A stretch of 64,000 nucleotides of DNA. Source: Georgenia sp. EYE_87. Its GTDB lineage: Bacteria; Actinomycetota; Actinomycetes; Actinomycetales; Actinomycetaceae. The notes below the pieces were generated by a model. It had not been told where the DNA came from and did no database searches. It worked only from the letters and a program-made list of their open reading frames with translations. The translations under genes and the position numbers were made by a program. How positions within the stretch are numbered: the stretch's first letter is position 1; every line of letters starts with the position of its first letter. The stretch spans positions 134,594 through 198,593 of the forward strand of contig NZ_JAHXNL010000004.1 of the NCBI RefSeq assembly GCF_023148685.1. The letters run 5' to 3'. Positions 1-64,000 of this stretch are shown here, piece after piece.

Positions 1-626
1 GTCGGGCCGCCCTCCGCGGTGACGATGGCGCGCACGAGCGCGGGGTCCAGCAGCGCGGTGTCCGCCGGGGCGAGGTCGGTGGCCACGAGCACGAACGGCT
101 CCGCGCGCTGCGGGACCCCCGGCATCGGCTGCCCGGTGAGCTCGGCGATGATGCGGTTGCGCACGTCGGCGACGTCTCTAGCCCGTTCGGCCATGTACCC
201 GCCCAGCGCACCCAGCTGCTCCGCCACCTTCCCGGCGGCCAGCCACACCGCCCGCGGCGCCGGCAGGTGCTCCTCGCGCACCAGCGCGGAGGCGCTCTTC
301 ACGAGCGTGGGGTCGGCCGCCATCTGCGCCGTCGTCTCGAGCAGCTCGCGGCGCTCGCCCTCGACCGTCGTCGCCGCCTGCTCCAGGGCGCCGCGCACGG
401 CCTCCGCGGCGGCGGCGATCCGTCCCGCCTCGGCCTCGGCCTGCTCCTCCGCGACCGCGGGACCGGCCGGGGGCTCGCCGGCGGGCGGGCGGACCTGCGC
501 CACGGGGCCGGCGGCGAGGCCGGGGCTGACGCCGACGCCGCGCAGCGGCTCGGCCGCGCCCGCCGGGGCGCCGGGGTCGGGCATGACGGTGTCCGGGGCG
601 TCCTCGCCCGCGGCCTGGGTGCTCAT
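1..626 (-). CDS. ptsI: PTS enzyme I, N-terminal part (runs off the left edge)
   Basis: Phosphoenolpyruvate-protein phosphotransferase, the cytoplasmic kinase that moves phosphate from PEP to HPr at the head of the sugar phosphotransferase system. Only the first 208 codons are present. From the ATG at 626, residues around 28-42 read LRGVGVSPGLAAGPV, the opening strand of enzyme I, followed by the long helical HPr-binding region. The fragment ends in TAEGGPT, just before the place where the family carries its phosphorylated SHTAI histidine. It is transcribed away from the EIIB gene at 850, in keeping with a PTS locus. The family call is firm although the catalytic domain lies outside the window. 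Confidence 0.88.
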   Translation of the reverse strand, partial: MSTQAAGEDAPDTVMPDPGAPAGAAEPLRGVGVSPGLAAGPVAQVRPPAGEPPAGPAVAEEQAEAEAGRIAAAAEAVRGALEQAATTVEGERRELLETTAQMAADPTLVKSASALVREEHLPAPRAVWLAAGKVAEQLGALGGYMAERARDVADVRNRIIAELTGQPMPGVPQRAEPFVLVATDLAPADTALLDPALVRAIVTAEGGP

Positions 627-849
627 GGATGCTCCTGTCCTCGGAATGCGCCCCATCATGCCGCGCCTCGGCCCGCCCGCCCGGCGCACGCGCCGGGAGC
701 ACGGTGACCGGCCCCGGGTGACGCCGCCGGACGCGCCCCCGCGCGCCGATCCGCTGGTGCACCGGTAGCGCGCGGGTAGGCTCGGAGGAGGTCGCGGGAA
801 CGTGACGAATCCCGCACGCACACCGTCTCAACACCGTTGGAGGAGTTCG

Positions 850-1080
850 ATGAACAAGGCCGAGAGCATCCTGGCCGCCCTGGGAGGTGCGCCGAACGTC
901 GTCGACGTCGAGCCGTGCATCACCCGTCTGCGCGTGGAGGTCCGGGACCCGGCCGTCGTGGGTGAGAGTGACCTCAAGGCCACCGGTGCGTTCGGCGTCG
1001 TGCGGGTGGGCCGTGTGGTGCAGATCGTGGTCGGCCCGGAGGCGGACGACCTGGCCGAGGAGATCAGCGCGCTCCTGTAA
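850..1080 (+). CDS. PTS EIIB subunit, glucose/N-acetylglucosamine type (copy 1)
   Basis: Small stand-alone EIIB phosphocarrier of 76 residues. It accepts phosphate from EIIA on a cysteine and passes it to the sugar bound by EIIC. The hallmark is CITRLRVEV with Cys23 as the phosphorylation site, followed by GAFGVV. A strong GGAGGAG lies at 839-845, four bases before the ATG. It is about 63% identical to the second copy at 5230, so the region carries two paralogous EIIB genes. Sugar specificity cannot be read from sequence; single-domain EIIB proteins of this kind serve GlcNAc or glucose in actinobacteria. Confidence 0.9.
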   Translation: MNKAESILAALGGAPNVVDVEPCITRLRVEVRDPAVVGESDLKATGAFGVVRVGRVVQIVVGPEADDLAEEISALL

Positions 1081-1174
1081 CCCAGGACCGTCGCGCGGTG
1101 CGCCGGCGAGGGCGAGGCCCCGGGCGCGAACACCTACGGCGGACCTGACGCGTCCGTCCAGACCGAGGAGCACC

Positions 1175-3337
1175 ATGACGTCCAGCCCGGCACCGGCCGC
1201 GGACACCACCACCCCCTCGCCGGAGCTGCGGCGGCTCGCCGACAGCCTCGGCGTGGCGACCGAGTTCTGGGACTTCACCGGTCACCACCGGATCGTCTCC
1301 GCCGCGACCATCCGCGCCGTGCTGGCCGCGCTCGGCGTGCCCGCGGGCGACGAGGGCCAGGTGCGCGCCGCGCTCGCGGACGCCGAGCTGGCGCCGTGGC
1401 GCGCGGTGCTCCCGCCGTCCGTGGTGGTGCGGGAGGGACGGACGCACGAGCTCGCGGTGCACGTGCCCGACGGCACGGGCGTCGCCGTCGTCGTCGAGCT
1501 CGAGGCGGGCGGCACGCGCGAGCTGGAGCAGAAGGACGCCTGGGTGGAGCCGCGCGTGGTGGACGGCGTGCTCGTCGGCCGGGCCACCTTCGTCCTGCCC
1601 GCCGACCTGCCGGTCGGCTGGCACGAGGTGGAGGCCCGGGTCGACGGCGGACGAGCCGTCCGCAGCCCGCTCGCCGTCACGCCCGACCGGCTCCCGGACC
1701 CGGGGGTCGCCACCGCCCGCGGGTGGGGCCTGATGGCGCAGCTGTACTCGGTGCGCTCGGCCCGCTCGTGGGGGATCGGGGACCTCTCGGACCTGGCGGA
1801 GCTGACGAGCTTCTCGGGCGATCTGGGCGCGGACTTCCTGCTCATCAACCCGCTGCACGCGGCGGAGCCGAGCGGCCGGATGACCCCCTCGCCGTACCTG
1901 CCGGTCACGCGCCGGTTCGTCAACCCGATCTACATCCGCCCGGAGGAGGTGCGCGAGGCCGCGTACCTCAGCGGACCCCAGCGCGCCCTCGTGGAGTGGG
2001 CCGCCGAGGAGGTCCGGGGCGCCAACGCCACGAACCGGCCCATCGACCGCGACGCCGCCTGGTCCGCGAAGCGCCAGGCGCTCGAGGTGATCTTCGCGGC
2101 GGGCCGCAGCCGGTCCCGTCAGCGGGCGCTCGACCGGTTCCGGGCGGAGGAGGGCCAGGGGCTGGAGGACTTCGCCCTCTGGTGCGCGCTGCACGAGAGG
2201 TACGCGAGCACCGGCTGGCCGACGGAGCTGCAGGACATCCGCTCCCCGTTCGTCGCCCGCGCCCGCCGCGAGCTGGCCGAGCGGGTCGACTTCTACGTGT
2301 GGCTGCAGTGGGTCGCGGACGAGCAGCTGGCCCACGCCCAGCAGGTGGCCCTCGACTCCGGCATGGGGCTCGGGGTCATGCACGACCTGGCGGTCGGGGT
2401 CCACCCCGGCGGAGCCGACTCCTGGATCGACCGCGAGGCCTTCGCCCAGGGCATCGGCGTGGGCGCACCGCCGGACATGTACAACCAGCAGGGCCAGAAC
2501 TGGAGCCAGCCGCCGTGGCGGCCCGACGCCCTGGCCCGCACCGCGTACGCGCCGCTGCGCGAGATGGCCCGCACGGTGCTGCGCCACGCCGGCGCGGTGC
2601 GCGTGGACCACATCCTGGGGCTGTTCCGGCTGTGGTGGATCCCGGACGGCATGGGCGCGGACGAGGGCACCTACGTGCGCTACGACCACGAGGCCATGGT
2701 CGGCGTCCTGCTCCTCGAGGCCGACCGTGCGGGCGCCGCCGTGATCGGGGAGGACCTGGGCACCGTGGAGCCGTGGGTGCGCGACTACCTGGAGGAGCGG
2801 GGGGTGCTCGGCACCTCGGTGCTCTGGTTCGAGAAGGACGGCGCCGGCCAGCCCCTCCAGCCGGACGCCTACCGACGCCTCGTCCTGGCCACCGTCGACA
2901 CCCACGACCTGCCGCCCGTCGCCGGCTACCTGGCCGAGGAGCACGTCGACCTGCGCGAGCGGCTCGGGCTGCTCACCGAGCCGGTCGAGCAGGTGCGCGA
3001 GGAGGCCCGGACGGAGCGCCACCGCATGGTCGACCGGCTGCGCGAGCACGGCCTGGTCGGGGAGAACCCCACCGAGCGCGAGCTCGTCGAGGCCCTCCAC
3101 GCCTATGTGGTCCGCACCCCGGCCGTGCTGGTGGGCGTCTCGCTCACCGACGCGGTGGGCGAGCGGCGCGCGCAGAACCAGCCGGGCACGGACACCGAGT
3201 ATCCCAACTGGAAGCTTCCGCTGGCCGACGGGGCCGAGCAGGTGGTCATGGTCGAGGACCTCCCCGGCTCGGCCCGGCTGCTCTCCCTCGTCGCCGCCCT
3301 GCGGGCCGCGCTCGGCGACGACGACCGGCTGGCCTGA
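1175..3337 (+). CDS. malQ: 4-alpha-glucanotransferase (amylomaltase)
   Basis: Transfers alpha-1,4-glucan segments between maltodextrins, releasing glucose, in cytoplasmic maltodextrin and glycogen metabolism. The 720-residue product has an extra N-terminal domain of about 140 residues, as in actinobacterial MalQ. The GH77 core shows GIGDLSDL, LLINPLHA, RVDHILGLFRLWW (nucleophile Asp478), GEDLG (acid/base Glu526) and THDLP (Asp578). The ATG at 1175 follows GAGGAG at 1165-1170. It lies 94 bp after the EIIB gene on the same strand and may share transcripts with it. It is the only glucan enzyme in the window. Confidence 0.95.
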   Translation: MTSSPAPAADTTTPSPELRRLADSLGVATEFWDFTGHHRIVSAATIRAVLAALGVPAGDEGQVRAALADAELAPWRAVLPPSVVVREGRTHELAVHVPDGTGVAVVVELEAGGTRELEQKDAWVEPRVVDGVLVGRATFVLPADLPVGWHEVEARVDGGRAVRSPLAVTPDRLPDPGVATARGWGLMAQLYSVRSARSWGIGDLSDLAELTSFSGDLGADFLLINPLHAAEPSGRMTPSPYLPVTRRFVNPIYIRPEEVREAAYLSGPQRALVEWAAEEVRGANATNRPIDRDAAWSAKRQALEVIFAAGRSRSRQRALDRFRAEEGQGLEDFALWCALHERYASTGWPTELQDIRSPFVARARRELAERVDFYVWLQWVADEQLAHAQQVALDSGMGLGVMHDLAVGVHPGGADSWIDREAFAQGIGVGAPPDMYNQQGQNWSQPPWRPDALARTAYAPLREMARTVLRHAGAVRVDHILGLFRLWWIPDGMGADEGTYVRYDHEAMVGVLLLEADRAGAAVIGEDLGTVEPWVRDYLEERGVLGTSVLWFEKDGAGQPLQPDAYRRLVLATVDTHDLPPVAGYLAEEHVDLRERLGLLTEPVEQVREEARTERHRMVDRLREHGLVGENPTERELVEALHAYVVRTPAVLVGVSLTDAVGERRAQNQPGTDTEYPNWKLPLADGAEQVVMVEDLPGSARLLSLVAALRAALGDDDRLA

Positions 3338-3368
3338 CCGCCCCCGCAACGCCGCCACCCTCGGCGGC

Positions 3369-3402
3369 AGTGACATGTCACTTCTCTCGGTGACACGTCA
3401 GT
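3369..3402. promoter_or_regulatory. Paired GTGACAYGTCAC palindromes
   Basis: A perfect 14-bp palindrome, AGTGACATGTCACT (3369-3382), is followed by a near copy, GGTGACACGTCAGT (3389-3402). Their centres are 20 bp apart, two helical turns, the usual geometry for two dimers of a DNA-binding protein on one face. The pair lies between the malQ stop and the shared terminator, downstream of both flanking genes, so a promoter role is not obvious. No binding protein can be named. Confidence 0.4.
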
Positions 3403-3427
3403 GTTTCTCGAGCGCCTGAGAACGTGA

Positions 3428-3476
3428 GACGACCCCCTGCCCCGGAGCTCGTGAGCTCGCGGGGCAGGGGGTCGTC
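3428..3476. terminator. Bidirectional hairpin terminator between malQ and EIIC
   Basis: A perfect 17-bp stem (3428-3444 with 3460-3476) encloses a 15-base loop that itself contains two GAGCTC copies. It lies between the convergent malQ and EIIC genes, so it can stop transcription from both sides. There is no run of T, as is usual in this GC-rich group. Confidence 0.8.
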
Positions 3477-3485
3477 GTCAGCGGT

Positions 3486-4925
3486 TCAGACGCGCGGGGT
3501 TCCGCCGCCGTCGCGCTCCTCGCGACGCAGCTCGGGGACGGCCTTGCCCGTGTCCTCGGCCACGGCGCCGGCCGGGTCGCCCCGCCGTGCCGCGCGCTCC
3601 TCGGCCGGCCGCGCACCGGTCTTGACCGCGGCGGCGTCCTGCGCCTCGTCGAAGACCGACGGCGCACCCGAACCGACCTCGCCGTCCTCCTCGCGGCCGG
3701 GCGTGCGCAGGTTCCACCGCTTGATCGCGAAGCTGAAGATCAGGTAGTAGATCACCGCGTAGCCCAGCCCGATCGGGATCAGCCACAGGGGCATGGTCGC
3801 GATGCCGAAGTTGAGCAGGTAGTCGATCGCGCCCGCGGAGAACGTGAACCCGTCCTTGATGCCGATCGCGTTGACCAGTGCCAGCGAGGTGCCGGTCAGG
3901 ACAGCGTGGACCGCGTAGAGCGGGAACGCCACGTAGGCGAAGGCGTACTCCAGCGGCTCGGTGATGCCGGTGAGGAACGCGGTCAGCGCGACGGAGATCA
4001 TGATGCCGCCGGTGACCTTGCGGCGCTCCGGCTTGGCGTGGCGCCAGATCGCCAGCGCCGCGGCGGGCAGGGCGAACATCATGATCGGGAAGAACCCGGT
4101 CATGAACGTCCCGGCGGTCGGGTCGCCCGCGAAGAACCGGAAGAGGTCACCCTGGGCCACCTGACCCGTGTCCGGGTTGGTGTACTCGCCGAACTGGAAC
4201 CACGGCAGGTTGTTGAGCAGGTGGTGCAGGCCGAACGGGATGAGCAGGCGGTTCAGCGTGCCGAACACGAAGCCACCGATCACGACGTTGCCCTCGTCGG
4301 TGACCCACCGGCCGAAGCCGCCGATGACGGCGTCGAAGGCGGGGTAGATCAGCGCGAAGATGACGGCGACGAGCACCGCGACGAAGGCGGTGATGATCGG
4401 GACGAGGCGGCGCCCGCCGAAGAACGCCAGGTAGGGCGGGAGCTTGGTGCGGTAGAACTTCTGCCACAGCAGCGCGGCGATGATGCCGATGACGATGCCG
4501 CCGAGCACGCCGTAGTTGATCGTCTCCTCGCCCTCCGCCCCGGCGCCGAAGAACGGTGCGAGCGCGTCGAGCACGGCCTGGAAGGTGAGGTAGCCGATCA
4601 GGCCGGCCAGCGCCGTCGAGCCGTCCGACTTGCGGGCGAAGCCGATGGCCACGCCCAGGGCGAAGATGATCGGCAGGTTGCCGAACACGGCGTTGCCGGC
4701 GGCGGCGAAGACGTCCGCGACGGGCTGGACCCAGCCCATCCCGTTCCAGCTCGCCACGCCCTGCTCGCCGAGCATGTCGGGCTGACCGAAGCGCAGCAGC
4801 AGGCCGGCGGCGGGCAGCACGGCGATCGGCAGCATGAGCGAGCGGCCCACGCGCTGAGCCTGGGCGAAGCCCGGGATGTGTCTCTTCTTCGTGGTGGCGG
4901 GGGTGCCCGCCGCGGTGGTGGTCAT
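3486..4925 (-). CDS. PTS EIIC permease, glucose/N-acetylglucosamine family
   Basis: Membrane-embedded sugar channel of the phosphotransferase system; it binds the incoming sugar, which EIIB then phosphorylates. The 479-residue protein starts at the ATG at 4925, preceded by GGAG; an upstream in-frame extension lacks family similarity. After a short basic N-terminus come about ten membrane segments (first SLMLPIAVLPAAGLLLRFG) and the conserved loops LIGYLTFQAVL, FGLHHLLNNLPW and GITEPLEYAF. It lacks EIIA and EIIB domains and ends in a charged tail of about 65 residues, so it must work with the separate subunits at 850, 5230 and 5457. It is divergent from the EIIB-EIIA genes. Confidence 0.92.
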   Translation of the reverse strand: MTTTAAGTPATTKKRHIPGFAQAQRVGRSLMLPIAVLPAAGLLLRFGQPDMLGEQGVASWNGMGWVQPVADVFAAAGNAVFGNLPIIFALGVAIGFARKSDGSTALAGLIGYLTFQAVLDALAPFFGAGAEGEETINYGVLGGIVIGIIAALLWQKFYRTKLPPYLAFFGGRRLVPIITAFVAVLVAVIFALIYPAFDAVIGGFGRWVTDEGNVVIGGFVFGTLNRLLIPFGLHHLLNNLPWFQFGEYTNPDTGQVAQGDLFRFFAGDPTAGTFMTGFFPIMMFALPAAALAIWRHAKPERRKVTGGIMISVALTAFLTGITEPLEYAFAYVAFPLYAVHAVLTGTSLALVNAIGIKDGFTFSAGAIDYLLNFGIATMPLWLIPIGLGYAVIYYLIFSFAIKRWNLRTPGREEDGEVGSGAPSVFDEAQDAAAVKTGARPAEERAARRGDPAGAVAEDTGKAVPELRREERDGGGTPRV

Positions 4926-5042
4926 CGCTGCTCCAAGGTTCAGGAGCGACCCACCTGGCGTGCGCGACGGCGCGCACCGGGACGCTCCGGGATGCGTCCG
5001 CACGCCCGTCTCGCAGGACGATACGGACATGCTGACGCGGAC

Positions 5043-5071
5043 ACTGAATCGCCAGGGACCCCACGTGTCAA
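5043..5071 (-). promoter_or_regulatory. Promoter of the EIIC gene
   Basis: On the minus strand TTGACA (5071-5066) is followed 17 bases later by TTCAGT (5048-5043), a good sigma-70-like promoter. It points at the EIIC start 118 bp downstream. Its -35 box is half of the inverted repeat at 5064-5106. Confidence 0.55.
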
Positions 5072-5106
5072 GGAACCGCGCCGCGCCTGGAGTTCGCTTG
5101 ACACGC
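5064..5106. promoter_or_regulatory. Inverted repeat overlapping both -35 boxes of the divergent PTS promoters
   Basis: CGTGTCAAGGAAC (5064-5076) faces GTTCGCTTGACACG (5093-5106), an almost perfect inverted repeat. Each arm contains the TTGACA of one divergent promoter, so one bound regulator could control EIIC and EIIB-EIIA-HAD together. The site does not resemble the DasR consensus. The rest of the 304-bp gap (4926-5229) holds nothing else I recognise. Confidence 0.45.
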
Positions 5107-5127
5107 GCCTCACCTGCGCGGTCTCAT
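5098..5127 (+). promoter_or_regulatory. Promoter of the EIIB-EIIA-HAD operon
   Basis: TTGACA at 5098-5103 is followed after 18 bases by TCTCAT (5122-5127), four matches of six to the -10 consensus. It points at the EIIB start about 100 bp downstream. The -35 box is very good and the -10 only moderate. Confidence 0.45.
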
Positions 5128-5229
5128 CAGCATGCCGGGCCAGCCGGGTCCGGCGCGGGCGCCCGACGGCGCACGGCGGGGAGTTCCGCCGGCAGGATCA
5201 CGGTCGATCCGTGACGACAGGAGCTGAAG

Positions 5230-5460
5230 ATGAGCCAGGCGGAGCAGATCCTCGCGGCGCTGGGCGGGGACGCGAACATCCTCGACCTCGAGGCGTGCAT
5301 CACGCGGCTGCGCGTAGAGGTCGAGGACCCGGCCAAGGTCGACGAGGCCGGGCTGCGCGCCGCGGGCGCCTTCGGTGTGGTGCAGCAGGGCGCGGCGGTC
5401 CAGGTTGTCGTCGGTCCGCAGGCGGACACCATCGCCGAGGACATCGAGGACCTGCGGTGA
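5230..5460 (+). CDS. PTS EIIB subunit, glucose/N-acetylglucosamine type (copy 2)
   Basis: Second 76-residue EIIB phosphocarrier, with Cys23 in CITRLRVEV and GAFGVV downstream. AGGAG at 5219-5223 precedes the ATG. Its TGA overlaps the GTG of the EIIA gene (GTGA), so the two are translationally coupled. The operon is EIIB-EIIA-HAD hydrolase, divergent from EIIC. The likely phosphorelay is enzyme I, HPr, EIIA, this EIIB, then sugar on EIIC. Why a second EIIB is kept beside malQ is not clear from sequence. Confidence 0.92.
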   Translation: MSQAEQILAALGGDANILDLEACITRLRVEVEDPAKVDEAGLRAAGAFGVVQQGAAVQVVVGPQADTIAEDIEDLR

Positions 5461-5915
5461 CGTTGCGGGTCCTCGCACCCGTCGCCGGCACCGTCCTCGC
5501 GCTGAAGGACGTGCCGGACCCCGTCTTCTCGGAGGCGATCGTCGGTCCGGGGATCGCCGTCGACCCCGCAGGTGCGGAGGTCTCCGAGGTCCGCGCCCCC
5601 GTGGCGGGGACCATCATGAAGTTTCATCCGCACGCCTTCGTGCTGGTGGCCGAGGGAGGCCGCGGCGTGCTCGTGCACCTCGGTCTCGACACCGTTCAGC
5701 TCGGCGGCGAGGGCTTCACCCTCCACGCCGCGGAGAAGGACACCGTCGAGGCGGGGCAGCTCCTCGTGACCTGGTCGCCGGAGAAGGTGGCCGCGGGCGG
5801 TCGGTCGCCGGTCACGCCGGTCATCGCCCTGGAGGGCGCCGCGGAGTCGCTCACCACGGCCGTCGCGCCGGGGGACACGGTCGCCGCCGGCGACGAGCTG
5901 TTCACCTGGGCGTGA
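5457..5915 (+). CDS. crr: PTS EIIA subunit, glucose type (Crr-like)
   Basis: Cytoplasmic EIIA phosphocarrier of the glucose family, 152 residues, which moves phosphate from HPr to EIIB; in many bacteria it also signals carbon status. The N-terminus reads LAPVAGTVLALKDVPDPVFS, followed by VGPGIAVDP, APVAGTI and FHPHAFVLV. The phosphorylated histidine lies in VLVHLGLDTV. The GTG start at 5457 overlaps the EIIB stop and no better start exists. It overlaps the next gene in the same GTGA way, so all three are made from one coupled message. Confidence 0.93.
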   Translation: MTLRVLAPVAGTVLALKDVPDPVFSEAIVGPGIAVDPAGAEVSEVRAPVAGTIMKFHPHAFVLVAEGGRGVLVHLGLDTVQLGGEGFTLHAAEKDTVEAGQLLVTWSPEKVAAGGRSPVTPVIALEGAAESLTTAVAPGDTVAAGDELFTWA

Positions 5916-6589
5916 CCCGCGACGGCCTGCGGGGCCGGGTGGACGCCATGCTGCGTGCTCCCGGCTCCGGGCTGCTCCTCGACCTCGACGGCACCCTCGT
6001 GGACTCCGAGCCGACCCACCGGGCCGCCTTCGCCACGTACTTCGCCCGGCGTGGCTGGGACGTGCCCGCCGACATGCTGCACCTGTTCGCCGGGCGGCGC
6101 GGCGCGGAGGTGTTCGCCGCGGTCGAGGGCCCCTGGACCGGTGAGGACCCGATGACGCTCGCGCACGAGGTCATCGCGTGCCTCGACGTCGTGGCCCACC
6201 CGCCCGCCCCGGTCCCTGGGGCGGCGGAGACGATCTCGGGCTGGCACGCGGCCGGGGTGCCGCTCGCCGTCGTCACCTCGGCGACGAACGCCTGGGCGAC
6301 GGCGGCCCTCGAGCTCCTCGGGGTGGCCGACCTCGGCGTCGCGCTCGTCACCGCGGAGCTGGTCGACGTCGGCAAGCCCGATCCGGCCCCGTACCGGCTG
6401 GGCGCCGAGGTGCTCGGGGTGGCCACCGCCGCCTGCGTGGCCGCGGAGGACACCCCGGCCGGCCTCAGCGCCGCACTGGGGGCGGGCGTGGGGCTGGTGC
6501 TCGGGGTGACCACGTCGCACGACGCGCACGTCCTGCGGGCCGCCGGCGCCCACGACGCGGTCGCCGACCTCACGGCGCTGGTGCCCTGA
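5912..6589 (+). CDS. HAD-superfamily phosphatase, beta-phosphoglucomutase-like
   Basis: Soluble haloacid-dehalogenase fold hydrolase of about 225 residues. Motif I is DLDGTLVDSE with the nucleophilic aspartate, motif II the TSA of VVTSATN, motif III the lysine in GKPDPAPY, and motif IV EDTPAGLSAA. The helical cap between motifs I and II fits the sugar-phosphate branch. Coupled to a PTS operon, it may dephosphorylate or isomerise an imported sugar phosphate, but the substrate is unknown. I chose the GTG at 5912, which overlaps the EIIA stop; the ATG at 5948 is an alternative that would give a more typical N-terminus. Confidence 0.85.
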   Translation: MTRDGLRGRVDAMLRAPGSGLLLDLDGTLVDSEPTHRAAFATYFARRGWDVPADMLHLFAGRRGAEVFAAVEGPWTGEDPMTLAHEVIACLDVVAHPPAPVPGAAETISGWHAAGVPLAVVTSATNAWATAALELLGVADLGVALVTAELVDVGKPDPAPYRLGAEVLGVATAACVAAEDTPAGLSAALGAGVGLVLGVTTSHDAHVLRAAGAHDAVADLTALVP

Positions 6590-6658
6590 CCCACCGGCCT
6601 CGCGACACCGGCACCACCACCGGGTCCTAGCGACACCGGCAGCACCCCCAGTGAACGC

Positions 6659-6714
6659 CGAGAATGCCCTCACTGCTCGAACCGTCGTCGCGACGGGCAG
6701 GTAGGGCATTCTCG
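6659..6714. terminator. Nested double hairpin between HAD and pepN genes
   Basis: The outer stem is a perfect 12-bp repeat, CGAGAATGCCCT (6659-6670) with AGGGCATTCTCG (6703-6714). Inside it sits a second perfect hairpin, CCGTCG-TCG-CGACGG (6682-6696). It lies between convergent genes and probably terminates both. The outer arm contains an AT-rich core unusual for this DNA. Confidence 0.65.
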
Positions 6715-6738
6715 ACGCCGGGGGAGGCGGTGCTGGGG

Positions 6739-9327
6739 TCAGACGCCTGCCCGGTCGGCCTCCTGGGCGCGGACGGCCCGGCGGGCGGCGTCGAGATTCT
6801 CCACCACCAGGCGGCGCAGCGCGGGCGCCGCGTCGGCGTGGGCGTCCAGCCACTGCTGCGTCAGCTCCACGACGTCCACGCCGTGCTGCTCCGCCAGGCC
6901 GGCCAGCTTGCCCGGGTAGAGCCCGATGACGATGTTCTGCGCCATCTCGTTCGTGCGGCCCGACCACACCGGCTCCAGCGCGTCGAAGTAGCGCCGCACG
7001 AACGGGACCAGCAGGCCGCGGTCGTGGACCTGCGCGAAGCCGCCGATGACGTTCGACTGCACCGCGTTGGGCAGGGCGTCGGACTCGACGACGTCGGCCC
7101 AGGCCCGCTCCTTGTTCTCCGCCGTCGGGATGGCGGCCCGCGCGCGGGCCGCCTGCTGCTGCCCCGTCGCGGTGGCGTCGCGCCGCAGCTCGTCGTCGAT
7201 CTCGGGGGCGCCGGCGCGCCCGCCGGCGACGAGGCCCTGCAGCAGAGCCCAGCGCAGGTCGGTGTCCACCGCCAGGCCGGGCAGCTCGGCGGAGCCGTCG
7301 AGGAGGCCGGCCAGGACCTCGAGGTGCTCGGGTGCGACGGCGTGGGTGGCCAGGGCCCGCACCAGCTGGAGCTGGGTGTCGGAACCCCCGTCGGCCGCGC
7401 GCGCGAGCTCGAGGAGGCGTGCGCCGACGCCGCGGCCGACCTCGTCGCGCCGCTCCGGGGCGACGTAGGAGCCGAGGGCGACGCCGACCTGGCGGAGCAG
7501 CACCAGGACCACCGAGGAGTCGGTCTCGGTGGCGACGGCGCGCAGCGCGAGGTCGATGAACTGGCGCGCCGACCACTCGCCGTCGCGGGTCATGTCCCAC
7601 GCGGCGGCCAGGACGAGGGCGCGGGGGAGGGACCCGTCGAACCCGCCCAGGTGCGCCGTCGCCGTCCCGAGGGACTCGCCGTCCAGGCGGACCTTGGCGT
7701 ACGCGAGATCCTCGTCGTTGAGGAGGATCAGGTCGGGCCGCCGGCGGCCGACGAGCTCAGGGACCTCGGTGCGGGCGCCGTCGACGTCGAGCTCGACGCG
7801 GACGGTGCGCTCCAGGCGGGCGGCCGGGCCCTCGCCCACGACGTCGTAGCCGCCCACGACCAGCCGGTGCGGGCGGAGGGCGGGGTGCTCCGCCGGGGCC
7901 TCCTGGAGGACGGCGAACGTGGCGATCGTGCCGTCGTCGGCGGTGCGGATCTCGGGCCGGAGCCGGGTGACCCCGGCCTCCTCCAGCCACACCGCCGACC
8001 ACGCGCCGAGATCGCGGCCGGAGGTGGCCTCGAGCTCGACGAGCAGGTCCCGCAGCTCGGTGTTCCCGAACGCGTGCTTGGCGAAGTAGCGCTGCACGCC
8101 GGCCAGGAACGCGTCGCGGCCCACCCAGGCGACGAGCTGCTTGAGGACGGAGGCGCCCTTGGCGTAGGTGATGCCGTCGAAGTTGACCTCGACGTCCTCC
8201 AGGTCGTTGATCGGCGCGACGATCGGGTGCGTGGAGGGCAGCTGGTCCTGGTTGTACGCCCAGGACTTCTCCATCGAGGAGAAGGTGGTCCACGCGCTCG
8301 TCCAGCGGGTGGCCTCCGCGGTCGCCAGGTGCGAGGCGTACTCGGCGAAGGACTCGTTGAGCCACAGGTCGTTCCACCAGCGCATGGTCACGAGGTCGCC
8401 GAACCACATGTGCGCGAGCTCGTGCAGGATCGTCACCGCGCGGCGCTCGACGGTGGCCTCCGGGACCTTGGAGCGGAAGACGTAGTTCTCCACGAACGTC
8501 ACGGCGCCGACGTTCTCCATCGCGCCGGCGTTGAACTCGGGGACGAAGAGCTGGTCGTACTTGGCGAACGGGTACGGCCGGTCGAACGCCTCCTCGTAGA
8601 AGGCGAACCCCGCGCGGGTGATGTCCATGATCTCCTCGGCGTCGAGGAACTCGGCCAGGGACGCGCGGCAGTACACCCCGAGCGGGATCGTGCGCCCGTC
8701 GCGGGACGTCAGCTCGCCGGTGACCTTGTGGAACGGGCCGGCGACGACCGCGGTGAGGTAGGAGGAGATCACCTCGGTGGGTGCGAAGCGCCAGGTCAGC
8801 GACTCCGCGCCGGGCTCGGCGACGGGCTCGGGCGCGACGACCGGGGTGTTGGACACGACGGTCCAGTGGGCCGGGGCGGTGACCGTGAAGGCGAACACCG
8901 CCTTGAGGTCGGGCTGCTCGAAGACGGCGAAGACGCGCCGGGAGTCGGCGACCTCGAACTGGGAGTAGAGGTAGACCTCGTCGTCGACCGGGTCGACGAA
9001 GCGGTGCAGCCCCTCGCCGGTGTTCATGTACCGGCAGGTCGCCTCGACGACGAGCTCGTTGTCCACGGCCAGGTCCGTCAGGGCGATGCGGGCGCCGTCG
9101 AAGGCGGCGGGGTCCACCTCGCGGCCGTTGAGCACGATCCGCTCGACGGAGGCGGCGATGAGGTCGACGAACGTGCCCGCACCCTCGGTGGCGGAGAAGC
9201 GGATCGTCGTCGTCGAGCCGAAGACCCCGTCCCCGCGGGTGAGGTCCAGGACGACGTCGTAGGCGGACGTCGCGACGGTGGCGGCCCGCTCCTGGGCCTC
9301 GGCGCGGGTGAGGTTCTCTCCGGGCAT
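6739..9327 (-). CDS. pepN: Aminopeptidase N, M1 family zinc metallopeptidase
   Basis: Removes N-terminal amino acids from peptides in the cytoplasm. The product is 862 residues, normal for actinobacterial PepN. It has the exopeptidase motif GAMEN at 268-272 and the zinc site HELAH at 302-306, with the third ligand Glu325 in WLNESFAEY. A long helical C-terminal domain follows. The ATG at 9327 is preceded by AAGGAGA at normal distance; the reading frame stays open far upstream, but that part is antisense to other genes. No signal peptide. Convergent with the HAD gene. Confidence 0.95.
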   Translation of the reverse strand: MPGENLTRAEAQERAATVATSAYDVVLDLTRGDGVFGSTTTIRFSATEGAGTFVDLIAASVERIVLNGREVDPAAFDGARIALTDLAVDNELVVEATCRYMNTGEGLHRFVDPVDDEVYLYSQFEVADSRRVFAVFEQPDLKAVFAFTVTAPAHWTVVSNTPVVAPEPVAEPGAESLTWRFAPTEVISSYLTAVVAGPFHKVTGELTSRDGRTIPLGVYCRASLAEFLDAEEIMDITRAGFAFYEEAFDRPYPFAKYDQLFVPEFNAGAMENVGAVTFVENYVFRSKVPEATVERRAVTILHELAHMWFGDLVTMRWWNDLWLNESFAEYASHLATAEATRWTSAWTTFSSMEKSWAYNQDQLPSTHPIVAPINDLEDVEVNFDGITYAKGASVLKQLVAWVGRDAFLAGVQRYFAKHAFGNTELRDLLVELEATSGRDLGAWSAVWLEEAGVTRLRPEIRTADDGTIATFAVLQEAPAEHPALRPHRLVVGGYDVVGEGPAARLERTVRVELDVDGARTEVPELVGRRRPDLILLNDEDLAYAKVRLDGESLGTATAHLGGFDGSLPRALVLAAAWDMTRDGEWSARQFIDLALRAVATETDSSVVLVLLRQVGVALGSYVAPERRDEVGRGVGARLLELARAADGGSDTQLQLVRALATHAVAPEHLEVLAGLLDGSAELPGLAVDTDLRWALLQGLVAGGRAGAPEIDDELRRDATATGQQQAARARAAIPTAENKERAWADVVESDALPNAVQSNVIGGFAQVHDRGLLVPFVRRYFDALEPVWSGRTNEMAQNIVIGLYPGKLAGLAEQHGVDVVELTQQWLDAHADAAPALRRLVVENLDAARRAVRAQEADRAGV

Positions 9328-9501
9328 GGGTCTCCTTGACGCGTGCATGACGGCCCGTTCGGCCGCGGTCCGGCTGCGCCCGACGGCGCACCGGGCTCGA
9401 TCCTGCCACCCGGGTGCCGCGCCGGCCGACCTGAATCCGCGCCGGTTGCGCGCCCGCCGGGCCCGGGACACGCTGGGGCCAGCCGAGCTGGGAGGACCGA
9501 C

Positions 9502-9717
9502 ATGAACCGCGAGACCCCGCGCGAGACCGCCGACCGCGCCAAGGAGCTGGCCGACGCCGCCGCCGAGAACCTCGAGCACACCCGCCCCGACGACGAGGAC
9601 CTCGCCGAGGCCGACGTCGACGCCGCGAACCGTCCGGGCGTGCCGGACAACCAGGAGCGACTCGACCCCGAGGGCCCGGGGGAGGACCTCGTCGGGCCCG
9701 GGTCCCCGATGCCGTGA
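9502..9717 (+). CDS. Small acidic hypothetical protein
   Basis: A 71-residue, strongly acidic protein with no membrane segment and no motif I recognise. The N-terminal half (KELADAAAENLEHT) looks helical; the rest is rich in Asp, Glu, Pro and Gly and probably disordered. GGAGGA at 9491-9496 five bases before the ATG makes translation likely. It is divergent from pepN and convergent with the acetyltransferase gene. No function is proposed. Confidence 0.6.
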   Translation: MNRETPRETADRAKELADAAAENLEHTRPDDEDLAEADVDAANRPGVPDNQERLDPEGPGEDLVGPGSPMP

Positions 9718-9721
9718 TGGC

Positions 9722-10279
9722 CTAGCCCGGGACCGACGCGACCGGTGCCTGCTGCACCTCCTCGGTGCGGTAGACCCGCAGGCCCCTCGCCCGGTAGTTC
9801 CCGAGGGCACGGGGACTGTCGAGGCTGCAGGTGTGCAGCCAGACCCGCCGGACCGGCGGCAGGCCGGGCCAGCGCGCCGGCAGCGTCCACGCCTGCCGCA
9901 GGACGTCGGCCAGCACGTGGCCGCCGAGCCCGCGCCCGGTGAACGCCGGCAGCAGCCCGAAGTACTCGAGCTCGACCTCCGTGGCACCGGACCCGTCCGC
10001 GGCCGTGCCCGCCAGCTCCGCGTAGCCGGCGACCTCGCCGTCCACCCGGGCCAGCCACGTCTCCCGGCCGGGGACGGCGAGCCAGGCTCGCCACTGCCGC
10101 GGCGACCACGGGAGCCGGTCGGTCCACGCCCAGTCCCCGCCGACGGACGCGTAGAGGGCGCGGTTGAGGTCCGGGTCGGGCTCCGGAACCCGCGCCAGCT
10201 CGAACGGCGGCCGCGGGGACGACGGCGGAGCCAGCGTGGCCGGGTCGGTCGTCTGCAGGTACGTGACGGTGACGCGCAC
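9722..10279 (-). CDS. GNAT family N-acetyltransferase
   Basis: Acetyl-CoA-dependent transferase of 185 residues; substrate unknown. The acetyl-CoA loop lies in [14 protein letters not shown], with the R/G-x-x-G-x-G pattern, followed by [11 protein letters not shown]. The C-terminal strands ([10 protein letters not shown] and [10 protein letters not shown]) are typical of the fold. The GTG start at 10279 has no ribosome site but is preceded by TGGAAT exactly six bases upstream, suggesting a leaderless message. The gene is divergent from the DsbA-like gene, with only 92 bp between the starts. Confidence 0.82.
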
Positions 10280-10359
10280 CCGGCCATTCCAGCACGGCCG
10301 CCGGGGGTGCGGCAGGCCCCTGTGCCGGACCCCACACGGAGGCGGCTCCCGCTCGTCCG

Positions 10360-10365
10360 TACGAT
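10360..10365 (+). promoter_or_regulatory. -10 box of the leaderless DsbA-like gene
   Basis: TACGAT lies exactly six bases before the ATG at 10372, so transcription should start at or next to the start codon. No Shine-Dalgarno sequence is present, in agreement. Confidence 0.6.
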
Positions 10366-10371
10366 GGCCGC

Positions 10372-10995
10372 ATGACTGAGACCACCACCGCACCCGCGAC
10401 CGCCGACTTCTGGTTCGACCCCATGTGCCCGTGGGCCTGGATGACCTCCCGCTGGATGAGCGAGGTCGAGCAGGTCCGCGACGTGAGGGTGCGCTGGCAC
10501 GTCATGAGCCTGTCCGTGCTCAACGAGGGCCGTGACCTCCCCGAGGACTATGCCGCCCTGATGGAGCGGGCCTGGGGCCCGGTCCGGGTGGTCAACGCCG
10601 CCCGCGAGCACCACGGCGAGGAGGTCCTGAAGCCGCTGTACGACGCGCTGGGGAACCGCATCCACCCCGGCGGGCGCGGGGACGACCTGGCCGCGGTGAT
10701 CGACGAGGCGCTCGCCGAGGTCGGCCTGCCCGCGGAGCTCGCGCGCTTCGCGGCGTCGGACGAGCTCGACGAGTCCCTGCGCGTCTCCCACCAGGAGGCG
10801 CTCGAGCTCGTCGGTGACGAGGTCGGCACCCCGGTGGTCGCCGTCGACGGCGTGGGCTTCTTCGGCCCGGTCGTCACCCCGGCCCCGAAGGGCGAGGCCG
10901 CCGGCCGGCTGTGGGACGGGGCGCTGCTCGTGTCCTCCACGCCCGGGTTCTACGAGATGAAGCGCACGCGCACCGCGGGGCCGATCTTCGACTGA
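10372..10995 (+). CDS. DsbA-fold reductase related to mycothiol-dependent Rv2466c
   Basis: Thioredoxin/DsbA-fold protein of 207 residues, close along its length to the mycobacterial mycothiol-dependent reductase Rv2466c ([32 protein letters not shown] and a KRTRT C-terminus). The active-site stretch is [13 protein letters not shown]: Cys19 is kept, but the second cysteine of the usual CPWC is Ala22. The enzyme would therefore have to work through a one-cysteine route with mycothiol. The neighbours give no clue to the substrate. Leaderless start. Confidence 0.85.
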
Positions 10996-11138
10996 GCCCC
11001 CTCGCGGACGCACGCGCCCGGCCCCGGGGCGATGACGTAACGTGTCGGCGCCCCGGGAACCCGGGTGCGCCGGGCCGCACCCCGAAGCACGGACGCCCCG
11101 AAGCGGCGGGCGCCCGGAACGAGAAGAAGGAGCAGCAG

Positions 11139-11723
11139 ATGGCGCAGGCACGGAGCAGGCTGAGCGGCGGCGAGCGGGCGGTCATCGTGGTCTCGCTCGT
11201 GCTCGTGGCCGCCTTCGCCGTCCTGCTCAGCCTGCGGCTCACCGGCAACGCGGACCCCGGGCCGGCCTCCGCGACGACGGCGCCCCCGGCAACCTCGGGC
11301 CCGGCGGCCACGGCCACCGCCGGCAAGGAGGCCACCGAGCCCGCCGGCGAGGACCTGAGCGAGGTGTCGTGGGACTTCGTCAGCCCCACCGGGAACATCG
11401 CCTGCGCCGTCGACGCCGAGCGGGCCCTGTGCGGCATCGCCTCCTTCGAGTACGCCGACCAGATCCCCGCCGCCGTGGTCCAGGCCTGCGACGGCACGGT
11501 GGGCCACTTCCTGCAGGTCACCGCCGAGGGGTCCTCCCTCGTGTGCGACACGTCCGGCGAGGCCCTGACGATCGACGCCGCCGGCGTCCCCGCCCTCGGC
11601 TACGGCCAGGAGGAGAGCGCCGAGGGCTTCACGTGCGCCTCGGCCGAGACGGGCATGTCCTGCCGGCACGACCAGAGCGGCTACTCCTTCTCGGTGCGGC
11701 GAGCCGCGTACGACCTCGCGTGA
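11139..11723 (+). CDS. Membrane-anchored extracellular protein of unknown function
   Basis: A 194-residue protein with one N-terminal membrane anchor (VIVVSLVLVAAFAVLLSLRL, residues about 15-34), a Thr/Ala/Pro-rich linker and a compact outer domain with six cysteines (pattern including NIACAVDAERALCGI and GFTCASAETGMSCRHD), probably disulfide-bonded. Similar actinobacterial proteins are annotated as domains of unknown function. AAGGAG at 11127-11132 sets the start. Its TGA overlaps the GTG of the MFS gene, so the two are coupled. Confidence 0.75.
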   Translation: MAQARSRLSGGERAVIVVSLVLVAAFAVLLSLRLTGNADPGPASATTAPPATSGPAATATAGKEATEPAGEDLSEVSWDFVSPTGNIACAVDAERALCGIASFEYADQIPAAVVQACDGTVGHFLQVTAEGSSLVCDTSGEALTIDAAGVPALGYGQEESAEGFTCASAETGMSCRHDQSGYSFSVRRAAYDLA

Positions 11724-12937
11724 GCGCACCCTCGCTCACCGGAGTACTCGGGTCCCGCCCGCTCGCCCTCGCTCTCCTGGGCATGGCGGTGGGCAGCTTC
11801 GCGATCGGCACCACCGAGTTCGCCACGATGGGGCTGCTGCCCCAGGTGGCCGAGACGTTCGACGCCACCATCCCCGAGGCCGGGTACCTCGTGTCCGCCT
11901 ACGCGCTGGGCGTGGTCGTCGGAGCGCCGTTGATCGTGCTCGCCACGTCGCGTGCGCCCCGGACCGGACTGCTCGTGGCGCTGGCGATGGCCCTCGCGGT
12001 CGGCAACGCCCTCTCCGCCCTCGCTCCGACACTGCCGACGGCGCTCCTCGCACGCTTCCTCGCCGGCGTGCCGCACGGGGCCTACTTCGGCATCGCGGCC
12101 GTGGTCGCCTCCGCGGTCTCCCCGCCGCAGCGCAGGGCCCGCTCGGTCTCGCTGGTGATGATCGGCCTGACCGTCGCGACGATGCTGGGCGTACCGCTCT
12201 CGACGGCGATGGGCCAGGCGTGGGGGTGGCGCTCGCTGTACTGGCTCGTCGCAGTGGTCGCGGTCCTGGCGGCGGCGGCCATCTGGCGCTGGGTCCCACC
12301 GGTCCCCGTGCGGGCGGGGGCGACGGCGCGACGCGAGCTCACAGCGTTGCGATCCCTGCAGCTGTGGCTGGCCGTGGGGACCGGGGCGATCGGGTTCGGC
12401 GGCATGTTCGCCGTGTACAGCTACATCACCCCGACGATGACCGAGGTCGCCGGCCTGGCCCCCACACAGGTGCCGTGGGTGCTCTTCGTCTTCGGGGTCG
12501 GGATGACCCTCGGCACGCTGGTGGGCGGCCGCCTGGCGGACCGGACCGTGCACGGTGCAATCGTCACGGGCCTGGCCGCCATGGCGGTGACGCTCGCGGC
12601 GTTCGGCGCGCTGGTGCGGGGGCCGCTCAGCGCCGTGCTGCTCGTGGGGCTCGTCTCCGTCGCCAGCCAGTTCATCGGGCCCGCGCTGCAGACCCGGCTG
12701 CTGGACGTCTCCCGCGAGGGGCCCTCCCTCGGTGCCGCGCTCCACCACAGCGCGCTGAACATCGGCAACGCGCTGGGCGCCTGGGTCGGTGGGCTCGTCA
12801 TCGCCGCCGGGCTCGGCTACCTGGCTCCCGCCTGGGCAGGTGCGGTCCTGGCCCTGGCCGGCCTGGCGATCGCCCTGCTCGCCGTGGCGCTCGAGCGGCG
12901 CTCGGGCGCGCCGGGGCCGTCGACCATGATCGGCTGA
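11720..12937 (+). CDS. MFS transporter, DHA1 drug/sugar efflux type
   Basis: Proton-driven efflux pump of the major facilitator superfamily with 405 residues and about 12 membrane helices. The N-terminus (FAIGTTEFATMGLLPQVAET) and the helix 4-5 loop RFLAGVPHGAYFGIA place it with AraJ/CmlR-like exporters of sugars or chloramphenicol-like drugs. The GTG at 11720 overlaps the stop of the secreted-domain gene. Substrate not predictable. A 9-bp repeat and a terminator follow it. Confidence 0.88.
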   Translation: MSAPSLTGVLGSRPLALALLGMAVGSFAIGTTEFATMGLLPQVAETFDATIPEAGYLVSAYALGVVVGAPLIVLATSRAPRTGLLVALAMALAVGNALSALAPTLPTALLARFLAGVPHGAYFGIAAVVASAVSPPQRRARSVSLVMIGLTVATMLGVPLSTAMGQAWGWRSLYWLVAVVAVLAAAAIWRWVPPVPVRAGATARRELTALRSLQLWLAVGTGAIGFGGMFAVYSYITPTMTEVAGLAPTQVPWVLFVFGVGMTLGTLVGGRLADRTVHGAIVTGLAAMAVTLAAFGALVRGPLSAVLLVGLVSVASQFIGPALQTRLLDVSREGPSLGAALHHSALNIGNALGAWVGGLVIAAGLGYLAPAWAGAVLALAGLAIALLAVALERRSGAPGPSTMIG

Positions 12938-12942
12938 CGAGG

Positions 12943-12996
12943 GCGACGACCGCGACGACCGCGACGACCGCGACGAGCGCGACGAGCGCGACGACC
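12943..12996. repeat. 9-bp tandem repeat, six units
   Basis: Six head-to-tail copies of GCGACGACC, with units 4 and 5 reading GCGACGAGC, directly after the MFS stop. The unit length is a multiple of three but lies outside a credible gene. Probably slippage-generated. Confidence 0.8.
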
Positions 12997-12997
12997 G

Positions 12998-13040
12998 CGG
13001 CCCTCGGCCGCCCCAGCCGTCCGGGAGCCGCCGAGGGCCG
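12998..13040. terminator. Hairpin terminator between MFS and M13 peptidase genes
   Basis: A perfect 11-bp stem, CGGCCCTCGGC (12998-13008) with GCCGAGGGCCG (13030-13040), and a 21-base loop. It lies between convergent genes. Confidence 0.65.
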
Positions 13041-13063
13041 TCGTCACGAGGTGGCACCCCCAC

Positions 13064-15082
13064 CTACCAGATGCGCACCCGCTCCTCGGGCGGCAGGTAG
13101 AGCGCGTCGCCGGGCCGGACGTCGAACGCCTCGTGGAAGTCGTCCATGTTCCGCACAACCCCGTTGCAGCGGAACTCCGCCGGCGAGTGCGGATCGATGC
13201 TCAGGAGCAGGATCGCGTCGGCGTCCCGGGACTTCGAGCGCCAGATCCGTCCCCAGGAGTGGAACACCCGCTGCAGCCCGGTCAGGCCGTCGACGACCGG
13301 CGCGTCGGCCACGCCGCTCAGCCCCTCCTCGCGCAGGGCGATGTCGTAGGCCTTGACCGCTATGGAGAGCCCGCCCAGGTCGCCGATGTTCTCCCCGACG
13401 GTCAGGGCGCCGTTGACGTGGTGGGTGTCGTCGAGCTGCGCGGGGGAGTAGGCGTCGTACTGGGCGATCAGGGCCTTGGTGCGCTGCTCGAACTCCGCCC
13501 GGTCCTCCTCCGTCCACCAGTCGGTCAGGCGGCCGGTGCCGTCGTACTTGGAGCCCTGGTCGTCGAAGCCGTGGCCGATCTCGTGGCCGATCACGGCGCC
13601 GATGCCGCCGTAGTTCCAGGCGTCGTCGGCCTCGGGGTCGAAGAACGGCGGCTGGAGGATGGCGGCCGGGAAGACGATCTCGTTCATGGGCGGGTTGTAG
13701 TACGCGTTGACCATCTGCGGCGGCATGAACCACTCGCCCCGGTCCATCGGCCTGCCGAGCTTGTCCAGGTCCCGCCGCTCCTCGAACAGGTTGGCGGCCC
13801 GCACGTTGCCGAGGAGGTCCTCGGCCTCGATCTCCAGGCTCGAGTAGTCGCGCCACTTGTCCGGGTACCCGATCTTGGGGGTAAAGGCGTCCAGCTTGGC
13901 CAGCGCGCGTGCCCGGGTCTCCTCGCCCATCCAGTCCAGCCCGGTGATCGACTCGCGGTAGGCGGCGATCAGGTTGTCCACGAGGCGCTGCACCGCGGCC
14001 TTGTGCTCGGGCGGGAAGTGACGGGCGACGTACAGCTCGCCCACCGCCTCGCCGAGCGCGCCCTCGACGAGGGACACTCCCCGCTTCCACCGGTCGCGCA
14101 GCTCCTCCGCACCGGTGAGGGTGCGGCCGTAGAAGTCGAAGTTCTCGTCGACGAACGCGGCCGGCAGGTAGGGGGCGCGGGCGTGCACCGTCTGCCACGT
14201 CAGCCACAGGCGCAACGAGTCCACGTCCAGGGAGTCCCAGGCCCGGGCGAAGTCGGTCAGGTACGACGGCATCGCCACGATGAGGCGGTCGAACGCCCCC
14301 TCGGGCACGCCGGTGGCGGCACGCCACAGGTCCCAGTCGAACCCGGAGGCCGAGGCGACGACCTCCTCCCAGCTCATCGGGTTGTTGATCTGGTCGGCCT
14401 CGCGGGCCCGCACCTTGTCCCAGTGCCCGGCGGCGAGCGCGGTCTCCACCTTCATCACGCGCTCCGCGGCCCCCATCGCCTCGTCCTCGGTCACCAGGCC
14501 GGTGAGGGCCAGCATGCCCGCGACGTGCGCGACGTACGCCGTCCTGGTCTCGGCGTGGGCGTCCTCCCGGTAGTAGGACTCGTCGGGCAGCCCGAGCCCG
14601 GACTGGACGAAGAAGACGACGTAGCGCTCCGGGTCGTTGAGGTCGGTGTCCACCCCGTAGCCGACGGCGCCGGTGACCCCGGTGGGCTGCAGCGAGCCCA
14701 TCGCCCGCGTCAGCGCCTCCTTGTCGAGCGCCGCGGTCAGCAGGTCCAGGTCGGCGCGCAGCGGCCCGGTGCCCAGCGCCTCGATCCGCTCGGTCGCCAT
14801 GAACGAGGAGTACAGGTCCCCGATCTTGCGGGCGTTGTCCGGGTTCCCGCCCCCGGCGTCGCCGGCCGCGGCCGCCTCGACGATCGCGCGCACGCGCACC
14901 TCGCTGAGGTCGCGCAGCGCGTGGAAGGAGCCGTCCCGGGACCGGTCTGCCGGGATGACGTGCCTGGCCAGCCACGTGCCGTTGACGTGCCGGTAGAGGT
15001 CGTCCTGCACGCGCACGGAGGCGTCCATGGCCTCCTTGTCGGTCATGGCGGGAGTGGTCTCGCTCACGTTGGTGGTGGTCAT
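13064..15082 (-). CDS. M13 family zinc endopeptidase (neprilysin-like)
   Basis: Neprilysin-family peptidase of 672 residues with the zinc motif HEIGH at 500-504 (in AVIGHEIGHGFDDQGS), the third zinc ligand near Glu564 in GENIGDLGG, and the substrate-binding NAYYNPPMNE. The C-terminus ends RVRIW, as in PepO-like members. No signal peptide or membrane anchor is seen, so it is probably cytoplasmic like many actinobacterial homologues. GGAGG abuts the ATG too closely to act as a ribosome site; TAGGGT six bases before the ATG instead suggests a leaderless transcript. Confidence 0.93.
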   Translation of the reverse strand: MTTTNVSETTPAMTDKEAMDASVRVQDDLYRHVNGTWLARHVIPADRSRDGSFHALRDLSEVRVRAIVEAAAAGDAGGGNPDNARKIGDLYSSFMATERIEALGTGPLRADLDLLTAALDKEALTRAMGSLQPTGVTGAVGYGVDTDLNDPERYVVFFVQSGLGLPDESYYREDAHAETRTAYVAHVAGMLALTGLVTEDEAMGAAERVMKVETALAAGHWDKVRAREADQINNPMSWEEVVASASGFDWDLWRAATGVPEGAFDRLIVAMPSYLTDFARAWDSLDVDSLRLWLTWQTVHARAPYLPAAFVDENFDFYGRTLTGAEELRDRWKRGVSLVEGALGEAVGELYVARHFPPEHKAAVQRLVDNLIAAYRESITGLDWMGEETRARALAKLDAFTPKIGYPDKWRDYSSLEIEAEDLLGNVRAANLFEERRDLDKLGRPMDRGEWFMPPQMVNAYYNPPMNEIVFPAAILQPPFFDPEADDAWNYGGIGAVIGHEIGHGFDDQGSKYDGTGRLTDWWTEEDRAEFEQRTKALIAQYDAYSPAQLDDTHHVNGALTVGENIGDLGGLSIAVKAYDIALREEGLSGVADAPVVDGLTGLQRVFHSWGRIWRSKSRDADAILLLSIDPHSPAEFRCNGVVRNMDDFHEAFDVRPGDALYLPPEERVRIW

Positions 15083-15212
15083 CCTCCGACCCTACGACAG
15101 GGGGCCGACACGCACGGGCCGGAGCGGACCGCCGTCGGCCGCAGGAGCGCCCGCGAGACTGCCGAGTGGTCCCGGCGGCACGGGCGCCGTCGGTATTGGC
15201 ACAATGACCGCC

Positions 15213-15662
15213 ATGCGCATCCACATCGCCGCGGACCACGCGGGATTCGAGCTCAAGTCCGTCCTCGTCGAGCACCTCACGGCCGCGGGCCACGACGTCG
15301 TCGACCACGGTGCCCCCGAGTACGACGCCACGGACGACTACCCACCGGTGTGCTTCGACGCCGGCCGGGCGGTCGTCGCGGAGCCCGGCTCCCTCGGCAT
15401 CGTCCTGGGCGGGTCCGGCAACGGCGAGCAGATCGCCGCGAACAAGGTGCCCGGCGTGCGGGCGGCCCTGGCCTGGAACACCGAGACGGCCACGCTCGCC
15501 CGTGCGCACAACGACGCCAACGTCATCGCGATCGGCGCCCGTCAGCACTCGGTGGACGAGTCGATCTCGCTGGTGGAGGCGTTCCTGGCCGAGCCGTTCT
15601 CCGGGGACGCCCGCCACCAGCGCCGCATCGACCTCATCAGCGCCTTCGAGAGCGGGCGCTAG
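15213..15662 (+). CDS. rpiB: Ribose-5-phosphate isomerase B
   Basis: Interconverts ribose-5-phosphate and ribulose-5-phosphate in the pentose phosphate pathway. The 149-residue protein closely follows the mycobacterial RpiB pattern: AADHAGFELK, GIVLGGSGNGEQIAANKVPG, AHNDANVIAIG and RHQRRIDL. Like the mycobacterial enzyme it has Glu in GNGEQ as catalytic base where E. coli RpiB uses a cysteine. CACAAT seven bases before the ATG at 15213 favours this leaderless start; an in-frame ATG at 15204 adds three residues. Divergent from the M13 peptidase. Confidence 0.95.
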   Translation: MRIHIAADHAGFELKSVLVEHLTAAGHDVVDHGAPEYDATDDYPPVCFDAGRAVVAEPGSLGIVLGGSGNGEQIAANKVPGVRAALAWNTETATLARAHNDANVIAIGARQHSVDESISLVEAFLAEPFSGDARHQRRIDLISAFESGR

Positions 15663-16996
15663 AACCCCCAGCTCATGGCCGGGGCAGTGGGCCAGCCGAA
15701 CGCCGTGGACGCCGCGGCGAGCGAGCCAGGGGCGAGCTCCGTGACGAGCCCCGCCCCGGCCAGCGCCGCGAGCGACGTGCCACCCAGGTACGCCGACGCC
15801 AGCGTGGCGACGTCCAGCGACAGGTGCGCCGGCGCCACGGTCCGCCCCGCGGTCGCCGCCGCGGGCGAGCCGACCAGGTGCCACCGGCCAGAGGTGGCGC
15901 CGAGGAGGTCGTCGCGGACCTCGAGGACGACGTCGACGTCGGCGGCGTAGCGGCGCGCGGCCAGGGCGGCGCCGACGTCCAGCAGCCGTAGCCAGACGCC
16001 GTCGTGCAGGCGCACCTGAGCCCCGCGCAGGTCGGTGAGCAGGTGCAGCAGCGCGTCGTCGACGGCGAGCCGGCCGGTGTGCACGCTCGCCATCAGGTCC
16101 AGGTCCGTGAGCGTCCCCCACAGGGCCCGCGCGGCCGCGGCGTCCAGCGCCACGGACTCGCGCACCTTCACCGTCCCCTCCGGCTGGCCCGCGTCGGACC
16201 ACGACTCCTTGCGCCGGAACAGCGCGTACGCGCGCGGCTCGCCGGCGGCGGTGCGCACGATCGCGATCCGGAGGCTCTCGGCGTCCTTCCGGGCGCTGGG
16301 CCAGTCCACGAGGTGCCCCGCGCGCAGCGCCGCGGAGCCGCGGCGGATCCAGCCCGGGCGGACGACGGCGGCGTGGACGCCCTCTAGAACCTCGCCGTGG
16401 CGCTGCGGGTCGAGCCGGTCGAGCTCGACGAGAAGGTCCTGCGCCCCGGGCACGTCGCGCAGCGCCGCCCCGCGCCCGACCTTGGCGGTGGCGTGCTGGG
16501 TGGCGACGCCGTAGCCGTACCGGCCGTAGATGCCGGTCTCGGCGGCGTAGAGCGCGGAGACCACCTCGCCGCGCCGGGCCGAGCGCACCAGATGGGCGGT
16601 CATCATCGCGCGCGCCAGGCCGCGGCGCCGGTGCCCGGGGTGGACGCCGACCCAGGTCAGTCCGGCGGTGGGCAGGCGCGCGCCGCCCGGGACGGGCAGC
16701 TCGAAGGCGAAGGAGGAGTGCACGGCGGCGAGCCGGCGCCGGGCCGGGTCGCGCTCGTCCCACACCCCGACGCTGCGGCCCGGCTCGAGCTCCCACACGG
16801 CCGCGGCCTCGTCCTCCGGCGAGAGCTCGTAGGCGAAGGCCCACCGGTCGACGTCGATGATCTCGGCACGGTCCGCGGCGTCGTCGAGCTCGGCGAGGCG
16901 GTAGCCGGCGGGCAGCGGCGGGATCTCCGGCAGGGTCGGGACGGGGGCCGGCGGTGCGGCGGCGGGGGTGACCGTCGTGGTCACGGGCTCGGTCAT
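15659..16996 (-). CDS. eis: Eis-like multi-site N-acetyltransferase
   Basis: GNAT protein of 445 residues related to mycobacterial Eis (enhanced intracellular survival), which acetylates aminoglycosides and lysines. It has the first acetyltransferase domain with LTWVGVHPGHRRRGLARAM (acetyl-CoA loop), a second degenerate GNAT domain and a sterol-carrier-like C-terminal domain ending in SWGF, whose C-terminal carboxylate is catalytic in Eis. The start at 16996 has no Shine-Dalgarno; CACGCT lies six bases upstream. Its stop overlaps the 3' end of rpiB by four bases in the opposite direction. Confidence 0.88.
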   Translation of the reverse strand: MTEPVTTTVTPAAAPPAPVPTLPEIPPLPAGYRLAELDDAADRAEIIDVDRWAFAYELSPEDEAAAVWELEPGRSVGVWDERDPARRRLAAVHSSFAFELPVPGGARLPTAGLTWVGVHPGHRRRGLARAMMTAHLVRSARRGEVVSALYAAETGIYGRYGYGVATQHATAKVGRGAALRDVPGAQDLLVELDRLDPQRHGEVLEGVHAAVVRPGWIRRGSAALRAGHLVDWPSARKDAESLRIAIVRTAAGEPRAYALFRRKESWSDAGQPEGTVKVRESVALDAAAARALWGTLTDLDLMASVHTGRLAVDDALLHLLTDLRGAQVRLHDGVWLRLLDVGAALAARRYAADVDVVLEVRDDLLGATSGRWHLVGSPAAATAGRTVAPAHLSLDVATLASAYLGGTSLAALAGAGLVTELAPGSLAAASTAFGWPTAPAMSWGF

Positions 16997-17049
16997 GGAA
17001 CCAGCGTGGCAGGGCCGCACGCCGTCGGCGAGGAGTTTTCCCGCGCGGC

Positions 17050-17748
17050 TCAGCGCGGGACGGTGGCCGTCCGCGCCGCGAGGGTGACGGCGAGGGGGAC
17101 CAGGACGACGACGGTCGCGGGCACCACGCCCAGCAGCGCCACCGCGGCGGCGACGAGGGCTCCCTGGGCCAGCCAGCGGCGCACCCCGCCCGGGGCGTCG
17201 ATGCCGCGCTCGGCCACCGCGCGGGCCCGCGCGTGCTCGCCGGCGTCACCGGGCGTGAGCAGCAGGGCCCGCCACGAGCGGGCGCGCACGAGCGCGGCGA
17301 CCGCTCCCGCGGCGAGCCACGTCGCACCGGCGACGAGGGCGCCGGTCCACCCGCCGGCCAGCAGCGCGACGGCGAGGGCGGCGAGCGGCGTCATGCCCGC
17401 GGACGTCAGGGCCGCGGTGACCACGGCGCGGCCCTCCGAGGTCCGCCGTCGGGCTGCTCCCGCAACCGCGAGGGCCAGGACGGTGACGACGACCCAGCCC
17501 AGCGCCGTGAGGCCGACGGCGGCGAGGGTGTGGCCGGCCCCGCCGGCCACGGTGGCCAGCGCCCCGGTGACCGCGAGCAGGCCGGCGGCGACCGCCGCCA
17601 TGCGGACCGCGCCCGAGCGCGCCCGGGTGCGGGAGGACTCGACCAGGGCCTTGACGTCGAGATGCTCGTGAGGGACGGAGTCGTCGCAGTGCTCGCACCG
17701 GTAGGAGTGGGCGGTGGGCTCAGGGACGTCGGTGGTGTGCGCGGTCAT
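17050..17748 (-). CDS. Membrane protein with N-terminal CxxC zinc-binding-like motif
   Basis: Unrecognised 232-residue protein. The first 35 residues carry RCEHCDDSVPHEHLD, two Cys and two His in a zinc-ribbon-like arrangement. After a cytoplasmic stretch come about five or six hydrophobic helices (AAVAAGLLAVTGALATVAG first, PATVVVLVPLAVTLA last). No transporter or enzyme family could be assigned. Its TATCAT -10 box overlaps that of the divergent alkyltransferase-like gene 22 bp away. Confidence 0.65.
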   Translation of the reverse strand: MTAHTTDVPEPTAHSYRCEHCDDSVPHEHLDVKALVESSRTRARSGAVRMAAVAAGLLAVTGALATVAGGAGHTLAAVGLTALGWVVVTVLALAVAGAARRRTSEGRAVVTAALTSAGMTPLAALAVALLAGGWTGALVAGATWLAAGAVAALVRARSWRALLLTPGDAGEHARARAVAERGIDAPGGVRRWLAQGALVAAAVALLGVVPATVVVLVPLAVTLAARTATVPR

Positions 17749-17757
17749 CGTGCTTGC

Positions 17758-17764
17758 GATGATA
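17758..17764. promoter_or_regulatory. Overlapping divergent -10 boxes
   Basis: The seven bases GATGATA hold a plus-strand -10 (GATGAT, six bases before the GTG at 17770) and a minus-strand -10 (TATCAT, ten bases before the ATG at 17748). The two promoters cannot both be opened at once by RNA polymerase, so the two genes should be expressed in mutual exclusion. Confidence 0.5.
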
Positions 17765-17769
17765 CGGGG

Positions 17770-18126
17770 GTGAACCAGGACCGGACGGAGCTCGCGGAGC
17801 TCGTGCTCGACGTCGCCGACCAGGTGCCAGCAGGGGCGGTGACCACGTACGGCCTCGTCGCGGAGGCGGTCCGGGCCCTCACCGGGCACGGCCACCCCCG
17901 CCATGTGGGATCGGTCATGGCCGCGTTCGGCGGCGAGGTGCCCTGGTGGCGGGTGGTGCGCGCCGACGGCACGCTTCCGCGCCAGCTCCGCGAGCGGGCC
18001 CTCGAGCACTACCGCGCCGAGGGCACGCCGCTGACCCCCTTCGTCCCGGTGCGCGTCGACCTCGAGCGCGCGCTGTGGGACGCCCCCTCGCGCTGGCAGG
18101 CCCCCGTGGCGGGTCCCCGTGCCTGA
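17770..18126 (+). CDS. Alkyltransferase-like protein (ATL)
   Basis: DNA-binding protein of 118 residues with the fold of the C-terminal domain of O6-alkylguanine-DNA alkyltransferase. The family signature PCHR is here PWWR (in GGEVPWWRVV), so the acceptor cysteine is Trp and the protein cannot repair DNA itself. ATL proteins flag O6-alkylguanine for nucleotide excision repair. PAGAVTTYG and RHVGSVMAA are the helix-turn-helix and arginine-finger regions. It overlaps the start of the glycosylase gene by 8 bp, making a repair operon. Leaderless GTG start. Confidence 0.9.
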   Translation: MNQDRTELAELVLDVADQVPAGAVTTYGLVAEAVRALTGHGHPRHVGSVMAAFGGEVPWWRVVRADGTLPRQLRERALEHYRAEGTPLTPFVPVRVDLERALWDAPSRWQAPVAGPRA

Positions 18127-19075
18127 GGGGCACACCGTCCACCGCCTCGCGCACGCCTTCCGTGAGCTCTTCGGCGGGCAGCGGCTCTCCGTGAGCTCAC
18201 CCCAGGGCCGGTTCGCCGCGGGCGCCGCCCTGCTGGACGGCCGGGTCCTGACCGCGACGGAGGCGCACGGCAAGCAGCTGTTCCTCGCGTTCTCGCCCGG
18301 TGGCGGCTACGGCATCGACGGCGACGGCGACGGCCCTGCCGGCGACGGCGTCCGCTGGCTGCGCGTCCACCTCGGCCTCTACGGATCCTGGACCTTCGCG
18401 GGCGACGAGAGCTTCACCGCCCCGCACGCGATCGGCGCGCCCCGCCGTCGGGTCTCGGAGGAGGAGACCGCGCTCGCGGAGCAGCCGGGCAACGGCGTGG
18501 CGGTCGGCGACTGGTCCCCGCCCGCGCCGCGCGGCGCGGTCCGGGTGCGGCTGCGCGGCGAGCACGGCGTGGCGGACCTCACCGGCCCCACCGCGTGCGA
18601 GGTGGTCAGCGCCGGCGAGAAGGAGGCCGTGCACGCCCGCCTGGGCCCGGACCCGCTGCGGCCCGACGGCGATCCCGCGGCCTTCGTCGCGGGCGTGCGG
18701 GCGCGCCGACGGGCGGTGGGGGAGCTGCTGATGGACCAGAGCGTCATCGCCGGGGTGGGGAACATCTACCGGGCGGAGGCGCTGTACCGCGCCCGGCTGC
18801 ACCCGCTGCGTCTCGGTCGGGACACGCCCGTCACTCGGCTGCGTGCCATGTGGTCCGACCTCGTCGGCCTCATGGGGGACGGGGTCGCCACCGGCCGCAT
18901 CGTCACCACGAGGCCCGAGCACCGCCGCGACGAGGACGACCGGTGGTACGTCTACCACCGCACCGGCACCCCGTGCCTGGTGTGCGGGACGCGGGTGGCG
19001 GAGTCGGAGATGCAGGGCCGGCGGCTGTTCTGGTGCCCGCGCTGCCAGCGGGCGCCGCGGCCGGCCCGGGGCTAG
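18119..19075 (+). CDS. Fpg/Nei family DNA glycosylase/AP lyase
   Basis: Base-excision-repair enzyme that removes oxidised bases and nicks the backbone. After start-Met removal the N-terminus is PEGHTVHRLA, with Pro as Schiff-base nucleophile and Glu next to it. A helix-two-turn-helix follows (MDQSVIAGVGNIYRAEAL) and then a C-terminal zinc finger with two C-x2-C pairs (CLVCG and CPRCQ). The 318-residue length and PEGH start fit Nei (endonuclease VIII) of actinobacteria. The GTG start lies inside the ATL gene, so the two are translationally linked. Confidence 0.93.
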   Translation: MPEGHTVHRLAHAFRELFGGQRLSVSSPQGRFAAGAALLDGRVLTATEAHGKQLFLAFSPGGGYGIDGDGDGPAGDGVRWLRVHLGLYGSWTFAGDESFTAPHAIGAPRRRVSEEETALAEQPGNGVAVGDWSPPAPRGAVRVRLRGEHGVADLTGPTACEVVSAGEKEAVHARLGPDPLRPDGDPAAFVAGVRARRRAVGELLMDQSVIAGVGNIYRAEALYRARLHPLRLGRDTPVTRLRAMWSDLVGLMGDGVATGRIVTTRPEHRRDEDDRWYVYHRTGTPCLVCGTRVAESEMQGRRLFWCPRCQRAPRPARG

Positions 19076-19151
19076 CGCCGGCCCCGCGCCGGCCGAGCGG
19101 GAGGTCCCTCGGCCCGCACGACCGACCGGGCGGCACCGCCCGCACCTGCGC

Positions 19152-19736
19152 TCAGATGTAGACCGCCGGGTCGGCCCAGGGGTCGGCGACCACCGCCGGC
19201 GCCGGGCGCGGCCGTGCCGGCACGCCGACGGCCACCGCGCCGGGCGGCACGTCCTTGACGACCACGGCGTTCGCGCCGACCTTCGCGTCCGAGCCGATGT
19301 GCACCGGCCCGAGCACCTTCGCCCCGGCGCCGATCGTGACGCGGTCCCCGACGGTCGGGTGCCGCTTGCCCCGGCTCATGGACGTCCCGCCGAGCGTGGT
19401 TCCGTGGAACATCACGACGTCCTCGCCGACCTCGGCCGTCTCGCCGATCACCACGCCCATGCCGTGGTCGATGAAGAGCCGCCGGCCGAGGACCGCGGCC
19501 GGGTGGATCTCGATGCCCGTGGCGGCCCGCGCGGCCTGGGAGATCAGCCGCGCGGGCAGCCGGAGCATCGGGTTCGCGTGCCACACGCGGTGCGCCAGCC
19601 GGTGCGCCCACAGCGCGTGCACGCCGGGGTAGGCCAGCGCGACCTCAACCAGGGTGCGCGCCGCCGGGTCGCGGCGGCGCGCAGCCTGGAGGTCCTCCAG
19701 CAGCAGCTGGCGGAACGGCACGCGGGAGTCGTGCAC
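19152..19736 (-). CDS. cysE: Serine O-acetyltransferase
   Basis: Makes O-acetylserine from serine and acetyl-CoA, the first step of cysteine synthesis. The 194-residue protein has an N-terminal helical region and the left-handed beta-helix hexapeptide repeats ([43 protein letters not shown]-like pattern), with the catalytic His in IDHGMG. The GTG start lies two bases after the cysK stop, so it is coupled to cysK and shares its cysteine-rich leader. It is a short form, usual in Gram-positive bacteria. Confidence 0.92.
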
Positions 19737-19738
19737 GG

Positions 19739-20674
19739 TCAGTCGACCAGGCCCTCGAAGAGGATCGTCGAGAGGTAGCGCTCCCCGAAGGACGGGATGA
19801 TCACGACGATGGTCTTGCCGTCGAACTCGGGCCGCTGCGCGACCTGCACGGCCGCGGCGAGGGCGGCGCCGGAGGACAGGCCGACGAGCAGGCCCTCCTC
19901 GGTGGCGGCGCGGCGCGCCCACCGCACGGAGGTCTCGGCGTCGATGTCGATGACCTCGTCGTAGACCTCGGTGTCGAGGATCTCGGGGACGAAGTTCGCG
20001 CCGATGCCCTGGATCTTGTGGGGGCCGGGCTGGCCGCCGTTGAGGATCGGGGACTCCGCGGGCTCGACGGCGAACATCTTCACCTCCGGCCGGCGCTCCT
20101 TCAGCACCTGCCCGACGCCGGTGATGGTGCCGCCCGTGCCGATGCCGGCGACGACCGCGTCGACCTGACCGTCGGTGTCGTTCCAGATCTCCTCCGCCGT
20201 CGTCCTGCGGTGGATCTCGGGGTTGGCCTCGTTGGCGAACTGACGTGCCAGCACGGCCCCCGGACGCTCGGCGGCGATCTCCTCGGCCTTCTCGACGGCG
20301 CCCCGCATGCCGTCCGCGGGCTCGGTCAGGACCAGCTCGGCGCCGAAGGCGCGCAGCAGCGCGCGGCGCTCCTTGCTCATCGAGGACGGCATGGTGAGCA
20401 CGACCTTGTAACCGCGCGCCGCGCCGACCATCGCGAGGGCGATGCCGGTGTTGCCCGAGGTGGCCTCGACGATCGTGCCGCCCGCGGCCAGCTGCCCCGA
20501 GCGCTCGGCGGCGTCGACGATGGAGACGCCGATGCGGTCCTTGACGGAGCTCGCGGGGTTGTAGAACTCGAGCTTGGCGAGCACGGTGGCGCCCGCGCCG
20601 TCGGTGATCTTGTTCAGGCGCACGAGCGGGGTGCGCCCGATGAGCTCGGTGACGTCCTGGTAGATGGTGGCCAT
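19739..20674 (-). CDS. cysK: Cysteine synthase A
   Basis: PLP enzyme that turns O-acetylserine and sulfide into cysteine. The 311-residue product has the cofactor lysine Lys45 in NPASSVKDR, the substrate loop TSGNTG at 72-77 and the phosphate-binding GTGGT. The ATG at 20674 has AGGAGA at 20690-20685, eight bases upstream. That ribosome site can pair with TCTCC at 20704-20700 in a hairpin. Together with the cysteine-codon leader at 20850-20794 this suggests cysteine-controlled translation of cysK-cysE. Confidence 0.95.
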
Positions 20675-20684
20675 GGGTGTCTTC

Positions 20685-20704
20685 TCTCCTTGGGTGATGG
20701 GAGA
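20685..20704 (-). promoter_or_regulatory. Hairpin masking the cysK ribosome-binding site
   Basis: On the minus strand TCTCC (20704-20700) can pair with GGAGA (20689-20685), the Shine-Dalgarno of cysK, across a 10-base loop. This is the expected blocking element of a translation attenuator. The stem is only 5 bp, so a larger fold upstream may matter. Confidence 0.45.
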
Positions 20705-20793
20705 CGTGCAGGGGTCGGTGGCCCGGCGCGGGTGCCGGCGGGGTGGTGAGCGCCTGGCATGCGGTCGTGGCCGCACGCTTTCAGCCGGGCGCT

Positions 20794-20850
20794 CTAGCGA
20801 CAGGGAGGGCAGCACGGACAGCACGGGTGGACGGGGAGCGTCGAGCTCAC
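20794..20850 (-). CDS. Cysteine-rich leader peptide upstream of cysK-cysE
   Basis: An 18-codon reading frame on the cysK strand starts at GTG 20850 and stops at TAG 20794, giving [18 protein letters not shown] with five cysteines (residues 10, 11, 13, 14, 17). A ribosome site (GAGAGGA) lies eight bases before the GTG. It ends 119 bp before the cysK start. Short polycysteine leaders upstream of sulfur genes are known in mycobacteria, where ribosome stalling at low cysteine opens the downstream gene. Here the target would be cysteine biosynthesis itself. Confidence 0.7.
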
Positions 20851-20961
20851 GGCGTCGTCCTCTCTGTGCGGTCGCGGCGATCTTGAAGCCTCAATCACAC
20901 TATCGCGTGGGCAGCGTCACACGCACCCGGGCGAGGGGTCCGTCTCAGCGGGCGGTCGCCG

Positions 20962-22032
20962 TCACGCCGTTCGGCCCCGAGGCTGCTCGCCCCCGTCCGT
21001 CCGCCCCCGGTCCGCGGACCGCTCGCCCGCCGTCGCACGGGCGCGCTCGGCGAAGGTGTTGAGCAGCGCGGCACCGGTCGCGGCGTCGTCGACCGTGACC
21101 ACGAACCGCCGGCCGCCGGAGCGCTCGACGGCGATCGACTCACCGCCGCGGACCACGACGCCGACCGTGCCGTTCACGGCCGTGCGCAGGCCCCAGCCCC
21201 CGAACTCCCGCGAGGGGGAGACCCGACGGGTCGAGGCCTCGACGACCTCGTGCGCGGGCACGTGCTGACGCGGCCAGCCCAGCGCGCCGCGCGCGGTCAG
21301 TCCGCTCGCGTCCACGCGCACCTGCCACACCAGCATGGTGAGCAGGAGCAGGAGCGTGCCGAGCATGACCAGGGCCACGAGCCAGCTCGCCGCGACGACC
21401 GCGACCCAGGCGGAGAGCCCGAGGTACAGGGCCAGTGCGAGGCCGCCCCACCGCACGAGCACCGCATTCGGCCCGGCCGTGCGGATCCACACCGCCCGCT
21501 CCGTCCCCGCGAGCGGGGTGCGTGCGGCCGACGCAGGGACCGGGGCGGTGGCGGGCAGGTCCGGGTCGGGTCCGGCCAGCGCCCCCGCGGCGACGCCGAC
21601 GAGCACGGCGGCCACCACGGTGAGCGTGAGGCCGAGGTCGGGTGCCTCGGCGGCGGTCGCGTCGGCGAGGTCGACCTGCGTGGCAACCATGGTGACCAGC
21701 AGACCGCCGAAGAAGACGGCCGTCCCCGACGCCAGCCCCAGCACCGTGCGCCGGGTGAGCGCCGTGCGGCCGACCCTCAGCGAGAGGACCGCGAGCACGA
21801 CCAGGCTGATCCCGCCCGACACGCCGGTCACCGTGACCAGGTCGCCCGCCGAGCCGACGCGGTCCACGACCCCGCCGACGCCCCAGTGCAGGGCCACCCG
21901 TTCGGGCAGACGCGGCAGCCAGGAGGCCACCAGCGCCCAGGCGGCGGCGGTGACGGCCAGCGGGACCGCCACGCCCAGCAGCCAGGCGCGCGTGCGGTGG
22001 GGGAGCGGCGGGCGGGGGGCGTCGGCGGTCAT
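20962..22032 (-). CDS. DUF1648-type membrane protein
   Basis: Membrane protein of 356 residues with six or seven hydrophobic helices. The N-terminal region (SWLPRLPERVALHWGVGGVVDRVGS) matches the DUF1648 pattern found beside GntR/YtrA regulators; the C-terminal third is a soluble domain. It starts at the ATG at 22032, which overlaps the stop of the GntR gene (ATGA). Pairing with a YtrA-type regulator suggests a cell-envelope stress or antibiotic response, but its activity is unknown. Confidence 0.8.
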   Translation of the reverse strand: MTADAPRPPLPHRTRAWLLGVAVPLAVTAAAWALVASWLPRLPERVALHWGVGGVVDRVGSAGDLVTVTGVSGGISLVVLAVLSLRVGRTALTRRTVLGLASGTAVFFGGLLVTMVATQVDLADATAAEAPDLGLTLTVVAAVLVGVAAGALAGPDPDLPATAPVPASAARTPLAGTERAVWIRTAGPNAVLVRWGGLALALYLGLSAWVAVVAASWLVALVMLGTLLLLLTMLVWQVRVDASGLTARGALGWPRQHVPAHEVVEASTRRVSPSREFGGWGLRTAVNGTVGVVVRGGESIAVERSGGRRFVVTVDDAATGAALLNTFAERARATAGERSADRGRTDGGEQPRGRTA

Positions 22033-22388
22033 CGGTTCTCCTCGGGTCGGTCGATCATGGCGGCGACGGCGCTGAGCGGCAGTCCGAGGCGTCCCGCCTC
22101 GCGGCGGACCTCGTCGATGGCCCGGCCCAGCCGGTCGTACTGCTCGGTGGCGCGGGCCGTGATCACCGCGCCGCGGCCCCGACGCAGCTCCACGAGGCCC
22201 TCGTCGCGCAGCACCTGATAGGCGTGCAGCACGGTGTGCTGGTTGATCTCCAGGGACTCGGCGAGGTCACGGGCGGCGGGAAGGCGCTCGCCGCTGCGCA
22301 GCGCGCCGTCCACGACCGCCACCCGGACCTGTGCCGCCAGCTGCTCGAAGAGCGGGCGGGCGGAGGCGGGGTCGACGCGAAGCAGCAT
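22029..22388 (-). CDS. GntR-family regulator, YtrA subfamily
   Basis: Transcription regulator of 119 residues with a winged helix-turn-helix (LPAARDLAESLEINQHTVLH) and only a short helical dimerisation tail, the mark of the YtrA subgroup that represses small membrane-protein operons. It is the first gene of a two-gene operon with the DUF1648 protein. TATGGT six bases before the ATG indicates a leaderless message. An inverted repeat in the promoter spacer is the likely autoregulatory operator. Confidence 0.9.
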   Translation of the reverse strand: MLLRVDPASARPLFEQLAAQVRVAVVDGALRSGERLPAARDLAESLEINQHTVLHAYQVLRDEGLVELRRGRGAVITARATEQYDRLGRAIDEVRREAGRLGLPLSAVAAMIDRPEENR

Positions 22389-22394
22389 GACGCC

Positions 22395-22424
22395 ACCATA
22401 GTTGTTCTATGGCAACTAGAGCAA
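22395..22424 (-). promoter_or_regulatory. Promoter and operator of the GntR operon
   Basis: On the minus strand TTGCTC (22424-22419) and TATGGT (22400-22395) are 18 bases apart. The spacer is nearly filled by the inverted repeat TAGTTG-N8-CAACTA (22399-22418), which also covers part of the -10 box. This position fits autorepression by the GntR protein encoded immediately downstream. Confidence 0.6.
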
Positions 22425-22427
22425 TAT

Positions 22428-23075
22428 CTAGGGGTCTGCATCCTCCGGCCGTTCCACCACGGTCTCGCCGGCCGCCACGGCGGCCACGGCCCCGCGGGTC
22501 AGGGCGGCCACGGTGCCGGCGAGCTCCGCACCGTCGGCGGCGGCCAGGGTGAACCGCACGCCGTCGGCGTCGTAACGCACGCCGACCACCTCGACCCCCC
22601 GTACGTGCAGCTCCGCCTCCAGGTGGCCGGCGTCCGCATGGCCGACGTCCACGGCCCACAGCCCCACGGTCTCCGCCCGGACGCGCGGCGTGACCGCCAG
22701 GGCGCCCTGCACCGCCTCGGAGTACGCGCGCACGAGGCCGCCGGTGCCGAGCTTGGTGCCGCCGAAGTAGCGGACGACGACGGCGACGACGTTCGTCAGG
22801 CCGGCCCCGCGCAGCACCTCGAGCATGGGCATGCCCGCGGTCCCGGCCGGTTCGCCGTCGTCGGAGGAGCGTTCGACCCGGCTCGCGCCGGGCACGTCGA
22901 CGACGAAGGCCGAGCAGTGGTGCCGGGCGTCCGGGTAGAGGGAGCGGGCCTCGGAGACCAGTGCCCGGGCCTCGTCCTCGCTGTCCGCGCGGCGGACGAG
23001 GGCGATGAAACGCGAGCGGCGCACCTCCGTCTCGGTACGCACGTCCGTGCCCCTCGCGGGTCTGAGTGCGCTCAC
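22428..23075 (-). CDS. YigZ/IMPACT family protein
   Basis: Soluble protein of 215 residues of the UPF0029/IMPACT family, which in eukaryotes regulates translation control kinases; the bacterial role is unclear. Signature stretches are [23 protein letters not shown] and [23 protein letters not shown]. The GTG start at 23075 has CATACT exactly six bases upstream, so a leaderless message is likely; further in-frame upstream sequence lacks family similarity. Confidence 0.88.
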
Positions 23076-23256
23076 CGCGGCAGTATGCCGCCCGGACGCG
23101 ACCGATCTCACATCGTCGGCCGTGCCCAGGCCGCGGCAGGTGGGGGCGGGGGAACTCACGCGTGGGTTAGACTGCTCCGGTTGGCCTGACGCCCCTGCCA
23201 CGTGGGAGGGTATACGTCGGCAATATCCCTCTACCTACGGAAGGAGCGGCAAGGGC

Positions 23257-23424
23257 ATGGCAGTTCCCAAGCGCAAGATGTCCCGCAGCAACACCCGCTC
23301 TCGCCGGTCCCAGTGGAAGGCTGAGCTCACCGAGCTCGTCGCCGTCCGCGTCCAGGGCCGCGAGGTCAAGGTGCCGCGGCGGCTGGCCAAGGCTTACCAG
23401 AAGGGCATGCTGGTCGAGGACTGA
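23257..23424 (+). CDS. rpmF: Ribosomal protein bL32, zinc-free form
   Basis: Large-subunit ribosomal protein of 55 residues starting [20 protein letters not shown]. It lacks the four cysteines of the zinc-ribbon form, so it is the C-minus (zinc-independent) type. GGAAGGAG lies about ten bases before the ATG. It stands alone, without the yceD gene that usually precedes rpmF, and is followed by a very strong terminator. Confidence 0.96.
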
Positions 23425-23441
23425 TCCTCGCCGCTGACCCT

Positions 23442-23475
23442 GACGGCCCCCTCACCGATCGGTGAGGGGGCCGTC
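23442..23475. terminator. Terminator of rpmF (34-bp perfect palindrome)
   Basis: A perfect palindrome over 34 bases, with left arm GACGGCCCCCTCACCGA and the matching right arm, 18 bases after the rpmF stop. It would form a very stable hairpin. Confidence 0.85.
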
Positions 23476-23520
23476 GTCGTCAAGGGGCGCGTCGCGACAG
23501 TGACGGGGGGGCCGGCGGGC

Positions 23521-23628
23521 GGCGGTGCGGGCGCACGCTCGCGGAGTGCCCGGGGTGGCGGTGCGGGCGCACGCTCACGGAGTGCCCGGGGTGGCGGTGC
23601 GGGCGCATGCCCACGGAGTGCCCGGGGG
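23521..23628. repeat. 36-bp tandem repeat, three units plus a partial fourth
   Basis: Three head-to-tail copies of a 36-bp unit beginning GGCGGTGCGGGCGCACGCTC, differing at a few positions, then a partial copy up to about 23640. They lie between rpmF and tRNA-Gly. A reading frame through them would encode a 12-residue repeat, but it lacks a ribosome site and is not called. Confidence 0.85.
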
Positions 23629-23685
23629 GCGGTGCGAGGCGGGGTGTCGATGCCGCCGTCGGGAACCCCGCGAAGATCGTGCTGG

Positions 23686-23756
23686 AGCGGGTGACCAGAA
23701 TCGAACTGGCACCATCTGCTTGGAAGGCAGAGGCTCTACCATTGAGCTACACCCGC
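23686..23756 (-). tRNA. tRNA-Gly (anticodon TCC)
   Basis: Full cloverleaf on the minus strand: acceptor GCGGGTG pairs with CACCCGC, D arm GTAGCTCAATGGTAGAGC, anticodon stem-loop CTGCC-TTCCAAG-CAG with anticodon TCC, and T arm with GTTCGATTC. CCA is not encoded. Confidence 0.95.
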
Positions 23757-23913
23757 GCGGGCCGGAGCCGCACGAGGATTCTAACCAGATCGTTCCGCTG
23801 GTGCGTGACACGTTCCGCCGGTGCCTGACACCGGCACGGCAGGCGGCCACGCCGTGTGACGGCATCGCTGTCGCGGCCCGTAGAATGCGGAACCGGCGCC
23901 GCCCGCGGCGCGA

Positions 23914-23987
23914 CGGGATGTGGCGCAGGTTGGTAGCGCGTCCGCTTTGGGAGCGGAAGGTCGTGGGTTCGAATCCCGCCATCCCGA
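23914..23987 (+). tRNA. tRNA-Pro (anticodon TGG)
   Basis: Full cloverleaf: acceptor CGGGATG pairs with CATCCCG, anticodon stem-loop CCGCT-TTGGGAG-CGG with anticodon TGG, T arm GTGGG-TTCGAAT-CCCGC. CCA is not encoded. The last 12 bases are part of a 16-bp sequence repeated 0.9 kb downstream. Confidence 0.95.
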
Positions 23988-23991
23988 CTGG
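23976..23991 (+). repeat. attL-like direct repeat at the tRNA-Pro 3' end
   Basis: CCGCCATCCCGACTGG covers the 3' end of tRNA-Pro and recurs exactly at 24884-24899. A repeated tRNA 3' end is the classic footprint of a tyrosine-integrase element. Confidence 0.5.
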
Positions 23992-24240
23992 TCGCCCGGT
24001 CTGACCTACGGTTCTGCAGGTGAGGGGCCGGCCTCGGGGGCCGAGCTGGCCTCGCAAACCCGATCCGCGACCGGTTACGCGTCGGCCCGGTGCCGTCGCT
24101 CACGTCACGGTCGAAGCGCGAGCCCCCTCGTCTACGCGATGCCAGAGCCGCACCTGGTCCCGCGGCCGCGTGGACAAGGCGGTCGGCTCGATCCGGAGCA
24201 ACCGCCCGCAGCTCATCAAGCCCGGCGAGCCCTGAGGCGC

Positions 24241-24528
24241 TCAGAGGCCGCGGTGCTCGACAAGCTCGTAGGTGTCGACCTGGGGCTGCGGCAGGCCGGC
24301 ACGCGCCATGGCCTCCTGCACCCGCTGGTCGCCGAGCGCAGCGGCGAGCCCGCCCGGTGACTCCCAGACGTCGACGACCAACACGCCGTCGGGTGTCTTG
24401 GCGAGCGAGTGCCACAGGGCGCCGCCCCGCGGGCCAACCTCGTTCATCACAGGTGTGAGGTGCTCGAGGATCTTCTCGGCGAGCTGGTCTGGGTCTCCAG
24501 CCATCCGGGCAACCACCAGCACGGCCAT
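24241..24528 (-). CDS. Dimeric alpha/beta-barrel (ABM-like) small protein
   Basis: A 95-residue protein with the ferredoxin-like pattern of the antibiotic-biosynthesis-monooxygenase and related stress-barrel families: an N-terminal strand MAVLVVARMAG, a helix with a His (EKILEHL), strand ALWHSLAKTPDGVLVVDVW and a final YELVEH. The start at 24528 has GAAGG eight bases upstream; two earlier ATGs (24534, 24537) are spaced worse. It lies between the two att-like repeats and may be cargo left from a lost element. Enzymatic role unknown. Confidence 0.65.
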   Translation of the reverse strand: MAVLVVARMAGDPDQLAEKILEHLTPVMNEVGPRGGALWHSLAKTPDGVLVVDVWESPGGLAAALGDQRVQEAMARAGLPQPQVDTYELVEHRGL

Positions 24529-25006
24529 CGGCATCACCTTCGTCCACGCGCCGTTGCGAGTCCGATCAGGTTACCGCCCGACCTCGCGGGCGTACATGGA
24601 CGCCGTCGCGGCGGGCGCTCGATGCGACAGGCTGCGGGCCAGGCCCGAACCAGCTCAGCCAGATTGGCCCATCCCTTGCACTTCTCGGCGTGCGGGAGCA
24701 AGGCGTGCCTTCCGGTGATCCACCACCTGGGGCGAAACCGGACTTCGTGATCGCTCGCTGCGCGACGCGACCACGACACCGATCGCGAATGCCGCAACGG
24801 ACACGTTGAAGACCGGCGAAGCGATCTGCTGCGGGGTCGCCGATCACCTGAGAGCCGTGTCGCGCATGTCTTGAACCACGACACCGCCATCCCGACTGGC
24901 CACCTGCGCCGTCCGGGCGGAGCTCTCGGGCCGGCGGACGCCCGCGGTGCCGTGAGCCCGTCGCTGTGCGACGCTTCCCCCGTTCCACGTCGAAGGGGCG
25001 GTACCG
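24529..25006. other. Gene-free stretch, probable relic of an integrated element
   Basis: 478 bp without a credible gene. The sequence up to about 24883 looks less GC-biased than its surroundings, and the short reading frames on both strands show no family similarity and no ribosome sites. It ends in the second copy of the tRNA-Pro 3'-end repeat. Beyond 24900 it is ordinary upstream DNA of the antiporter gene. Confidence 0.5.
24884..24899 (+). repeat. attR-like direct repeat of the tRNA-Pro 3' end
   Basis: Exact 16-base copy (CCGCCATCCCGACTGG) of the sequence at 23976-23991. The surrounding bases do not match the tRNA, so this is not a tRNA duplication. Fits the far end of a once-integrated element. 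Confidence 0.5.
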
Positions 25007-26284
25007 ATGGACCCCACCGGACTCACGTACGCGGCCGCGGGCCTGGCAGCGCTGCTCGCCGCGGTGCTGCCGCGCCTGATCAGCCGCGCTCCTGTGTCGA
25101 TGCCGATGATCTTCCTCGGCGCCGGGGTGGTCGCGTTTGCCACGATCGAGTGGTTGCCGAACCCCGACCCCCTGGCGCACGGCGGCGTCGTCGAGCACGT
25201 CACCGAGGCCTGCGTCATCATCTCGCTGATGGGCGCCGGGCTGGCGCTGGACCGGCCCGTCGGCCTTCGCCGCTGGGGTTCCACCTGGCGCCTGCTCGGC
25301 ATCGCGATGCCCCTCACGATGCTCGCCGCGGGGTTGCTCGGCGGCTGGGCCCTGGGGCTGCCCGTCGCGAGCGCCGTCCTCCTCGCTGCCGTGCTGGCCC
25401 CCACGGACCCCGTGCTGGCGAGCGAGGTGCAGGTGGCCGAGCCCTCGGACGCGGAGGACGAGGACGAGGACGAGGTGCGGTTCGCGCTGACGTCCGAGGC
25501 AGGGCTGAACGACGGCCTGGCGTTCCCGTTCACCTACGCGGCGATCGCCATCGCCGCCGCCGGCGTCGCGCCCTCCGGCTGGCTGGGCCGGTGGGTCGCC
25601 CTGGACGTGCTGTGGCGCCTGGGGGTCGGCGTCGGCGTCGGCCTGCTGCTGGGCTGGCTGCTCGGCAAGCTGTTCTTCTCCGTCCGGTGGGACCGGCTGC
25701 GGCTGGCCGAGCACGGCGAGGGCTTCGTGGCGCTCGCCTGCACCTTCGCCGCCTACGGCCTGGCAGAGCTGGCCGAGGGATACGGGTTCGTGGCGGTCTT
25801 CGTGTGCGCCTGCACGATCCGGGCCGCCGAGCGGGACCACGGTTATCACAAGGTGCTGCACCAGTACGTCGAGCAGCTCGAACGCCTGGTCACGATCGTC
25901 ATCCTGATCCTCCTCGGCGGAGCCGTGGCGCGCGGGCTCTTCGCGGACGTCACCTGGGCGCACGTGCTCGTGGCCGCCGCGTTCCTGCTGCTGGTGCGCC
26001 CGCTGGCGGGCTGGGCCGCCATGGCCGGGAGCGGGACAGACCCGCGAGAGCGTGCGGTCATCTCCTTCTTCGGCGTGCGCGGCGTGGGTTCGCTCTACTA
26101 CCTCGCCTACGGGCTGGGGCAGGCGTCCTTCTCCGAGCCGCGCTCGCTGTGGGCGATCACCGGTCTGGTGGTGGTGGGGTCCGTCGTCGTGCACGGCATG
26201 ACCGCAGGTCCGGCGATGGCACTCCTGGACGACCGACGGCGCGCGTCCGTCCAGCGGACCGGCGTCGGTCAGCGAGCGCCGTAG
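25007..26284 (+). CDS. Sodium/proton or potassium/proton antiporter, CPA1-type
   Basis: Cation/proton antiporter of 425 residues with about 12 membrane helices. The APTDPVLASEV stretch carries the conserved TDP of the unwound helix, and LTSEAGLNDGLAFP carries the Glu/Asn-Asp ion-binding residues of the CPA1 branch. FFGVRGVGSLYYLAY matches the second conserved arginine helix. An acidic loop (DAEDEDEDE) lies between helices. It probably expels sodium or lithium; the ion cannot be read from sequence. A GAAGGGG stands upstream of the ATG. Confidence 0.9.
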   Translation: MDPTGLTYAAAGLAALLAAVLPRLISRAPVSMPMIFLGAGVVAFATIEWLPNPDPLAHGGVVEHVTEACVIISLMGAGLALDRPVGLRRWGSTWRLLGIAMPLTMLAAGLLGGWALGLPVASAVLLAAVLAPTDPVLASEVQVAEPSDAEDEDEDEVRFALTSEAGLNDGLAFPFTYAAIAIAAAGVAPSGWLGRWVALDVLWRLGVGVGVGLLLGWLLGKLFFSVRWDRLRLAEHGEGFVALACTFAAYGLAELAEGYGFVAVFVCACTIRAAERDHGYHKVLHQYVEQLERLVTIVILILLGGAVARGLFADVTWAHVLVAAAFLLLVRPLAGWAAMAGSGTDPRERAVISFFGVRGVGSLYYLAYGLGQASFSEPRSLWAITGLVVVGSVVVHGMTAGPAMALLDDRRRASVQRTGVGQRAP

Positions 26285-26559
26285 CCGTCAGGGCAGCCGC
26301 CCGCGGCGCGACAGGCTCCCACGCCGGGCACCGGGAGCGCGAGGACCGGCCGGATCGTTAGCACGGCGAACCGGAATACGTCGCGTTTTCGTCCCGTGAA
26401 GGGCTCTGGATCGTTTCAGCGGTCGTTCGGAAGGCCCCGACTTACCTCCACAGTTGTGCATTTACCGTTCAACTGTTCCGTGAATGACGCCACATCACTA
26501 AGGTTTCCGATATCGGGTAGGCGCCCCCCTCGCCAACCCATGTTCGCAGGAGACCCCCT

Positions 26560-26889
26560 ATGACTGTTGACCGTAGCTGGACCGCATTTGCCGCATGCGC
26601 CCAGCAGGCCCCTGACGCCCTTTTCGTGCGCGGTGCCGCGCAGCGATCCGCCCGGGAGGTGTGCTTCAGCTGCCCTGTCCGTGAGGCCTGCCTCGCCGAG
26701 GCTCTGACCACCGAGACCGAGTTCGGCGTCTGGGGCGGCATGACGGAGCGGGAGAGGCGGGCGCTGCTGCGCCGTCATCCCGAGGTGACCGACTGGGCCG
26801 CGTGGCTGGCCGAGCGCGGTGACGAGATCGAGAATCCCTCGATGCGGGCCGCACGTCGGCGCGCCCGCCGCCCGCTGGTCAGCGCCTGA
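26560..26889 (+). CDS. WhiB-family iron-sulfur regulator (WhiB4-like)
   Basis: Iron-sulfur transcription regulator of 109 residues, unique to actinobacteria and their phages. Four cluster ligands are present: Cys13, Cys35, Cys38 and Cys44 (C-x2-C-x5-C). The turn GVWGGMTERERRALL and the basic C-terminus (RAARRRARRP) bind sigma factor and DNA. LFVRGAAQR and RRHPEV are most like WhiB4, a redox-responsive regulator of oxidative-stress genes in mycobacteria; the subgroup call is moderate. AGGAG at 26548-26552 precedes the ATG. TAAGGT at 26499-26504 may be its -10 box. The remaining 275-bp upstream gap shows nothing further. Confidence 0.9.
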   Translation: MTVDRSWTAFAACAQQAPDALFVRGAAQRSAREVCFSCPVREACLAEALTTETEFGVWGGMTERERRALLRRHPEVTDWAAWLAERGDEIENPSMRAARRRARRPLVSA

Positions 26890-27071
26890 CGCCGGCGGCC
26901 GAAGCCGGCCGCGATCGCGCCCGGCGGTGAACCCCTCGTCGCGACGGTGTGCTCGGCCGTTGCGCCGTGCCCTAAGATTGGTCGGTCTGTGCGCCTCGGG
27001 CGCATGCAAGAACTTCGCACCGCCTGCTGGGCGGGGCCAGACCGAACCGTCACGATGAGTGGAGCACCGCA

Positions 27072-28736
27072 GTGAAGAGCGCCGTCGAGAACCTTGAGCC
27101 CACCCGGGTCAAGCTGACCGTGGAGGTGTCGTACGACGAGCTCAAGCCGAGCCTCGACCACGCCTACTCCCACATCGCCGAGCAGGTCAACGTGCCCGGC
27201 TTCCGCAAGGGCAAGGTGCCCCCGCGCGTCCTCGAGCAGCGCGTCGGCCGCGCCGCCGTGATCGAGCACGCCGTCAACGACGCCGTCCCCGGCTTCTACA
27301 ACCAGGCGGTCGCCGAGACCGAGGTCCGCCCGATGGGGCAGCCGAGCATCAACGTCACCGAGATTCCGGCCGTCACCGGCACGCCCGGCGGGCAGCTCGT
27401 CTTCGAGGCCGAGGTCGACGTCCGTCCCGAGATCACTCTGCCCGAGCTCGACGGGGTCGAGATCACCGTCGAGCCGGCCGCCGTGAGCGACGACGACGTG
27501 GCCGCCAAGCTCGACGAGCTGCGGGAGCGCTTCGGCACGCTCGTCGGCGTGGACCGCCCCGCCGAGGACGGTGACTTCGTGGTCATCGACCTCTCGGCGA
27601 AGGTCGGCGAGGAGGAGGTCGACTCCGTCTCCGGCGTCTCCTACCAGATCGGCGCGGGCAACATGCTCGACGGCCTGGACGAGGCCCTGACCGGCCTGAC
27701 GGCCGGCGAGACCACCACCTTCACCGCGCCTCTCGCCGGCGGCGAGCACGCCGGCGAGGACGCCGAGGTCACCGTGACCCCGACCGCGGTCAAGGAGCGG
27801 GACCTGCCCGAGGCGGACGACGACTTCGCCCAGCTCGCCTCCGAGTTCGACACCATCGACGAGCTGCGCGAGGACCTCCGTGGCCAGGCGGCCAAGGACC
27901 GGGCGGCCGACCAGGCCGTCCAGGCCCGCGACCGTCTCCTCGAGCGACTGCGCGGCGACGTGGAAATCCCCGTCCCGGGCGGCGTCGTCGAGGCCGAGAT
28001 CGGCCGCCACCTCGAGGCCGAGGGCAAGGAGGCGGGCGACCCGCACGGCGAGGAGGTCCGCGAGGAGATCACCGACCTCCTGCGGGACCAGATGCTCCTC
28101 GACACCCTCGTGGACCGGCTGAAGGTCGGCGTCACGCAGAACGAGCTCCTCGAGTTCCTCGTCTCCAGCGCCCAGCAGTACGGCATGGAGCCGAACCAGT
28201 TCATCCAGGCCGCCTCCCAGACGGGCCAGATCCAGGCCTTCATGGGCGAGATCGCCCGCAACAAGGCGCTCGCCGTCGCGCTGCGCCAGGTCACCGTCAA
28301 GGACAGCGACGGCAACGAGGTCGACCTGAGCGAGTACATCGGCTCGGACGAGCTCGACGCCGCCGGACCGGACGGCGCGGCCGCCGCCCCGGCCGAGGAG
28401 GCGTCGGCGGAGGCCGAGAGTGCGGAGTCGGCGGAGAGCGCTGAGTCGGCCGAGAGTGCGGAGTCGGCGGAGAGCGCCGAGTCCGCCGAGTCCCCGGCGG
28501 AGGCCGCCGAGGCGGAGGAGGAGCCCGCCGAGGCGAAGAAGGCCACCGCCAGGAAGACCGGCGCGGCGAAGAAGTCCACCGCTGCGAAGGCCGACACGGC
28601 GTCGAAGGACGAGGCGGCGGCGAAGCCCGCGGCCAAGAAGGCGACCGCACGCAAGCCCGCGGGCAAGACCGCCGAGAAGGCCCCCGCGAAGTCCACCGCC
28701 GCGAAGAAGCCGGCCGCCAAGAAGGCCGACGAGTAA
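27072..28736 (+). CDS. tig: Trigger factor with extended repetitive tail
   Basis: Ribosome-bound chaperone that shelters nascent chains. Residues 1-430 are normal: ribosome-docking signature GFRKGKVP (Phe44-Arg45-Lys46), a PPIase domain (about 150-240, EDGDFVVIDLSAK) and the helical arms. An added tail of about 120 residues follows: a run of Ala-Glu-Ser repeats, then a Lys/Ala/Pro-rich histone H1-like end (AAKKATARKPAGKTAEK). The GTG start has GGAG seven bases upstream. It lies next to clpP1-clpP2-clpX, the usual arrangement. A -10 box TAAGAT is at 26973-26978. Confidence 0.95.
   Translation: MKSAVENLEPTRVKLTVEVSYDELKPSLDHAYSHIAEQVNVPGFRKGKVPPRVLEQRVGRAAVIEHAVNDAVPGFYNQAVAETEVRPMGQPSINVTEIPAVTGTPGGQLVFEAEVDVRPEITLPELDGVEITVEPAAVSDDDVAAKLDELRERFGTLVGVDRPAEDGDFVVIDLSAKVGEEEVDSVSGVSYQIGAGNMLDGLDEALTGLTAGETTTFTAPLAGGEHAGEDAEVTVTPTAVKERDLPEADDDFAQLASEFDTIDELREDLRGQAAKDRAADQAVQARDRLLERLRGDVEIPVPGGVVEAEIGRHLEAEGKEAGDPHGEEVREEITDLLRDQMLLDTLVDRLKVGVTQNELLEFLVSSAQQYGMEPNQFIQAASQTGQIQAFMGEIARNKALAVALRQVTVKDSDGNEVDLSEYIGSDELDAAGPDGAAAAPAEEASAEAESAESAESAESAESAESAESAESAESPAEAAEAEEEPAEAKKATARKTGAAKKSTAAKADTASKDEAAAKPAAKKATARKPAGKTAEKAPAKSTAAKKPAAKKADE
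28416..28487 (+). repeat. 36-bp direct duplication inside tig
   Basis: Two adjacent copies of a 36-bp segment starting GAGAGTGCGGAGTCGGCGGA, each coding for four Glu-Ser-Ala triplets, differ at only two positions. They form most of the AES run in trigger factor and show a recent in-frame duplication. Confidence 0.85.
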
Positions 28737-28754
28737 CGCTCCCGGAACCCGCGA

Positions 28755-28784
28755 CGGGCCCGGCACCCCGCGGTGCCGGGCCCG
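28755..28784 (+). terminator. Terminator of tig
   Basis: Perfect 13-bp stem, CGGGCCCGGCACC (28755-28767) with GGTGCCGGGCCCG (28772-28784), and a four-base loop, 18 bases after the tig stop. It separates tig from the clp operon. Confidence 0.8.
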
Positions 28785-28855
28785 ACGCATGCCGCGGACG
28801 ACCCGGGCCGCGGCCGTGCGAGGGACCGTGCGCCGTGAGCGAAAAGCGTCCCCTG

Positions 28856-28883
28856 GGGAAAGGATCTGTCGGCGGGCGGCGTT
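28856..28883 (+). promoter_or_regulatory. Possible SigR/SigH-type promoter of clpP1-clpP2
   Basis: GGGAAA (28856-28861) and CGTT (28880-28883) are spaced like the thiol-oxidative-stress sigma factor consensus (GGGAAT about 18 bases from GTT). In Streptomyces and mycobacteria that sigma factor reaches Clp protease genes. A housekeeping-like TAGTGT overlaps the downstream box at 28883-28888, so both sigma classes could act. Confidence 0.4.
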
Positions 28884-28954
28884 AGTGTCGTCCGAACGGA
28901 CCATCACAGGCCGAGACGGCCGTGGCCGCGGGGCCCGGCAGAAGGAGCATGCAC

Positions 28955-29593
28955 GTGAGCGAGACGATGCCGCAGGCAAGGACCGAGAGCACCGGTATGG
29001 GCCTGAACGACAACATCTACAACCGGCTCCTCAAGGAGCGCATCATCTGGCTCGGCTCGGAGGTGCGTGACGACAACGCCAACGCCATCTGTGCGCAGAT
29101 GATGCTGCTCGCCGCGGAGGACCCGGACAAGGACATCTTCCTTTACATCAACTCCCCGGGCGGCTCCATCACCGCAGGCATGGCGATCTACGACACGATG
29201 CAGTTCGTCCAGCCGGACGTCGCCACCGTCGCCATGGGCATGGCTGCCTCGATGGGCCAGTTCCTCCTCTCCTCCGGCGCGAAGGGCAAGCGGTTCGCGA
29301 CGCCTCACGCCCGCGTCATGATGCACCAGCCCTCCGGCGGCATCGGCGGCACCGCCACCGACATCCGCATCAACGCGGAGCTGATCCTGCACATGAAGCG
29401 CGTGCTCGCCGAGCTGACCGCCGAGCAGACCGGCAAGAGCGTGGACCAGATCAACGCCGACGCCGACCGCGACCGCTGGTTCACCGCCCCCGAGGCCCTG
29501 GAGTACGGCTTCATCGACGGGGTCGTCGAGCACTCGCACTCGGTCCCCGGCGGCGGGGGCACCGACAGCAACAGCGGCTCCGAGCCCAAGTGA
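28955..29593 (+). CDS. clpP1: ATP-dependent Clp protease proteolytic subunit 1
   Basis: Serine protease subunit of the Clp proteolytic barrel, 212 residues. Catalytic triad Ser99 (MAASMGQF), His124 (VMMHQP) and Asp173 (DRDRW), with [10 protein letters not shown] for substrate binding. The GTG at 28955 is chosen because AAGGAG stands seven bases upstream; the ATG at 28949 is too close to that site. With clpP2 it probably forms the mixed double ring found in actinobacteria, fed by ClpX, encoded next door, or by ClpC. Confidence 0.95.
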
Positions 29594-29631
29594 CGCCGCA
29601 GCCCGCCGACCCGATGACCCCAGGAGCACCC

Positions 29632-30312
29632 GTGAGCACCAACTTCTTCGCCCAGGCCGGACGCATGCCGGCCTCCACCGCGCCGGCCATGCCGACGGCG
29701 CGGTACGTCCTCCCGCAGTTCGAGGAGCGCACCGCCTACGGCTACAAGCGCCAGGACCCGTACACCAAGCTGTTCGAGGACCGCATCATCTTCCTCGGCG
29801 TGCAGGTGGACGATGCCTCCGCCGACGACGTCATGGCCCAGCTGCTCGTCCTGGAGAGCCAGGACCCCGACGGTCTGATCACCATGTACATCAACTCGCC
29901 CGGCGGCTCCTTCACCGCCATGACGGCGATCTACGACACGATGCAGTACATCAAGCCGCAGATCCAGACCGTCTGCCTCGGCCAGGCCGCCTCCGCGGCC
30001 GCGGTCCTGCTGGCCGCCGGCTCGCCCGGCAAGCGTCTCGCGCTGCCCAACGCCCGCGTCATGATCCACCAGCCCGCGCTCGAGGGCGGCGGCTACGCGC
30101 AGGCGTCGGACATCGAGATCCACGCCAACGAGGTGCTGCGGATGCGCGAGTGGCTGGAGGAGACCATCGCCCACCACTCCGGCACCCCGCTGGAGCAGGT
30201 CCGCAAGGACATCGAGCGCGACAAGATGCTCACGGCCGAGCAGGCCCGTGAGTACGGCCTCGTGGACCAGGTCCTCGAGTCCCGCAAGACCCCCGTCCTG
30301 ACGAAGGCCTGA
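29632..30312 (+). CDS. clpP2: ATP-dependent Clp protease proteolytic subunit 2
   Basis: Second Clp protease subunit, 226 residues, with Ser121 (LGQAASAAAVLL), His146 (VMIHQP) and an Asp near 197 (IERDK). The start is taken as GTG 29632, which has AGGAG five bases upstream. A GTG at 29590 overlapping the clpP1 stop would add 14 residues without a ribosome site. In actinobacteria ClpP1 and ClpP2 assemble as distinct rings and both are needed. Confidence 0.94.
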   Translation: MSTNFFAQAGRMPASTAPAMPTARYVLPQFEERTAYGYKRQDPYTKLFEDRIIFLGVQVDDASADDVMAQLLVLESQDPDGLITMYINSPGGSFTAMTAIYDTMQYIKPQIQTVCLGQAASAAAVLLAAGSPGKRLALPNARVMIHQPALEGGGYAQASDIEIHANEVLRMREWLEETIAHHSGTPLEQVRKDIERDKMLTAEQAREYGLVDQVLESRKTPVLTKA

Positions 30313-30495
30313 GGCCTGCCTGCGCCGGGTGCGTCCGTCCCTCGTGGCGGCGCGCCCGGCGTCGGTGCACCCGGGGTACCGTGAAGCGCCCGCGCGGCGA
30401 GCAGGACAGGACCGCGCCCGGTGGTGTGGAATGGGGGTGCCGGACCGGATCGCCCGGGCGGCACGTGACAAGAGACGAGACGGTGGTGGAGCGCG

Positions 30496-31773
30496 GTGGT
30501 TCGCACGGGTGAGGGAGCGGACCTGCTCAAGTGCTCGTTCTGCGGAAAGAGCCAGAAGCAGGTCAAGAAGCTCATCGCAGGTCCGGGTGTGTACATCTGC
30601 GACGAGTGCATCGACCTGTGCAACGAGATCATCGACGAGGAGCTGGCGGAGGCGAGCGAGCTCGGGCTGGTAGACCTGCCCAAGCCGCGCGAGATCTACG
30701 ACTTCCTCGAGGAGTACATCATCGGCCAGGACAGCGCGAAGCGGTCGCTGGCGGTGGCGGTCTACAACCACTACAAGCGCGTGCAGGCCCGCGAGTCCGC
30801 CGGGCAGGACGACGCCGGCGTGGAGATCGCCAAGTCGAACATCCTCCTCGTCGGGCCCACCGGGACCGGCAAGACCTACCTGGCTCAGACCCTCGCGAAG
30901 ATGCTGAACGTGCCGTTCGCCATCGCCGACGCCACGGCGCTGACCGAGGCAGGGTACGTCGGCGAGGACGTGGAGAACATCCTCCTCAAGCTCATCCAGG
31001 CCGCCGACTTCGACGTCAAGAAGGCCGAGAAGGGCATCATCTACATCGACGAGATCGACAAGATCGCCCGCAAGAGCGAGAACCCGTCGATCACCCGCGA
31101 CGTCTCCGGCGAGGGCGTCCAGCAGGCGCTGCTGAAGATCATCGAGGGCACCCAGGCCTCCGTGCCGCCCCAGGGCGGCCGCAAGCACCCGCACCAGGAG
31201 TTCCTGCAGATCGACACCACGAACGTGCTCTTCATCGTGGCCGGCGCCTTCGCCGGCCTCGAGGAGATCATCTCCGCCCGCGCGGGACGGCGCGGCATCG
31301 GGTTCGGTGCACCGCTGCGCTCGGCCGACCAGGAGGTCGACCTCTTCTCGGAGGTCCGCCCCGAGGACCTGCACAAGTTCGGCCTCATCCCGGAGTTCGT
31401 CGGCCGCCTGCCGATCGTCGCCACGGTCAGCACGCTCGACCAGGACGCCCTCGTGCGCATCCTCACCGAGCCCAGGAACGCCCTGGTCAAGCAGTACCAG
31501 CGGATGTTCGAGATCGACGGCGTCGAGCTGGAGTTCACCGACGACGCCCTGGAGTCCATCGCGGACCAGGCGCTCCTGCGGGGCACGGGCGCCCGCGGGC
31601 TGCGCGCCATCATGGAGGAGGTGCTCCGCGAGGTGATGTTCGAGGTGCCGTCGCGCGACGACGTCGCCCGCGTCGTCGTCACCCGTGAGGTCGTCCTGGA
31701 GAACGTGAACCCGACGCTCGTGCCCCGCGAGAAGGCCAGCAAGCGGCGCCCGCCGCGCGAGAAGACCGCCTGA
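30496..31773 (+). CDS. clpX: ClpX unfoldase
   Basis: AAA+ ATPase that unfolds tagged proteins and threads them into ClpP; 425 residues. N-terminal zinc-binding domain with Cys13, Cys16, Cys35 and Cys38, Walker A GPTGTGKT (120-127), pore loop GYVG (153-156), Walker B IIYIDEID (181-188) and the ClpP-docking RRGIGFG loop. GTG start with a GGAG upstream. It lies 183 bp after clpP2, a gap in which I find no gene; it may have its own promoter. Confidence 0.96.
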
Positions 31774-31811
31774 CCGACGACGGCGGCGACAGCGGTCGTC
31801 GACCGTGGAGG

Positions 31812-31831
31812 CCGGCACCTGAGGGTGCCGG
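31812..31831 (+). terminator. clpX terminator, first copy
   Basis: CCGGCACC-TGAG-GGTGCCGG, an 8-bp stem with a four-base loop. It is the first of two near-identical hairpins in a duplicated segment of about 32 bp. Confidence 0.7.
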
Positions 31832-31841
31832 GCGACCGTGC

Positions 31842-31869
31842 AGGGCCGGCACCTGAGGGTGCCGGCCCT
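31842..31869 (+). terminator. clpX terminator, second copy
   Basis: AGGGCCGGCACC-TGAG-GGTGCCGGCCCT, a perfect 12-bp stem with the same TGAG loop as the copy just upstream. Confidence 0.75.
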
Positions 31870-31986
31870 CCGCCGTTCCCCCTGGGTGCGGGGCCCGTCA
31901 GGCTGCTTCGGGGCACCTATGGCGTCCCGGCCTCCGGTGCGTCAGAGTGGACGGGACCAACCGACTCCGACACAGCGAGGTGCCCG

Positions 31987-33195
31987 ATGCGACTTGACCG
32001 GATCACCGCCAACCTTCCCCACGACGTCCCACTCGTCACGGTCGTGATGGACGCGACGCGCGAGAGCGAGACGGGAAACCAGGCGGTGCTCACACGGTGG
32101 AAGGACCTGCGGCGCGGCCTGGAGGGGCAGGGCGCCGACGGTGCCACCCTGGAGGCGCTCGGCGAGCGCATCCGGACGATCAGCAACGCGGCCGGCAAGT
32201 ACGGGCGGGTCCTCGTCGGTGCCCGCGGAGAGGTGGTCCTCGACTGCACCCTCGCCTCCCCGCCGGGCGCGGACGAGGCCATGGTCGACCGGGGCGTCAA
32301 CGCCCTCGCGCTCGCGCGCGTGGCCGACGAGCACGTCCGCTACCTCCTCGTGACCGTGGACCGCTCCGGCGCGGACGTCACGCTCTTCGAGTCGGCCACC
32401 GCGTCCGAGGTCGCTGCCGACCTCGTGAGCGTGGAGGGAGGCCACGACGAGCTGACCAAGGCCAACACGGGCGGCTGGTCGCACCGTCGCTTCGAGAAGC
32501 GCGCCGAGGACTCCTGGGAGCGCAACGCCGAGGTCGTCGCGGCCGAGCTGGACCGCATCGTCTCCGAGCGACGTCCGGAGCTGCTGCTGCTCACTGGTGA
32601 CGTCCGCGCCCGGGCGATGGTGGCCGACTCCCTCGGGCAGCAGGCCAGGGAGATCCTCACCGTCCTCGACGGCGGATCGCGGGCCGAGGGCGTCAAGCCC
32701 GAGGCGTTCAACGCGCACGTGGCCGACATGCTGACCCAGTTCCGGCTGCGTCGCCGCGAGGCGGTCGTGAACCGGTTCCGGGAGGTGCACGGCCAGGACG
32801 GTGCGGCCGTCGCCGGGCGCGACGGCGTTCTCGACGTGCTGCGACGGGGGCAGGTCGCCGAGCTCCTCGTCACCGAGGAGGTGGCGGGGCCGCCGTCGTC
32901 GCTGGCGAACAAGAAGTTCTGGTGCGGGGACGACCCGCTCCAGCTCGGCAACCACACGGACGTGATGGAGATGGGCGCTCGCGCCCCGCACGAGGTCCGC
33001 GCGGACCTCGCGCTCGGCCGTGCCGCGCTCGCGCAGGGCGCCGGCATCACGGTGGTGGACCCGGCGAGCGTCCAGCTCCCCGACGGCGTGGGAGCGCTCC
33101 TTCGCTGGAGCGACGCCGCCACCCCGAACGACCACCTGTTCTCCCAGAGTGCCGACCCGCACCGCGAGGGGCGGAGCCGGGTGGGCAAGCGGTAG
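31987..33195 (+). CDS. eRF1-like protein of the Rv2629/Balon group (baeRF family 2)
   Basis: Protein of 402 residues resembling mycobacterial Rv2629, one of the bacterial homologues of archaeo-eukaryotic release factor eRF1 and of pelota. Relatives, including Balon, bind the A site of resting ribosomes as hibernation factors. Shared features are an N-terminal domain (VTVVMDATRESE), a central strand-rich part (YLLVTVDRSGADVTLFES), VAAELDRIV-ERRPELLLLTGD and the C-terminal GVGALLRW. No GGQ peptide-release motif is present. A KANTGGW segment matches the family. The position after clpX suggests a stress-related role. The start is ATG 31987, after GAGG. Confidence 0.8.
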   Translation: MRLDRITANLPHDVPLVTVVMDATRESETGNQAVLTRWKDLRRGLEGQGADGATLEALGERIRTISNAAGKYGRVLVGARGEVVLDCTLASPPGADEAMVDRGVNALALARVADEHVRYLLVTVDRSGADVTLFESATASEVAADLVSVEGGHDELTKANTGGWSHRRFEKRAEDSWERNAEVVAAELDRIVSERRPELLLLTGDVRARAMVADSLGQQAREILTVLDGGSRAEGVKPEAFNAHVADMLTQFRLRRREAVVNRFREVHGQDGAAVAGRDGVLDVLRRGQVAELLVTEEVAGPPSSLANKKFWCGDDPLQLGNHTDVMEMGARAPHEVRADLALGRAALAQGAGITVVDPASVQLPDGVGALLRWSDAATPNDHLFSQSADPHREGRSRVGKR

Positions 33196-33238
33196 GCGAT
33201 CGGCGAGGCCCGCTGAGGGGCGGCCGGGCGCGCCGGCC

Positions 33239-33300
33239 GCAGCCTCCGGCAGGCGGGCGCCGGGGTCCGGCAGCCTCCGGCAGGTGGGCGCCGGGGTCCG
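33239..33300. repeat. 31-bp direct tandem duplication
   Basis: Two adjacent copies of a 31-bp unit (GCAGCCTCCGGCAGGCGGGC at its start) differing at one base, between the eRF1-like gene and chorismate mutase. They lie upstream of the aroQ -10 box and push the two genes apart. Confidence 0.85.
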
Positions 33301-33317
33301 GCGCCCGCCGTCTTCCG

Positions 33318-33323
33318 TAGGAT
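33318..33323 (+). promoter_or_regulatory. -10 box of the leaderless chorismate mutase gene
   Basis: TAGGAT exactly six bases before the ATG at 33330, with no ribosome site between them. Confidence 0.6.
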
Positions 33324-33329
33324 CGCGCC

Positions 33330-33677
33330 ATGACGACGACCCCGGGCATCCACCGCAGCAACGAGCCTGACGAGGTGCCGGCGGCGCTGCGCTCGGCGCG
33401 GGCGACGATCGACAACATCGACGCCGCGCTCGTGCACCTGCTCGCCGAGCGATTCCGCTGCACCAAGCAGGTAGGGGTCATGAAGGCGGAGCTGAAGCTG
33501 CCGCCGTCGGACCCGGACAGGGAGGACCGTCAGGTGGCCCGGCTGCGCGCGCTCGCCGAGGAGGCCGGCCTGGACCCGGTTTTCGCGGAGAAGTTCCTCA
33601 AGTTCATCGTGGACGAGGTCATCCGCCACCACGAGGACATCGCCGAGGCCCGGGCCAACGGCGGCACCAAGCCCTGA
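33330..33677 (+). CDS. aroQ: Chorismate mutase, AroQ class
   Basis: Converts chorismate to prephenate for phenylalanine and tyrosine. All-helical 115-residue protein: first helix LRSARATIDNIDAALVHLLAERF with the substrate arginine, then KQVGVMKAELKLPPSDPDRE, the conserved Lys and Asp-Arg-Glu region, and a last helix EKFLKFIVDEVIRHHEDI. It has no fused dehydratase or dehydrogenase domain. Mycobacterial AroQ of this type needs DAHP synthase as activating partner; whether that holds here is unknown. Leaderless. Confidence 0.9.
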   Translation: MTTTPGIHRSNEPDEVPAALRSARATIDNIDAALVHLLAERFRCTKQVGVMKAELKLPPSDPDREDRQVARLRALAEEAGLDPVFAEKFLKFIVDEVIRHHEDIAEARANGGTKP

Positions 33678-33697
33678 GCACCGCCCGGCCGGCGAGA

Positions 33698-33735
33698 CGT
33701 CACGAGATCGCGAGCGTCCCATCGGACTCGTGACG
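33698..33735. terminator. Possible terminator between aroQ and fadD
   Basis: CGTCACGAG (33698-33706) pairs perfectly with CTCGTGACG (33727-33735) across a 20-base loop, between two convergent genes. Just beyond lie two near copies of CGTGACNYCTCACCG (33729 and 33748). Confidence 0.4.
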
Positions 33736-33769
33736 CCTCACCGATCGCGTGACCTCTCACCGGGAGTGG

Positions 33770-35590
33770 TCAGGAGTAGATCTTCTCCACCTCGCCGGCG
33801 AAGTCGGCGAGCACCTTGGCGCGCTTGACCTTCTGCGACGGCGTCAGGTAGTCGTTCTCGATCGTGAAGTCCGTGGTGAGCACCCGGATCTTGCGGATCG
33901 ACTCCGCCCGGGAGACCGCCTCGTTCGCACGCGTGACGGCCCGGTCGAGCGCGGCGAGCACCTGCGGGTTCTCCGCGGCCTCGGCGACGCTCATGGCCGG
34001 CAGGCCGTGGTTGGCGAGCCACTGCGGGAGCATGTCGGCGTCAAGGGTGACCAGCGCACCGATGAACGGCTTGGCGTCGCCGACCACGACCACCTGCGAG
34101 ACGAGCGGATGGCCCCGCAGACGGTCCTCCAGCACCGCCGGGGCGACGTTCTTCCCGCCGGCGGTGACGATGAGCTCCTTCTGCCGGCCGGTGATGCGCA
34201 GGTAGCCGTCGTCGTCGAGGGTGCCGATGTCGCCGGTGACGAACCAGCCGTCGTCGAAGGCGGCCTGCGTGGCCTCCGGGTTGTTGCGGTACCCGCGGAA
34301 GACGTTCGGGCCCTTCACCTGCACCTGCCCGTCCGCCCCGATGCGCACGGAGCTGCCGGGGTAGGGCGGGCCGACCGTGCCGATCTTGACCAGCCCGGGG
34401 CGGTTGACCGTGGTGGGGGCCCCGACCTCGGTGAGCCCGTAGCCCTCGAGGACGACGACGCCGATGCCGCGGAAGAAGTGCCCGAGCCGCTCGCCCAGGG
34501 GTGCGCCGCCGGAGATCGCGTAGTCGAGGTTCCCGCCCATCGCGGCGAGGATCTTGCCGTAGACGAGCCGCGACGCCAGGGCGTGCTGCGCCTTCAGCGC
34601 CGCCGAGGGTCCGTCCGGCCGGTCCTGCGCGCGGGAGTGCTCGATGGCCACCTTCGCGGCCCAGCGGAAGATCCGCTTCCGCGCCCCGGCGCCGGCCTTG
34701 GCGTCGGCGGAGTTGTAGACCTTCTCGAAGACCCGCGGGACGGCGAGGAGGAACGTCGGCCGGAACGCGCCGAGGTCCGCGACGAGGTTCTTCGCGTCCG
34801 GCACGTGCGCCATGACGGCGCCGGAGTAGATGCAGAGCACCTGGACGAAGCGGGCGAACACGTGGGCCATCGGCATGAACAGCAGCGTGCGCCTGTCGCC
34901 GCCGCGCACCACGCCCGAGAAGTTCGGGTCGTCGGTCCCGTTGACCACCAGGGAGACGAAGTTGCCGTGGGTGAGCTCCACGCCCTTGGGGCGCCCCGTG
35001 GTGCCGGAGGTGTAGATGATCGTCGCCAGCGTCTCCATGACGACGGCGTCCGTGCGCTCGTCGACCACCTGCTCGGGCACGTCGGTGCCCGCCGCGGAGA
35101 CCTGGGAGATGGCGAACTCGTCGATGACGTAGACCTTCTCCAGCCCGGGCACCTTGCCGACCAGCGGCTCGACGAGCGCGGCGAGGGCACGGTTCTCGGC
35201 GAAGACCAGGCGCACGCCCGCGTCGGTGACGATCCACTCGACCTGCTCGGCTGAGGAGGTCTCGTAGACGGGCACCGGCACGGCGCCGACCGACCAGGCC
35301 GCGAGGTCCAGCACGGACCACTCGTAGCTCGTGCGGCTCATGATGGCGAGCCGGTCGCCCGGCTCGACGCCGAGCGCCACCAGGCCCCGGGCGAACGCGC
35401 GCACCTCGTCGAAGAAGACCTTGGTGGTCACCGGCACGAAGCTCGACCCCAGCGCCGACTGCCGCTCGAAGATGGTGCCCTCCGGGTCCCGGGCGGCCCG
35501 CTCGCGCAGGATCTTCGGGATCGACATTCCCGGGGTCAGCGTGCCCCGGCCCGGGGTGGTGGCCTCCGGCAGCGTGGTGGTCTGAGTCAT
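33770..35590 (-). CDS. fadD: Long-chain fatty acid-CoA ligase
   Basis: Adenylate-forming enzyme of 606 residues that activates long-chain fatty acids with ATP and CoA. Motifs: IIYTSGTTGRPKG (AMP/phosphate loop), GYGLTEVGAPT, the TGD in WFVTGDIG, and RQKELIVTAGGKNVAP, the hinge before the C-terminal domain. It is closest to the FadD15/FAA1 branch. No signal peptide; probably membrane-associated in the cytoplasm. GAAGGA precedes the ATG at 35590. It follows valS on the same strand with a 16-bp gap and is probably co-transcribed with it. Confidence 0.94.
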   Translation of the reverse strand: MTQTTTLPEATTPGRGTLTPGMSIPKILRERAARDPEGTIFERQSALGSSFVPVTTKVFFDEVRAFARGLVALGVEPGDRLAIMSRTSYEWSVLDLAAWSVGAVPVPVYETSSAEQVEWIVTDAGVRLVFAENRALAALVEPLVGKVPGLEKVYVIDEFAISQVSAAGTDVPEQVVDERTDAVVMETLATIIYTSGTTGRPKGVELTHGNFVSLVVNGTDDPNFSGVVRGGDRRTLLFMPMAHVFARFVQVLCIYSGAVMAHVPDAKNLVADLGAFRPTFLLAVPRVFEKVYNSADAKAGAGARKRIFRWAAKVAIEHSRAQDRPDGPSAALKAQHALASRLVYGKILAAMGGNLDYAISGGAPLGERLGHFFRGIGVVVLEGYGLTEVGAPTTVNRPGLVKIGTVGPPYPGSSVRIGADGQVQVKGPNVFRGYRNNPEATQAAFDDGWFVTGDIGTLDDDGYLRITGRQKELIVTAGGKNVAPAVLEDRLRGHPLVSQVVVVGDAKPFIGALVTLDADMLPQWLANHGLPAMSVAEAAENPQVLAALDRAVTRANEAVSRAESIRKIRVLTTDFTIENDYLTPSQKVKRAKVLADFAGEVEKIYS

Positions 35591-35606
35591 GGTGTCCTTC
35601 CGTGCG

Positions 35607-38297
35607 TCAGCGACGCGGTTCGGGCTCGTCGAGCTCGTGCTCGACGACGGCGGCCGCCTCGCCGGCGGGCGCGCCGAGAATCTCGAGGTCGCCGCGCACG
35701 CGGCCGGCCGCGCGCAGGTCGCCGAGCGCCTGCTGGACCAGGGCGACGGAGTCGGCGGGGAGCTGCAGCCGGGCCCGGGCGAAGCTGGTCTTCTGGGACA
35801 CCTTGGCCTCGGACTTGACCTTGCGCAGCGCGGCGAGCGCCTCGCCGGTGGCGGCGACGACGGCGGGGTCCCCGCCGGCCGCCGCGGCGCGCAGCGGCTC
35901 CGCCGTCGGCCAGGGCGCGGTGTGCGCCGAGCCGGTGCGGTACCAGCTCCAGACCTCCTCGGTGGCGAACGGGAGCACCGGCGCGAACAGGCGCAGGAAC
36001 GTGTCCACGGCGATGGCCAGCGCGGCCCGCGCCGAGGCGACCTCACTTGCGCCCAGGGCCCCGTCACGGTTGTACGCGCGGTCCTTGACCAGCTCGAGGT
36101 AGTCGTCGCAGAACGTCCAGAAGAACGTCTCGGTGGTCTCCAGGGCGCGGGTGTGGTCGTACGCCTCGAAGGCGGCGGTGGCGGTCTCGACGACGTCGGC
36201 CAGCCCGGCGAGCATGGCGCGGTCGACGGGGGCGGTGACGGCGGCGGGGTCGAGGACGAGGTCCTCCTCCCCGCCCATCGTCAGGGCGAACTTCGACGCG
36301 TTGAGGATCTTGATCGCCAGGCGGCGGCCGATCTTCATCTGGCCGACCTCGAAGGCCGCGTCCGTGCCGAGGCGGGCGGAGGCCGCCCAGTAGCGCACGG
36401 CGTCGGAGCCGTGCTCCTCGAGCAGGCCCATCGGGGTGACCACGTTGCCCTTGGACTTTGACATCTTCTTGCGGTCCGGGTCGAGGATCCAGCCCGAGAT
36501 GGCGGCGTGGCGCCACGGCAGCTCGCCGAACTCCAGGTGGGCGCGGACCACGGTGGAGAACAGCCACGTGCGGATGATGTCCTGGCCCTGCGGGCGCAGG
36601 TCCATGGGGTAGACGCGGGCGAAGAGGTCCTCGTCGCGCAGCCAGCCGCCCGCGATCTGCGGGGACAGCGACGACGTCGCCCACGTGTCCATGATGTCGA
36701 CCTCGCCGACGAACCCGCCGGCCGCGCCGCGCTGGTCCTCGGTGAAGCCCGCGGGGACGTCGATGCTCGGGTCGACGGGGAGCTGGGCCTCGTCGGGGGT
36801 GAGGACGCGCTGGTAGTCGGGCTCGCCGTCGTCCCCGACGGCGTACCAGACCGGGATCGGGACGCCGAAGAAGCGCTGGCGCGAGATGAGCCAGTCGCTG
36901 TTGAGGCCGTTGACCCAGTTCTCGTAGCGCACGCGCATGAAGTCGGGGTGGAAGTCGAGCTCCTTGCCGCGCCCGATGAGGTTCTCGCGCAGCTCCTTGC
37001 CGTTGGCCTCGGTGTGCGGGCGGCCGCCGTTGCGGATGTACCACTGCCGGGAGGTGACGATCTCGAGCGGCTTGTCGCCCTTCTCGAAGAAGTTCGTCTT
37101 GCGCTGGGTGGCGACCGGCTCGCCGATCAGGTCGCCGGAGGCCCTGAGCGCGTCGACGACGGCGGTGCGCGCCGAGAAGGTCGTCTTCCCGGCCATCTCG
37201 GCGTAGGCGGCCCGGCCGCCGTCGTCCGTGATCCAGTCCGGGGTCTCGGCGAGGATGCGGCCGTTGCGGCCCAGCACCGGGCGGGTGGGCAGGTCGAGCT
37301 CGCGCCACCACTGCACGTCGGTGAGGTCGCCGAAGGTGCAGCACATCGCGATGCCCGCGCCCTTGTCCATCTCCGCGGCCGGGTGGGCGAGGACGGGCAG
37401 CTCGACCCCGAAGATCGGCGAGGTGACCGTGGTGCCGAACAGGTCCTGGTAGCGCTCGTCGTCGGGGTGGGCGATGAGGGCCACGCAGGCCGGGAGCAGC
37501 TCGGGGCGGGTGGTCTCGATGGCGACGGTGTCCGTGCCGTCCGCCCGGGGGGCCGGGAGGTGGAAGGTGACCTTGTGGTAGTGGCCCGGGTAGTCGCGGG
37601 CCTCGAGCTCGGCCTGGGCGACGGCGGTCTGGAACGTCACGTCCCACAGGCCGGGGGCCTGGGCCTGGTAGGCCTCGCCGCGGGCGAGGTTGCGCAGGAA
37701 CGCCGCCTGCGCGACGGCCCGGGCGTCCTTGCCGATGGTCTGGTAGTGGTGGGTCCAGTCCACGCTCAGGCCCAGGTGACGCCAGAGGGCCTCGAACTGC
37801 TGCTCGTCCTCGGCGGTGAGCCGCTCGCACAGCTCGACGAAGTTCTTGCGGCTGACCGGGACCTGGTCCGCGGCCTTGACCGACTTCCCCTCGCCGCCGA
37901 CGTGGGGCGGCGTGAAGTCGGGCTCGTACGGCAGGGACGGGTCGCAGCGCACACCGAAGTAGTTCTGGACGCGGCGCTCGGTGGGCAGGCCGTTGTCGTC
38001 CCAGCCCATCGGGTAGAACACGGCCTTGCCGCGCATGCGCTGGTAGCGGGCGACGACGTCGGTGTGGGTGTAGCTGAAGACGTGTCCCACGTGGAGCGAG
38101 CCGGAGACGGTGGGCGGCGGGGTGTCGATGGAGTAGACCTGCTCGCGCGTCGCGGTGCGGTCGAAGGCGTAGGTGCCCTCCTGCGTCCACGCGGCGTTCC
38201 AGCGGTCCTCGATCCCGTCGACGATGACCTTCTCCGGTACCGACGGGGCCGGGAAGGTCTCGACGTCGACGGAGGGGGCCAGGGATGCATCGCTCAT
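35607..38297 (-). CDS. valS: Valyl-tRNA synthetase
   Basis: Class I aminoacyl-tRNA synthetase of 896 residues that charges tRNA-Val. The HIGH signature is HVGH (69-72, in SGSLHVGHVFSYTHTD), the KMSKS loop is KKMSKSKGNV near residue 610, and the long CP1 editing domain lies between them. GWDDNGLPTERRVQNYFGV marks the actinobacterial ValRS variant, which differs from the E. coli type. The chosen ATG at 38297 has GGGAG upstream; an in-frame GTG at 38339 is less likely. Confidence 0.94.
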   Translation of the reverse strand: MSDASLAPSVDVETFPAPSVPEKVIVDGIEDRWNAAWTQEGTYAFDRTATREQVYSIDTPPPTVSGSLHVGHVFSYTHTDVVARYQRMRGKAVFYPMGWDDNGLPTERRVQNYFGVRCDPSLPYEPDFTPPHVGGEGKSVKAADQVPVSRKNFVELCERLTAEDEQQFEALWRHLGLSVDWTHHYQTIGKDARAVAQAAFLRNLARGEAYQAQAPGLWDVTFQTAVAQAELEARDYPGHYHKVTFHLPAPRADGTDTVAIETTRPELLPACVALIAHPDDERYQDLFGTTVTSPIFGVELPVLAHPAAEMDKGAGIAMCCTFGDLTDVQWWRELDLPTRPVLGRNGRILAETPDWITDDGGRAAYAEMAGKTTFSARTAVVDALRASGDLIGEPVATQRKTNFFEKGDKPLEIVTSRQWYIRNGGRPHTEANGKELRENLIGRGKELDFHPDFMRVRYENWVNGLNSDWLISRQRFFGVPIPVWYAVGDDGEPDYQRVLTPDEAQLPVDPSIDVPAGFTEDQRGAAGGFVGEVDIMDTWATSSLSPQIAGGWLRDEDLFARVYPMDLRPQGQDIIRTWLFSTVVRAHLEFGELPWRHAAISGWILDPDRKKMSKSKGNVVTPMGLLEEHGSDAVRYWAASARLGTDAAFEVGQMKIGRRLAIKILNASKFALTMGGEEDLVLDPAAVTAPVDRAMLAGLADVVETATAAFEAYDHTRALETTETFFWTFCDDYLELVKDRAYNRDGALGASEVASARAALAIAVDTFLRLFAPVLPFATEEVWSWYRTGSAHTAPWPTAEPLRAAAAGGDPAVVAATGEALAALRKVKSEAKVSQKTSFARARLQLPADSVALVQQALGDLRAAGRVRGDLEILGAPAGEAAAVVEHELDEPEPRR

Positions 38298-38357
38298 GGT
38301 GACCGATTCTCCCACGACGGCGGACGTGACCGTCGTCACGCTCCGGGGGTGCCAGGC

Positions 38358-39659
38358 TCAGCGCCGGGCGAGGGCGACGAGCTTGTCGAGGATGCGGGAA
38401 CCGTCGGTCCGGATGCCGTCGTGGGCGTAGTCGTTCGTGACCCACGGGCGCACGTCGTGGAGCGCCTCCGCGGTGGCCGTCGAGAGGTCGAAGGGGACGA
38501 ACATGTCGTCCACGTAGACGGCCGCGGCCACCGGCGGGCCGTGCGCGGCGAGCGTCTCCGCGTCGTACAGGGGCGGGAAGTCCTCCTTGGCGGCGAGCAG
38601 GTCCGCGGCGTCGGCGAGCGGCGACAGGGCCGGGTCCTCGCGAAGCTGCCAGGGGTAGACGTGCTCGCCGGTGAGGAAGTACGGCGTCGAGGTGTCCGTG
38701 GGGTCGGCGTCCTCCGCGAAGCCGTCGAGCTGCTCACGCAGGCGGTGCGCCGCCCACCGGGTGGCGGCACCCTGGGCGTAGATCGCCTCGTGGAGGACGG
38801 CGTAGAGCGGGTTGGTGGCGTGGCTGAGAACGGCACCGACGTCGGCGAGGAAGGCCCGGCTGACCCGGCGGGTCCCGGCCACCTGGACGAACGGGGCCTC
38901 GAGGACGTGGTGGAGCGCGTCGAACCCGAGGTCGGCGCCGAGCCGGATGCCGATCTGCCGCAGCCGGCGCGGGCTGAGCCGCTCGCCCGTGGGCAGGTGC
39001 TCCTCGGTGTCGGCGAGGTGCCGGGCGAGCAGGCGCAGGTTCTTCTCGTCGTCGGCGTAGCGGGCGAAGTACCGGCGGTTGAGGCGGGCCGTGGCCGCGT
39101 AGGTGCGCCGGTAGACGTCCTCGGCGCTCGCCGACAGGCTGGGCAGGCCACCGGTCACGAGGGCCTCGCGGACCGAGCCGGGCGCCACGGAGAGGTAGCG
39201 GATGATGACGAAGCCCCCGAAGGACTGCCCGAGCAGGGACCAGGGGGCGTCGCCGACCAGCGCCTCGCGCAGCAGCTCTGCGTCGTCGACGATGGCGTCG
39301 GCGCGGAAGTGGGCGAGGTAGGCGGCCTGCGCGGCGGCGTCGCCACGGGCGGTGACGGTCAGCGCGTCGGCCGGGGTGGACAGCCCGGTGCCGCGCTGGT
39401 CCATGAGGACCACGCGGTAGTCCCGGAGGGCGCGGTCGAGCCACCCGGTCAGCCGGGCCGGGCGGTCGGCGCGCCCGCCGGGGCCGCCCTGCAGGTAGAG
39501 CAGGCGGGGCCGGTCCTCCCCGCCGTCGCGGACGATCTCGCGAGCGAACAGCCCGATGCGCTCGCCGGCCGGCGCGGCGTGGTCGAGCGGGACGCTGATC
39601 CGGTGCTCGAGGACGCTGTGGCCGTCGCGGCGGTGCCGGGTGGTCTCCAGCCCGCTCAC
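38358..39659 (-). CDS. pip: Proline iminopeptidase-like alpha/beta hydrolase
   Basis: Serine peptidase of family S33 (433 residues) that removes N-terminal proline. Oxyanion-hole loop LQGGPGG, DQRGTGLS, nucleophile Ser146 in GQSFGGF, acid in VDDMFVP and histidine in NDYAHDGIR. The helical cap of about 170 residues is that of prolyl aminopeptidases. The GTG at 39659 overlaps the stop of the PfkB gene by four bases, so the two genes are translationally coupled, an unusual pairing with no obvious biochemical link. Confidence 0.9.
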   Translation of the reverse strand: MSGLETTRHRRDGHSVLEHRISVPLDHAAPAGERIGLFAREIVRDGGEDRPRLLYLQGGPGGRADRPARLTGWLDRALRDYRVVLMDQRGTGLSTPADALTVTARGDAAAQAAYLAHFRADAIVDDAELLREALVGDAPWSLLGQSFGGFVIIRYLSVAPGSVREALVTGGLPSLSASAEDVYRRTYAATARLNRRYFARYADDEKNLRLLARHLADTEEHLPTGERLSPRRLRQIGIRLGADLGFDALHHVLEAPFVQVAGTRRVSRAFLADVGAVLSHATNPLYAVLHEAIYAQGAATRWAAHRLREQLDGFAEDADPTDTSTPYFLTGEHVYPWQLREDPALSPLADAADLLAAKEDFPPLYDAETLAAHGPPVAAAVYVDDMFVPFDLSTATAEALHDVRPWVTNDYAHDGIRTDGSRILDKLVALARR

Positions 39660-40774
39660 CGCCCCGCCCTCACCGTCGGCGCGGGCGCCGCGGTGTCGGG
39701 CATGGCGTCGGAGAAGCGGGCGATGGTGGCCTCGGCGCGGCGGACCCGGGCGAGCGCGTGGCCGGGCAGCGCGTCCTGCAGGAACTCGTAGCTGTCGGCG
39801 GTGGCGCGGGCGGCGCGGTCCCCGGTGCGGGCGGCCGCGACGGTGGCGTCCCACCAGTCGGCGATGTCGCCCCAGCCGGGGGCGGCCAGGGAGCCGCCGA
39901 AGTGCTGCACCGCCAGGGCGGAGCACAGCACGGCGAAGCGCAGCCGGTGCTCCAGGGCCCAGCCCTGGAGGGTGCCGCCGATCAGCGCGGCGGCGAACAC
40001 GTCCCCGGCGCCGGTGGCGTCCAGGGCCTTGACGTGCAGCGGCGGCACCGCGACCTCCGCCCCGGTGGCCGCGTCGACGGCGAGCGCACCCTCCGCGCCG
40101 ACCGTCACCACCGCCAGCGGGACGTGCTCGGCGAGGGCGCGCACCGCGTCGCGCGGGGTGCTGGTGCGGGTGTAGGCCATCGCCTCGACCGCGTTGGGCG
40201 TGAACGCGTGACAGCCGTCCAGCATGGAGAGACGGGCCGGGTCCCAGCTCTGCGAGGGGTCCCACCCGCCGTCGGCGAAGACGAGCGAGCCGGACGCGGC
40301 GACCGCCCGCCACCACGGTTCGTCGTCGTCCCCGGGGTCGGTGAGGTCGGCGACGACGGCGCGCGCCGGGGGAGCGGCGGCCACGAAAGCGCCCGCGGGC
40401 TCGGGGTCGTGGTGACCGTGGCTGACCATGGCGCGGTCGCCGTCGAGCGCGAGGGAGACGGTCACGGAGGTGTGCCAGTGCCGGTAGCGGCGCGAGGCGG
40501 ACAGGTCCACACCCTCCTGCTGGGACAGGACGGTCCAGAGCCAGTCGGCGTACGCGTCGTCGCCGAAGCCGGACGCCATCCCGGTGCGCAGGCCCAGGCG
40601 CGACGCCGCGACCGCGAGGTTGGCGATCCCGCCGGGGGCGGTGCCCATGCCCTCCGCCCAGACCTCCGTGCCGGGCACGGGCGCCCCCGGCAGGCCGGTG
40701 AAGATGAGGTCGAAGAAGACGGGGCCCGAGACCAGGAGGTCGAGCGGGTCGGCGGGGGCGGCGGTGGGGCTCAT
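39656..40774 (-). CDS. PfkB-family carbohydrate kinase
   Basis: Ribokinase-fold sugar or nucleoside kinase of 372 residues. The N-terminal motif is GTAPGGIANLAVAASRLGL and the C-terminal signature DATGAGDVFAAALIGG carries the catalytic Asp and anion hole. It lies divergent from the GH4 phosphoglucosidase with 38 bp between starts, so it may act on a sugar from the same pathway. The substrate is unknown. ATG 40774 is used; a GTG at 40783 adds three residues. Confidence 0.88.
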   Translation of the reverse strand: MSPTAAPADPLDLLVSGPVFFDLIFTGLPGAPVPGTEVWAEGMGTAPGGIANLAVAASRLGLRTGMASGFGDDAYADWLWTVLSQQEGVDLSASRRYRHWHTSVTVSLALDGDRAMVSHGHHDPEPAGAFVAAAPPARAVVADLTDPGDDDEPWWRAVAASGSLVFADGGWDPSQSWDPARLSMLDGCHAFTPNAVEAMAYTRTSTPRDAVRALAEHVPLAVVTVGAEGALAVDAATGAEVAVPPLHVKALDATGAGDVFAAALIGGTLQGWALEHRLRFAVLCSALAVQHFGGSLAAPGWGDIADWWDATVAAARTGDRAARATADSYEFLQDALPGHALARVRRAEATIARFSDAMPDTAAPAPTVRAGR

Positions 40775-40799
40775 GGTGCCCACGATCCTGCCACCCCGA

Positions 40800-40805
40800 T
40801 AGCGT
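40800..40805 (+). promoter_or_regulatory. -10 box of the leaderless GH4 gene
   Basis: TAGCGT seven bases before the GTG at 40813. It overlaps the alternative GTG at 40804, which argues against that upstream start. Confidence 0.5.
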
Positions 40806-40812
40806 GGGCCAG

Positions 40813-42156
40813 GTGATTCTCACGATCCTGGGCGGCGGGGGCTTCCGCGTGCCGCTGGTGTACGAGGCGGTCGCCGCGGCGCGGCAGCGGGTCGTCGTGG
40901 ACGAGGTGGTCCTGCTCGACGACGACGCGGGCCGGCTCGGGGTGATGGCGGACGTGCTGGCGCAGGCCGGCGCCGGCGCTGGGGGGCCCGTGCCGCGGGT
41001 GCGGGCCACCACCGACCTCGACGACGCCGTCGCGGGCGCGGACGTCATCTTCTCCGCGATCCGGGTGGGCGGGACGGCGGGGCGCACGCGCGACGAGCGG
41101 GTGGCGCTCGGCGAGGGGCTGCTCGGGCAGGAGACGGTGGGGCCGGGCGGGCTCGGCTATGCGCTGCGCACCGTCCCCGAGGTCGACCGCATCGCCGCCC
41201 GCATCGCGGAGCTCGCCCCGGACGCGTGGACGATCAGCTTCACCAACCCCGCCTCGATCGTCACCGAGGCGATGCGGACATGGCTGGGTGGTCGGGTGGT
41301 CGGCATCTGCGACACGCCCATCTCCCTCGTGCGCAGGACGCTGCGCGCCCTGGGGCTGGACGCCCGGGCCTTCGACCGCGGTGAGGTCGAGATCGACTAC
41401 GCCGGGCTCAACCACCTCGGCTGGCTCCGCGGCGTGCGGGCCGGCGGCGAGGACCTGCTGCCGGCCCTGCTGGGGGACGACGCCGCGCTCGCGGGCCTGG
41501 AGGAGGCCCGGCTCATGGGGGCCGAGTGGCTCCGTGCGCTGGGCGCGCTGCCCAACGAGTACCTGTACTACTACGACTTCACCCGCGAGGCCGTGGCCGC
41601 CATCGCCTCGCAGGAGTCCACGCGGGGCGAGTTCCTGCTCGCCCAGCAGGGCGCGTTCTACGAGGCGGCCGCGGCCCGGCCCGACCGGGCGCTGGAGCTG
41701 TGGCGCGCCACGCTGGCCGAGCGCGAGGCCACGTACATGGCTACGGAGCGCGACGCGCAGCAGGCCGGCGAGCGGGCGGAGGAGGACCTTGGCGGCGGCT
41801 ACCACGAGGTCGCCGTGGACCTCATGGCGGCGTTGCTCGGCGGCGAGGAGCACCGGATGATCCTGGACGTCGCGAACACCGGGCCCGACGGCGCCCCGCT
41901 CGTGGCGGGACTGCCTGGGGACGCCGTGGTGGAGGTGCCGGTCCTGGTCGACAGCGACGGCGCGCACCCGCTGCCGCTGCGACGTCCGCTCGAGCCGGCG
42001 ATGCTCGCGCGGGTCCAGGCCGTCAAGGCGTGCGAGCGGCTCGCGATCGACGCGGCGCGGTCGGGCTCGCGCGAGACGGCGTGGCTCGCCCTGGCGATGC
42101 ACCCGCTGGTGGACTCGGCGGCGGTGGCGCGGCGGCTCGTGGACGCCTACCTCTGA
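40813..42156 (+). CDS. 6-phospho-beta-glucosidase, GH4 family
   Basis: NAD- and Mn-dependent glycosidase of 447 residues that cleaves phosphorylated beta-glucosides imported by PTS systems, by an oxidation-elimination route. N-terminal NAD fold ILTILGGGGFRVP, metal-binding Cys166 in GICDTPISL and His201 in GLNHLGW, and substrate-phosphate residues in FTNPASIVTEA. The start at GTG 40813 puts the NAD fold at the N-terminus. CDTP replaces the more common CNxP. The link to the PTS genes in this window is only inferred. Confidence 0.9.
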   Translation: MILTILGGGGFRVPLVYEAVAAARQRVVVDEVVLLDDDAGRLGVMADVLAQAGAGAGGPVPRVRATTDLDDAVAGADVIFSAIRVGGTAGRTRDERVALGEGLLGQETVGPGGLGYALRTVPEVDRIAARIAELAPDAWTISFTNPASIVTEAMRTWLGGRVVGICDTPISLVRRTLRALGLDARAFDRGEVEIDYAGLNHLGWLRGVRAGGEDLLPALLGDDAALAGLEEARLMGAEWLRALGALPNEYLYYYDFTREAVAAIASQESTRGEFLLAQQGAFYEAAAARPDRALELWRATLAEREATYMATERDAQQAGERAEEDLGGGYHEVAVDLMAALLGGEEHRMILDVANTGPDGAPLVAGLPGDAVVEVPVLVDSDGAHPLPLRRPLEPAMLARVQAVKACERLAIDAARSGSRETAWLALAMHPLVDSAAVARRLVDAYL

Positions 42157-42182
42157 CCGGCGGTCCGGCGGCCTGGCGTGCG

Positions 42183-42230
42183 GCGCCCCGGCGTCCGGGC
42201 GCCCCGGCGTCCGGGCGTCCCGGCGTCTGG
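42183..42230. repeat. 16-bp tandem repeat, three units
   Basis: Three copies of GCGCCCCGGCGTCCGG, the third with changes, just after the GH4 stop, followed by a fourth fragment GCGCC. Located outside genes. Confidence 0.8.
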
Positions 42231-42240
42231 GCGCCGGGCC

Positions 42241-42254
42241 GGGACCGTGGTCCC
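42241..42254 (+). terminator. Possible terminator after the GH4 gene
   Basis: GGGACC-GT-GGTCCC followed by TTCCCT, 85 bases after the GH4 stop. A second palindrome, GCGGAGCGCGCTCCGC, lies at 42299-42314. Either could end the transcript. Confidence 0.35.
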
Positions 42255-42352
42255 TTCCCTCCGGACCCCGCACGGGGTTCTCCTGGGAGGGCAAGGCCGC
42301 GGAGCGCGCTCCGCCCCTGGGGCGCCACGCGCGAGGTCAGGGAGGACCGGTC

Positions 42353-42841
42353 ATGCACGTCGCCTACTACCACGCGTCCAGGTTCGGCAACGGTGCCGCG
42401 GTGGCGGCCAAGTTCGCGGAGATCATGGCGGCGAGGGGTGTCACGGTCGACGTCCGGCACATGCGCGACGCCGACCCGAAGCGCCTCCCGCCGGCCGACC
42501 TGTACGTGTTCAGCACGCCGGGATTCATGGGGAAGCCGCGCCGGACGGCCCGGAGCTTCGCCAAGCACGCGCGGCTGCAGCCGGGCACCCGGTACGCGAT
42601 CCTCACCACCGAGGTGGCTCCGAGGCCGGACAAGAACGGGCAGCTGCCGGACCCGGAGAAGCTCGACCGGTGGCAACGGGTCATGCCGATCATGAGGGAG
42701 CTCCTCGAGGGCAAGGGCGTCGAGGTCGCGGAGGGCACCGTCAGGGTCACCGACCTCAAGGGGCCGCTCGAGGAGGGCTGGGAGGAGAAGGTGCGGGCCT
42801 TCGCCGACCGGATCTCCTCGATCCAGAGCTCCGCCGCCTGA
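42353..42841 (+). CDS. Flavodoxin-like protein
   Basis: FMN-binding flavodoxin-fold protein of 162 residues. The N-terminal strand HVAYYHASRFGNGAAVA has the phosphate-binding loop shape, though with S-R-F-G-N in place of the usual T/S-x-T-G-N. YVFSTPGFMGKPRRTARSF is the middle loop. It may be an electron carrier or a quinone-reductase-like protein. GGAGGA six bases before the ATG gives a good start. A minisatellite separates it from the cupin gene. Confidence 0.8.
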   Translation: MHVAYYHASRFGNGAAVAAKFAEIMAARGVTVDVRHMRDADPKRLPPADLYVFSTPGFMGKPRRTARSFAKHARLQPGTRYAILTTEVAPRPDKNGQLPDPEKLDRWQRVMPIMRELLEGKGVEVAEGTVRVTDLKGPLEEGWEEKVRAFADRISSIQSSAA

Positions 42842-42924
42842 GCTCCCACGCCAGGGCCCCGTCCCCGGCCCGACGAGCGTGCGGACCCGGCCCGGCGGAC
42901 GGGGCCGGGCCGGGCCGCGCCGTC

Positions 42925-43080
42925 GCGCCCCGCCGTTGTGCTCCGCCGTCGTGCTCCGCCGTTGTGCTCCGCCGTCGTGCTCCGCCGTCGTGCTCCGCCG
43001 TCGTGCTCCGCCGTCGTGCTCCGCCGTCGTGCTCCGCCGTCGCGCCCCGCCGTCGCGCCCCGCCGTCGTGCTCCGCCGTC
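42925..43080. repeat. 13-bp minisatellite, twelve units
   Basis: Twelve exact-length copies of a 13-bp unit, consensus GTGCTCCGCCGTC (variants GCGCCCCGCCGTC and a final T for C), with no spacers. Because 13 is not a multiple of three, any reading frame through it cycles through three phases, so the open frames seen here are artefacts. It fills most of the 348-bp gap between the flavodoxin-like and cupin genes, and copy number is likely to vary between strains. Confidence 0.9.
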
Positions 43081-43189
43081 GCCGGAGCGCCGTCGTGGCG
43101 CGTCCGCCGTGGTGTCCGGCTGCGGTCCGCGCCGCCCTGCGAGAAGGTGGGACGACGGCGCACCGCGCACCCCGAGCGAGGAGAGACAC

Positions 43190-43585
43190 ATGACGATCCA
43201 CCACTGGTCCCGAGACAGCGAGGCCGAGCAGTCCAAGGACTTCCGGCGGGTGCTGTGGACGGGTGAGCACAGCCAGCTCGTCATCATGACGATCGAGCCC
43301 GGCGGGGAGATCGGCGAGGAGACGCACCCCGACAACGACCAGATCCTCAGCTTCGTCTCCGGGTCGGCCAAGGCCGTGATCGAGGGCGAGGAACACCTCG
43401 TCGCCGCCGGCGACATCGTCGCCGTGCCGGCCGGGACCAGGCACAACTTCATCAACGTCGGGCACAGCCCCCTGGTCCTCTACACGATCTACGGCCCCGC
43501 CCACCACGCCGAGGGAGCGGTGCACGCCACCAAGGAGGAGGCGGACGCCAAGGAGGAGGCCGGCGAGGACGAGCCGCCCCAGTGA
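43190..43585 (+). CDS. Cupin-domain protein
   Basis: Single-domain beta-barrel protein of 131 residues. The first cupin motif is GGEIGEETHPDNDQIL (metal-binding Glu/His pattern) and the second is PAGTRHNFINVG. A Lys/Glu-rich tail follows. Similar proteins are annotated only as cupins; a mannose-isomerase-like or stress role is possible. GAGGAGAG precedes the ATG. It stands 28 bp before the F420-dependent dehydrogenase gene. Confidence 0.85.
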   Translation: MTIHHWSRDSEAEQSKDFRRVLWTGEHSQLVIMTIEPGGEIGEETHPDNDQILSFVSGSAKAVIEGEEHLVAAGDIVAVPAGTRHNFINVGHSPLVLYTIYGPAHHAEGAVHATKEEADAKEEAGEDEPPQ

Positions 43586-43601
43586 TCCCGGGCCGGCCTG
43601 C

Positions 43602-43607
43602 CAAGAT
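43602..43607 (+). promoter_or_regulatory. -10 box of the leaderless F420-dependent dehydrogenase gene
   Basis: CAAGAT exactly six bases before the ATG at 43614, with no ribosome site. Confidence 0.5.
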
Positions 43608-43613
43608 GGCCCC

Positions 43614-44612
43614 ATGAGTCTGACGATCGGTTACGCCGCAGCCCTCGAGCAGTTCGCGCCCATGGAGGCGGTGGAGTACTCGGCGCTCGCGGAGGAGCAC
43701 GGCTTCTCCGGGGTGATGGCGGCGGACCACTTCCAGCCGTGGACGCCCACGCAGGGGCAGGCCGGCTTCGTGTGGAACGTGCTGACGGCGGTGGCCGAGC
43801 GCACACGGGGCGACCTGGGTCCCGGCGTCACCGCCCCGACCTTCCGCTGGCACCCGGCGATGGTCGCCCAGGCGTCGGCGACGCTGGCGGCGATGTACCC
43901 CGGCCGGCACTGGCTGGGGCTCGGGTCCGGGGAGGCGCTGAACGAGCACGTCGTCGGCGGCTACTGGCCCGAGGCGCCCGAGCGGATCAACCGGATGTTC
44001 GAGGCGATCGAGATCATCCGCAAGCTCTTCACCAACTCCCTCGCGGGCAAGGACACCAAGCACGCGGGCACGTTCTACAAGCTGGAGTCCACCCGGCTGT
44101 GGTCCATGCCCGCGGAGGCGCCGCCGATCCTCGTGGCCACCGGCGGGCCGGTGACCGCCAAGCGGGCCGGCAGGCACGCCGACGGCCTGATCACCGTGGG
44201 CGCACCGATCGAGAAGATCGCGGGCCTCTTCGAGAAGTTCGCCGCCGGGGCGAAGGAGGCGGGGAAGGACGCGGACGAGATGCCGAAGGTGCTGCAGCTG
44301 CACCTGTCCTGGGCACCCACCGACGAGGAGGCCCTCGCGAACGCGATGGACCAGTGGCCCAACGGCGGGATGAAGTTCCCCAAGGCCGACATCCGCTCGC
44401 CCTTCGACTTCGCCGCGATGGCCAAGCTCGTGCGCGAGGAGGACTTCGCCGGGCGCATGGTCATCTCCGCCGACCCCGACGAGCACCGCGCGGAGATCCA
44501 GCGCTACGTCGACCTCGGGTTCGACCGCATCTACCTGCACAACGTGGGTCGCAACCAGCGCGAGTGGCTCGAGGTCTTCGGCCGCGACGTCCTGCCCGGC
44601 CTCGCCCGGTGA
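43614..44612 (+). CDS. F420-dependent glucose-6-phosphate dehydrogenase-like LLM protein
   Basis: Luciferase-like monooxygenase-fold enzyme of 332 residues of the subgroup that includes F420-dependent glucose-6-phosphate dehydrogenase and the TIGR03557-type relatives. Features: [24 protein letters not shown] with the F420-binding His, [11 protein letters not shown] and [13 protein letters not shown] at the C-terminus. It probably oxidises a substrate such as glucose-6-phosphate to make reduced F420. Its stop overlaps the GTG of cofE, so the cofactor-finishing enzyme and a cofactor user are made together. Confidence 0.88.
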
Positions 44613-45376
44613 GCGTCAACGGCATGCTGCTCGCCCAGGCGCCCGACGGCGTCCCCACCATCACGCGGGGCGACGATCTCGCCGCGCTCCTCGTCCCCGT
44701 GCTCGAACGGCTCACCTGGCCCGACGGCTCCACCGGGCTCGCGGAGGGCGACGTCGTCGTGGTCGCCTCGAAGATCGTCGCCAAGGCCGAGGGCCGACTG
44801 GTCGCCGCCCGGGACGACGCCGAGCGGGAGTCCGTGATCGCGGGCGAGACGGTGCGGGTGGTGGCCGAGCGCGAACGACCCGACGGCACGACCCTGCGCA
44901 TCGTGGAGAACCGGCTCGGCCTGGTCATGGCCGCCGCCGGTGTCGACGCCTCCGACGTGCCGCCCGGGACGGCGCTGCTGCTCCCCGCGGACCCCGACGA
45001 GTCGGCGCGACGGCTGCGCCGCGGGCTCCACGCCCGCACGGGGGTGCGGCCCGGAGTGCTGATCACCGACACCGCCGGCCGGCCGTGGCGGAGGGGGGTG
45101 GTCGACATGGCCATCGGGGCGGCGGGCGTGGAGGTCCTGTCCGACCTGCGCGGCAGCACGGACGCGTACGGCAAGGAGCTCCGGACGACGGTGATCGGGG
45201 TGGCGGACGAGATCGCCGCGGCGGCCGAGCTGGTCAAGGGCAAGGTGTCGGGACGGCCGGTCGCCGTGGTGCGCGGCATGGGCCACGTCGTGACGGTGGC
45301 GGACGGCGACGGCGCCGCGTCGCTGATCCGTCCGGCGGTCGAGGACATGTTCCGCCACGGGGTTTCGCAGGACTGA
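44609..45376 (+). CDS. cofE: Coenzyme F420-0:L-glutamate ligase
   Basis: Adds gamma-linked glutamates to F420-0, giving the mature polyglutamate cofactor. The 255-residue protein shows [47 protein letters not shown] and [20 protein letters not shown], the full FbiB/CofE N-terminal enzyme. It lacks the C-terminal reductase domain of mycobacterial FbiB, so it is the stand-alone CofE form. GTG start coupled to the dehydrogenase. No genes for F420-0 biosynthesis (cofC, cofD, fbiC) are in the window; a candidate F420-0 importer lies at 47.6-50.6 kb. Confidence 0.92.
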
Positions 45377-45418
45377 CCCTGCGAGGATCCTCTCGCCCTC
45401 GCCCCCCCCGGCACGAGC

Positions 45419-46960
45419 TCAGGAGTCGCGGCGGGGGCCCGGGTCGGGCGGCGCGCCTCCCGGACCCGCGTGCTCGTCGTCCCGGACCGGGGCGGGGGTG
45501 AGCTCGCAGCTGTCGGTGCCGCCGGGCATGCGGTGCCGGCGGGCCGCGACGGCTCGGTAGACCACGTCCGCCACCGGGCGCACGGGGTCGCTGGCGATCA
45601 GCAGCCCAGCCACCGTCGCCAGGCCTCCGCGCGCGACCATCGCGGCAGCGATCGCCCCGCTCCCGCCGCGTAGCGGCCCGGTGCCCGACTGCCAGTACGC
45701 CTGCCGCGAGAGGTCCTCCTCGCGCAGACCGAGCCCGGCCAGGTCGGGCACCGACTGCCACGGCACGATCGCCACCCGGTCCGGACGCCGCCGGGCGAGC
45801 CAGAGCGCCGCACGGGTGCAGAAGCCGCAGTCCGCGTCGTACAGCAGCCGGCCGGAGGTGTCGGCGCCCCGGCGGACCGCCCGGGCGGACTGGCCGAGCC
45901 GCACCACGGGCGCCAGCAGGAACCAGGCCCCGACGATCCCGCCCGCGACGAGCACGACCGGGTAGACGACGTCGGCAGCGTTGCCCACGGCCTCGATCAG
46001 CAGGGACCAGCCGATGCCTCCGGCGAGCACCACGACCGGGGCGAGGCGGACGAGCCGGGCCGGCGGGGCGTACGAGCGGCGCAGAGCACGGGGCACCGGC
46101 ACGCGGTCCCACGGCACCACGAAGCCGTACGTCACGACGTTCATGAAGAAGGCGATGTTCATCATGAGCCACACGCCCAGGTGGAACGTCGCAGCCACCG
46201 CGAACGCCAGCCGCGTGGTCGTCCACCACAGCACGGCGACGATCATTCCCGCCTCGAGGACGATCGTGGCGATGTCGAGGATCTCCCAGAACACCGGGTG
46301 GTCGAAGTCGAGGAAGAACGGGGCGAGGAGCTCGTCCTTGCCGTTCGTGAAGTACTGCCGGACCTGATGGCCCTGGACGGCCTGCGTCTGCAGACTGAGC
46401 CAGTCGCCGCGGATCTTCGGCCAGGCGGCCGTGAGGAACCCCAGGCCGATCATGAGCGCGTACAGCCGGAGCGGCCACTGCTCCGCGCGCTCGGGGGGCT
46501 CAGGCAGCCCCCGTGCGCGCCGCCGCACCGCGTCGAGGGAGAGCCGGTCGCCCCACCCGGCGAGCGCCATCGCAGCCGGGAGCAGCACAAGAAATATGTC
46601 GTGGTCGATCTTGCCGAGGCTGTACGTGAACCCGAAACCGGTCATTGCGACGATCACCGAGAGAAATGACGCGACTCGCGTGAACCACCCGAGGAGAATG
46701 GCGAACAGGCACGCCGCGAAAAGCGCCTCCAGGCTGCGCAGGACTAATTCAGGAGGAAATCCCGGGAAAAGCATGAACGGCCCGGGCGGCGCAATGTACA
46801 TCGAGTCGGGGAACAGCGCCGGCCACGAGAAGTCAGGAAGCGTCAGCAGGGCGATGACCCCGTACAGGACGCGGTACCTGGCGAGCGAGGTCCGGGTGAA
46901 CGCGCCACCGTGGATCCAGGCGTCGATCCGGTCGGTCCCGGTCGCCGTCGCGCTACTCAT
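45419..46960 (-). CDS. HTTM membrane protein fused to a DCC thiol-disulfide domain
   Basis: A 513-residue fusion. Residues about 15-360 form a multi-pass HTTM domain, the horizontally transferred transmembrane family related to vitamin K gamma-carboxylase. Residues 371-480 are a DUF393/DCC thioredoxin-like domain with its signature YDADCGFC (Asp375, Cys378, Cys381). The combination suggests redox chemistry at the membrane. The 5' part uses AT-richer codons (for example AAGAAATATGTC), unlike its neighbours. The ATG at 46960 lies within the 3' end of the partner gene, so translation is coupled. Confidence 0.85.
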   Translation of the reverse strand: MSSATATGTDRIDAWIHGGAFTRTSLARYRVLYGVIALLTLPDFSWPALFPDSMYIAPPGPFMLFPGFPPELVLRSLEALFAACLFAILLGWFTRVASFLSVIVAMTGFGFTYSLGKIDHDIFLVLLPAAMALAGWGDRLSLDAVRRRARGLPEPPERAEQWPLRLYALMIGLGFLTAAWPKIRGDWLSLQTQAVQGHQVRQYFTNGKDELLAPFFLDFDHPVFWEILDIATIVLEAGMIVAVLWWTTTRLAFAVAATFHLGVWLMMNIAFFMNVVTYGFVVPWDRVPVPRALRRSYAPPARLVRLAPVVVLAGGIGWSLLIEAVGNAADVVYPVVLVAGGIVGAWFLLAPVVRLGQSARAVRRGADTSGRLLYDADCGFCTRAALWLARRRPDRVAIVPWQSVPDLAGLGLREEDLSRQAYWQSGTGPLRGGSGAIAAAMVARGGLATVAGLLIASDPVRPVADVVYRAVAARRHRMPGGTDSCELTPAPVRDDEHAGPGGAPPDPGPRRDS

Positions 46961-47432
46961 CCCGGCCCCCGAACGGGACGACGGTCCGGTCGCCCACCGT
47001 GAAGCGCGGAGGGCCGTCGTCGTCCAGGTCGTAGTGGGCGGTGCGCCAGCTGATCACGGCGCGGACCGGTTCGCGCCCGCCACCGAGGTCGGACACGCGT
47101 CTCTCCAGCCACGCCACCGTCCCGGGGAGGTCCCGTCGCGGGCTGTCCGGCCGGAAGGCCGTCGAGAAGATCCGCGTGGGCGAGGACTTGGCCTGCGCCA
47201 TGACCTCGAGGTGGGTGAATGTCGCGGAGCCGCCGTCGGTGTAGACGACCGTGACGGTCGGCTCGTCCGAGTCGACGGTGCCGGCGACCGGGCCGATCCC
47301 GCCGAACCCGGGCTGGAAGAGGCCGGGATACGGCTCCCGCCACATCTCGTCCACCGCCACCTGAGCGACAAATCCAGTCAGGACCAGGATGAAAATGCCC
47401 CGGACCGCACGAGAATTCCGAGTCGTCCTCAT
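46953..47432 (-). CDS. Membrane-anchored partner of the HTTM-DCC protein
   Basis: Protein of 159 residues with one N-terminal membrane anchor (GIFILVLTGFVAQVAVDEMW) and an outer or inner domain with no motif I recognise (VVYTDGGSATFTHLEVMAQ and GGREPVRAVISWRT). Similar small proteins are found next to HTTM genes. It overlaps the HTTM gene by eight bases. TACGTT lies exactly six bases before the ATG at 47432, so it is leaderless and heads the operon. Confidence 0.7.
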   Translation of the reverse strand: MRTTRNSRAVRGIFILVLTGFVAQVAVDEMWREPYPGLFQPGFGGIGPVAGTVDSDEPTVTVVYTDGGSATFTHLEVMAQAKSSPTRIFSTAFRPDSPRRDLPGTVAWLERRVSDLGGGREPVRAVISWRTAHYDLDDDGPPRFTVGDRTVVPFGGRDE

Positions 47433-47584
47433 CGCGCCAACGTAGCGTCCGGCGTGGTCGGCGGGAGGTGGATCGGACGCACTTTATCGCCCGTCGGGGA
47501 AACGGTTTTATACGGGTGCCAGCTTTATGAATGTCTCTCCAGAATTCCCGCTGCCGCCGCCGCCGCAGCAGCCGGCCCGGGCGG

Positions 47585-48402
<818 letters not shown>

Positions 48403-48406
<4 letters not shown>

Positions 48407-49470
48407 GAGGCCGCCCGCCGGCGCAGGAGGACGGCGAAGACCGGGGCCCCGATCACGGCGGTGAGGATGCCGACCGGCAGCTCCCGGGGCTCGAAGAGGC
48501 TGCGGGCGGCGGTGTCCGCGAGCAGCAGGAACGTGGCGCCCGCGAGAGCGGCGACGGGGAGGACCCGGTGGTGCCGGTCGCCGACGACCAGCCGCACGGC
48601 GTGGGGCACCACGAGACCGACGAAACCGATCGCGCCGGCCACGGACACCAGCAGCCCGGTCAGGAGCGCCGCAGCCCCGAGCAGCACCCAGCGCGTGCGG
48701 GTGACGGCCACGCCGAGCGAGGCCGCGGAGACGTCGCCGAACGTGAAGGCGTCGAGCGCCCGTGCCCTGCCGGCGAGGAACGTGCCGACGACGGCGGTCG
48801 CGCCGAGGGCGGTGAGCGCCTCCGGCCACGTCGCCCCGCCGAGCGAGCCCATGAGCCAGGTGAGGATCTCCCGGTAGGAGTCGCCGGTCGAGGACCAGAA
48901 GATGACGAAGCTGACGACGGCGGAGCCGGCCTGGGCCACGGCCACGCCGGCCAGCACGGTGCGCACGGGGCTCAGTCCGCCGCCGCGTCCGGTCGCCAGC
49001 CCGAGCGTGAGCACCAGCGCCGCCATGGCACCGGCGAAGGCTGCGACGGGCAGCGCGGCGGCCAGCCCGAGCACGAGCACGAGCACGGCGCCCACGGACG
49101 CCCCGGAGGAGACGCCCAGGAGGTAGGGGTCGGCCAGCGGGTTGCGGGTCAGGGCCTGCATCACGCCGCCGCACAGGGCCAGCCCGGCCCCGACGGCGGC
49201 GGCCGCGACCACGCGGGGCGCCCGCCCGGACCAGATGATGGCGTCCTGGATCTCGGTCAGCGGGTTGACGGGGCACCAGCCGGCCCCCGGCGTCCCGAGG
49301 CGGCCGCACAGATGGTGCCAGGCGGAGGTCCACACCTGCGCCGTCGAGATGTCCGCCTGCCCCAGCGTCAGCGCCCAGCCGGCGACGACGACCAGGACGG
49401 CGGCGAGCACCACCAGCACCAGCCCCAGGGGCGCGCGGGACCGTCCCGCGGGCCGTTGAGGCTGCGGCAT
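48403..49470 (-). CDS. ABC importer permease, FecCD/BtuC type (candidate F420-0 uptake)
   Basis: Membrane permease of 355 residues with about ten helices. GAGLALCGGVMQALTRNPLADPYLLGVSSGAS is the BtuC-type substrate path, split here as GGVMQALTRNPLADP and LLGVSSGASVGA. The coupling loop LGVAVTRTRW contacts the ATPase, and GFVGLVVPHAVRLVVG is the conserved C-terminal part. ATG 49470 is the only ATG in a suitable place; the reading frame extends upstream as Pro/Arg-rich sequence. It lies 95 bp after the binding-protein gene. Confidence 0.88.
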
Positions 49471-49565
49471 GCGGCCGGAGGGGCGCGCCGGAGGGCCGAC
49501 CGGGCCGGCCGAGCCACCCGGCGCGGCGGGCCGGGTCGCTGCCCGGTCTGCCGGTCGGGTGGCGG

Positions 49566-50636
49566 TCAGCGGGCCACCTCCAGCTCGGCCAGCTGCGCGG
49601 CCAGGTCGGTCACGGCCGGCACGTTGCGCATGCCGGCCTCGGTCGCGGGGAACGGCACGACCAGGTACCGCTCCTCCTGCACGGCCGGCAGCGTGGCCGT
49701 GACCGGGTTCCGCTCCAGGGCCTCCTTCTTGTGCTCGGCAGTGTTCCACGCGGCGTCGACCAGCACGACGACGTCCGGGTTCGCCTCCGCCACCGCCTCC
49801 CAGCCGAGCGAGGTCCAGGTGTCCTGCACGCCGGCCGCGACGTTCTCCAGCCCGACCGCGTCCATGATCATCTGCGGCGCCCCGATGCCCGCCCCCACGT
49901 ACGGCACGTCCTCGCCCGAGGAGTACCACAGCGCGGTGAGCCCCGCCCCGGACGGGACGACCGCGTCGAGCTCGGCACGCTGCGCGGCCACCAGCTCCGC
50001 CGCGGCCTCGTCCTCGCCGAGCATGCGCCCGACCTCGGTGATCTCCTCCAGGACGAGGTCGAAGGTGAGCCGCTCCGGGCGGTGCTCCGCCCCCTTGCAC
50101 GCCGAGGGGGAGACGTACGTGGCGACGCCGAGGTCCTGGTACGTCTGCCGCTCGCCCGCGCCGTCGGCGCTGAGGTTGGACTCCCAGCCCGCGTAGACCA
50201 GGTCCGGCTCCAGCTCCAGGACGGCCTCCTGAGCAGGGTTCTTCTCCGCCAGCACGGGCACGTCGGCCGCCGCCGGCGCCAGCTCCGCCGGCACGTCGCC
50301 GTCCGCGAAGGCGGTGCCCACCAGCCGGTCGCCGGCCCCCAGGGCCAGCACCATCTCGGTCGCCGAGGACTTGATGGTCACGATCCGCTCGGGCGGCTCC
50401 TCGAGCGTCGCGTCCACGCCGCACGAGGACACAGCGAGGGGGAAGGCACCCGCGGGGGAGGCGGAGGCGGCGGAGGACGACGGCGCAGCCTCGCCGGGGC
50501 CGGCGACGCCCGGGTCGGCAGCGCCCGGGCCGGTGGCGCCCGAGCCGGCGCAGCCGGACAGGAGCGCGGCGACGGCGAGGCCGGCCACGGGCGGAAGGGT
50601 GCGGCGCCGGGAGAGGCGGCGGGGAGCAGCGGGCAC
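49566..50636 (-). CDS. ABC importer substrate-binding lipoprotein (candidate F420-0 binding)
   Basis: Periplasmic-binding-type lipoprotein of 356 residues of the cobalamin/siderophore class. Signal peptide with lipobox LSGC (Cys29), then a Ser/Ala-rich linker. The fold is marked by PERIVTIKSSATEMVLALG, DLVYAGWESN and PDVVVLVDAAWN. GTG 50636 is chosen because GGAGA stands seven bases upstream. It is related to the proposed F420-0-binding proteins TIGR03868. The upstream 258 bp hold no riboswitch I can recognise. Confidence 0.87.
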   Translation of the reverse strand: MPAAPRRLSRRRTLPPVAGLAVAALLSGCAGSGATGPGAADPGVAGPGEAAPSSSAASASPAGAFPLAVSSCGVDATLEEPPERIVTIKSSATEMVLALGAGDRLVGTAFADGDVPAELAPAAADVPVLAEKNPAQEAVLELEPDLVYAGWESNLSADGAGERQTYQDLGVATYVSPSACKGAEHRPERLTFDLVLEEITEVGRMLGEDEAAAELVAAQRAELDAVVPSGAGLTALWYSSGEDVPYVGAGIGAPQMIMDAVGLENVAAGVQDTWTSLGWEAVAEANPDVVVLVDAAWNTAEHKKEALERNPVTATLPAVQEERYLVVPFPATEAGMRNVPAVTDLAAQLAELEVAR

Positions 50637-50894
50637 GGGAGGGTCTCCGGGAGATCGTCGGTCTGGTCGCCGCAGTCACCGCGCTGCGCTCGGCGGACCG
50701 TGACCCACGTCCAGGCCAACGCTCAGAGTCAGTGCCGACCCGAGGTCCGACGCCATCGTAGCCCCGCCCACCTGCACATCTGCGCAATCGCCCCCGGCCG
50801 GGCCCGGGGCAGGGCACGATGTCACCTAGCGAGCCCCCGGCAGCGCCGCCGGGGGAGGCGAGGACCGCACCAGTCACACCCGCTGGAGGATTCG

Positions 50895-51743
50895 ATGACC
50901 GTTCGGAAGATCGCCCTGACCCAGACGCCGTGGACCGGGGACAAGGAGTCGATGATCGCCCTGCACGAGGACTGGACCCGTCAGGCGGCGGCCCAGGGGG
51001 CCGAGGCGATCTGCTACCAGGAGCTCTTCTACGGCCCCTACTTCGGCATCACGCAGGACACGAAGTACTACGCCTACGCCGAACCGGTCCCGGGGGCGAC
51101 GACCGAGCGCTTCGCGGCCCTGGCGAAGGAGCTGGGCATGGTGATCGTGCTCCCGATCTACGAGCAGGACGCGCCGGGCATCTACTACAATACCGCCGTC
51201 GTCATCGACGCGGACGGCTCGGTCCTGGGCAGGTACCGCAAGCACCACATCCCGCACCTGCCGAAGTTCCAGGAGAAGTTCTACTTCCGCCCGGGGAACC
51301 TCGGCTACCCCGTCTTCGACACCGCTATCGGCAAGGTCGGCGTGTACATCTGCTACGACCGGCACTTCCCGGAGGGCTGGCGCGAGCTGGGCCTGAACGG
51401 CGCCGAGATCGTCTTCAACCCCAACGCCACCGCGCCGGGCATCTCCAACCGGAACTGGGAGCTCGAGCAGCCCGCGGCGGCACTCGCCAACGAGTACTTC
51501 ATCGCGGCCGCCAACCGGGTCGGCGCCGAGACGAACGAGTACGGCGACGAGGCGGTGACCTTCTACGGCAGCTCGTACGTGGTGGGGCCGGACGGGATGT
51601 TCGTGGGGGAGTGGGCCTCGAGCACCGAGGCCGAGATGAAGGTCTGGGAGATCGACCTCGACCTCATCAAGGTGGTGCGCGACCGCTGGCAGTTCTACCG
51701 CGACCGCCGGCCCGACTCCTACGCCGCCGTGACGGCCCCCTGA
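50895..51743 (+). CDS. Beta-ureidopropionase / N-carbamoyl-amino-acid amidohydrolase
   Basis: Nitrilase-superfamily hydrolase of 282 residues that splits N-carbamoyl-beta-alanine to beta-alanine, carbon dioxide and ammonia, the third step of reductive pyrimidine breakdown. Catalytic Glu43 (YQELFYG), Lys116 (YRKHHIP) and Cys153 (YICYDRHFPEGW). TGGAGGA lies before the ATG. It is the first gene of the catabolic operon; dihydropyrimidinase starts 20 bp after its stop. Confidence 0.93.
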   Translation: MTVRKIALTQTPWTGDKESMIALHEDWTRQAAAQGAEAICYQELFYGPYFGITQDTKYYAYAEPVPGATTERFAALAKELGMVIVLPIYEQDAPGIYYNTAVVIDADGSVLGRYRKHHIPHLPKFQEKFYFRPGNLGYPVFDTAIGKVGVYICYDRHFPEGWRELGLNGAEIVFNPNATAPGISNRNWELEQPAAALANEYFIAAANRVGAETNEYGDEAVTFYGSSYVVGPDGMFVGEWASSTEAEMKVWEIDLDLIKVVRDRWQFYRDRRPDSYAAVTAP

Positions 51744-51763
51744 CCGGCGAAGGAGCGCGCGCC

Positions 51764-53182
51764 GTGAAGACCCTCGTCACCGGCGGCACCGTGGTCAGCT
51801 CCACGGGCCGCTCGCAGGCCGACGTCCTCATCGACGGCGAGACCGTCGCCGCCGTCCTCCCGCCCGGTTCCACCCTCCTCGGGTTCGACGTCGCCGCGAA
51901 CGTCGACACCGTGATCGACGCGACCGGCAAGTACGTCATCCCCGGCGGTATCGACGCCCACACCCACATGGAGATGCCGTTCGGCGGCACCCAGGCCTCC
52001 GACACCTTCGAGACCGGGACGACGGCGGCGGCGTGGGGCGGGACGACGACGATCGTCGACTTCGTGGTCCAGTACCCCGGCCAGGACCCGCAGGAGCAGT
52101 ACCAGCTCTGGCACGAGAAGGCCGACGGCAGCTGCGCCGTCGACTACGGCTTCCACCAGATCCTGTCCGACGTCCAGGACTCCACGCTCACCGCCATGGA
52201 CGCCCTGCTGAAGGAGGGCGTCACCAGCTTCAAGCTCTTCACCGCCTACAAGGGCGTCTTCCTCTCCGACGACGGCCAGATCCTCAAGGCCATGCAGCGC
52301 GCCGCCCACAACGGCGCCATGATCATGGGCCACGCGGAGAACGGCTCGGTCATCGACGTCCTCGTCCAGCAGGCGCTCGCCCGCGGCGAGACGGACCCGA
52401 TCCACCACGGCCTCACCCGCCCGTGGCAGGCCGAGGAGGAGGCCACCCACCGACTGATCATGCTGGCCGACCTGACGGGCGCGCCGCTGTACGTCGTCCA
52501 CGTCTCCGCCCGGCAGGCGGCCGACCAGATCGCGGCGGCCCGGGCCCGGGGGCAGAACGTCTTCGGCGAGACCTGCCCGCAGTACCTCTACCTCTCCCTC
52601 GAGGAGCAGCTCGGGGCGCCGGGTTTCGAGGGGGCCAAGTGGGTGTGCTCGACGCCGCTGCGCTCGCGCGCCGAGGGCCACCAGAACCACCTGTGGCACT
52701 CGCTGCGCACCAACCACCTCCAGGTGGTCTCGACCGACCACTGCCCCTTCTGCATGAAGGACCAGAAGGAGATGGGGATCGGTGACTTCTCCAAGATCCC
52801 CAACGGCATCGGAGGGGTGGAGCACCGCCTGGACCTGCTCTACCAGGGTGTGGTCACGGGGGAGATCACCCTCGAGCGGTGGGTGGAGCTGTGCAGCGTC
52901 ACCCCGGCGCGGATGTTCGGCCTGTACGGGAGGAAGGGCGTCATCGCCCCCGGGGCCGACGGCGACGTCGTCGTCTACGACCCGAACGGACACACCAGCA
53001 TCGGGCTCGGCAAGACCCACCACATGAACATGGACTACTCCGCCTACGAGGGCTTCGAGGTCGACGGCCACGTCGACACCGTCATCTCCCGCGGGGAGGT
53101 GATCGTCGACGGCGGTCAGTTCCACGGTCGGGCCGGCCACGGCGAGTACCTCCGCCGCGGCCTCTCGCAGTACCTCGTCTGA
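51764..53182 (+). CDS. hydA: Dihydropyrimidinase / D-hydantoinase
   Basis: Amidohydrolase of 472 residues that opens dihydrouracil, dihydrothymine or hydantoin rings. Metal ligands His66 and His68 (DAHTHME), a carboxylated Lys157 (TSFKLFTAYKG), further His in HAEN and VHVSARQ, and the Asp of STDHCPF. It lacks a signal peptide. GTG start with AAGGAG upstream. The next gene, an LLM oxidoreductase, stands where a pyrimidine reductase would be expected. Confidence 0.95.
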   Translation: MKTLVTGGTVVSSTGRSQADVLIDGETVAAVLPPGSTLLGFDVAANVDTVIDATGKYVIPGGIDAHTHMEMPFGGTQASDTFETGTTAAAWGGTTTIVDFVVQYPGQDPQEQYQLWHEKADGSCAVDYGFHQILSDVQDSTLTAMDALLKEGVTSFKLFTAYKGVFLSDDGQILKAMQRAAHNGAMIMGHAENGSVIDVLVQQALARGETDPIHHGLTRPWQAEEEATHRLIMLADLTGAPLYVVHVSARQAADQIAAARARGQNVFGETCPQYLYLSLEEQLGAPGFEGAKWVCSTPLRSRAEGHQNHLWHSLRTNHLQVVSTDHCPFCMKDQKEMGIGDFSKIPNGIGGVEHRLDLLYQGVVTGEITLERWVELCSVTPARMFGLYGRKGVIAPGADGDVVVYDPNGHTSIGLGKTHHMNMDYSAYEGFEVDGHVDTVISRGEVIVDGGQFHGRAGHGEYLRRGLSQYLV

Positions 53183-53220
53183 GCGGCCGACCCCAGCAGT
53201 ACCCGACGTGAGGAGGCGCC

Positions 53221-54237
53221 ATGGACTTCGGTGTCGTGCTGCAGAACAACCCGCCGGCGGCCCGGGTGGTGGACCTCGCCCGCCTCGCGGAGACGCACGG
53301 CTTCTCCCACGTGTGGACGTTCGACTCCCACCTGCTCTGGCAGGAGCCGTTCGTCGTCTACAGCCAGATCCTGGCTCACACGCGCAAGGTGATCGTCGGG
53401 CCGATGGTCACCAACCCCATCACCCGCGACGTGACGGTGACGGCCTCGGCCTTCGCCACGCTCAACGAGATGTTCGGCAACCGCACGGTGTGCGGGATCG
53501 GCCGCGGCGACTCGGCGGTCCGCGTGCTCAACGGCCGCCCGGCCACGCTCGCGCAGCTGCGCGACGCGGTGCACGTCATCCGCGAGCTCGCGAACGCCCG
53601 GCCGGTGGAGATCAACGGTTCCACCGTGCGCTTCCCGTGGACGCTGACCTCGCGGCTCGAGGTCTGGGTGGCCGGGTACGGGCCCAAGACCCTCGCGCTG
53701 ACCGGCGACGTCGCCGACGGGTTCATCCTCCAGCTCGCCGACCCCGACGTCACCGCCTGGACCATCCGGGTGGTGCGCGAGGCCGCCGAGAAGGCCGGCC
53801 GCGACCCGGACACCCTGCAGTTCTGCGTCGCGGCGCCGATGTACGTCGGCGAGGACCGCGCGCACATGCACGACCAGACCCGGTGGTTCGGCGGCATGGT
53901 CGGCAACCACGTCGCCGAGCTCGTCGCCCGGTACGGCCAGGACTCCACCCTGCCGCACGCCCTGACCGACTACATCGCCGGCCGCAAGGACTACGACTAC
54001 AACGAGCACGGCCAGGCCGGGAACACCCACACCGACTTCGTGCCGGACGAGGTGGTCGAGCGGTTCTGCCTCCTCGGCACCTGGCAGGAGCACGTCGCCC
54101 GGCTCAAGGAGCTCGCCGGCCTGGGTGTCACCCAGTTCGCCGGCTACCTCATGCACGACAACAAGGAGGAGACCCTGCGCGAGTACGGCGAGCACGTGAT
54201 CCCCGCGCTGCGGGAGCACGTGCTGGCGAAGGCATGA
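53221..54237 (+). CDS. LLM-class F420-dependent oxidoreductase (TIGR03842-like)
   Basis: Luciferase-fold enzyme of 338 residues. Marks are MDFGVVLQNNPPAARVVDLA, ETHGFSHVWTFDSHLLW, GIGRGDSAVRVLNG and the C-terminal YLMHDNKEETL. The family is assigned to F420 use but some members may use FMN. Operon position between dihydropyrimidinase and the importer suggests it acts on a pyrimidine or hydantoin. AGGAGG at 53211-53216 precedes the ATG. Its stop overlaps the permease start. Its substrate is unknown. Confidence 0.88.
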   Translation: MDFGVVLQNNPPAARVVDLARLAETHGFSHVWTFDSHLLWQEPFVVYSQILAHTRKVIVGPMVTNPITRDVTVTASAFATLNEMFGNRTVCGIGRGDSAVRVLNGRPATLAQLRDAVHVIRELANARPVEINGSTVRFPWTLTSRLEVWVAGYGPKTLALTGDVADGFILQLADPDVTAWTIRVVREAAEKAGRDPDTLQFCVAAPMYVGEDRAHMHDQTRWFGGMVGNHVAELVARYGQDSTLPHALTDYIAGRKDYDYNEHGQAGNTHTDFVPDEVVERFCLLGTWQEHVARLKELAGLGVTQFAGYLMHDNKEETLREYGEHVIPALREHVLAKA

Positions 54238-55241
54238 GCGACGACGTCGACGCCGGGATGACGGTCAGCGACATGGCGGCCGACGCCGCCGTGCTCGCCC
54301 CGAGCCTCGGCGCGGCGGGCGAGACCACGGCCGGCGGGCCGGCGGGGCGCAGGGCCGCCCTGCGCGGCCTGCCCACCTGGGCGCGGGCCGCGGTGTTCGG
54401 CGCCGCCGGGGTGGTGGTGCTCGCGGCGCTGTGGGAGCTGTACAAGTTCGTCGGGCCGCAGGACGGGGTCAGCCTGGGGGACAACCGGGTCCTGCCCCGC
54501 ACCACGGACCTCGCGATGCCGCACGTGTGGGAGATGCTCGCCGAGCTCGGGCAGCCGCTCAGCTCCGCCACGAACGCCCCCGTGCTGTGGGTCGCGGTCC
54601 TCCGGGCCTGCACGGCCAGCGCGGTGATCGCCCTGGTGGGGTGGGTGACCGGGGTCGTCGTCGGGATGCTGCTGGCGCTCGCGATGCTCCGGGTGCGGAT
54701 CGTCGAGTCCGCCGTCCTGCCGCTGGTGATCCTGAGCCAGACCGTCCCCCTCATCGCCCTGGCGCCGTTGGTGAGCAACTGGGGGAACCGCATCCGCGTC
54801 GGTCCGTGGGAGTGGCAGGAGTGGACGTCGGTGGCGGTGATCGCCGCCTACCTGGCGTTCTTCCCCGTCGCCGTCGGGGCGCTGCGCGGGTTGCAGTCCC
54901 CGGACGTCATCCACCGGGAGCTCATGCGCTCCTACGGCGCCGGCTGGTGGCAGACCCTCCTGCGCCTGCGCCTGCCGGCCAGCGTGCCCTACCTCCTGCC
55001 CGCCCTGCGCCTCGCGGGTGCGAACGCCGTGGTGGGCACCGTCGTCGGCGAGGTCTCCACCGGCCTGCCGGGCGGGGTGGGGCGCATGATCATCGAGTTC
55101 GCCAACTTCGCCTCCAGCGCCCCGGCCCGGCCCTGGGCCCCGCTCCTCGGCGCCGTCCTCCTGGGCCTGCTCACCGCCGGCCTGGTGGCCCTGATCGGCA
55201 CGGGCCTGCACCGGTTCCGGCGCACGGAGGTGGCGGGATGA
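54234..55241 (+). CDS. ABC importer permease 1, SsuC/ThiX type
   Basis: Membrane permease of 335 residues with an N-terminal hydrophilic extension of about 50 residues, then six or seven helices. The inner-membrane coupling loop is GGWWQTLLRLRLPASVPYLL-like (ELMRSYGAGWWQTLLRLRLP). It is one of two different permease genes flanking the ATPase, so the channel is probably a heterodimer. ATG 54234 overlaps the LLM stop. With a THI5-like binding protein, a pyrimidine-type substrate fits. Confidence 0.88.
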   Translation: MSDDVDAGMTVSDMAADAAVLAPSLGAAGETTAGGPAGRRAALRGLPTWARAAVFGAAGVVVLAALWELYKFVGPQDGVSLGDNRVLPRTTDLAMPHVWEMLAELGQPLSSATNAPVLWVAVLRACTASAVIALVGWVTGVVVGMLLALAMLRVRIVESAVLPLVILSQTVPLIALAPLVSNWGNRIRVGPWEWQEWTSVAVIAAYLAFFPVAVGALRGLQSPDVIHRELMRSYGAGWWQTLLRLRLPASVPYLLPALRLAGANAVVGTVVGEVSTGLPGGVGRMIIEFANFASSAPARPWAPLLGAVLLGLLTAGLVALIGTGLHRFRRTEVAG

Positions 55242-56113
55242 GCCGGCCGGCCGACGGCGGCGCGGCCCACGGCGGCGGGGCCGTGGGTGGCGGGGCCGTG
55301 GGCGCCCCCCGCGGCGCGGCCGTCGAGATTGCGTCGGTGGGCCGCGTCTTCGGGTCCGGCCGCGACGCCGTCAGCGCCCTCGAGGACATCGACCTCACCG
55401 TGGCTGACGGGGAGTTCGTCTCCCTCATCGGCCCCTCCGGGTGCGGCAAGAGCACGCTGCTGCGTCTCGTCGCCGACCTCGACCGGCCCACCTCCGGGCG
55501 GATCACCGTCTTCGGCCGCAGCGCCGAGCAGGCCCGGCTCGCCCACGACTACGGCATCGCGTTCCAGCAGGCCGGCCTGCTGCCGTGGCGCACGGTCCGC
55601 GGGAACGTCGAGCTGCCCCTGTCCCTGCACGGGGTCGGCCGGGCCGCCCGGGCGCGGCGCGCGGACGAGCTGCTCGCGATGGTCGGTCTGACCGACTTCG
55701 CCGACAGCTTCCCCGACCAGCTCTCCGGCGGCATGCAGCAGCGGGTGGCCATCGCCCGCGCGCTCGCGGAGGAGCCCAGCCTGCTGCTCATGGACGAGCC
55801 GTTCGGCGCGCTCGACGAGATGACCCGCGAGCGGCTCCAGACCGAGCTCGTGCGCATCTGCGCCGAGACGCGCGCCGCCGTCGTCTTCGTGACCCACTCG
55901 ATCCCGGAGGCGGTCTACCTCTCCGACCGGGTGGTCGTCATGTCCCCGCGGCCGGGGCGCGTCCAGGACGTCGTGACCATCGGGCTCGAGCGTCGGCCGG
56001 GGGAGTCGGAGCAGCTGCGCGAGGAGGACGCCTACTTCGACGCCGTCCGCCGGGTGCGCGAGGCGCTCCACGCCGGCAGCGGGGTGCCGTCCCGCGGGGT
56101 GGAGAACCGGTGA
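55238..56113 (+). CDS. ABC importer ATPase, SsuB/TauB type
   Basis: Nucleotide-binding subunit of 291 residues. Walker A GPSGCGKST (65-73), Q-loop FQQAGLLPW, signature LSGGMQQR (162-169), Walker B SLLLMDEPFGALD. The QQAGLLPW sequence is that of nitrate/sulfonate/taurine and pyrimidine-precursor importers. A Gly-rich N-terminus of about 25 residues precedes the domain. The ATG overlaps the stop of permease 1, and the stop overlaps permease 2. Confidence 0.92.
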   Translation: MSRPADGGAAHGGGAVGGGAVGAPRGAAVEIASVGRVFGSGRDAVSALEDIDLTVADGEFVSLIGPSGCGKSTLLRLVADLDRPTSGRITVFGRSAEQARLAHDYGIAFQQAGLLPWRTVRGNVELPLSLHGVGRAARARRADELLAMVGLTDFADSFPDQLSGGMQQRVAIARALAEEPSLLLMDEPFGALDEMTRERLQTELVRICAETRAAVVFVTHSIPEAVYLSDRVVVMSPRPGRVQDVVTIGLERRPGESEQLREEDAYFDAVRRVREALHAGSGVPSRGVENR

Positions 56114-56886
56114 ACGCCCGGGCGGACCTCGCGCGGCCGGCCGCCCCTGTCGTGCTCGCGCTTGTGCTGGTCGGGCTCTGGCAGGCGGTGGTCGTCGTGG
56201 CCGGCGTCCCGGCCTTCCTCCTCCCGAGCCCGTCGCACATCGGCAGCGAGGTCGTCGCCATGTGGCCGACCCTCTCCGGCGCGCTGGTCGCCACCGGCCT
56301 CAACGCCTTCGTCGGTCTCGCGGTCGGGGCGCTCGGCGGGGTGCTCGGCGCCGTCGTCGCCAACGCGCTGCCCGTGGTCCGGCAGATGGTCTCCCCGCTG
56401 GTGGCCGGCCTCGCCGTCGTCCCGATCGTCGCGCTGGCGCCCGTCCTCTACACGATGCTCGGCGCCGACTCGGAGATGGCGCGTCGCGTGGTCTGCGGGA
56501 TCACGGCGTTCGTCCCGGTGTTCATCACCACCCTGCGCGGCCTCCAGCAGGTCCGGCCGGTGCACCGCGACCTCATGCGCGTCTACGCCGCCTCGTCCCT
56601 GCAGGCGGCCCGGGCCGTGACCGTCCCGACCGCGCTGCCCTTCGTGTTCACCGGCCTGCGGCTCGCCTCGTCCCTGTCGGTCATCGCCGCCATCGTCGCG
56701 GAGTACTTCGGCGGTCCCCGCACCGGCATCGGCTCGTTCATCACGACGGCCGCCGCCGGCAGCAACTACGCCCGTGCCTGGGCCTTCGTGGTCGGGGGCA
56801 TCGTCCTCGGCCTGGTCTTCTACGCCGTCTCGCTCGGGCTCGAGAGCCTCGTGCGACGGCGCACCGCACCCGGGCGGGGCGCATGA
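56110..56886 (+). CDS. ABC importer permease 2, SsuC/ThiX type
   Basis: Second permease of the same importer, 258 residues, six helices. LPSPSHIGSEVVAMWPTL is the family N-terminus and HRDLMRVYAASSLQAARAV the coupling loop. GTG start within the ATPase stop (GTGA). It is only distantly like permease 1, in line with a heterodimeric channel. The binding-protein gene begins 62 bp further on. Confidence 0.9.
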   Translation: MNARADLARPAAPVVLALVLVGLWQAVVVVAGVPAFLLPSPSHIGSEVVAMWPTLSGALVATGLNAFVGLAVGALGGVLGAVVANALPVVRQMVSPLVAGLAVVPIVALAPVLYTMLGADSEMARRVVCGITAFVPVFITTLRGLQQVRPVHRDLMRVYAASSLQAARAVTVPTALPFVFTGLRLASSLSVIAAIVAEYFGGPRTGIGSFITTAAAGSNYARAWAFVVGGIVLGLVFYAVSLGLESLVRRRTAPGRGA

Positions 56887-56947
56887 GCGCCGCGACGGGC
56901 GCCACCGCCCACCGCACCGTCGTCCGCCCACGCAGGAGGAAGACCTC

Positions 56948-58141
56948 ATGAGCATCATCCGCCCCCGCGCCGCCACCGCGCGGACCACGATCACCGCCCG
57001 GACCCGCGCCGCCGCCGCCCTCGCCGCGGCCGGTGCCCTCACCCTCGCCGCCTGCTCGACGACGGACCCCGAGGCCCCCGCGACGGGCGGCGGCGGGGCC
57101 GACGGTGACGGCGGTCTCACCCCCGTCACGCTCCAGCTGCAGTGGCTCACGCAGGGCCAGTTCGCCGGCTACTACGCGGCGCTCGACCAGGGCTACTACG
57201 AGGACGCCGGGCTCGACGTCGAGATCGTCCAGGGCGGCGGCGACGTCGTGCCGCAGGACGCCCTCGCCGGCGGCCAGGCCGACTACGCGATCGCCTGGGT
57301 CCCCAAGGTGCTCGGCTCGATCGAGCAGGGCGCGGAGATCACCAACGTCGCCCAGATCTTCGAGCGGTCCGGCACGTTGCAGATCGCCTTCGCCGACTCG
57401 GGCATCGAGGAGGTGGCCGACCTCGAGGGCAAGAAGGTGGGCAGCTGGGGATTCGGCAACGAGTGGGAGCTCTTCGCCGGCCTGAACAAGGCCGGGGTGA
57501 CCGACTTCGAGCTCGTCACGCAGGCCTTCGACATGAACGCCTTCCTCGCCGGGGACATCGATGCCGCGCAGGCCATGACCTACAACGAGTGGGCCCAGGT
57601 GCTCGAGGCGGAGAACCCCGAGACGGGCGAGCTCTACCAGCCCGAGGACTTCAACGTCATCGACTGGAACGACGTCGGCACCGCGATGCTGCAGGACGCG
57701 ATCTGGGCGGACGCGCAGCGGCTGGCCGAGGACGAGGCGTACGCCGACACCACGGTCGCCTTCCTCAAGGCGTCCATCCAGGGCTGGGTCTTCGCCCGCG
57801 ACAACCCGGAGGAGGCCGCCACCATCGTCACCGAGGCGGGCTCCACGCTGGGGAAGAGCCACCAGCTGTGGATGGTCAACGAGACGAACAAGCTCATCTG
57901 GCCGTCCACCTCCGGCGGGATCGGCACGATCGACCAGGAGGCCTGGGAGGCCACCGTCGAGATGGCCATGCAGACCTCCAACGAGACCGGCGCGACGATC
58001 ATCACCGAGGAGCCGCCGGAGACGGCCTACACCAACGAGTACGTCGAGCGGGCCCTCGCGGAGCTGGCGGACGAGGGGGTGGACGTCGTCGGCGAGGACT
58101 TCGAGCCGATCGAGGTCGAGCTCCTGCCGGGAGGCAACTGA
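56948..58141 (+). CDS. ABC importer substrate-binding lipoprotein, NMT1/THI5-like
   Basis: Extracytoplasmic lipoprotein of 397 residues. Signal peptide with lipobox LAAC (Cys36), a Gly-rich linker, then the THI5/NMT1 fold: LQLQWLTQGQFAGYYAALDQ, YYEDAGLDVEIVQGGGDVVP and MTYNEWAQVLE. Relatives bind thiamine pyrimidine precursors and other pyrimidines. AGGAGGA precedes the ATG. Together with the two permeases and the ATPase it makes a complete importer for the ring compound broken down by this operon. Confidence 0.92.
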   Translation: MSIIRPRAATARTTITARTRAAAALAAAGALTLAACSTTDPEAPATGGGGADGDGGLTPVTLQLQWLTQGQFAGYYAALDQGYYEDAGLDVEIVQGGGDVVPQDALAGGQADYAIAWVPKVLGSIEQGAEITNVAQIFERSGTLQIAFADSGIEEVADLEGKKVGSWGFGNEWELFAGLNKAGVTDFELVTQAFDMNAFLAGDIDAAQAMTYNEWAQVLEAENPETGELYQPEDFNVIDWNDVGTAMLQDAIWADAQRLAEDEAYADTTVAFLKASIQGWVFARDNPEEAATIVTEAGSTLGKSHQLWMVNETNKLIWPSTSGGIGTIDQEAWEATVEMAMQTSNETGATIITEEPPETAYTNEYVERALAELADEGVDVVGEDFEPIEVELLPGGN

Positions 58142-58293
58142 GCGGAGGAACCGGACGCGCAGGAACCGGGCGCGGAAGGAGCCGCCGCACCCGCGGCGGG
58201 CCGAACCCCTTCCGGTCCGCAGCCCGAGAGGGCAGGCTCATCACCACAGGGCACGCCCGGGCGGTGCCCGAGCTTCTCGACGAGGAGAGCACC

Positions 58294-59820
58294 ATGACCA
58301 GCACCCAGACCACGTCCTCACCCATCACCACCTCGATGGTGGCCCACTGGGTGGACGGCCGGCCCTACTCGGGCACCTCGGACCGCTCCGGCGAGGTGTT
58401 CGACCCCGCCACCGGGGAGGTCGCGAGACGGGTCGCGTTCGCCGCGGCCGAGGACGTCGACGCGGCCGTCGCGTCGGCGAGGGCGGCGTTCCCCGCCTGG
58501 CGGGCGGCCTCGCTGGCGCGCCGCACCCAGGTCCTCTTCGCCTTCCGTGAGCTCCTCGCCGCGCGGCGCGAGGAGCTGGCGGCGATCCTCACCGCCGAGC
58601 ACGGCAAGGTCCTCTCCGACGCCCTCGGCGAGGTCGCCCGCGGCCTGGAGGTGGTGGAGTTCGCCTGCGGGATCGCGCACCTGCTCAAGGGGTCGACGTC
58701 GGAGAACGTCTCCACCGGCGTCGACGTCTCCTCGGTCCGCCAGCCCCTGGGCCCGGTGGCGATCATCTCGCCGTTCAACTTCCCGGCCATGGTCCCGATG
58801 TGGTTCTACCCGATCGCGATCGCGGCCGGGAACACCGTGGTCCTCAAGCCCTCCGAGAAGGATCCCTCCGCCTCGCTGTGGATGGCCGAGCGCCTCGCCG
58901 AGGCCGGCCTGCCCGCCGGGGTCTTCAACGTGGTGCAGGGCGACAAGGTCGCCGTCGACGCCCTCCTGACCCACCCCGACATCACGGCGGTCTCCTTCGT
59001 CGGCTCGACCCCGGTCGCCCGGCACGTCTACGAGACCGCCACCTCCCACGGCAAGCGCGTCCAGGCGCTCGGCGGCGCGAAGAACCACATGGTCGTCCTG
59101 CCCGACGCCGACCTCGACCTGGCGGCGGACGCGGCCGTCAACGCGGGGTACGGCTCGGCGGGGGAGCGGTGCATGGCCATCTCGGCCCTGGTCGTGGTCG
59201 AGCCCGTGGCCGACGAGCTGGTGGCGAAGATCGCCGAGCGCTCCCGCGGTCTGAAGGTCGGCGACGGCCGCCGCGGCTGCGACATGGGGCCGCTCATCAC
59301 CCGCGCCCACCGCGACCGCGTGGCCGGCTACATCGACGCCGGCCGGGCGGCGGGCGCCCAGGTCGTGGTGGACGGCCGCGGGGTGGAGCCCGACGGCGCA
59401 GCGGACGGGTTCTGGCTCGGCCCCACCCTGCTGGACCGCGTGACGCCGGGGATGAGCGTCTACACCGACGAGATCTTCGGCCCCGTCCTCTCCGTCGTCC
59501 GCGTCGGCAGCTACGAGGAGGCGCTGGAGATCATCAACGCCAACCCGTACGGCAACGGCACCGCGATCTTCACCAACGACGGCGGCGCCGCCCGCCGGTT
59601 CGGCAACGAGGTCGAGGTGGGCATGGTCGGGATCAACGTGCCGATCCCGGTGCCGGTGGGCTACTACTCCTTCGGCGGCTGGAAGAACTCCCTCTTCGGC
59701 GACTCCCACGCCTACGGCCCCGACGGCGTCCACTTCTACACCCGGACCAAGGCCATCACCACCCGGTGGCTGGACCCCAGCCACGGCGGCATCAACCTCG
59801 GCTTCCCCCAGCACTCCTGA
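58294..59820 (+). CDS. mmsA: CoA-acylating (methyl)malonate-semialdehyde dehydrogenase
   Basis: Oxidises malonate semialdehyde or methylmalonate semialdehyde to acetyl-CoA or propionyl-CoA with NAD and CoA; 508 residues. The catalytic Cys293 lies in SAGERCMAIS. GGAKNHMVV replaces the ELGGK motif of ordinary aldehyde dehydrogenases, the hallmark of the CoA-dependent MMSDH branch. SPFNFPAMVPMWFYP is also typical. GAGGAG precedes the ATG. It takes the product of the next gene and completes the pathway to central metabolism. Confidence 0.94.
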   Translation: MTSTQTTSSPITTSMVAHWVDGRPYSGTSDRSGEVFDPATGEVARRVAFAAAEDVDAAVASARAAFPAWRAASLARRTQVLFAFRELLAARREELAAILTAEHGKVLSDALGEVARGLEVVEFACGIAHLLKGSTSENVSTGVDVSSVRQPLGPVAIISPFNFPAMVPMWFYPIAIAAGNTVVLKPSEKDPSASLWMAERLAEAGLPAGVFNVVQGDKVAVDALLTHPDITAVSFVGSTPVARHVYETATSHGKRVQALGGAKNHMVVLPDADLDLAADAAVNAGYGSAGERCMAISALVVVEPVADELVAKIAERSRGLKVGDGRRGCDMGPLITRAHRDRVAGYIDAGRAAGAQVVVDGRGVEPDGAADGFWLGPTLLDRVTPGMSVYTDEIFGPVLSVVRVGSYEEALEIINANPYGNGTAIFTNDGGAARRFGNEVEVGMVGINVPIPVPVGYYSFGGWKNSLFGDSHAYGPDGVHFYTRTKAITTRWLDPSHGGINLGFPQHS

Positions 59821-59836
59821 GACGAAGGAACGCACC

Positions 59837-61165
59837 GTGACCGCACCGCAGGGCGTCCGGGCCGGACGCGCGCACGACCTCGACCGCGCACACGTCTTCC
59901 ACTCCTGGTCGGCGCAGGCGGCGCTGGACCCGATGACCATCGTCACCGGCCACGGGTGCGAGGTGGTGGACGAGGAGGGCCGGTCCTACCTCGACTTCTC
60001 CTCCCAGCTGGTCAACCTCAACATCGGCCACCAGCACCCGAGGGTGGTCGCGGCGATCCGGGAGCAGGCGGAGCTGCTGGCGACCGTGGCGCCGGTCTAC
60101 GCCAACCTCGCCCGCGGCGAGGCGGCCGAGCGGATCCTCTCCCACGCGCCGGAGGGGTTCACCAAGGTCTTCTTCACCAACGGCGGCGCGGACGCGAACG
60201 AGAACGCCATCCGGATGGCCCGGCTGCACACCGGCCGGGAGAAGGTGATCTCCTTCTACCGCTCGTACCACGGGAACACCGGCGCCGCGATCGTGGCGAC
60301 CGGGGACTGGCGGCGCGTCCCCAACGAGTACGCGCGCGGGCACGTGCACGTCTTCGGCCCGTTCCTCTACCGCTCGGAGTTCTGGGCGACCACCGAGGCC
60401 CAGGAGTGCGAGCGGGCCCTGCGCCACCTGGAGCGGGTCATCCAGGCGGAGGGGCCGAGCTCGGTCGCGGCGATCCTCATCGAGACCGTGGTGGGCACCG
60501 GTGGGATCCTGGTGCCGCCGCCGGGCTACCTCGCCGGCGTACGCGCGATCGCCGACCGGTACGGGGTGGTGCTCATCCTGGACGAGGTCATGGCCGGCTT
60601 CGGGCGGACCGGCTCCTGGTTCGCCCTCGACCAGCACGACGTCGTGCCCCACCTCATCACCTTCGCCAAGGGGGTGAACTCGGGGTACGTCCCGGCCGGC
60701 GGGGTCATCATCAGCGCGGAGATCGCCGAGACCTTCGACGACCGGGTCTTCCCCGGGGGCCTGACCTACTCGGGCCACCCGCTCGCCATGGCCTCGATCG
60801 TCGCCGCGCTCGACGCGATGGCCGAGGAGGGCGTGGTCGACAACGCCGCCCGCATCGGCGCCGACGTGCTCGGCCCGGGTCTGCGGGCCCTGGCCGGCCG
60901 CCACCCGCTCGTGGGCGAGGTGCGCGGGACCGGGGTGTTCTGGGCGCTCGACCTGGTGCTGGACCGCGCGACCCGCGAGCCCGTCCCGGCCACGGAGGTC
61001 GTGGCGATGCGGGCGGCGCTCGCGGCCCGCGGGCTGCTGACCTTCGTGGCCGAGAACCGGATCCACGTCGTGCCGCCCTGCGTGGTCACCGACGCCGAGG
61101 TGGCGCGGGCGCTGGAGATCTACGACGAGGTGCTCGCCGAGGCCGAGGAGCGCCTGCTCGAGTGA
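59837..61165 (+). CDS. Class III aminotransferase, beta-alanine / aminoisobutyrate type
   Basis: PLP aminotransferase of 442 residues that probably moves the amino group of beta-alanine or 3-aminoisobutyrate to pyruvate or 2-oxoglutarate. Cofactor Lys278 (TFAKGVNSGYVP), Asp249 in ILDEVMAGFGRTG, FTNGGADANENAIRMAR and YHGNTGAA. GTG start with GAAGGA upstream. It follows mmsA by 16 bp and closes the operon. Keto acceptor not known. Confidence 0.92.
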   Translation: MTAPQGVRAGRAHDLDRAHVFHSWSAQAALDPMTIVTGHGCEVVDEEGRSYLDFSSQLVNLNIGHQHPRVVAAIREQAELLATVAPVYANLARGEAAERILSHAPEGFTKVFFTNGGADANENAIRMARLHTGREKVISFYRSYHGNTGAAIVATGDWRRVPNEYARGHVHVFGPFLYRSEFWATTEAQECERALRHLERVIQAEGPSSVAAILIETVVGTGGILVPPPGYLAGVRAIADRYGVVLILDEVMAGFGRTGSWFALDQHDVVPHLITFAKGVNSGYVPAGGVIISAEIAETFDDRVFPGGLTYSGHPLAMASIVAALDAMAEEGVVDNAARIGADVLGPGLRALAGRHPLVGEVRGTGVFWALDLVLDRATREPVPATEVVAMRAALAARGLLTFVAENRIHVVPPCVVTDAEVARALEIYDEVLAEAEERLLE

Positions 61166-61167
61166 GC

Positions 61168-61188
61168 TCCCGGAGCGACGCTCCGGGA
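61168..61188. terminator. Terminator between aminotransferase and endonuclease/phosphatase genes
   Basis: TCCCGGAGCG-A-CGCTCCGGGA, a perfect inverted repeat immediately after the aminotransferase stop, between convergent genes. The effective stem is about 8 bp with a five-base loop. Confidence 0.7.
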
Positions 61189-61202
61189 ACGGCGCGGCGG
61201 GG

Positions 61203-62459
61203 TCAGCGCAGGCCGGGCACCCACAGGTCCACCCACACCGGCCGGTGGTCCGACGTGGGGAAGGGGTAGACGCCCGTCAGCTCGGAGCCGGGCTGGTCGG
61301 CCATCGGCCAGAACACCCGCGAGTCGCGCAGGGGCAGGTTCTTGGACGGCAGGACGTAGTCCACGCGGAGGTTGCCGGGCGCGTCGTCGGCGAAGTCGGC
61401 CGTGTCGAGGGCCGGGTCTCCCTCGTGCCGGTCGTTCGCACCGTTCTGGACGGCGGCAGCCTCGACGGCGCCGTGGGACTCCGGCCGCGGGTCGCGCACC
61501 CGAGGGTGGTTCAGCAGCTGGTCGATCGCTCCGGGGTAGGAGTCGCCGTCGACGGGGTCGGAGTTCTGGTCTCCCACGATCACGAACCGGCTGCCGGGCC
61601 GCAGCCCGCCGGTGGTGCCCTCGTCGTCGTAGATGTAGGCGCTGTCGCGGCGACCGCCGACGTAGTCGGCCCAGAACCGGATCTCGTCGTGGTTGCGCAG
61701 GCCGTTGCGGTCCTCGGGCCCGTCGAACGTCGGCGGCGTGGGGTGCGAGGACAGCACGTGGACCGTGGTGGCGCCGACCTCGACGGGGACGTCCCAGTGG
61801 GACTTGCTGGACAGCCGCAGCTTCTCCAGCTCCTCGGGGCTGTACCAGTCGGCCGGGGCGTCGGTCGCGGGGTCGTCGGGGAGCAGGGCCCCGGGCATGT
61901 CCTTCCACAGGAACTCCTGGAAGGTGCGGGCCCGCTCGGTGTCGATCGGGTAGCGCGAGAGCACCACCATCCCGTACTGCCCGGGGAACGCGCCGAAGCC
62001 GAACGCGTCGTCCGCGGTCCCGGTGCGCCCGTCGTTGTTGAGGTCGGACCCGGAGTCCACGCCGGTGTTCACCGGCTGCGAGTACGCGTACGGGTACTCG
62101 ATCGGCGCCTCGCCGTGCTGGCCCACCTCCAGGTACTGCTCGCGGAAGAGGTCGACCGCCTCGCCGTCGGCGTCGTGGTCGAACTCGTTGAGCAGGACGA
62201 CGTCGGGGCGGACGGTCTGCAGCACCTGGGCGACGGCCCGGGCCTGGGCGTCGTCCCCGCCGTCGAGGTCGTCGACGAGCTCGCCCTCGGCGGGCCGGTT
62301 GAGGGAGACGTTGTAGGTCGCGACCCGCAGCTGGGGCCGCTCGGCCCGGGTGCTCGCACCGGGCCCGCCGTCGGCGGCCGCGGGCGCACCGAGCACCACC
62401 ACGCCGGCCACGGCCGTAGCCGCGGCGGCGAGTCCGCCGGTGAACCGCGATGCACGCAT
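61203..62459 (-). CDS. Secreted endonuclease/exonuclease/phosphatase family protein
   Basis: Metal-dependent hydrolase of 418 residues with a Sec signal peptide (MRASRFTGGLAAAATAVAGV, cleavage after APAAA). Active-site marks: VATYNVSLNRP, VLLNEFDHD, VVLSRYPI, LSSHPTPP, IVGDQNSDP and the final TSDHRPVW. A DLNNDGRTGTADD loop of dockerin or EF-hand type suggests calcium binding. It may degrade DNA or organic phosphate esters outside the cell. TACGGT six bases before the ATG points to a leaderless transcript. Confidence 0.88.
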   Translation of the reverse strand: MRASRFTGGLAAAATAVAGVVVLGAPAAADGGPGASTRAERPQLRVATYNVSLNRPAEGELVDDLDGGDDAQARAVAQVLQTVRPDVVLLNEFDHDADGEAVDLFREQYLEVGQHGEAPIEYPYAYSQPVNTGVDSGSDLNNDGRTGTADDAFGFGAFPGQYGMVVLSRYPIDTERARTFQEFLWKDMPGALLPDDPATDAPADWYSPEELEKLRLSSKSHWDVPVEVGATTVHVLSSHPTPPTFDGPEDRNGLRNHDEIRFWADYVGGRRDSAYIYDDEGTTGGLRPGSRFVIVGDQNSDPVDGDSYPGAIDQLLNHPRVRDPRPESHGAVEAAAVQNGANDRHEGDPALDTADFADDAPGNLRVDYVLPSKNLPLRDSRVFWPMADQPGSELTGVYPFPTSDHRPVWVDLWVPGLR

Positions 62460-62465
62460 GCGTCC

Positions 62466-62471
62466 ACCGTA
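62466..62471 (-). promoter_or_regulatory. -10 box of the leaderless secreted hydrolase gene
   Basis: TACGGT (minus strand) exactly six bases before the ATG at 62459; no ribosome site in between. Confidence 0.5.
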
Positions 62472-62527
62472 ACAACGCCCTCGCCCGGCCGGAAGGGAAT
62501 GTGGACCGCCGGGGACTGGTGGTGGGG

Positions 62528-63343
62528 TCAGCCGGCCGCGATCTGGGCGTCCCGGTCGACGGCGGCCTGGACGCCGCGCACGACGGCGGCGGAGAAGCCC
62601 GCGTCCTCGAGCGCCACCGTGCCGGCGATCGTGGTGCCCCCGGGGGAGGAGACCATGTCGGCCAGCTGCGTCGGCGTCACCCCCTTCTCCAGCAGGGTGC
62701 GGGCCGTCCCGAGCACCGTCTGCGCCGCGATGCGCGTCGCCTGGGCCTTGGGCATGCCGTTGCGCACGGCCGCCCGGGCGAGGGCCTCGACGAAGTAGGC
62801 CGTGTAGGCCGGCGCGGAGCCGGCGATCGCGGCGTAGGCCGGGAAGAGCCGCTCGGGGAGCACGAGCGCGGACCCGACCGTCTCGAAGAGGCCGACGACG
62901 GCGTCCACCTGGTCCTCGGTGGCCGCCGCGTTGCCGCACACCGCGGCCATGCCCGCCCCGACCATGGCGTTGACGTTGGGCATGACCCGCACCACGCTCT
63001 GCCCGGGCACGAGCATCTCGCCGAGCGTGTCCAGGGTGAGGCCGGCCGCGAGGGAGACCACCAGGGAGTCCTGCTCCGCGAGGGTGTCGGCGAGGGGCTC
63101 GAGCACCTCGGCGAACAGGTGCGGCTTGACGGCGACCACCACGACCCCGCCGTGGCCGGTGCGCTCGACCAGCTCGAGGTTGTCGGTCAGGGCGTCCACG
63201 CCGGTCTCCCGGGCCAGCGCCTGGGCGGAGCGGCCGTGCGCGCTGGTCACCGCAAGGTCCTCCGCCGGCACCGTCCCCTCGGCCACGATGCCGCGCACGA
63301 TCGCGCCGGCCATGTTCCCCGCACCGATGAACCCGACCCGCAT
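62528..63343 (-). CDS. proC: Pyrroline-5-carboxylate reductase
   Basis: Last step of proline synthesis, reducing pyrroline-5-carboxylate with NAD(P)H; 271 residues. N-terminal Rossmann motif MRVGFIGAGNMAGAIVRGI, VVVAVKPHLFAEVL, RVMPNVNAMVGAGM and the C-terminal signature SPGGTTIAG. GGAGGAG six bases before the ATG. It is upstream of the secreted hydrolase on the same strand with 68 bp between, and divergent from the small barrel protein. Confidence 0.95.
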   Translation of the reverse strand: MRVGFIGAGNMAGAIVRGIVAEGTVPAEDLAVTSAHGRSAQALARETGVDALTDNLELVERTGHGGVVVVAVKPHLFAEVLEPLADTLAEQDSLVVSLAAGLTLDTLGEMLVPGQSVVRVMPNVNAMVGAGMAAVCGNAAATEDQVDAVVGLFETVGSALVLPERLFPAYAAIAGSAPAYTAYFVEALARAAVRNGMPKAQATRIAAQTVLGTARTLLEKGVTPTQLADMVSSPGGTTIAGTVALEDAGFSAAVVRGVQAAVDRDAQIAAG

Positions 63344-63568
63344 GTCCCGCTCCTCCGCCTCGCCGACGTCTCCGACCGAAAGGGCCAGTATGTCGTTCCG
63401 CGCAGCGTCGTCGCGCCCTCGACCGCAGCTGTCGCAGCCACCACGCCCCGACGCCCCTCGCCGGTGCACGCGCAGGCTTTCGTCGCACTCCTGACGGTCG
63501 TAACATGGAGGAGCCCCCGGCAGGCAGACTCACACAGGCCTCCGCGGCGGCACACGGTGGGAGCGAGC

Positions 63569-63949
63569 ATGGCCGGGTCGGTGGTCTACGTCGACCACTC
63601 CGAGATCGTCGAGGGGAAGGTCGAGGAGCTCAAGACTGCGCTCCGTGAGCTGGCAGAGCTCGTCGAGGCCGAGGAGCCGGGGCTCGTCTCCTACCAGGTC
63701 TTCCTCGACGAGGACGAACGCCATGTCAGCGTCCTCCACGTCCACCACGACGCGGACTCGTTGGCCCGCCACGCGGCGGTGGCCGGTCCGTCCTTCGCGT
63801 CCTTCGTCGGTCTGGTCGAGCTGCGTCGCATCGACCTCTACGGCGACGTCGGACCGGAGCTCGTGGAACGCATGCGTGACAAGGCCAGGCTGCTGGGAAC
63901 AGGGACGGTCGAGGTCCACCCGTTCCACGCCGGGTTCGCGAGGCTGTAG
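63569..63949 (+). CDS. Dimeric alpha/beta-barrel protein, antibiotic-biosynthesis-monooxygenase-like
   Basis: A 126-residue protein with the ABM-type ferredoxin-like fold in one copy: strand GSVVYVDHSEIVEG, helix KVEELKTALRELAELVEAEE, strands LVSYQVFLDEDERHVSVLHVH, and a C-terminal arm ending HPFHAGFARL. It is unlike the 24241 protein in sequence. GGGAG precedes the ATG and TAACAT at 63501-63506 may be the -10 box. Function unknown. The last 51 bp of the window hold nothing I can name. Confidence 0.7.
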   Translation: MAGSVVYVDHSEIVEGKVEELKTALRELAELVEAEEPGLVSYQVFLDEDERHVSVLHVHHDADSLARHAAVAGPSFASFVGLVELRRIDLYGDVGPELVERMRDKARLLGTGTVEVHPFHAGFARL

Positions 63950-64000
63950 GCGGCGCGAGCGCCCAGACCTCCTTTTCGGGTACCTGCCGAGAACCGCGTT

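What the first reader, a model, noticed from the sequence alone, without database searches (positions are those of the whole stretch)
20685..20850. Polycysteine leader peptide and masked ribosome site upstream of cysK-cysE
An 18-codon frame with a ribosome site encodes [18 protein letters not shown] and ends 119 bp before cysK. The cysK Shine-Dalgarno can pair with an upstream TCTCC. Known mycobacterial polycysteine leaders act by ribosome stalling when cysteine is scarce, opening a downstream gene. The coding frame and hairpin are seen directly; the control mechanism is inference by analogy. Here it would regulate cysteine synthesis itself.
Basis: partly seen in the sequence, partly recalled or inferred. 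Interest (0 to 1): 0.75.

Follow-up and report, generated by a model that had tools for sequence, protein, structure and literature searches.

The report
Cysteine-codon leader switch before cysK
A tiny cysteine-rich reading frame followed by a conserved RNA hairpin sits just before the bacterium's cysteine-making genes and very probably turns them up when cysteine runs short; this kind of sensor is known from mycobacteria, but the hairpin and a nearly unvarying final cysteine codon appear to be a different version of it.

Summary
The frame is real and conserved. An SD-led 18-codon uORF (minus strand 20850-20794, [18 protein letters not shown]) ends 119 nt before cysK. All 9 genus genomes held keep a Cys-ended uORF there; other genera of the family keep it in 43 of 65 cysK leaders sampled (reverse-strand control 1 of 65). 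A cysteine-sensing leader is therefore well supported. The "masked Shine-Dalgarno" half is not: the TCTCC/GGAGA pair occurs in 2 of 9 genus members, the cysK SD is on average no more hidden than with shuffled spacers, and modelled stalling does not open it. The conserved RNA feature is another one: a covarying hairpin (20794-20748) whose 5' arm starts in the uORF stop codon, five bases after the last Cys codon. That last Cys codon is TGT in 60 of 60 uORFs counted, though this GC-rich genome prefers TGC. In folding models a ribosome on that codon melts the hairpin. A U-tract is rare behind it, so it is not a classical terminator; the C-rich, G-poor spacer would suit Rho-dependent attenuation, which is untested. 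Each genus genome has one strong hairpin hit, at cysK. Mycobacterial-type loci share the TGT-ended Cys uORF but not this hairpin. Verdict: new variant of a known kind; output mechanism open.

The parts
20794..20850 (-). Leader uORF, GTG to [21 protein letters not shown], five Cys codons
   Evidence: frame and terminal Cys codons kept in 9 of 9 genus genomes
20858..20864 (-). Shine-Dalgarno (GAGAGGA) of the uORF
   Evidence: an SD passing the pattern stands before the uORF in 9 of 9 genus members
20800..20802 (-). Last Cys codon, TGT, followed by C; proposed key sensor codon
   Evidence: TGT in 60 of 60 counted uORFs, other Cys codons TGC 112: TGT 41, window ORFs TGC 99: TGT 7
20748..20794 (-). 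Conserved hairpin: P1 (20794-20784 with 20758-20748), 5' bulge 20783-20777, P2 (20776-20771 with 20764-20759)
   Evidence: R1 hit 20802-20746, 65.9 bits; covariation; also in the genus consensus fold
20691..20747 (-). Untranslated spacer, C-rich and G-poor, not conserved in sequence or length
20685..20704 (-).
   Evidence: In 2 of 9 genus members
20897..20902 (-). Putative -10 box TAGTGT; start site inferred about 7 nt downstream, so the uORF has a leader of roughly 40 nt
   Evidence: TANNNT box followed by the same TTGA..TCAA dyad in 9 of 9 genus members (8, L003 further upstream); inference, no start-site data; one search found no sigma-70 consensus promoter here
19739..20674 (-). cysK, cysteine synthase A
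   Evidence: TIGR01139; ORF
19152..19739 (-). cysE, serine O-acetyltransferase (exact start uncertain)
   Evidence: TIGR01172 and NF041874

Best explanation
This is a cysteine-sensing leader (attenuator) in front of cysK-cysE. Ribosomes translate an 18-codon peptide that ends in Cys codons. When Cys-tRNA is scarce they stall there, most tellingly on the last codon UGU, five bases before the 5' arm of the P1/P2 hairpin. That stall keeps P1 from forming. When cysteine is plentiful the ribosome finishes and leaves, and the hairpin forms. By the logic of a biosynthetic operon the formed hairpin is the OFF state. Shown here: the frame, its conservation, the fixed position of the last Cys codon, the TGT choice, the hairpin and its covariation. 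Modelled: stalling on the last Cys melts P1. Inferred: stalling in vivo, direction of control, and that output is probably at transcription (hairpin-assisted and/or Rho-dependent termination in the C-rich spacer) rather than by unmasking the cysK SD.
For: uORF conservation 9 of 9 in the genus, 43 of 65 elsewhere in the family, against 0 of 9 and 1 of 65 on the reverse strand; 21 of 35 family genera after dropping two doubtful loci. At 52 hairpin loci the 8 codons before the last Cys hold 103 Cys codons in frame against 25 and 12 in the other two frames. Last Cys TGT in 60 of 60, one codon before the stop in 54 of 60. Hairpin covariation: 10 of 16 pairs with changes on both sides in 24 chosen sequences, 13 of 16 in 28 distinct rows from loci not used for the model; covariation score reached by 0 of 500 shuffles each time. 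P1 pairing 0.76 free, 0.08 with the ribosome on the last Cys, 0.73 on the first Cys (60 loci); counting only P1 bases that the modelled ribosome does not cover, 0.77, 0.23 and 0.73 (54 loci). One strong hit per genus genome, at cysK; next best E 0.012. For a transcriptional output: no SD-pairing helix in the genus consensus fold and no SD response; spacer C>G in 53 of 53 against 71 of 107 cysK leaders without a strict uORF; median percentile 0.965 in 36 loci.
Against: No expression, ribosome-profiling or start-site data. U-tracts are rare: T 0.163 in the first 8 nt after the hairpin against 0.169 in the next 32, six T in 1 of 52 loci; by eye L148 and L159, which the model does not match, have T5 runs. 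So the hairpin is in general not a classical terminator. Part of the P1 loss is built in, because the ribosome mask forces some P1 bases open; at the stop codon it is wholly built in. A ribosome waiting at the stop codon would also melt P1, so the switch depends on timing. Stalling on the first Cys leaves P1 intact. The model does not show stalling hiding the spacer; it becomes slightly more open (0.486 to 0.507). Not universal: 14 of 35 family genera lack a strict uORF in the loci sampled, and 69 of 79 named loci lack it.
Confidence: 0.68

Rival explanations
1. Translational attenuation as proposed for mycobacteria: ribosomes stalled on Cys codons prevent an RNA structure that hides the cysK ribosome-binding site.
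For: Published for M. smegmatis polycysteine short ORFs, as described in passages of PMC13236596 and PMC9031893. TCTCC/GGAGA pair in the window, whose SD is less open than with shuffled spacers (0.27 against 0.43 +- 0.13). In the model the SD is slightly more open with a ribosome on the first Cys than at the stop (mean +0.053, up in 20 and down in 6 of 60 loci, p 0.006, one of five comparisons).
Against: SD pair in 2 of 9 genus members; SD no more sequestered than with shuffled spacers over 58 loci; no difference free against last-Cys stall (p 0.44); window SD unchanged in all states; SD unpaired in the genus consensus fold; spacer neither sequence- nor length-conserved.
Confidence: 0.2
2. The hairpin is a site for a protein, RNase or small molecule, and the stalled ribosome controls access to it; P2 and the bulge are kept for that reason.
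For: P2 and the last-Cys/stop segment are conserved in sequence beyond what pairing needs.
Against: No Rfam family matches; no candidate binder was looked for.
Confidence: 0.1
3. The frame is a chance ORF or an unregulated small protein.
For: The N-terminal half of the peptide varies freely.
Against: Conservation, frame-specific Cys codons, TGT bias and covarying hairpin.
Confidence: 0.02

Closest known systems
Polycysteine leaderless short-ORF attenuators of mycobacteria (Canestrari et al. 2020; paper not held, abstract recalled, described in passages of PMC13236596, PMC9031893, PMC9094748; first noted in PMC4633059)
   Same: Short upstream ORF ending in Cys codons before cysteine/sulfur genes.
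   Different: Here SD-led, not leaderless; followed at a fixed distance by a covarying hairpin not found at those loci; SD masking not supported.
Transcription attenuators of amino-acid operons, such as Mtb ilvB1 (passages of PMC13236596) and trp (recalled)
   Same: Leader peptide rich in the amino acid made by the operon, with an RNA hairpin behind it.
   Different: No intrinsic terminator in the window leader and U-tracts rare elsewhere; no competing antiterminator helix in the genus consensus fold, which shows only one structure and so does not exclude one.
E. coli tna operon leader, tnaC (recalled, from no call)
   Same: Stall at the end of the leader peptide, long untranslated spacer, no intrinsic terminator.
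   Different: tnaC senses free tryptophan through its nascent peptide; here codon starvation is proposed, a conserved hairpin is present, and Rho is untested.

Membership tests
Mycobacterial polycysteine leaderless attenuators | Short ORF with Cys codons upstream of a cysteine-metabolism operon | tested here: met
Mycobacterial polycysteine leaderless attenuators | Run of consecutive Cys codons | tested here: inconclusive
   Window has CC-CC-C; some relatives have only 2 Cys, L119 only 1; the constant part is the last TGT
Mycobacterial polycysteine leaderless attenuators | Leaderless initiation (start codon at the mRNA 5' end) | tested here: not met
   SD 7 nt before GTG and putative -10 box 46 nt upstream; start site itself not mapped. 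Leaderless-looking versions exist elsewhere in the family (L138, L151, L152, L168, L169, judged by eye)
Mycobacterial polycysteine leaderless attenuators | Downstream SD sequestered by RNA structure and released by stalling | tested here: not met
   Folding only:
Mycobacterial polycysteine leaderless attenuators | Expression responds to cysteine through ribosome stalling | not testable with these tools
   Needs reporter or ribosome profiling
Classical intrinsic-terminator attenuator | Hairpin followed by a U-tract | tested here: not met
   1 of 52 loci with six T in 8 nt; no terminator-like site in window 20600-21000
Rho-dependent leader attenuator (tna-like) | C-rich, G-poor untranslated spacer | tested here: met
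   53 of 53 spacers C>G; 28 of 36 at or above the 90th percentile of their own locus
Rho-dependent leader attenuator (tna-like) | Termination depends on Rho | not testable with these tools
   Needs 3'-end mapping with Rho inhibited
Known RNA families (T-box, riboswitches, leaders in Rfam 15) | Match to a covariance model | tested here: not met
   Window 20500-21100 only: one sub-threshold CRISPR-repeat match outside the leader

The most novel reading that the evidence does not exclude
A hairpin-coupled class of cysteine attenuator in which one wobble-read codon, UGU, at a fixed distance from a covarying hairpin is the sensor, the other Cys codons are accessory, and control is at transcription without an intrinsic terminator. 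The UGU-last rule may hold across actinobacterial Cys leaders, with different output platforms attached.
Probability: 0.4. Interest if true: 0.72.

Novelty: new variant of a known kind. Interest (0 to 1): 0.6.

Why it matters
It shows cysteine-codon leaders outside mycobacteria, on the cysteine synthase gene itself, with both SD-led and leaderless-looking forms in one family. It gives a sharp, testable rule (last Cys codon nearly always UGU, fixed distance to a hairpin) and separates a shared sensor from different output platforms.

Tried and rejected
SD masking as the conserved mechanism: tested by alignment, ribosome-mask folding, shuffled spacers and consensus fold; not supported. Intrinsic terminator: rejected as a general feature for lack of U-tract. 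Rut-masking by folding: stalling did not reduce spacer accessibility. Known RNA family: none. Known protein family for the peptide: none in NCBIfam among four peptides given, the window's in a 34-aa upstream-extended form because 18 aa is below the tool's minimum. Sulfite reductase as a second regulated gene in the genus: the gene is found in only 1 of 9 genomes. Hairpin elsewhere: no second strong hit in the genus genomes; across the order 22 of 248 genomes at E up to 0.005, across the phylum 2 of 396 at E up to 0.001 (one is the window's own, the other, G519, was not followed), both with stricter filters that lose weak matches. Which genes the weaker order hits precede was not checked.

Choices that could bias counts: the 24 sequences of the model were picked because the hairpin was evident. 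In the family I looked at 74 of the 145 genomes with a cysK match, the genus complete and one to six per other genus. One search put 89 loci and the window to the model; 52 loci matched at 20 bits or more. One search counted 29 matches, 28 distinct, one of them a reverse-strand match of L118; L127 there is the same species as L052 in the model. For the codon counts 64 loci had a strict uORF and 4 were dropped beforehand (L098, L099, L166, L167); their last Cys codons are TGT, TGT, TGT and TGC. Among ten looser candidates 9 end in TGT and 10 of 10 stop with TAG. Window codon usage comes from 32 ORFs picked by length and codon composition, not from an annotation. Species are related, so p-values are overstated. 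In one search L114 (not a cysK locus) was left out; L108 was skipped.

Full report
Observation. On the minus strand an SD-led frame GTG(20850)...TAG(20794) encodes [18 protein letters not shown] and ends 119 nt before the cysK ATG at 20674. The genes behind it are cysK and cysE.

More than chance. With a strict definition (SD, 8-40 aa, at least two Cys in the last ten codons), 38 of 2312 background windows of 450 nt qualify (34 of 2327 with a slightly narrower SD pattern). The cysK leader qualifies in 9 of 9 genomes of the genus, 43 of 65 other loci of the family and 10 of 79 named GTDB loci. The reverse strand of the same leaders qualifies in 0 of 9, 1 of 65 and 0 of 79. Two of the 43 (L166, L167) and two of the 10 (L098, an Arachnia; L099, a Chloroflexi MAG) look doubtful. 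By genus, 21 of 35 sampled genera of the family have it after dropping L166 and L167. Several negatives carry looser or leaderless-looking versions, for example L138, L151, L152, L168 and L169. Named positives include Cellulomonas chitinilytica, four Demequina species, Flaviflexus and a Trueperella MAG; the Terrabacter, Microbacterium, Brachybacterium and Arthrobacter loci are negative.

What is conserved. In the alignment of the genus plus one outgroup, the best conserved stretch of the leader is the uORF's last codons with the RNA directly behind: TGTC-NN-TAG-AGCGCCCGGC...GTGCGG...CCGCATGCC.GGCGCTC. This folds as a stem P1 that starts in the stop codon, a 5' bulge and a stem P2. In 24 chosen sequences 94.0% of cells pair and 10 of 16 pairs change on both sides. 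In 28 distinct rows from loci not used for the model the figures are 96.7% and 13 of 16 (fitted to the model, so leaning towards it). No shuffle of 500 reaches either covariation score; the weaker measure, further pair types, is reached by 15 and 4 of 500. Slid controls pair at 25-56%. Within the genus P1 hardly varies, so the covariation comes from other genera. Of 89 loci searched, 52 match at 20 bits or more. Each of 9 genus genomes has one strong hit (36.8-68.4 bits), at cysK; the next best has E 0.012. A consensus fold of the nine genus leaders shows P1/P2, a small hairpin at the uORF start and nothing on the cysK SD.

The last Cys codon. In 60 uORFs the last Cys codon is TGT 60 times; the other Cys codons are TGC 112 and TGT 41. 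Window ORFs use TGC 99 and TGT 7. The next base is C in 55 of 60 (my sum of the listing) and the stop is TAG in 56 of 60, while 32 window ORFs stop with TGA 23, TAG 8, TAA 1. In 54 of 60 exactly one codon separates the last Cys from the stop. In 5 of 60 the first stop is lost and the frame runs on into the hairpin; in 4 of these 5 the RNA model still places the last Cys codon at its first position (L155 is not matched). The number of earlier Cys codons varies widely. I read this as selection for a slow, wobble-read codon at the one place where a stalled ribosome abuts P1; that reading is inference, and an unknown RNA-level constraint on UGUC would also fit.

Mechanism tests. Folding with assumed ribosome footprints over 60 loci gives mean P1 pairing 0.76 when free, 0.08 with the last Cys in the A site and 0.73 with the first Cys. 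Part of that fall is built in, because the footprint covers some P1 bases; on the uncovered bases the values are 0.77, 0.23 and 0.73 in 54 loci. At the stop codon the value 0 is wholly built in. So the last Cys is where stalling touches the hairpin. The cysK SD does not respond: 0.441 free, 0.462 last Cys, 0.434 stop, 0.487 first Cys; of five comparisons only stop against first Cys differs (p 0.006, uncorrected). In the window it stays at 0.26-0.27. The SD is no more hidden than with shuffled spacers (58 loci, mean z +0.14); the window itself is below its shuffles (0.27 against 0.43 +- 0.13). The CTCC-SD pair of the finding is in the window and L002 only, 2 of 9. U-tracts behind the hairpin are rare (none in the window leader; by eye L148 and L159 have T5 runs). 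The spacer is C-rich and G-poor (C 0.40, G 0.22; C>G in 53 of 53) compared with cysK leaders lacking a strict uORF (0.32 and 0.27; 71 of 107). That suits Rho loading, but also an unstructured leader; and stalling makes the spacer slightly more open, not less.

Comparison. Published mycobacterial polycysteine short ORFs are leaderless and are said to work by translational attenuation (passages read in PMC13236596, PMC9031893, PMC9094748 and PMC4633059; the primary paper of 2020 is not held). This hairpin was not found in 19 such loci (one chance-level match, E 0.55, in L224). So the sensor is shared, including the TGT, and the RNA behind it is not. In M. tuberculosis, leaders with uORFs and Rho-dependent termination are documented, and intrinsic terminators are called scarce (abstract and passages of PMC12810186).

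Literature. Searches for a cysteine leader on cysK or in related actinobacteria found none beyond the mycobacterial work (listings only, showing 20 of 43), within the open-licence library. Whether the 2020 paper lists cysK I could not check; the mycobacterial-type cysK leader seen here (L215) makes that possible.

Verdict. Cysteine-sensing leader: very likely. SD masking: unlikely. Hairpin as the output element: likely. Transcriptional output: a lean, not shown.

Noticed in passing
window 20894-20883 (minus strand): Near-palindrome TTGAGGCTTCAA directly after the putative -10 box, at the inferred transcription start; TTGA..TCAA kept in 9 of 9 genus members (L003) plus L010, L123, L156 and L157. 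Could be an operator or a 5'-terminal RNA hairpin, a possible second layer of control.
   Followed up: partly
A4 columns 40-56, window about 20850-20830 (minus strand): Consensus fold of the nine genus leaders puts the uORF start codon into a small hairpin (GTGAGC with GCTCG-type partner); weak covariation, only one pair changed on both sides.
   Followed up: no
genus genomes G000-G008: Sulfite reductase (PF01077) found in only 1 of 9 genus genomes, so most of these bacteria probably cannot reduce sulfate for cysteine and depend on another sulfur source.
   Followed up: no
L215:1288-1365: Leaderless-looking polycysteine ORF (MQQATSPRLAQTRRPAVDSCCRCCC) about 130 nt before cysK in a genome of another actinobacterial family; a similar ORF lies about 1.4 kb upstream of cysK in L214 with a long open frame in between.
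   Followed up: partly
window 22388-20962 (minus strand): A short GntR-type regulator (22388-22029; below every NCBIfam cut-off) overlaps the start of a 356-aa protein without NCBIfam match (22032-20962) just upstream of the cysK promoter region.
   Followed up: no
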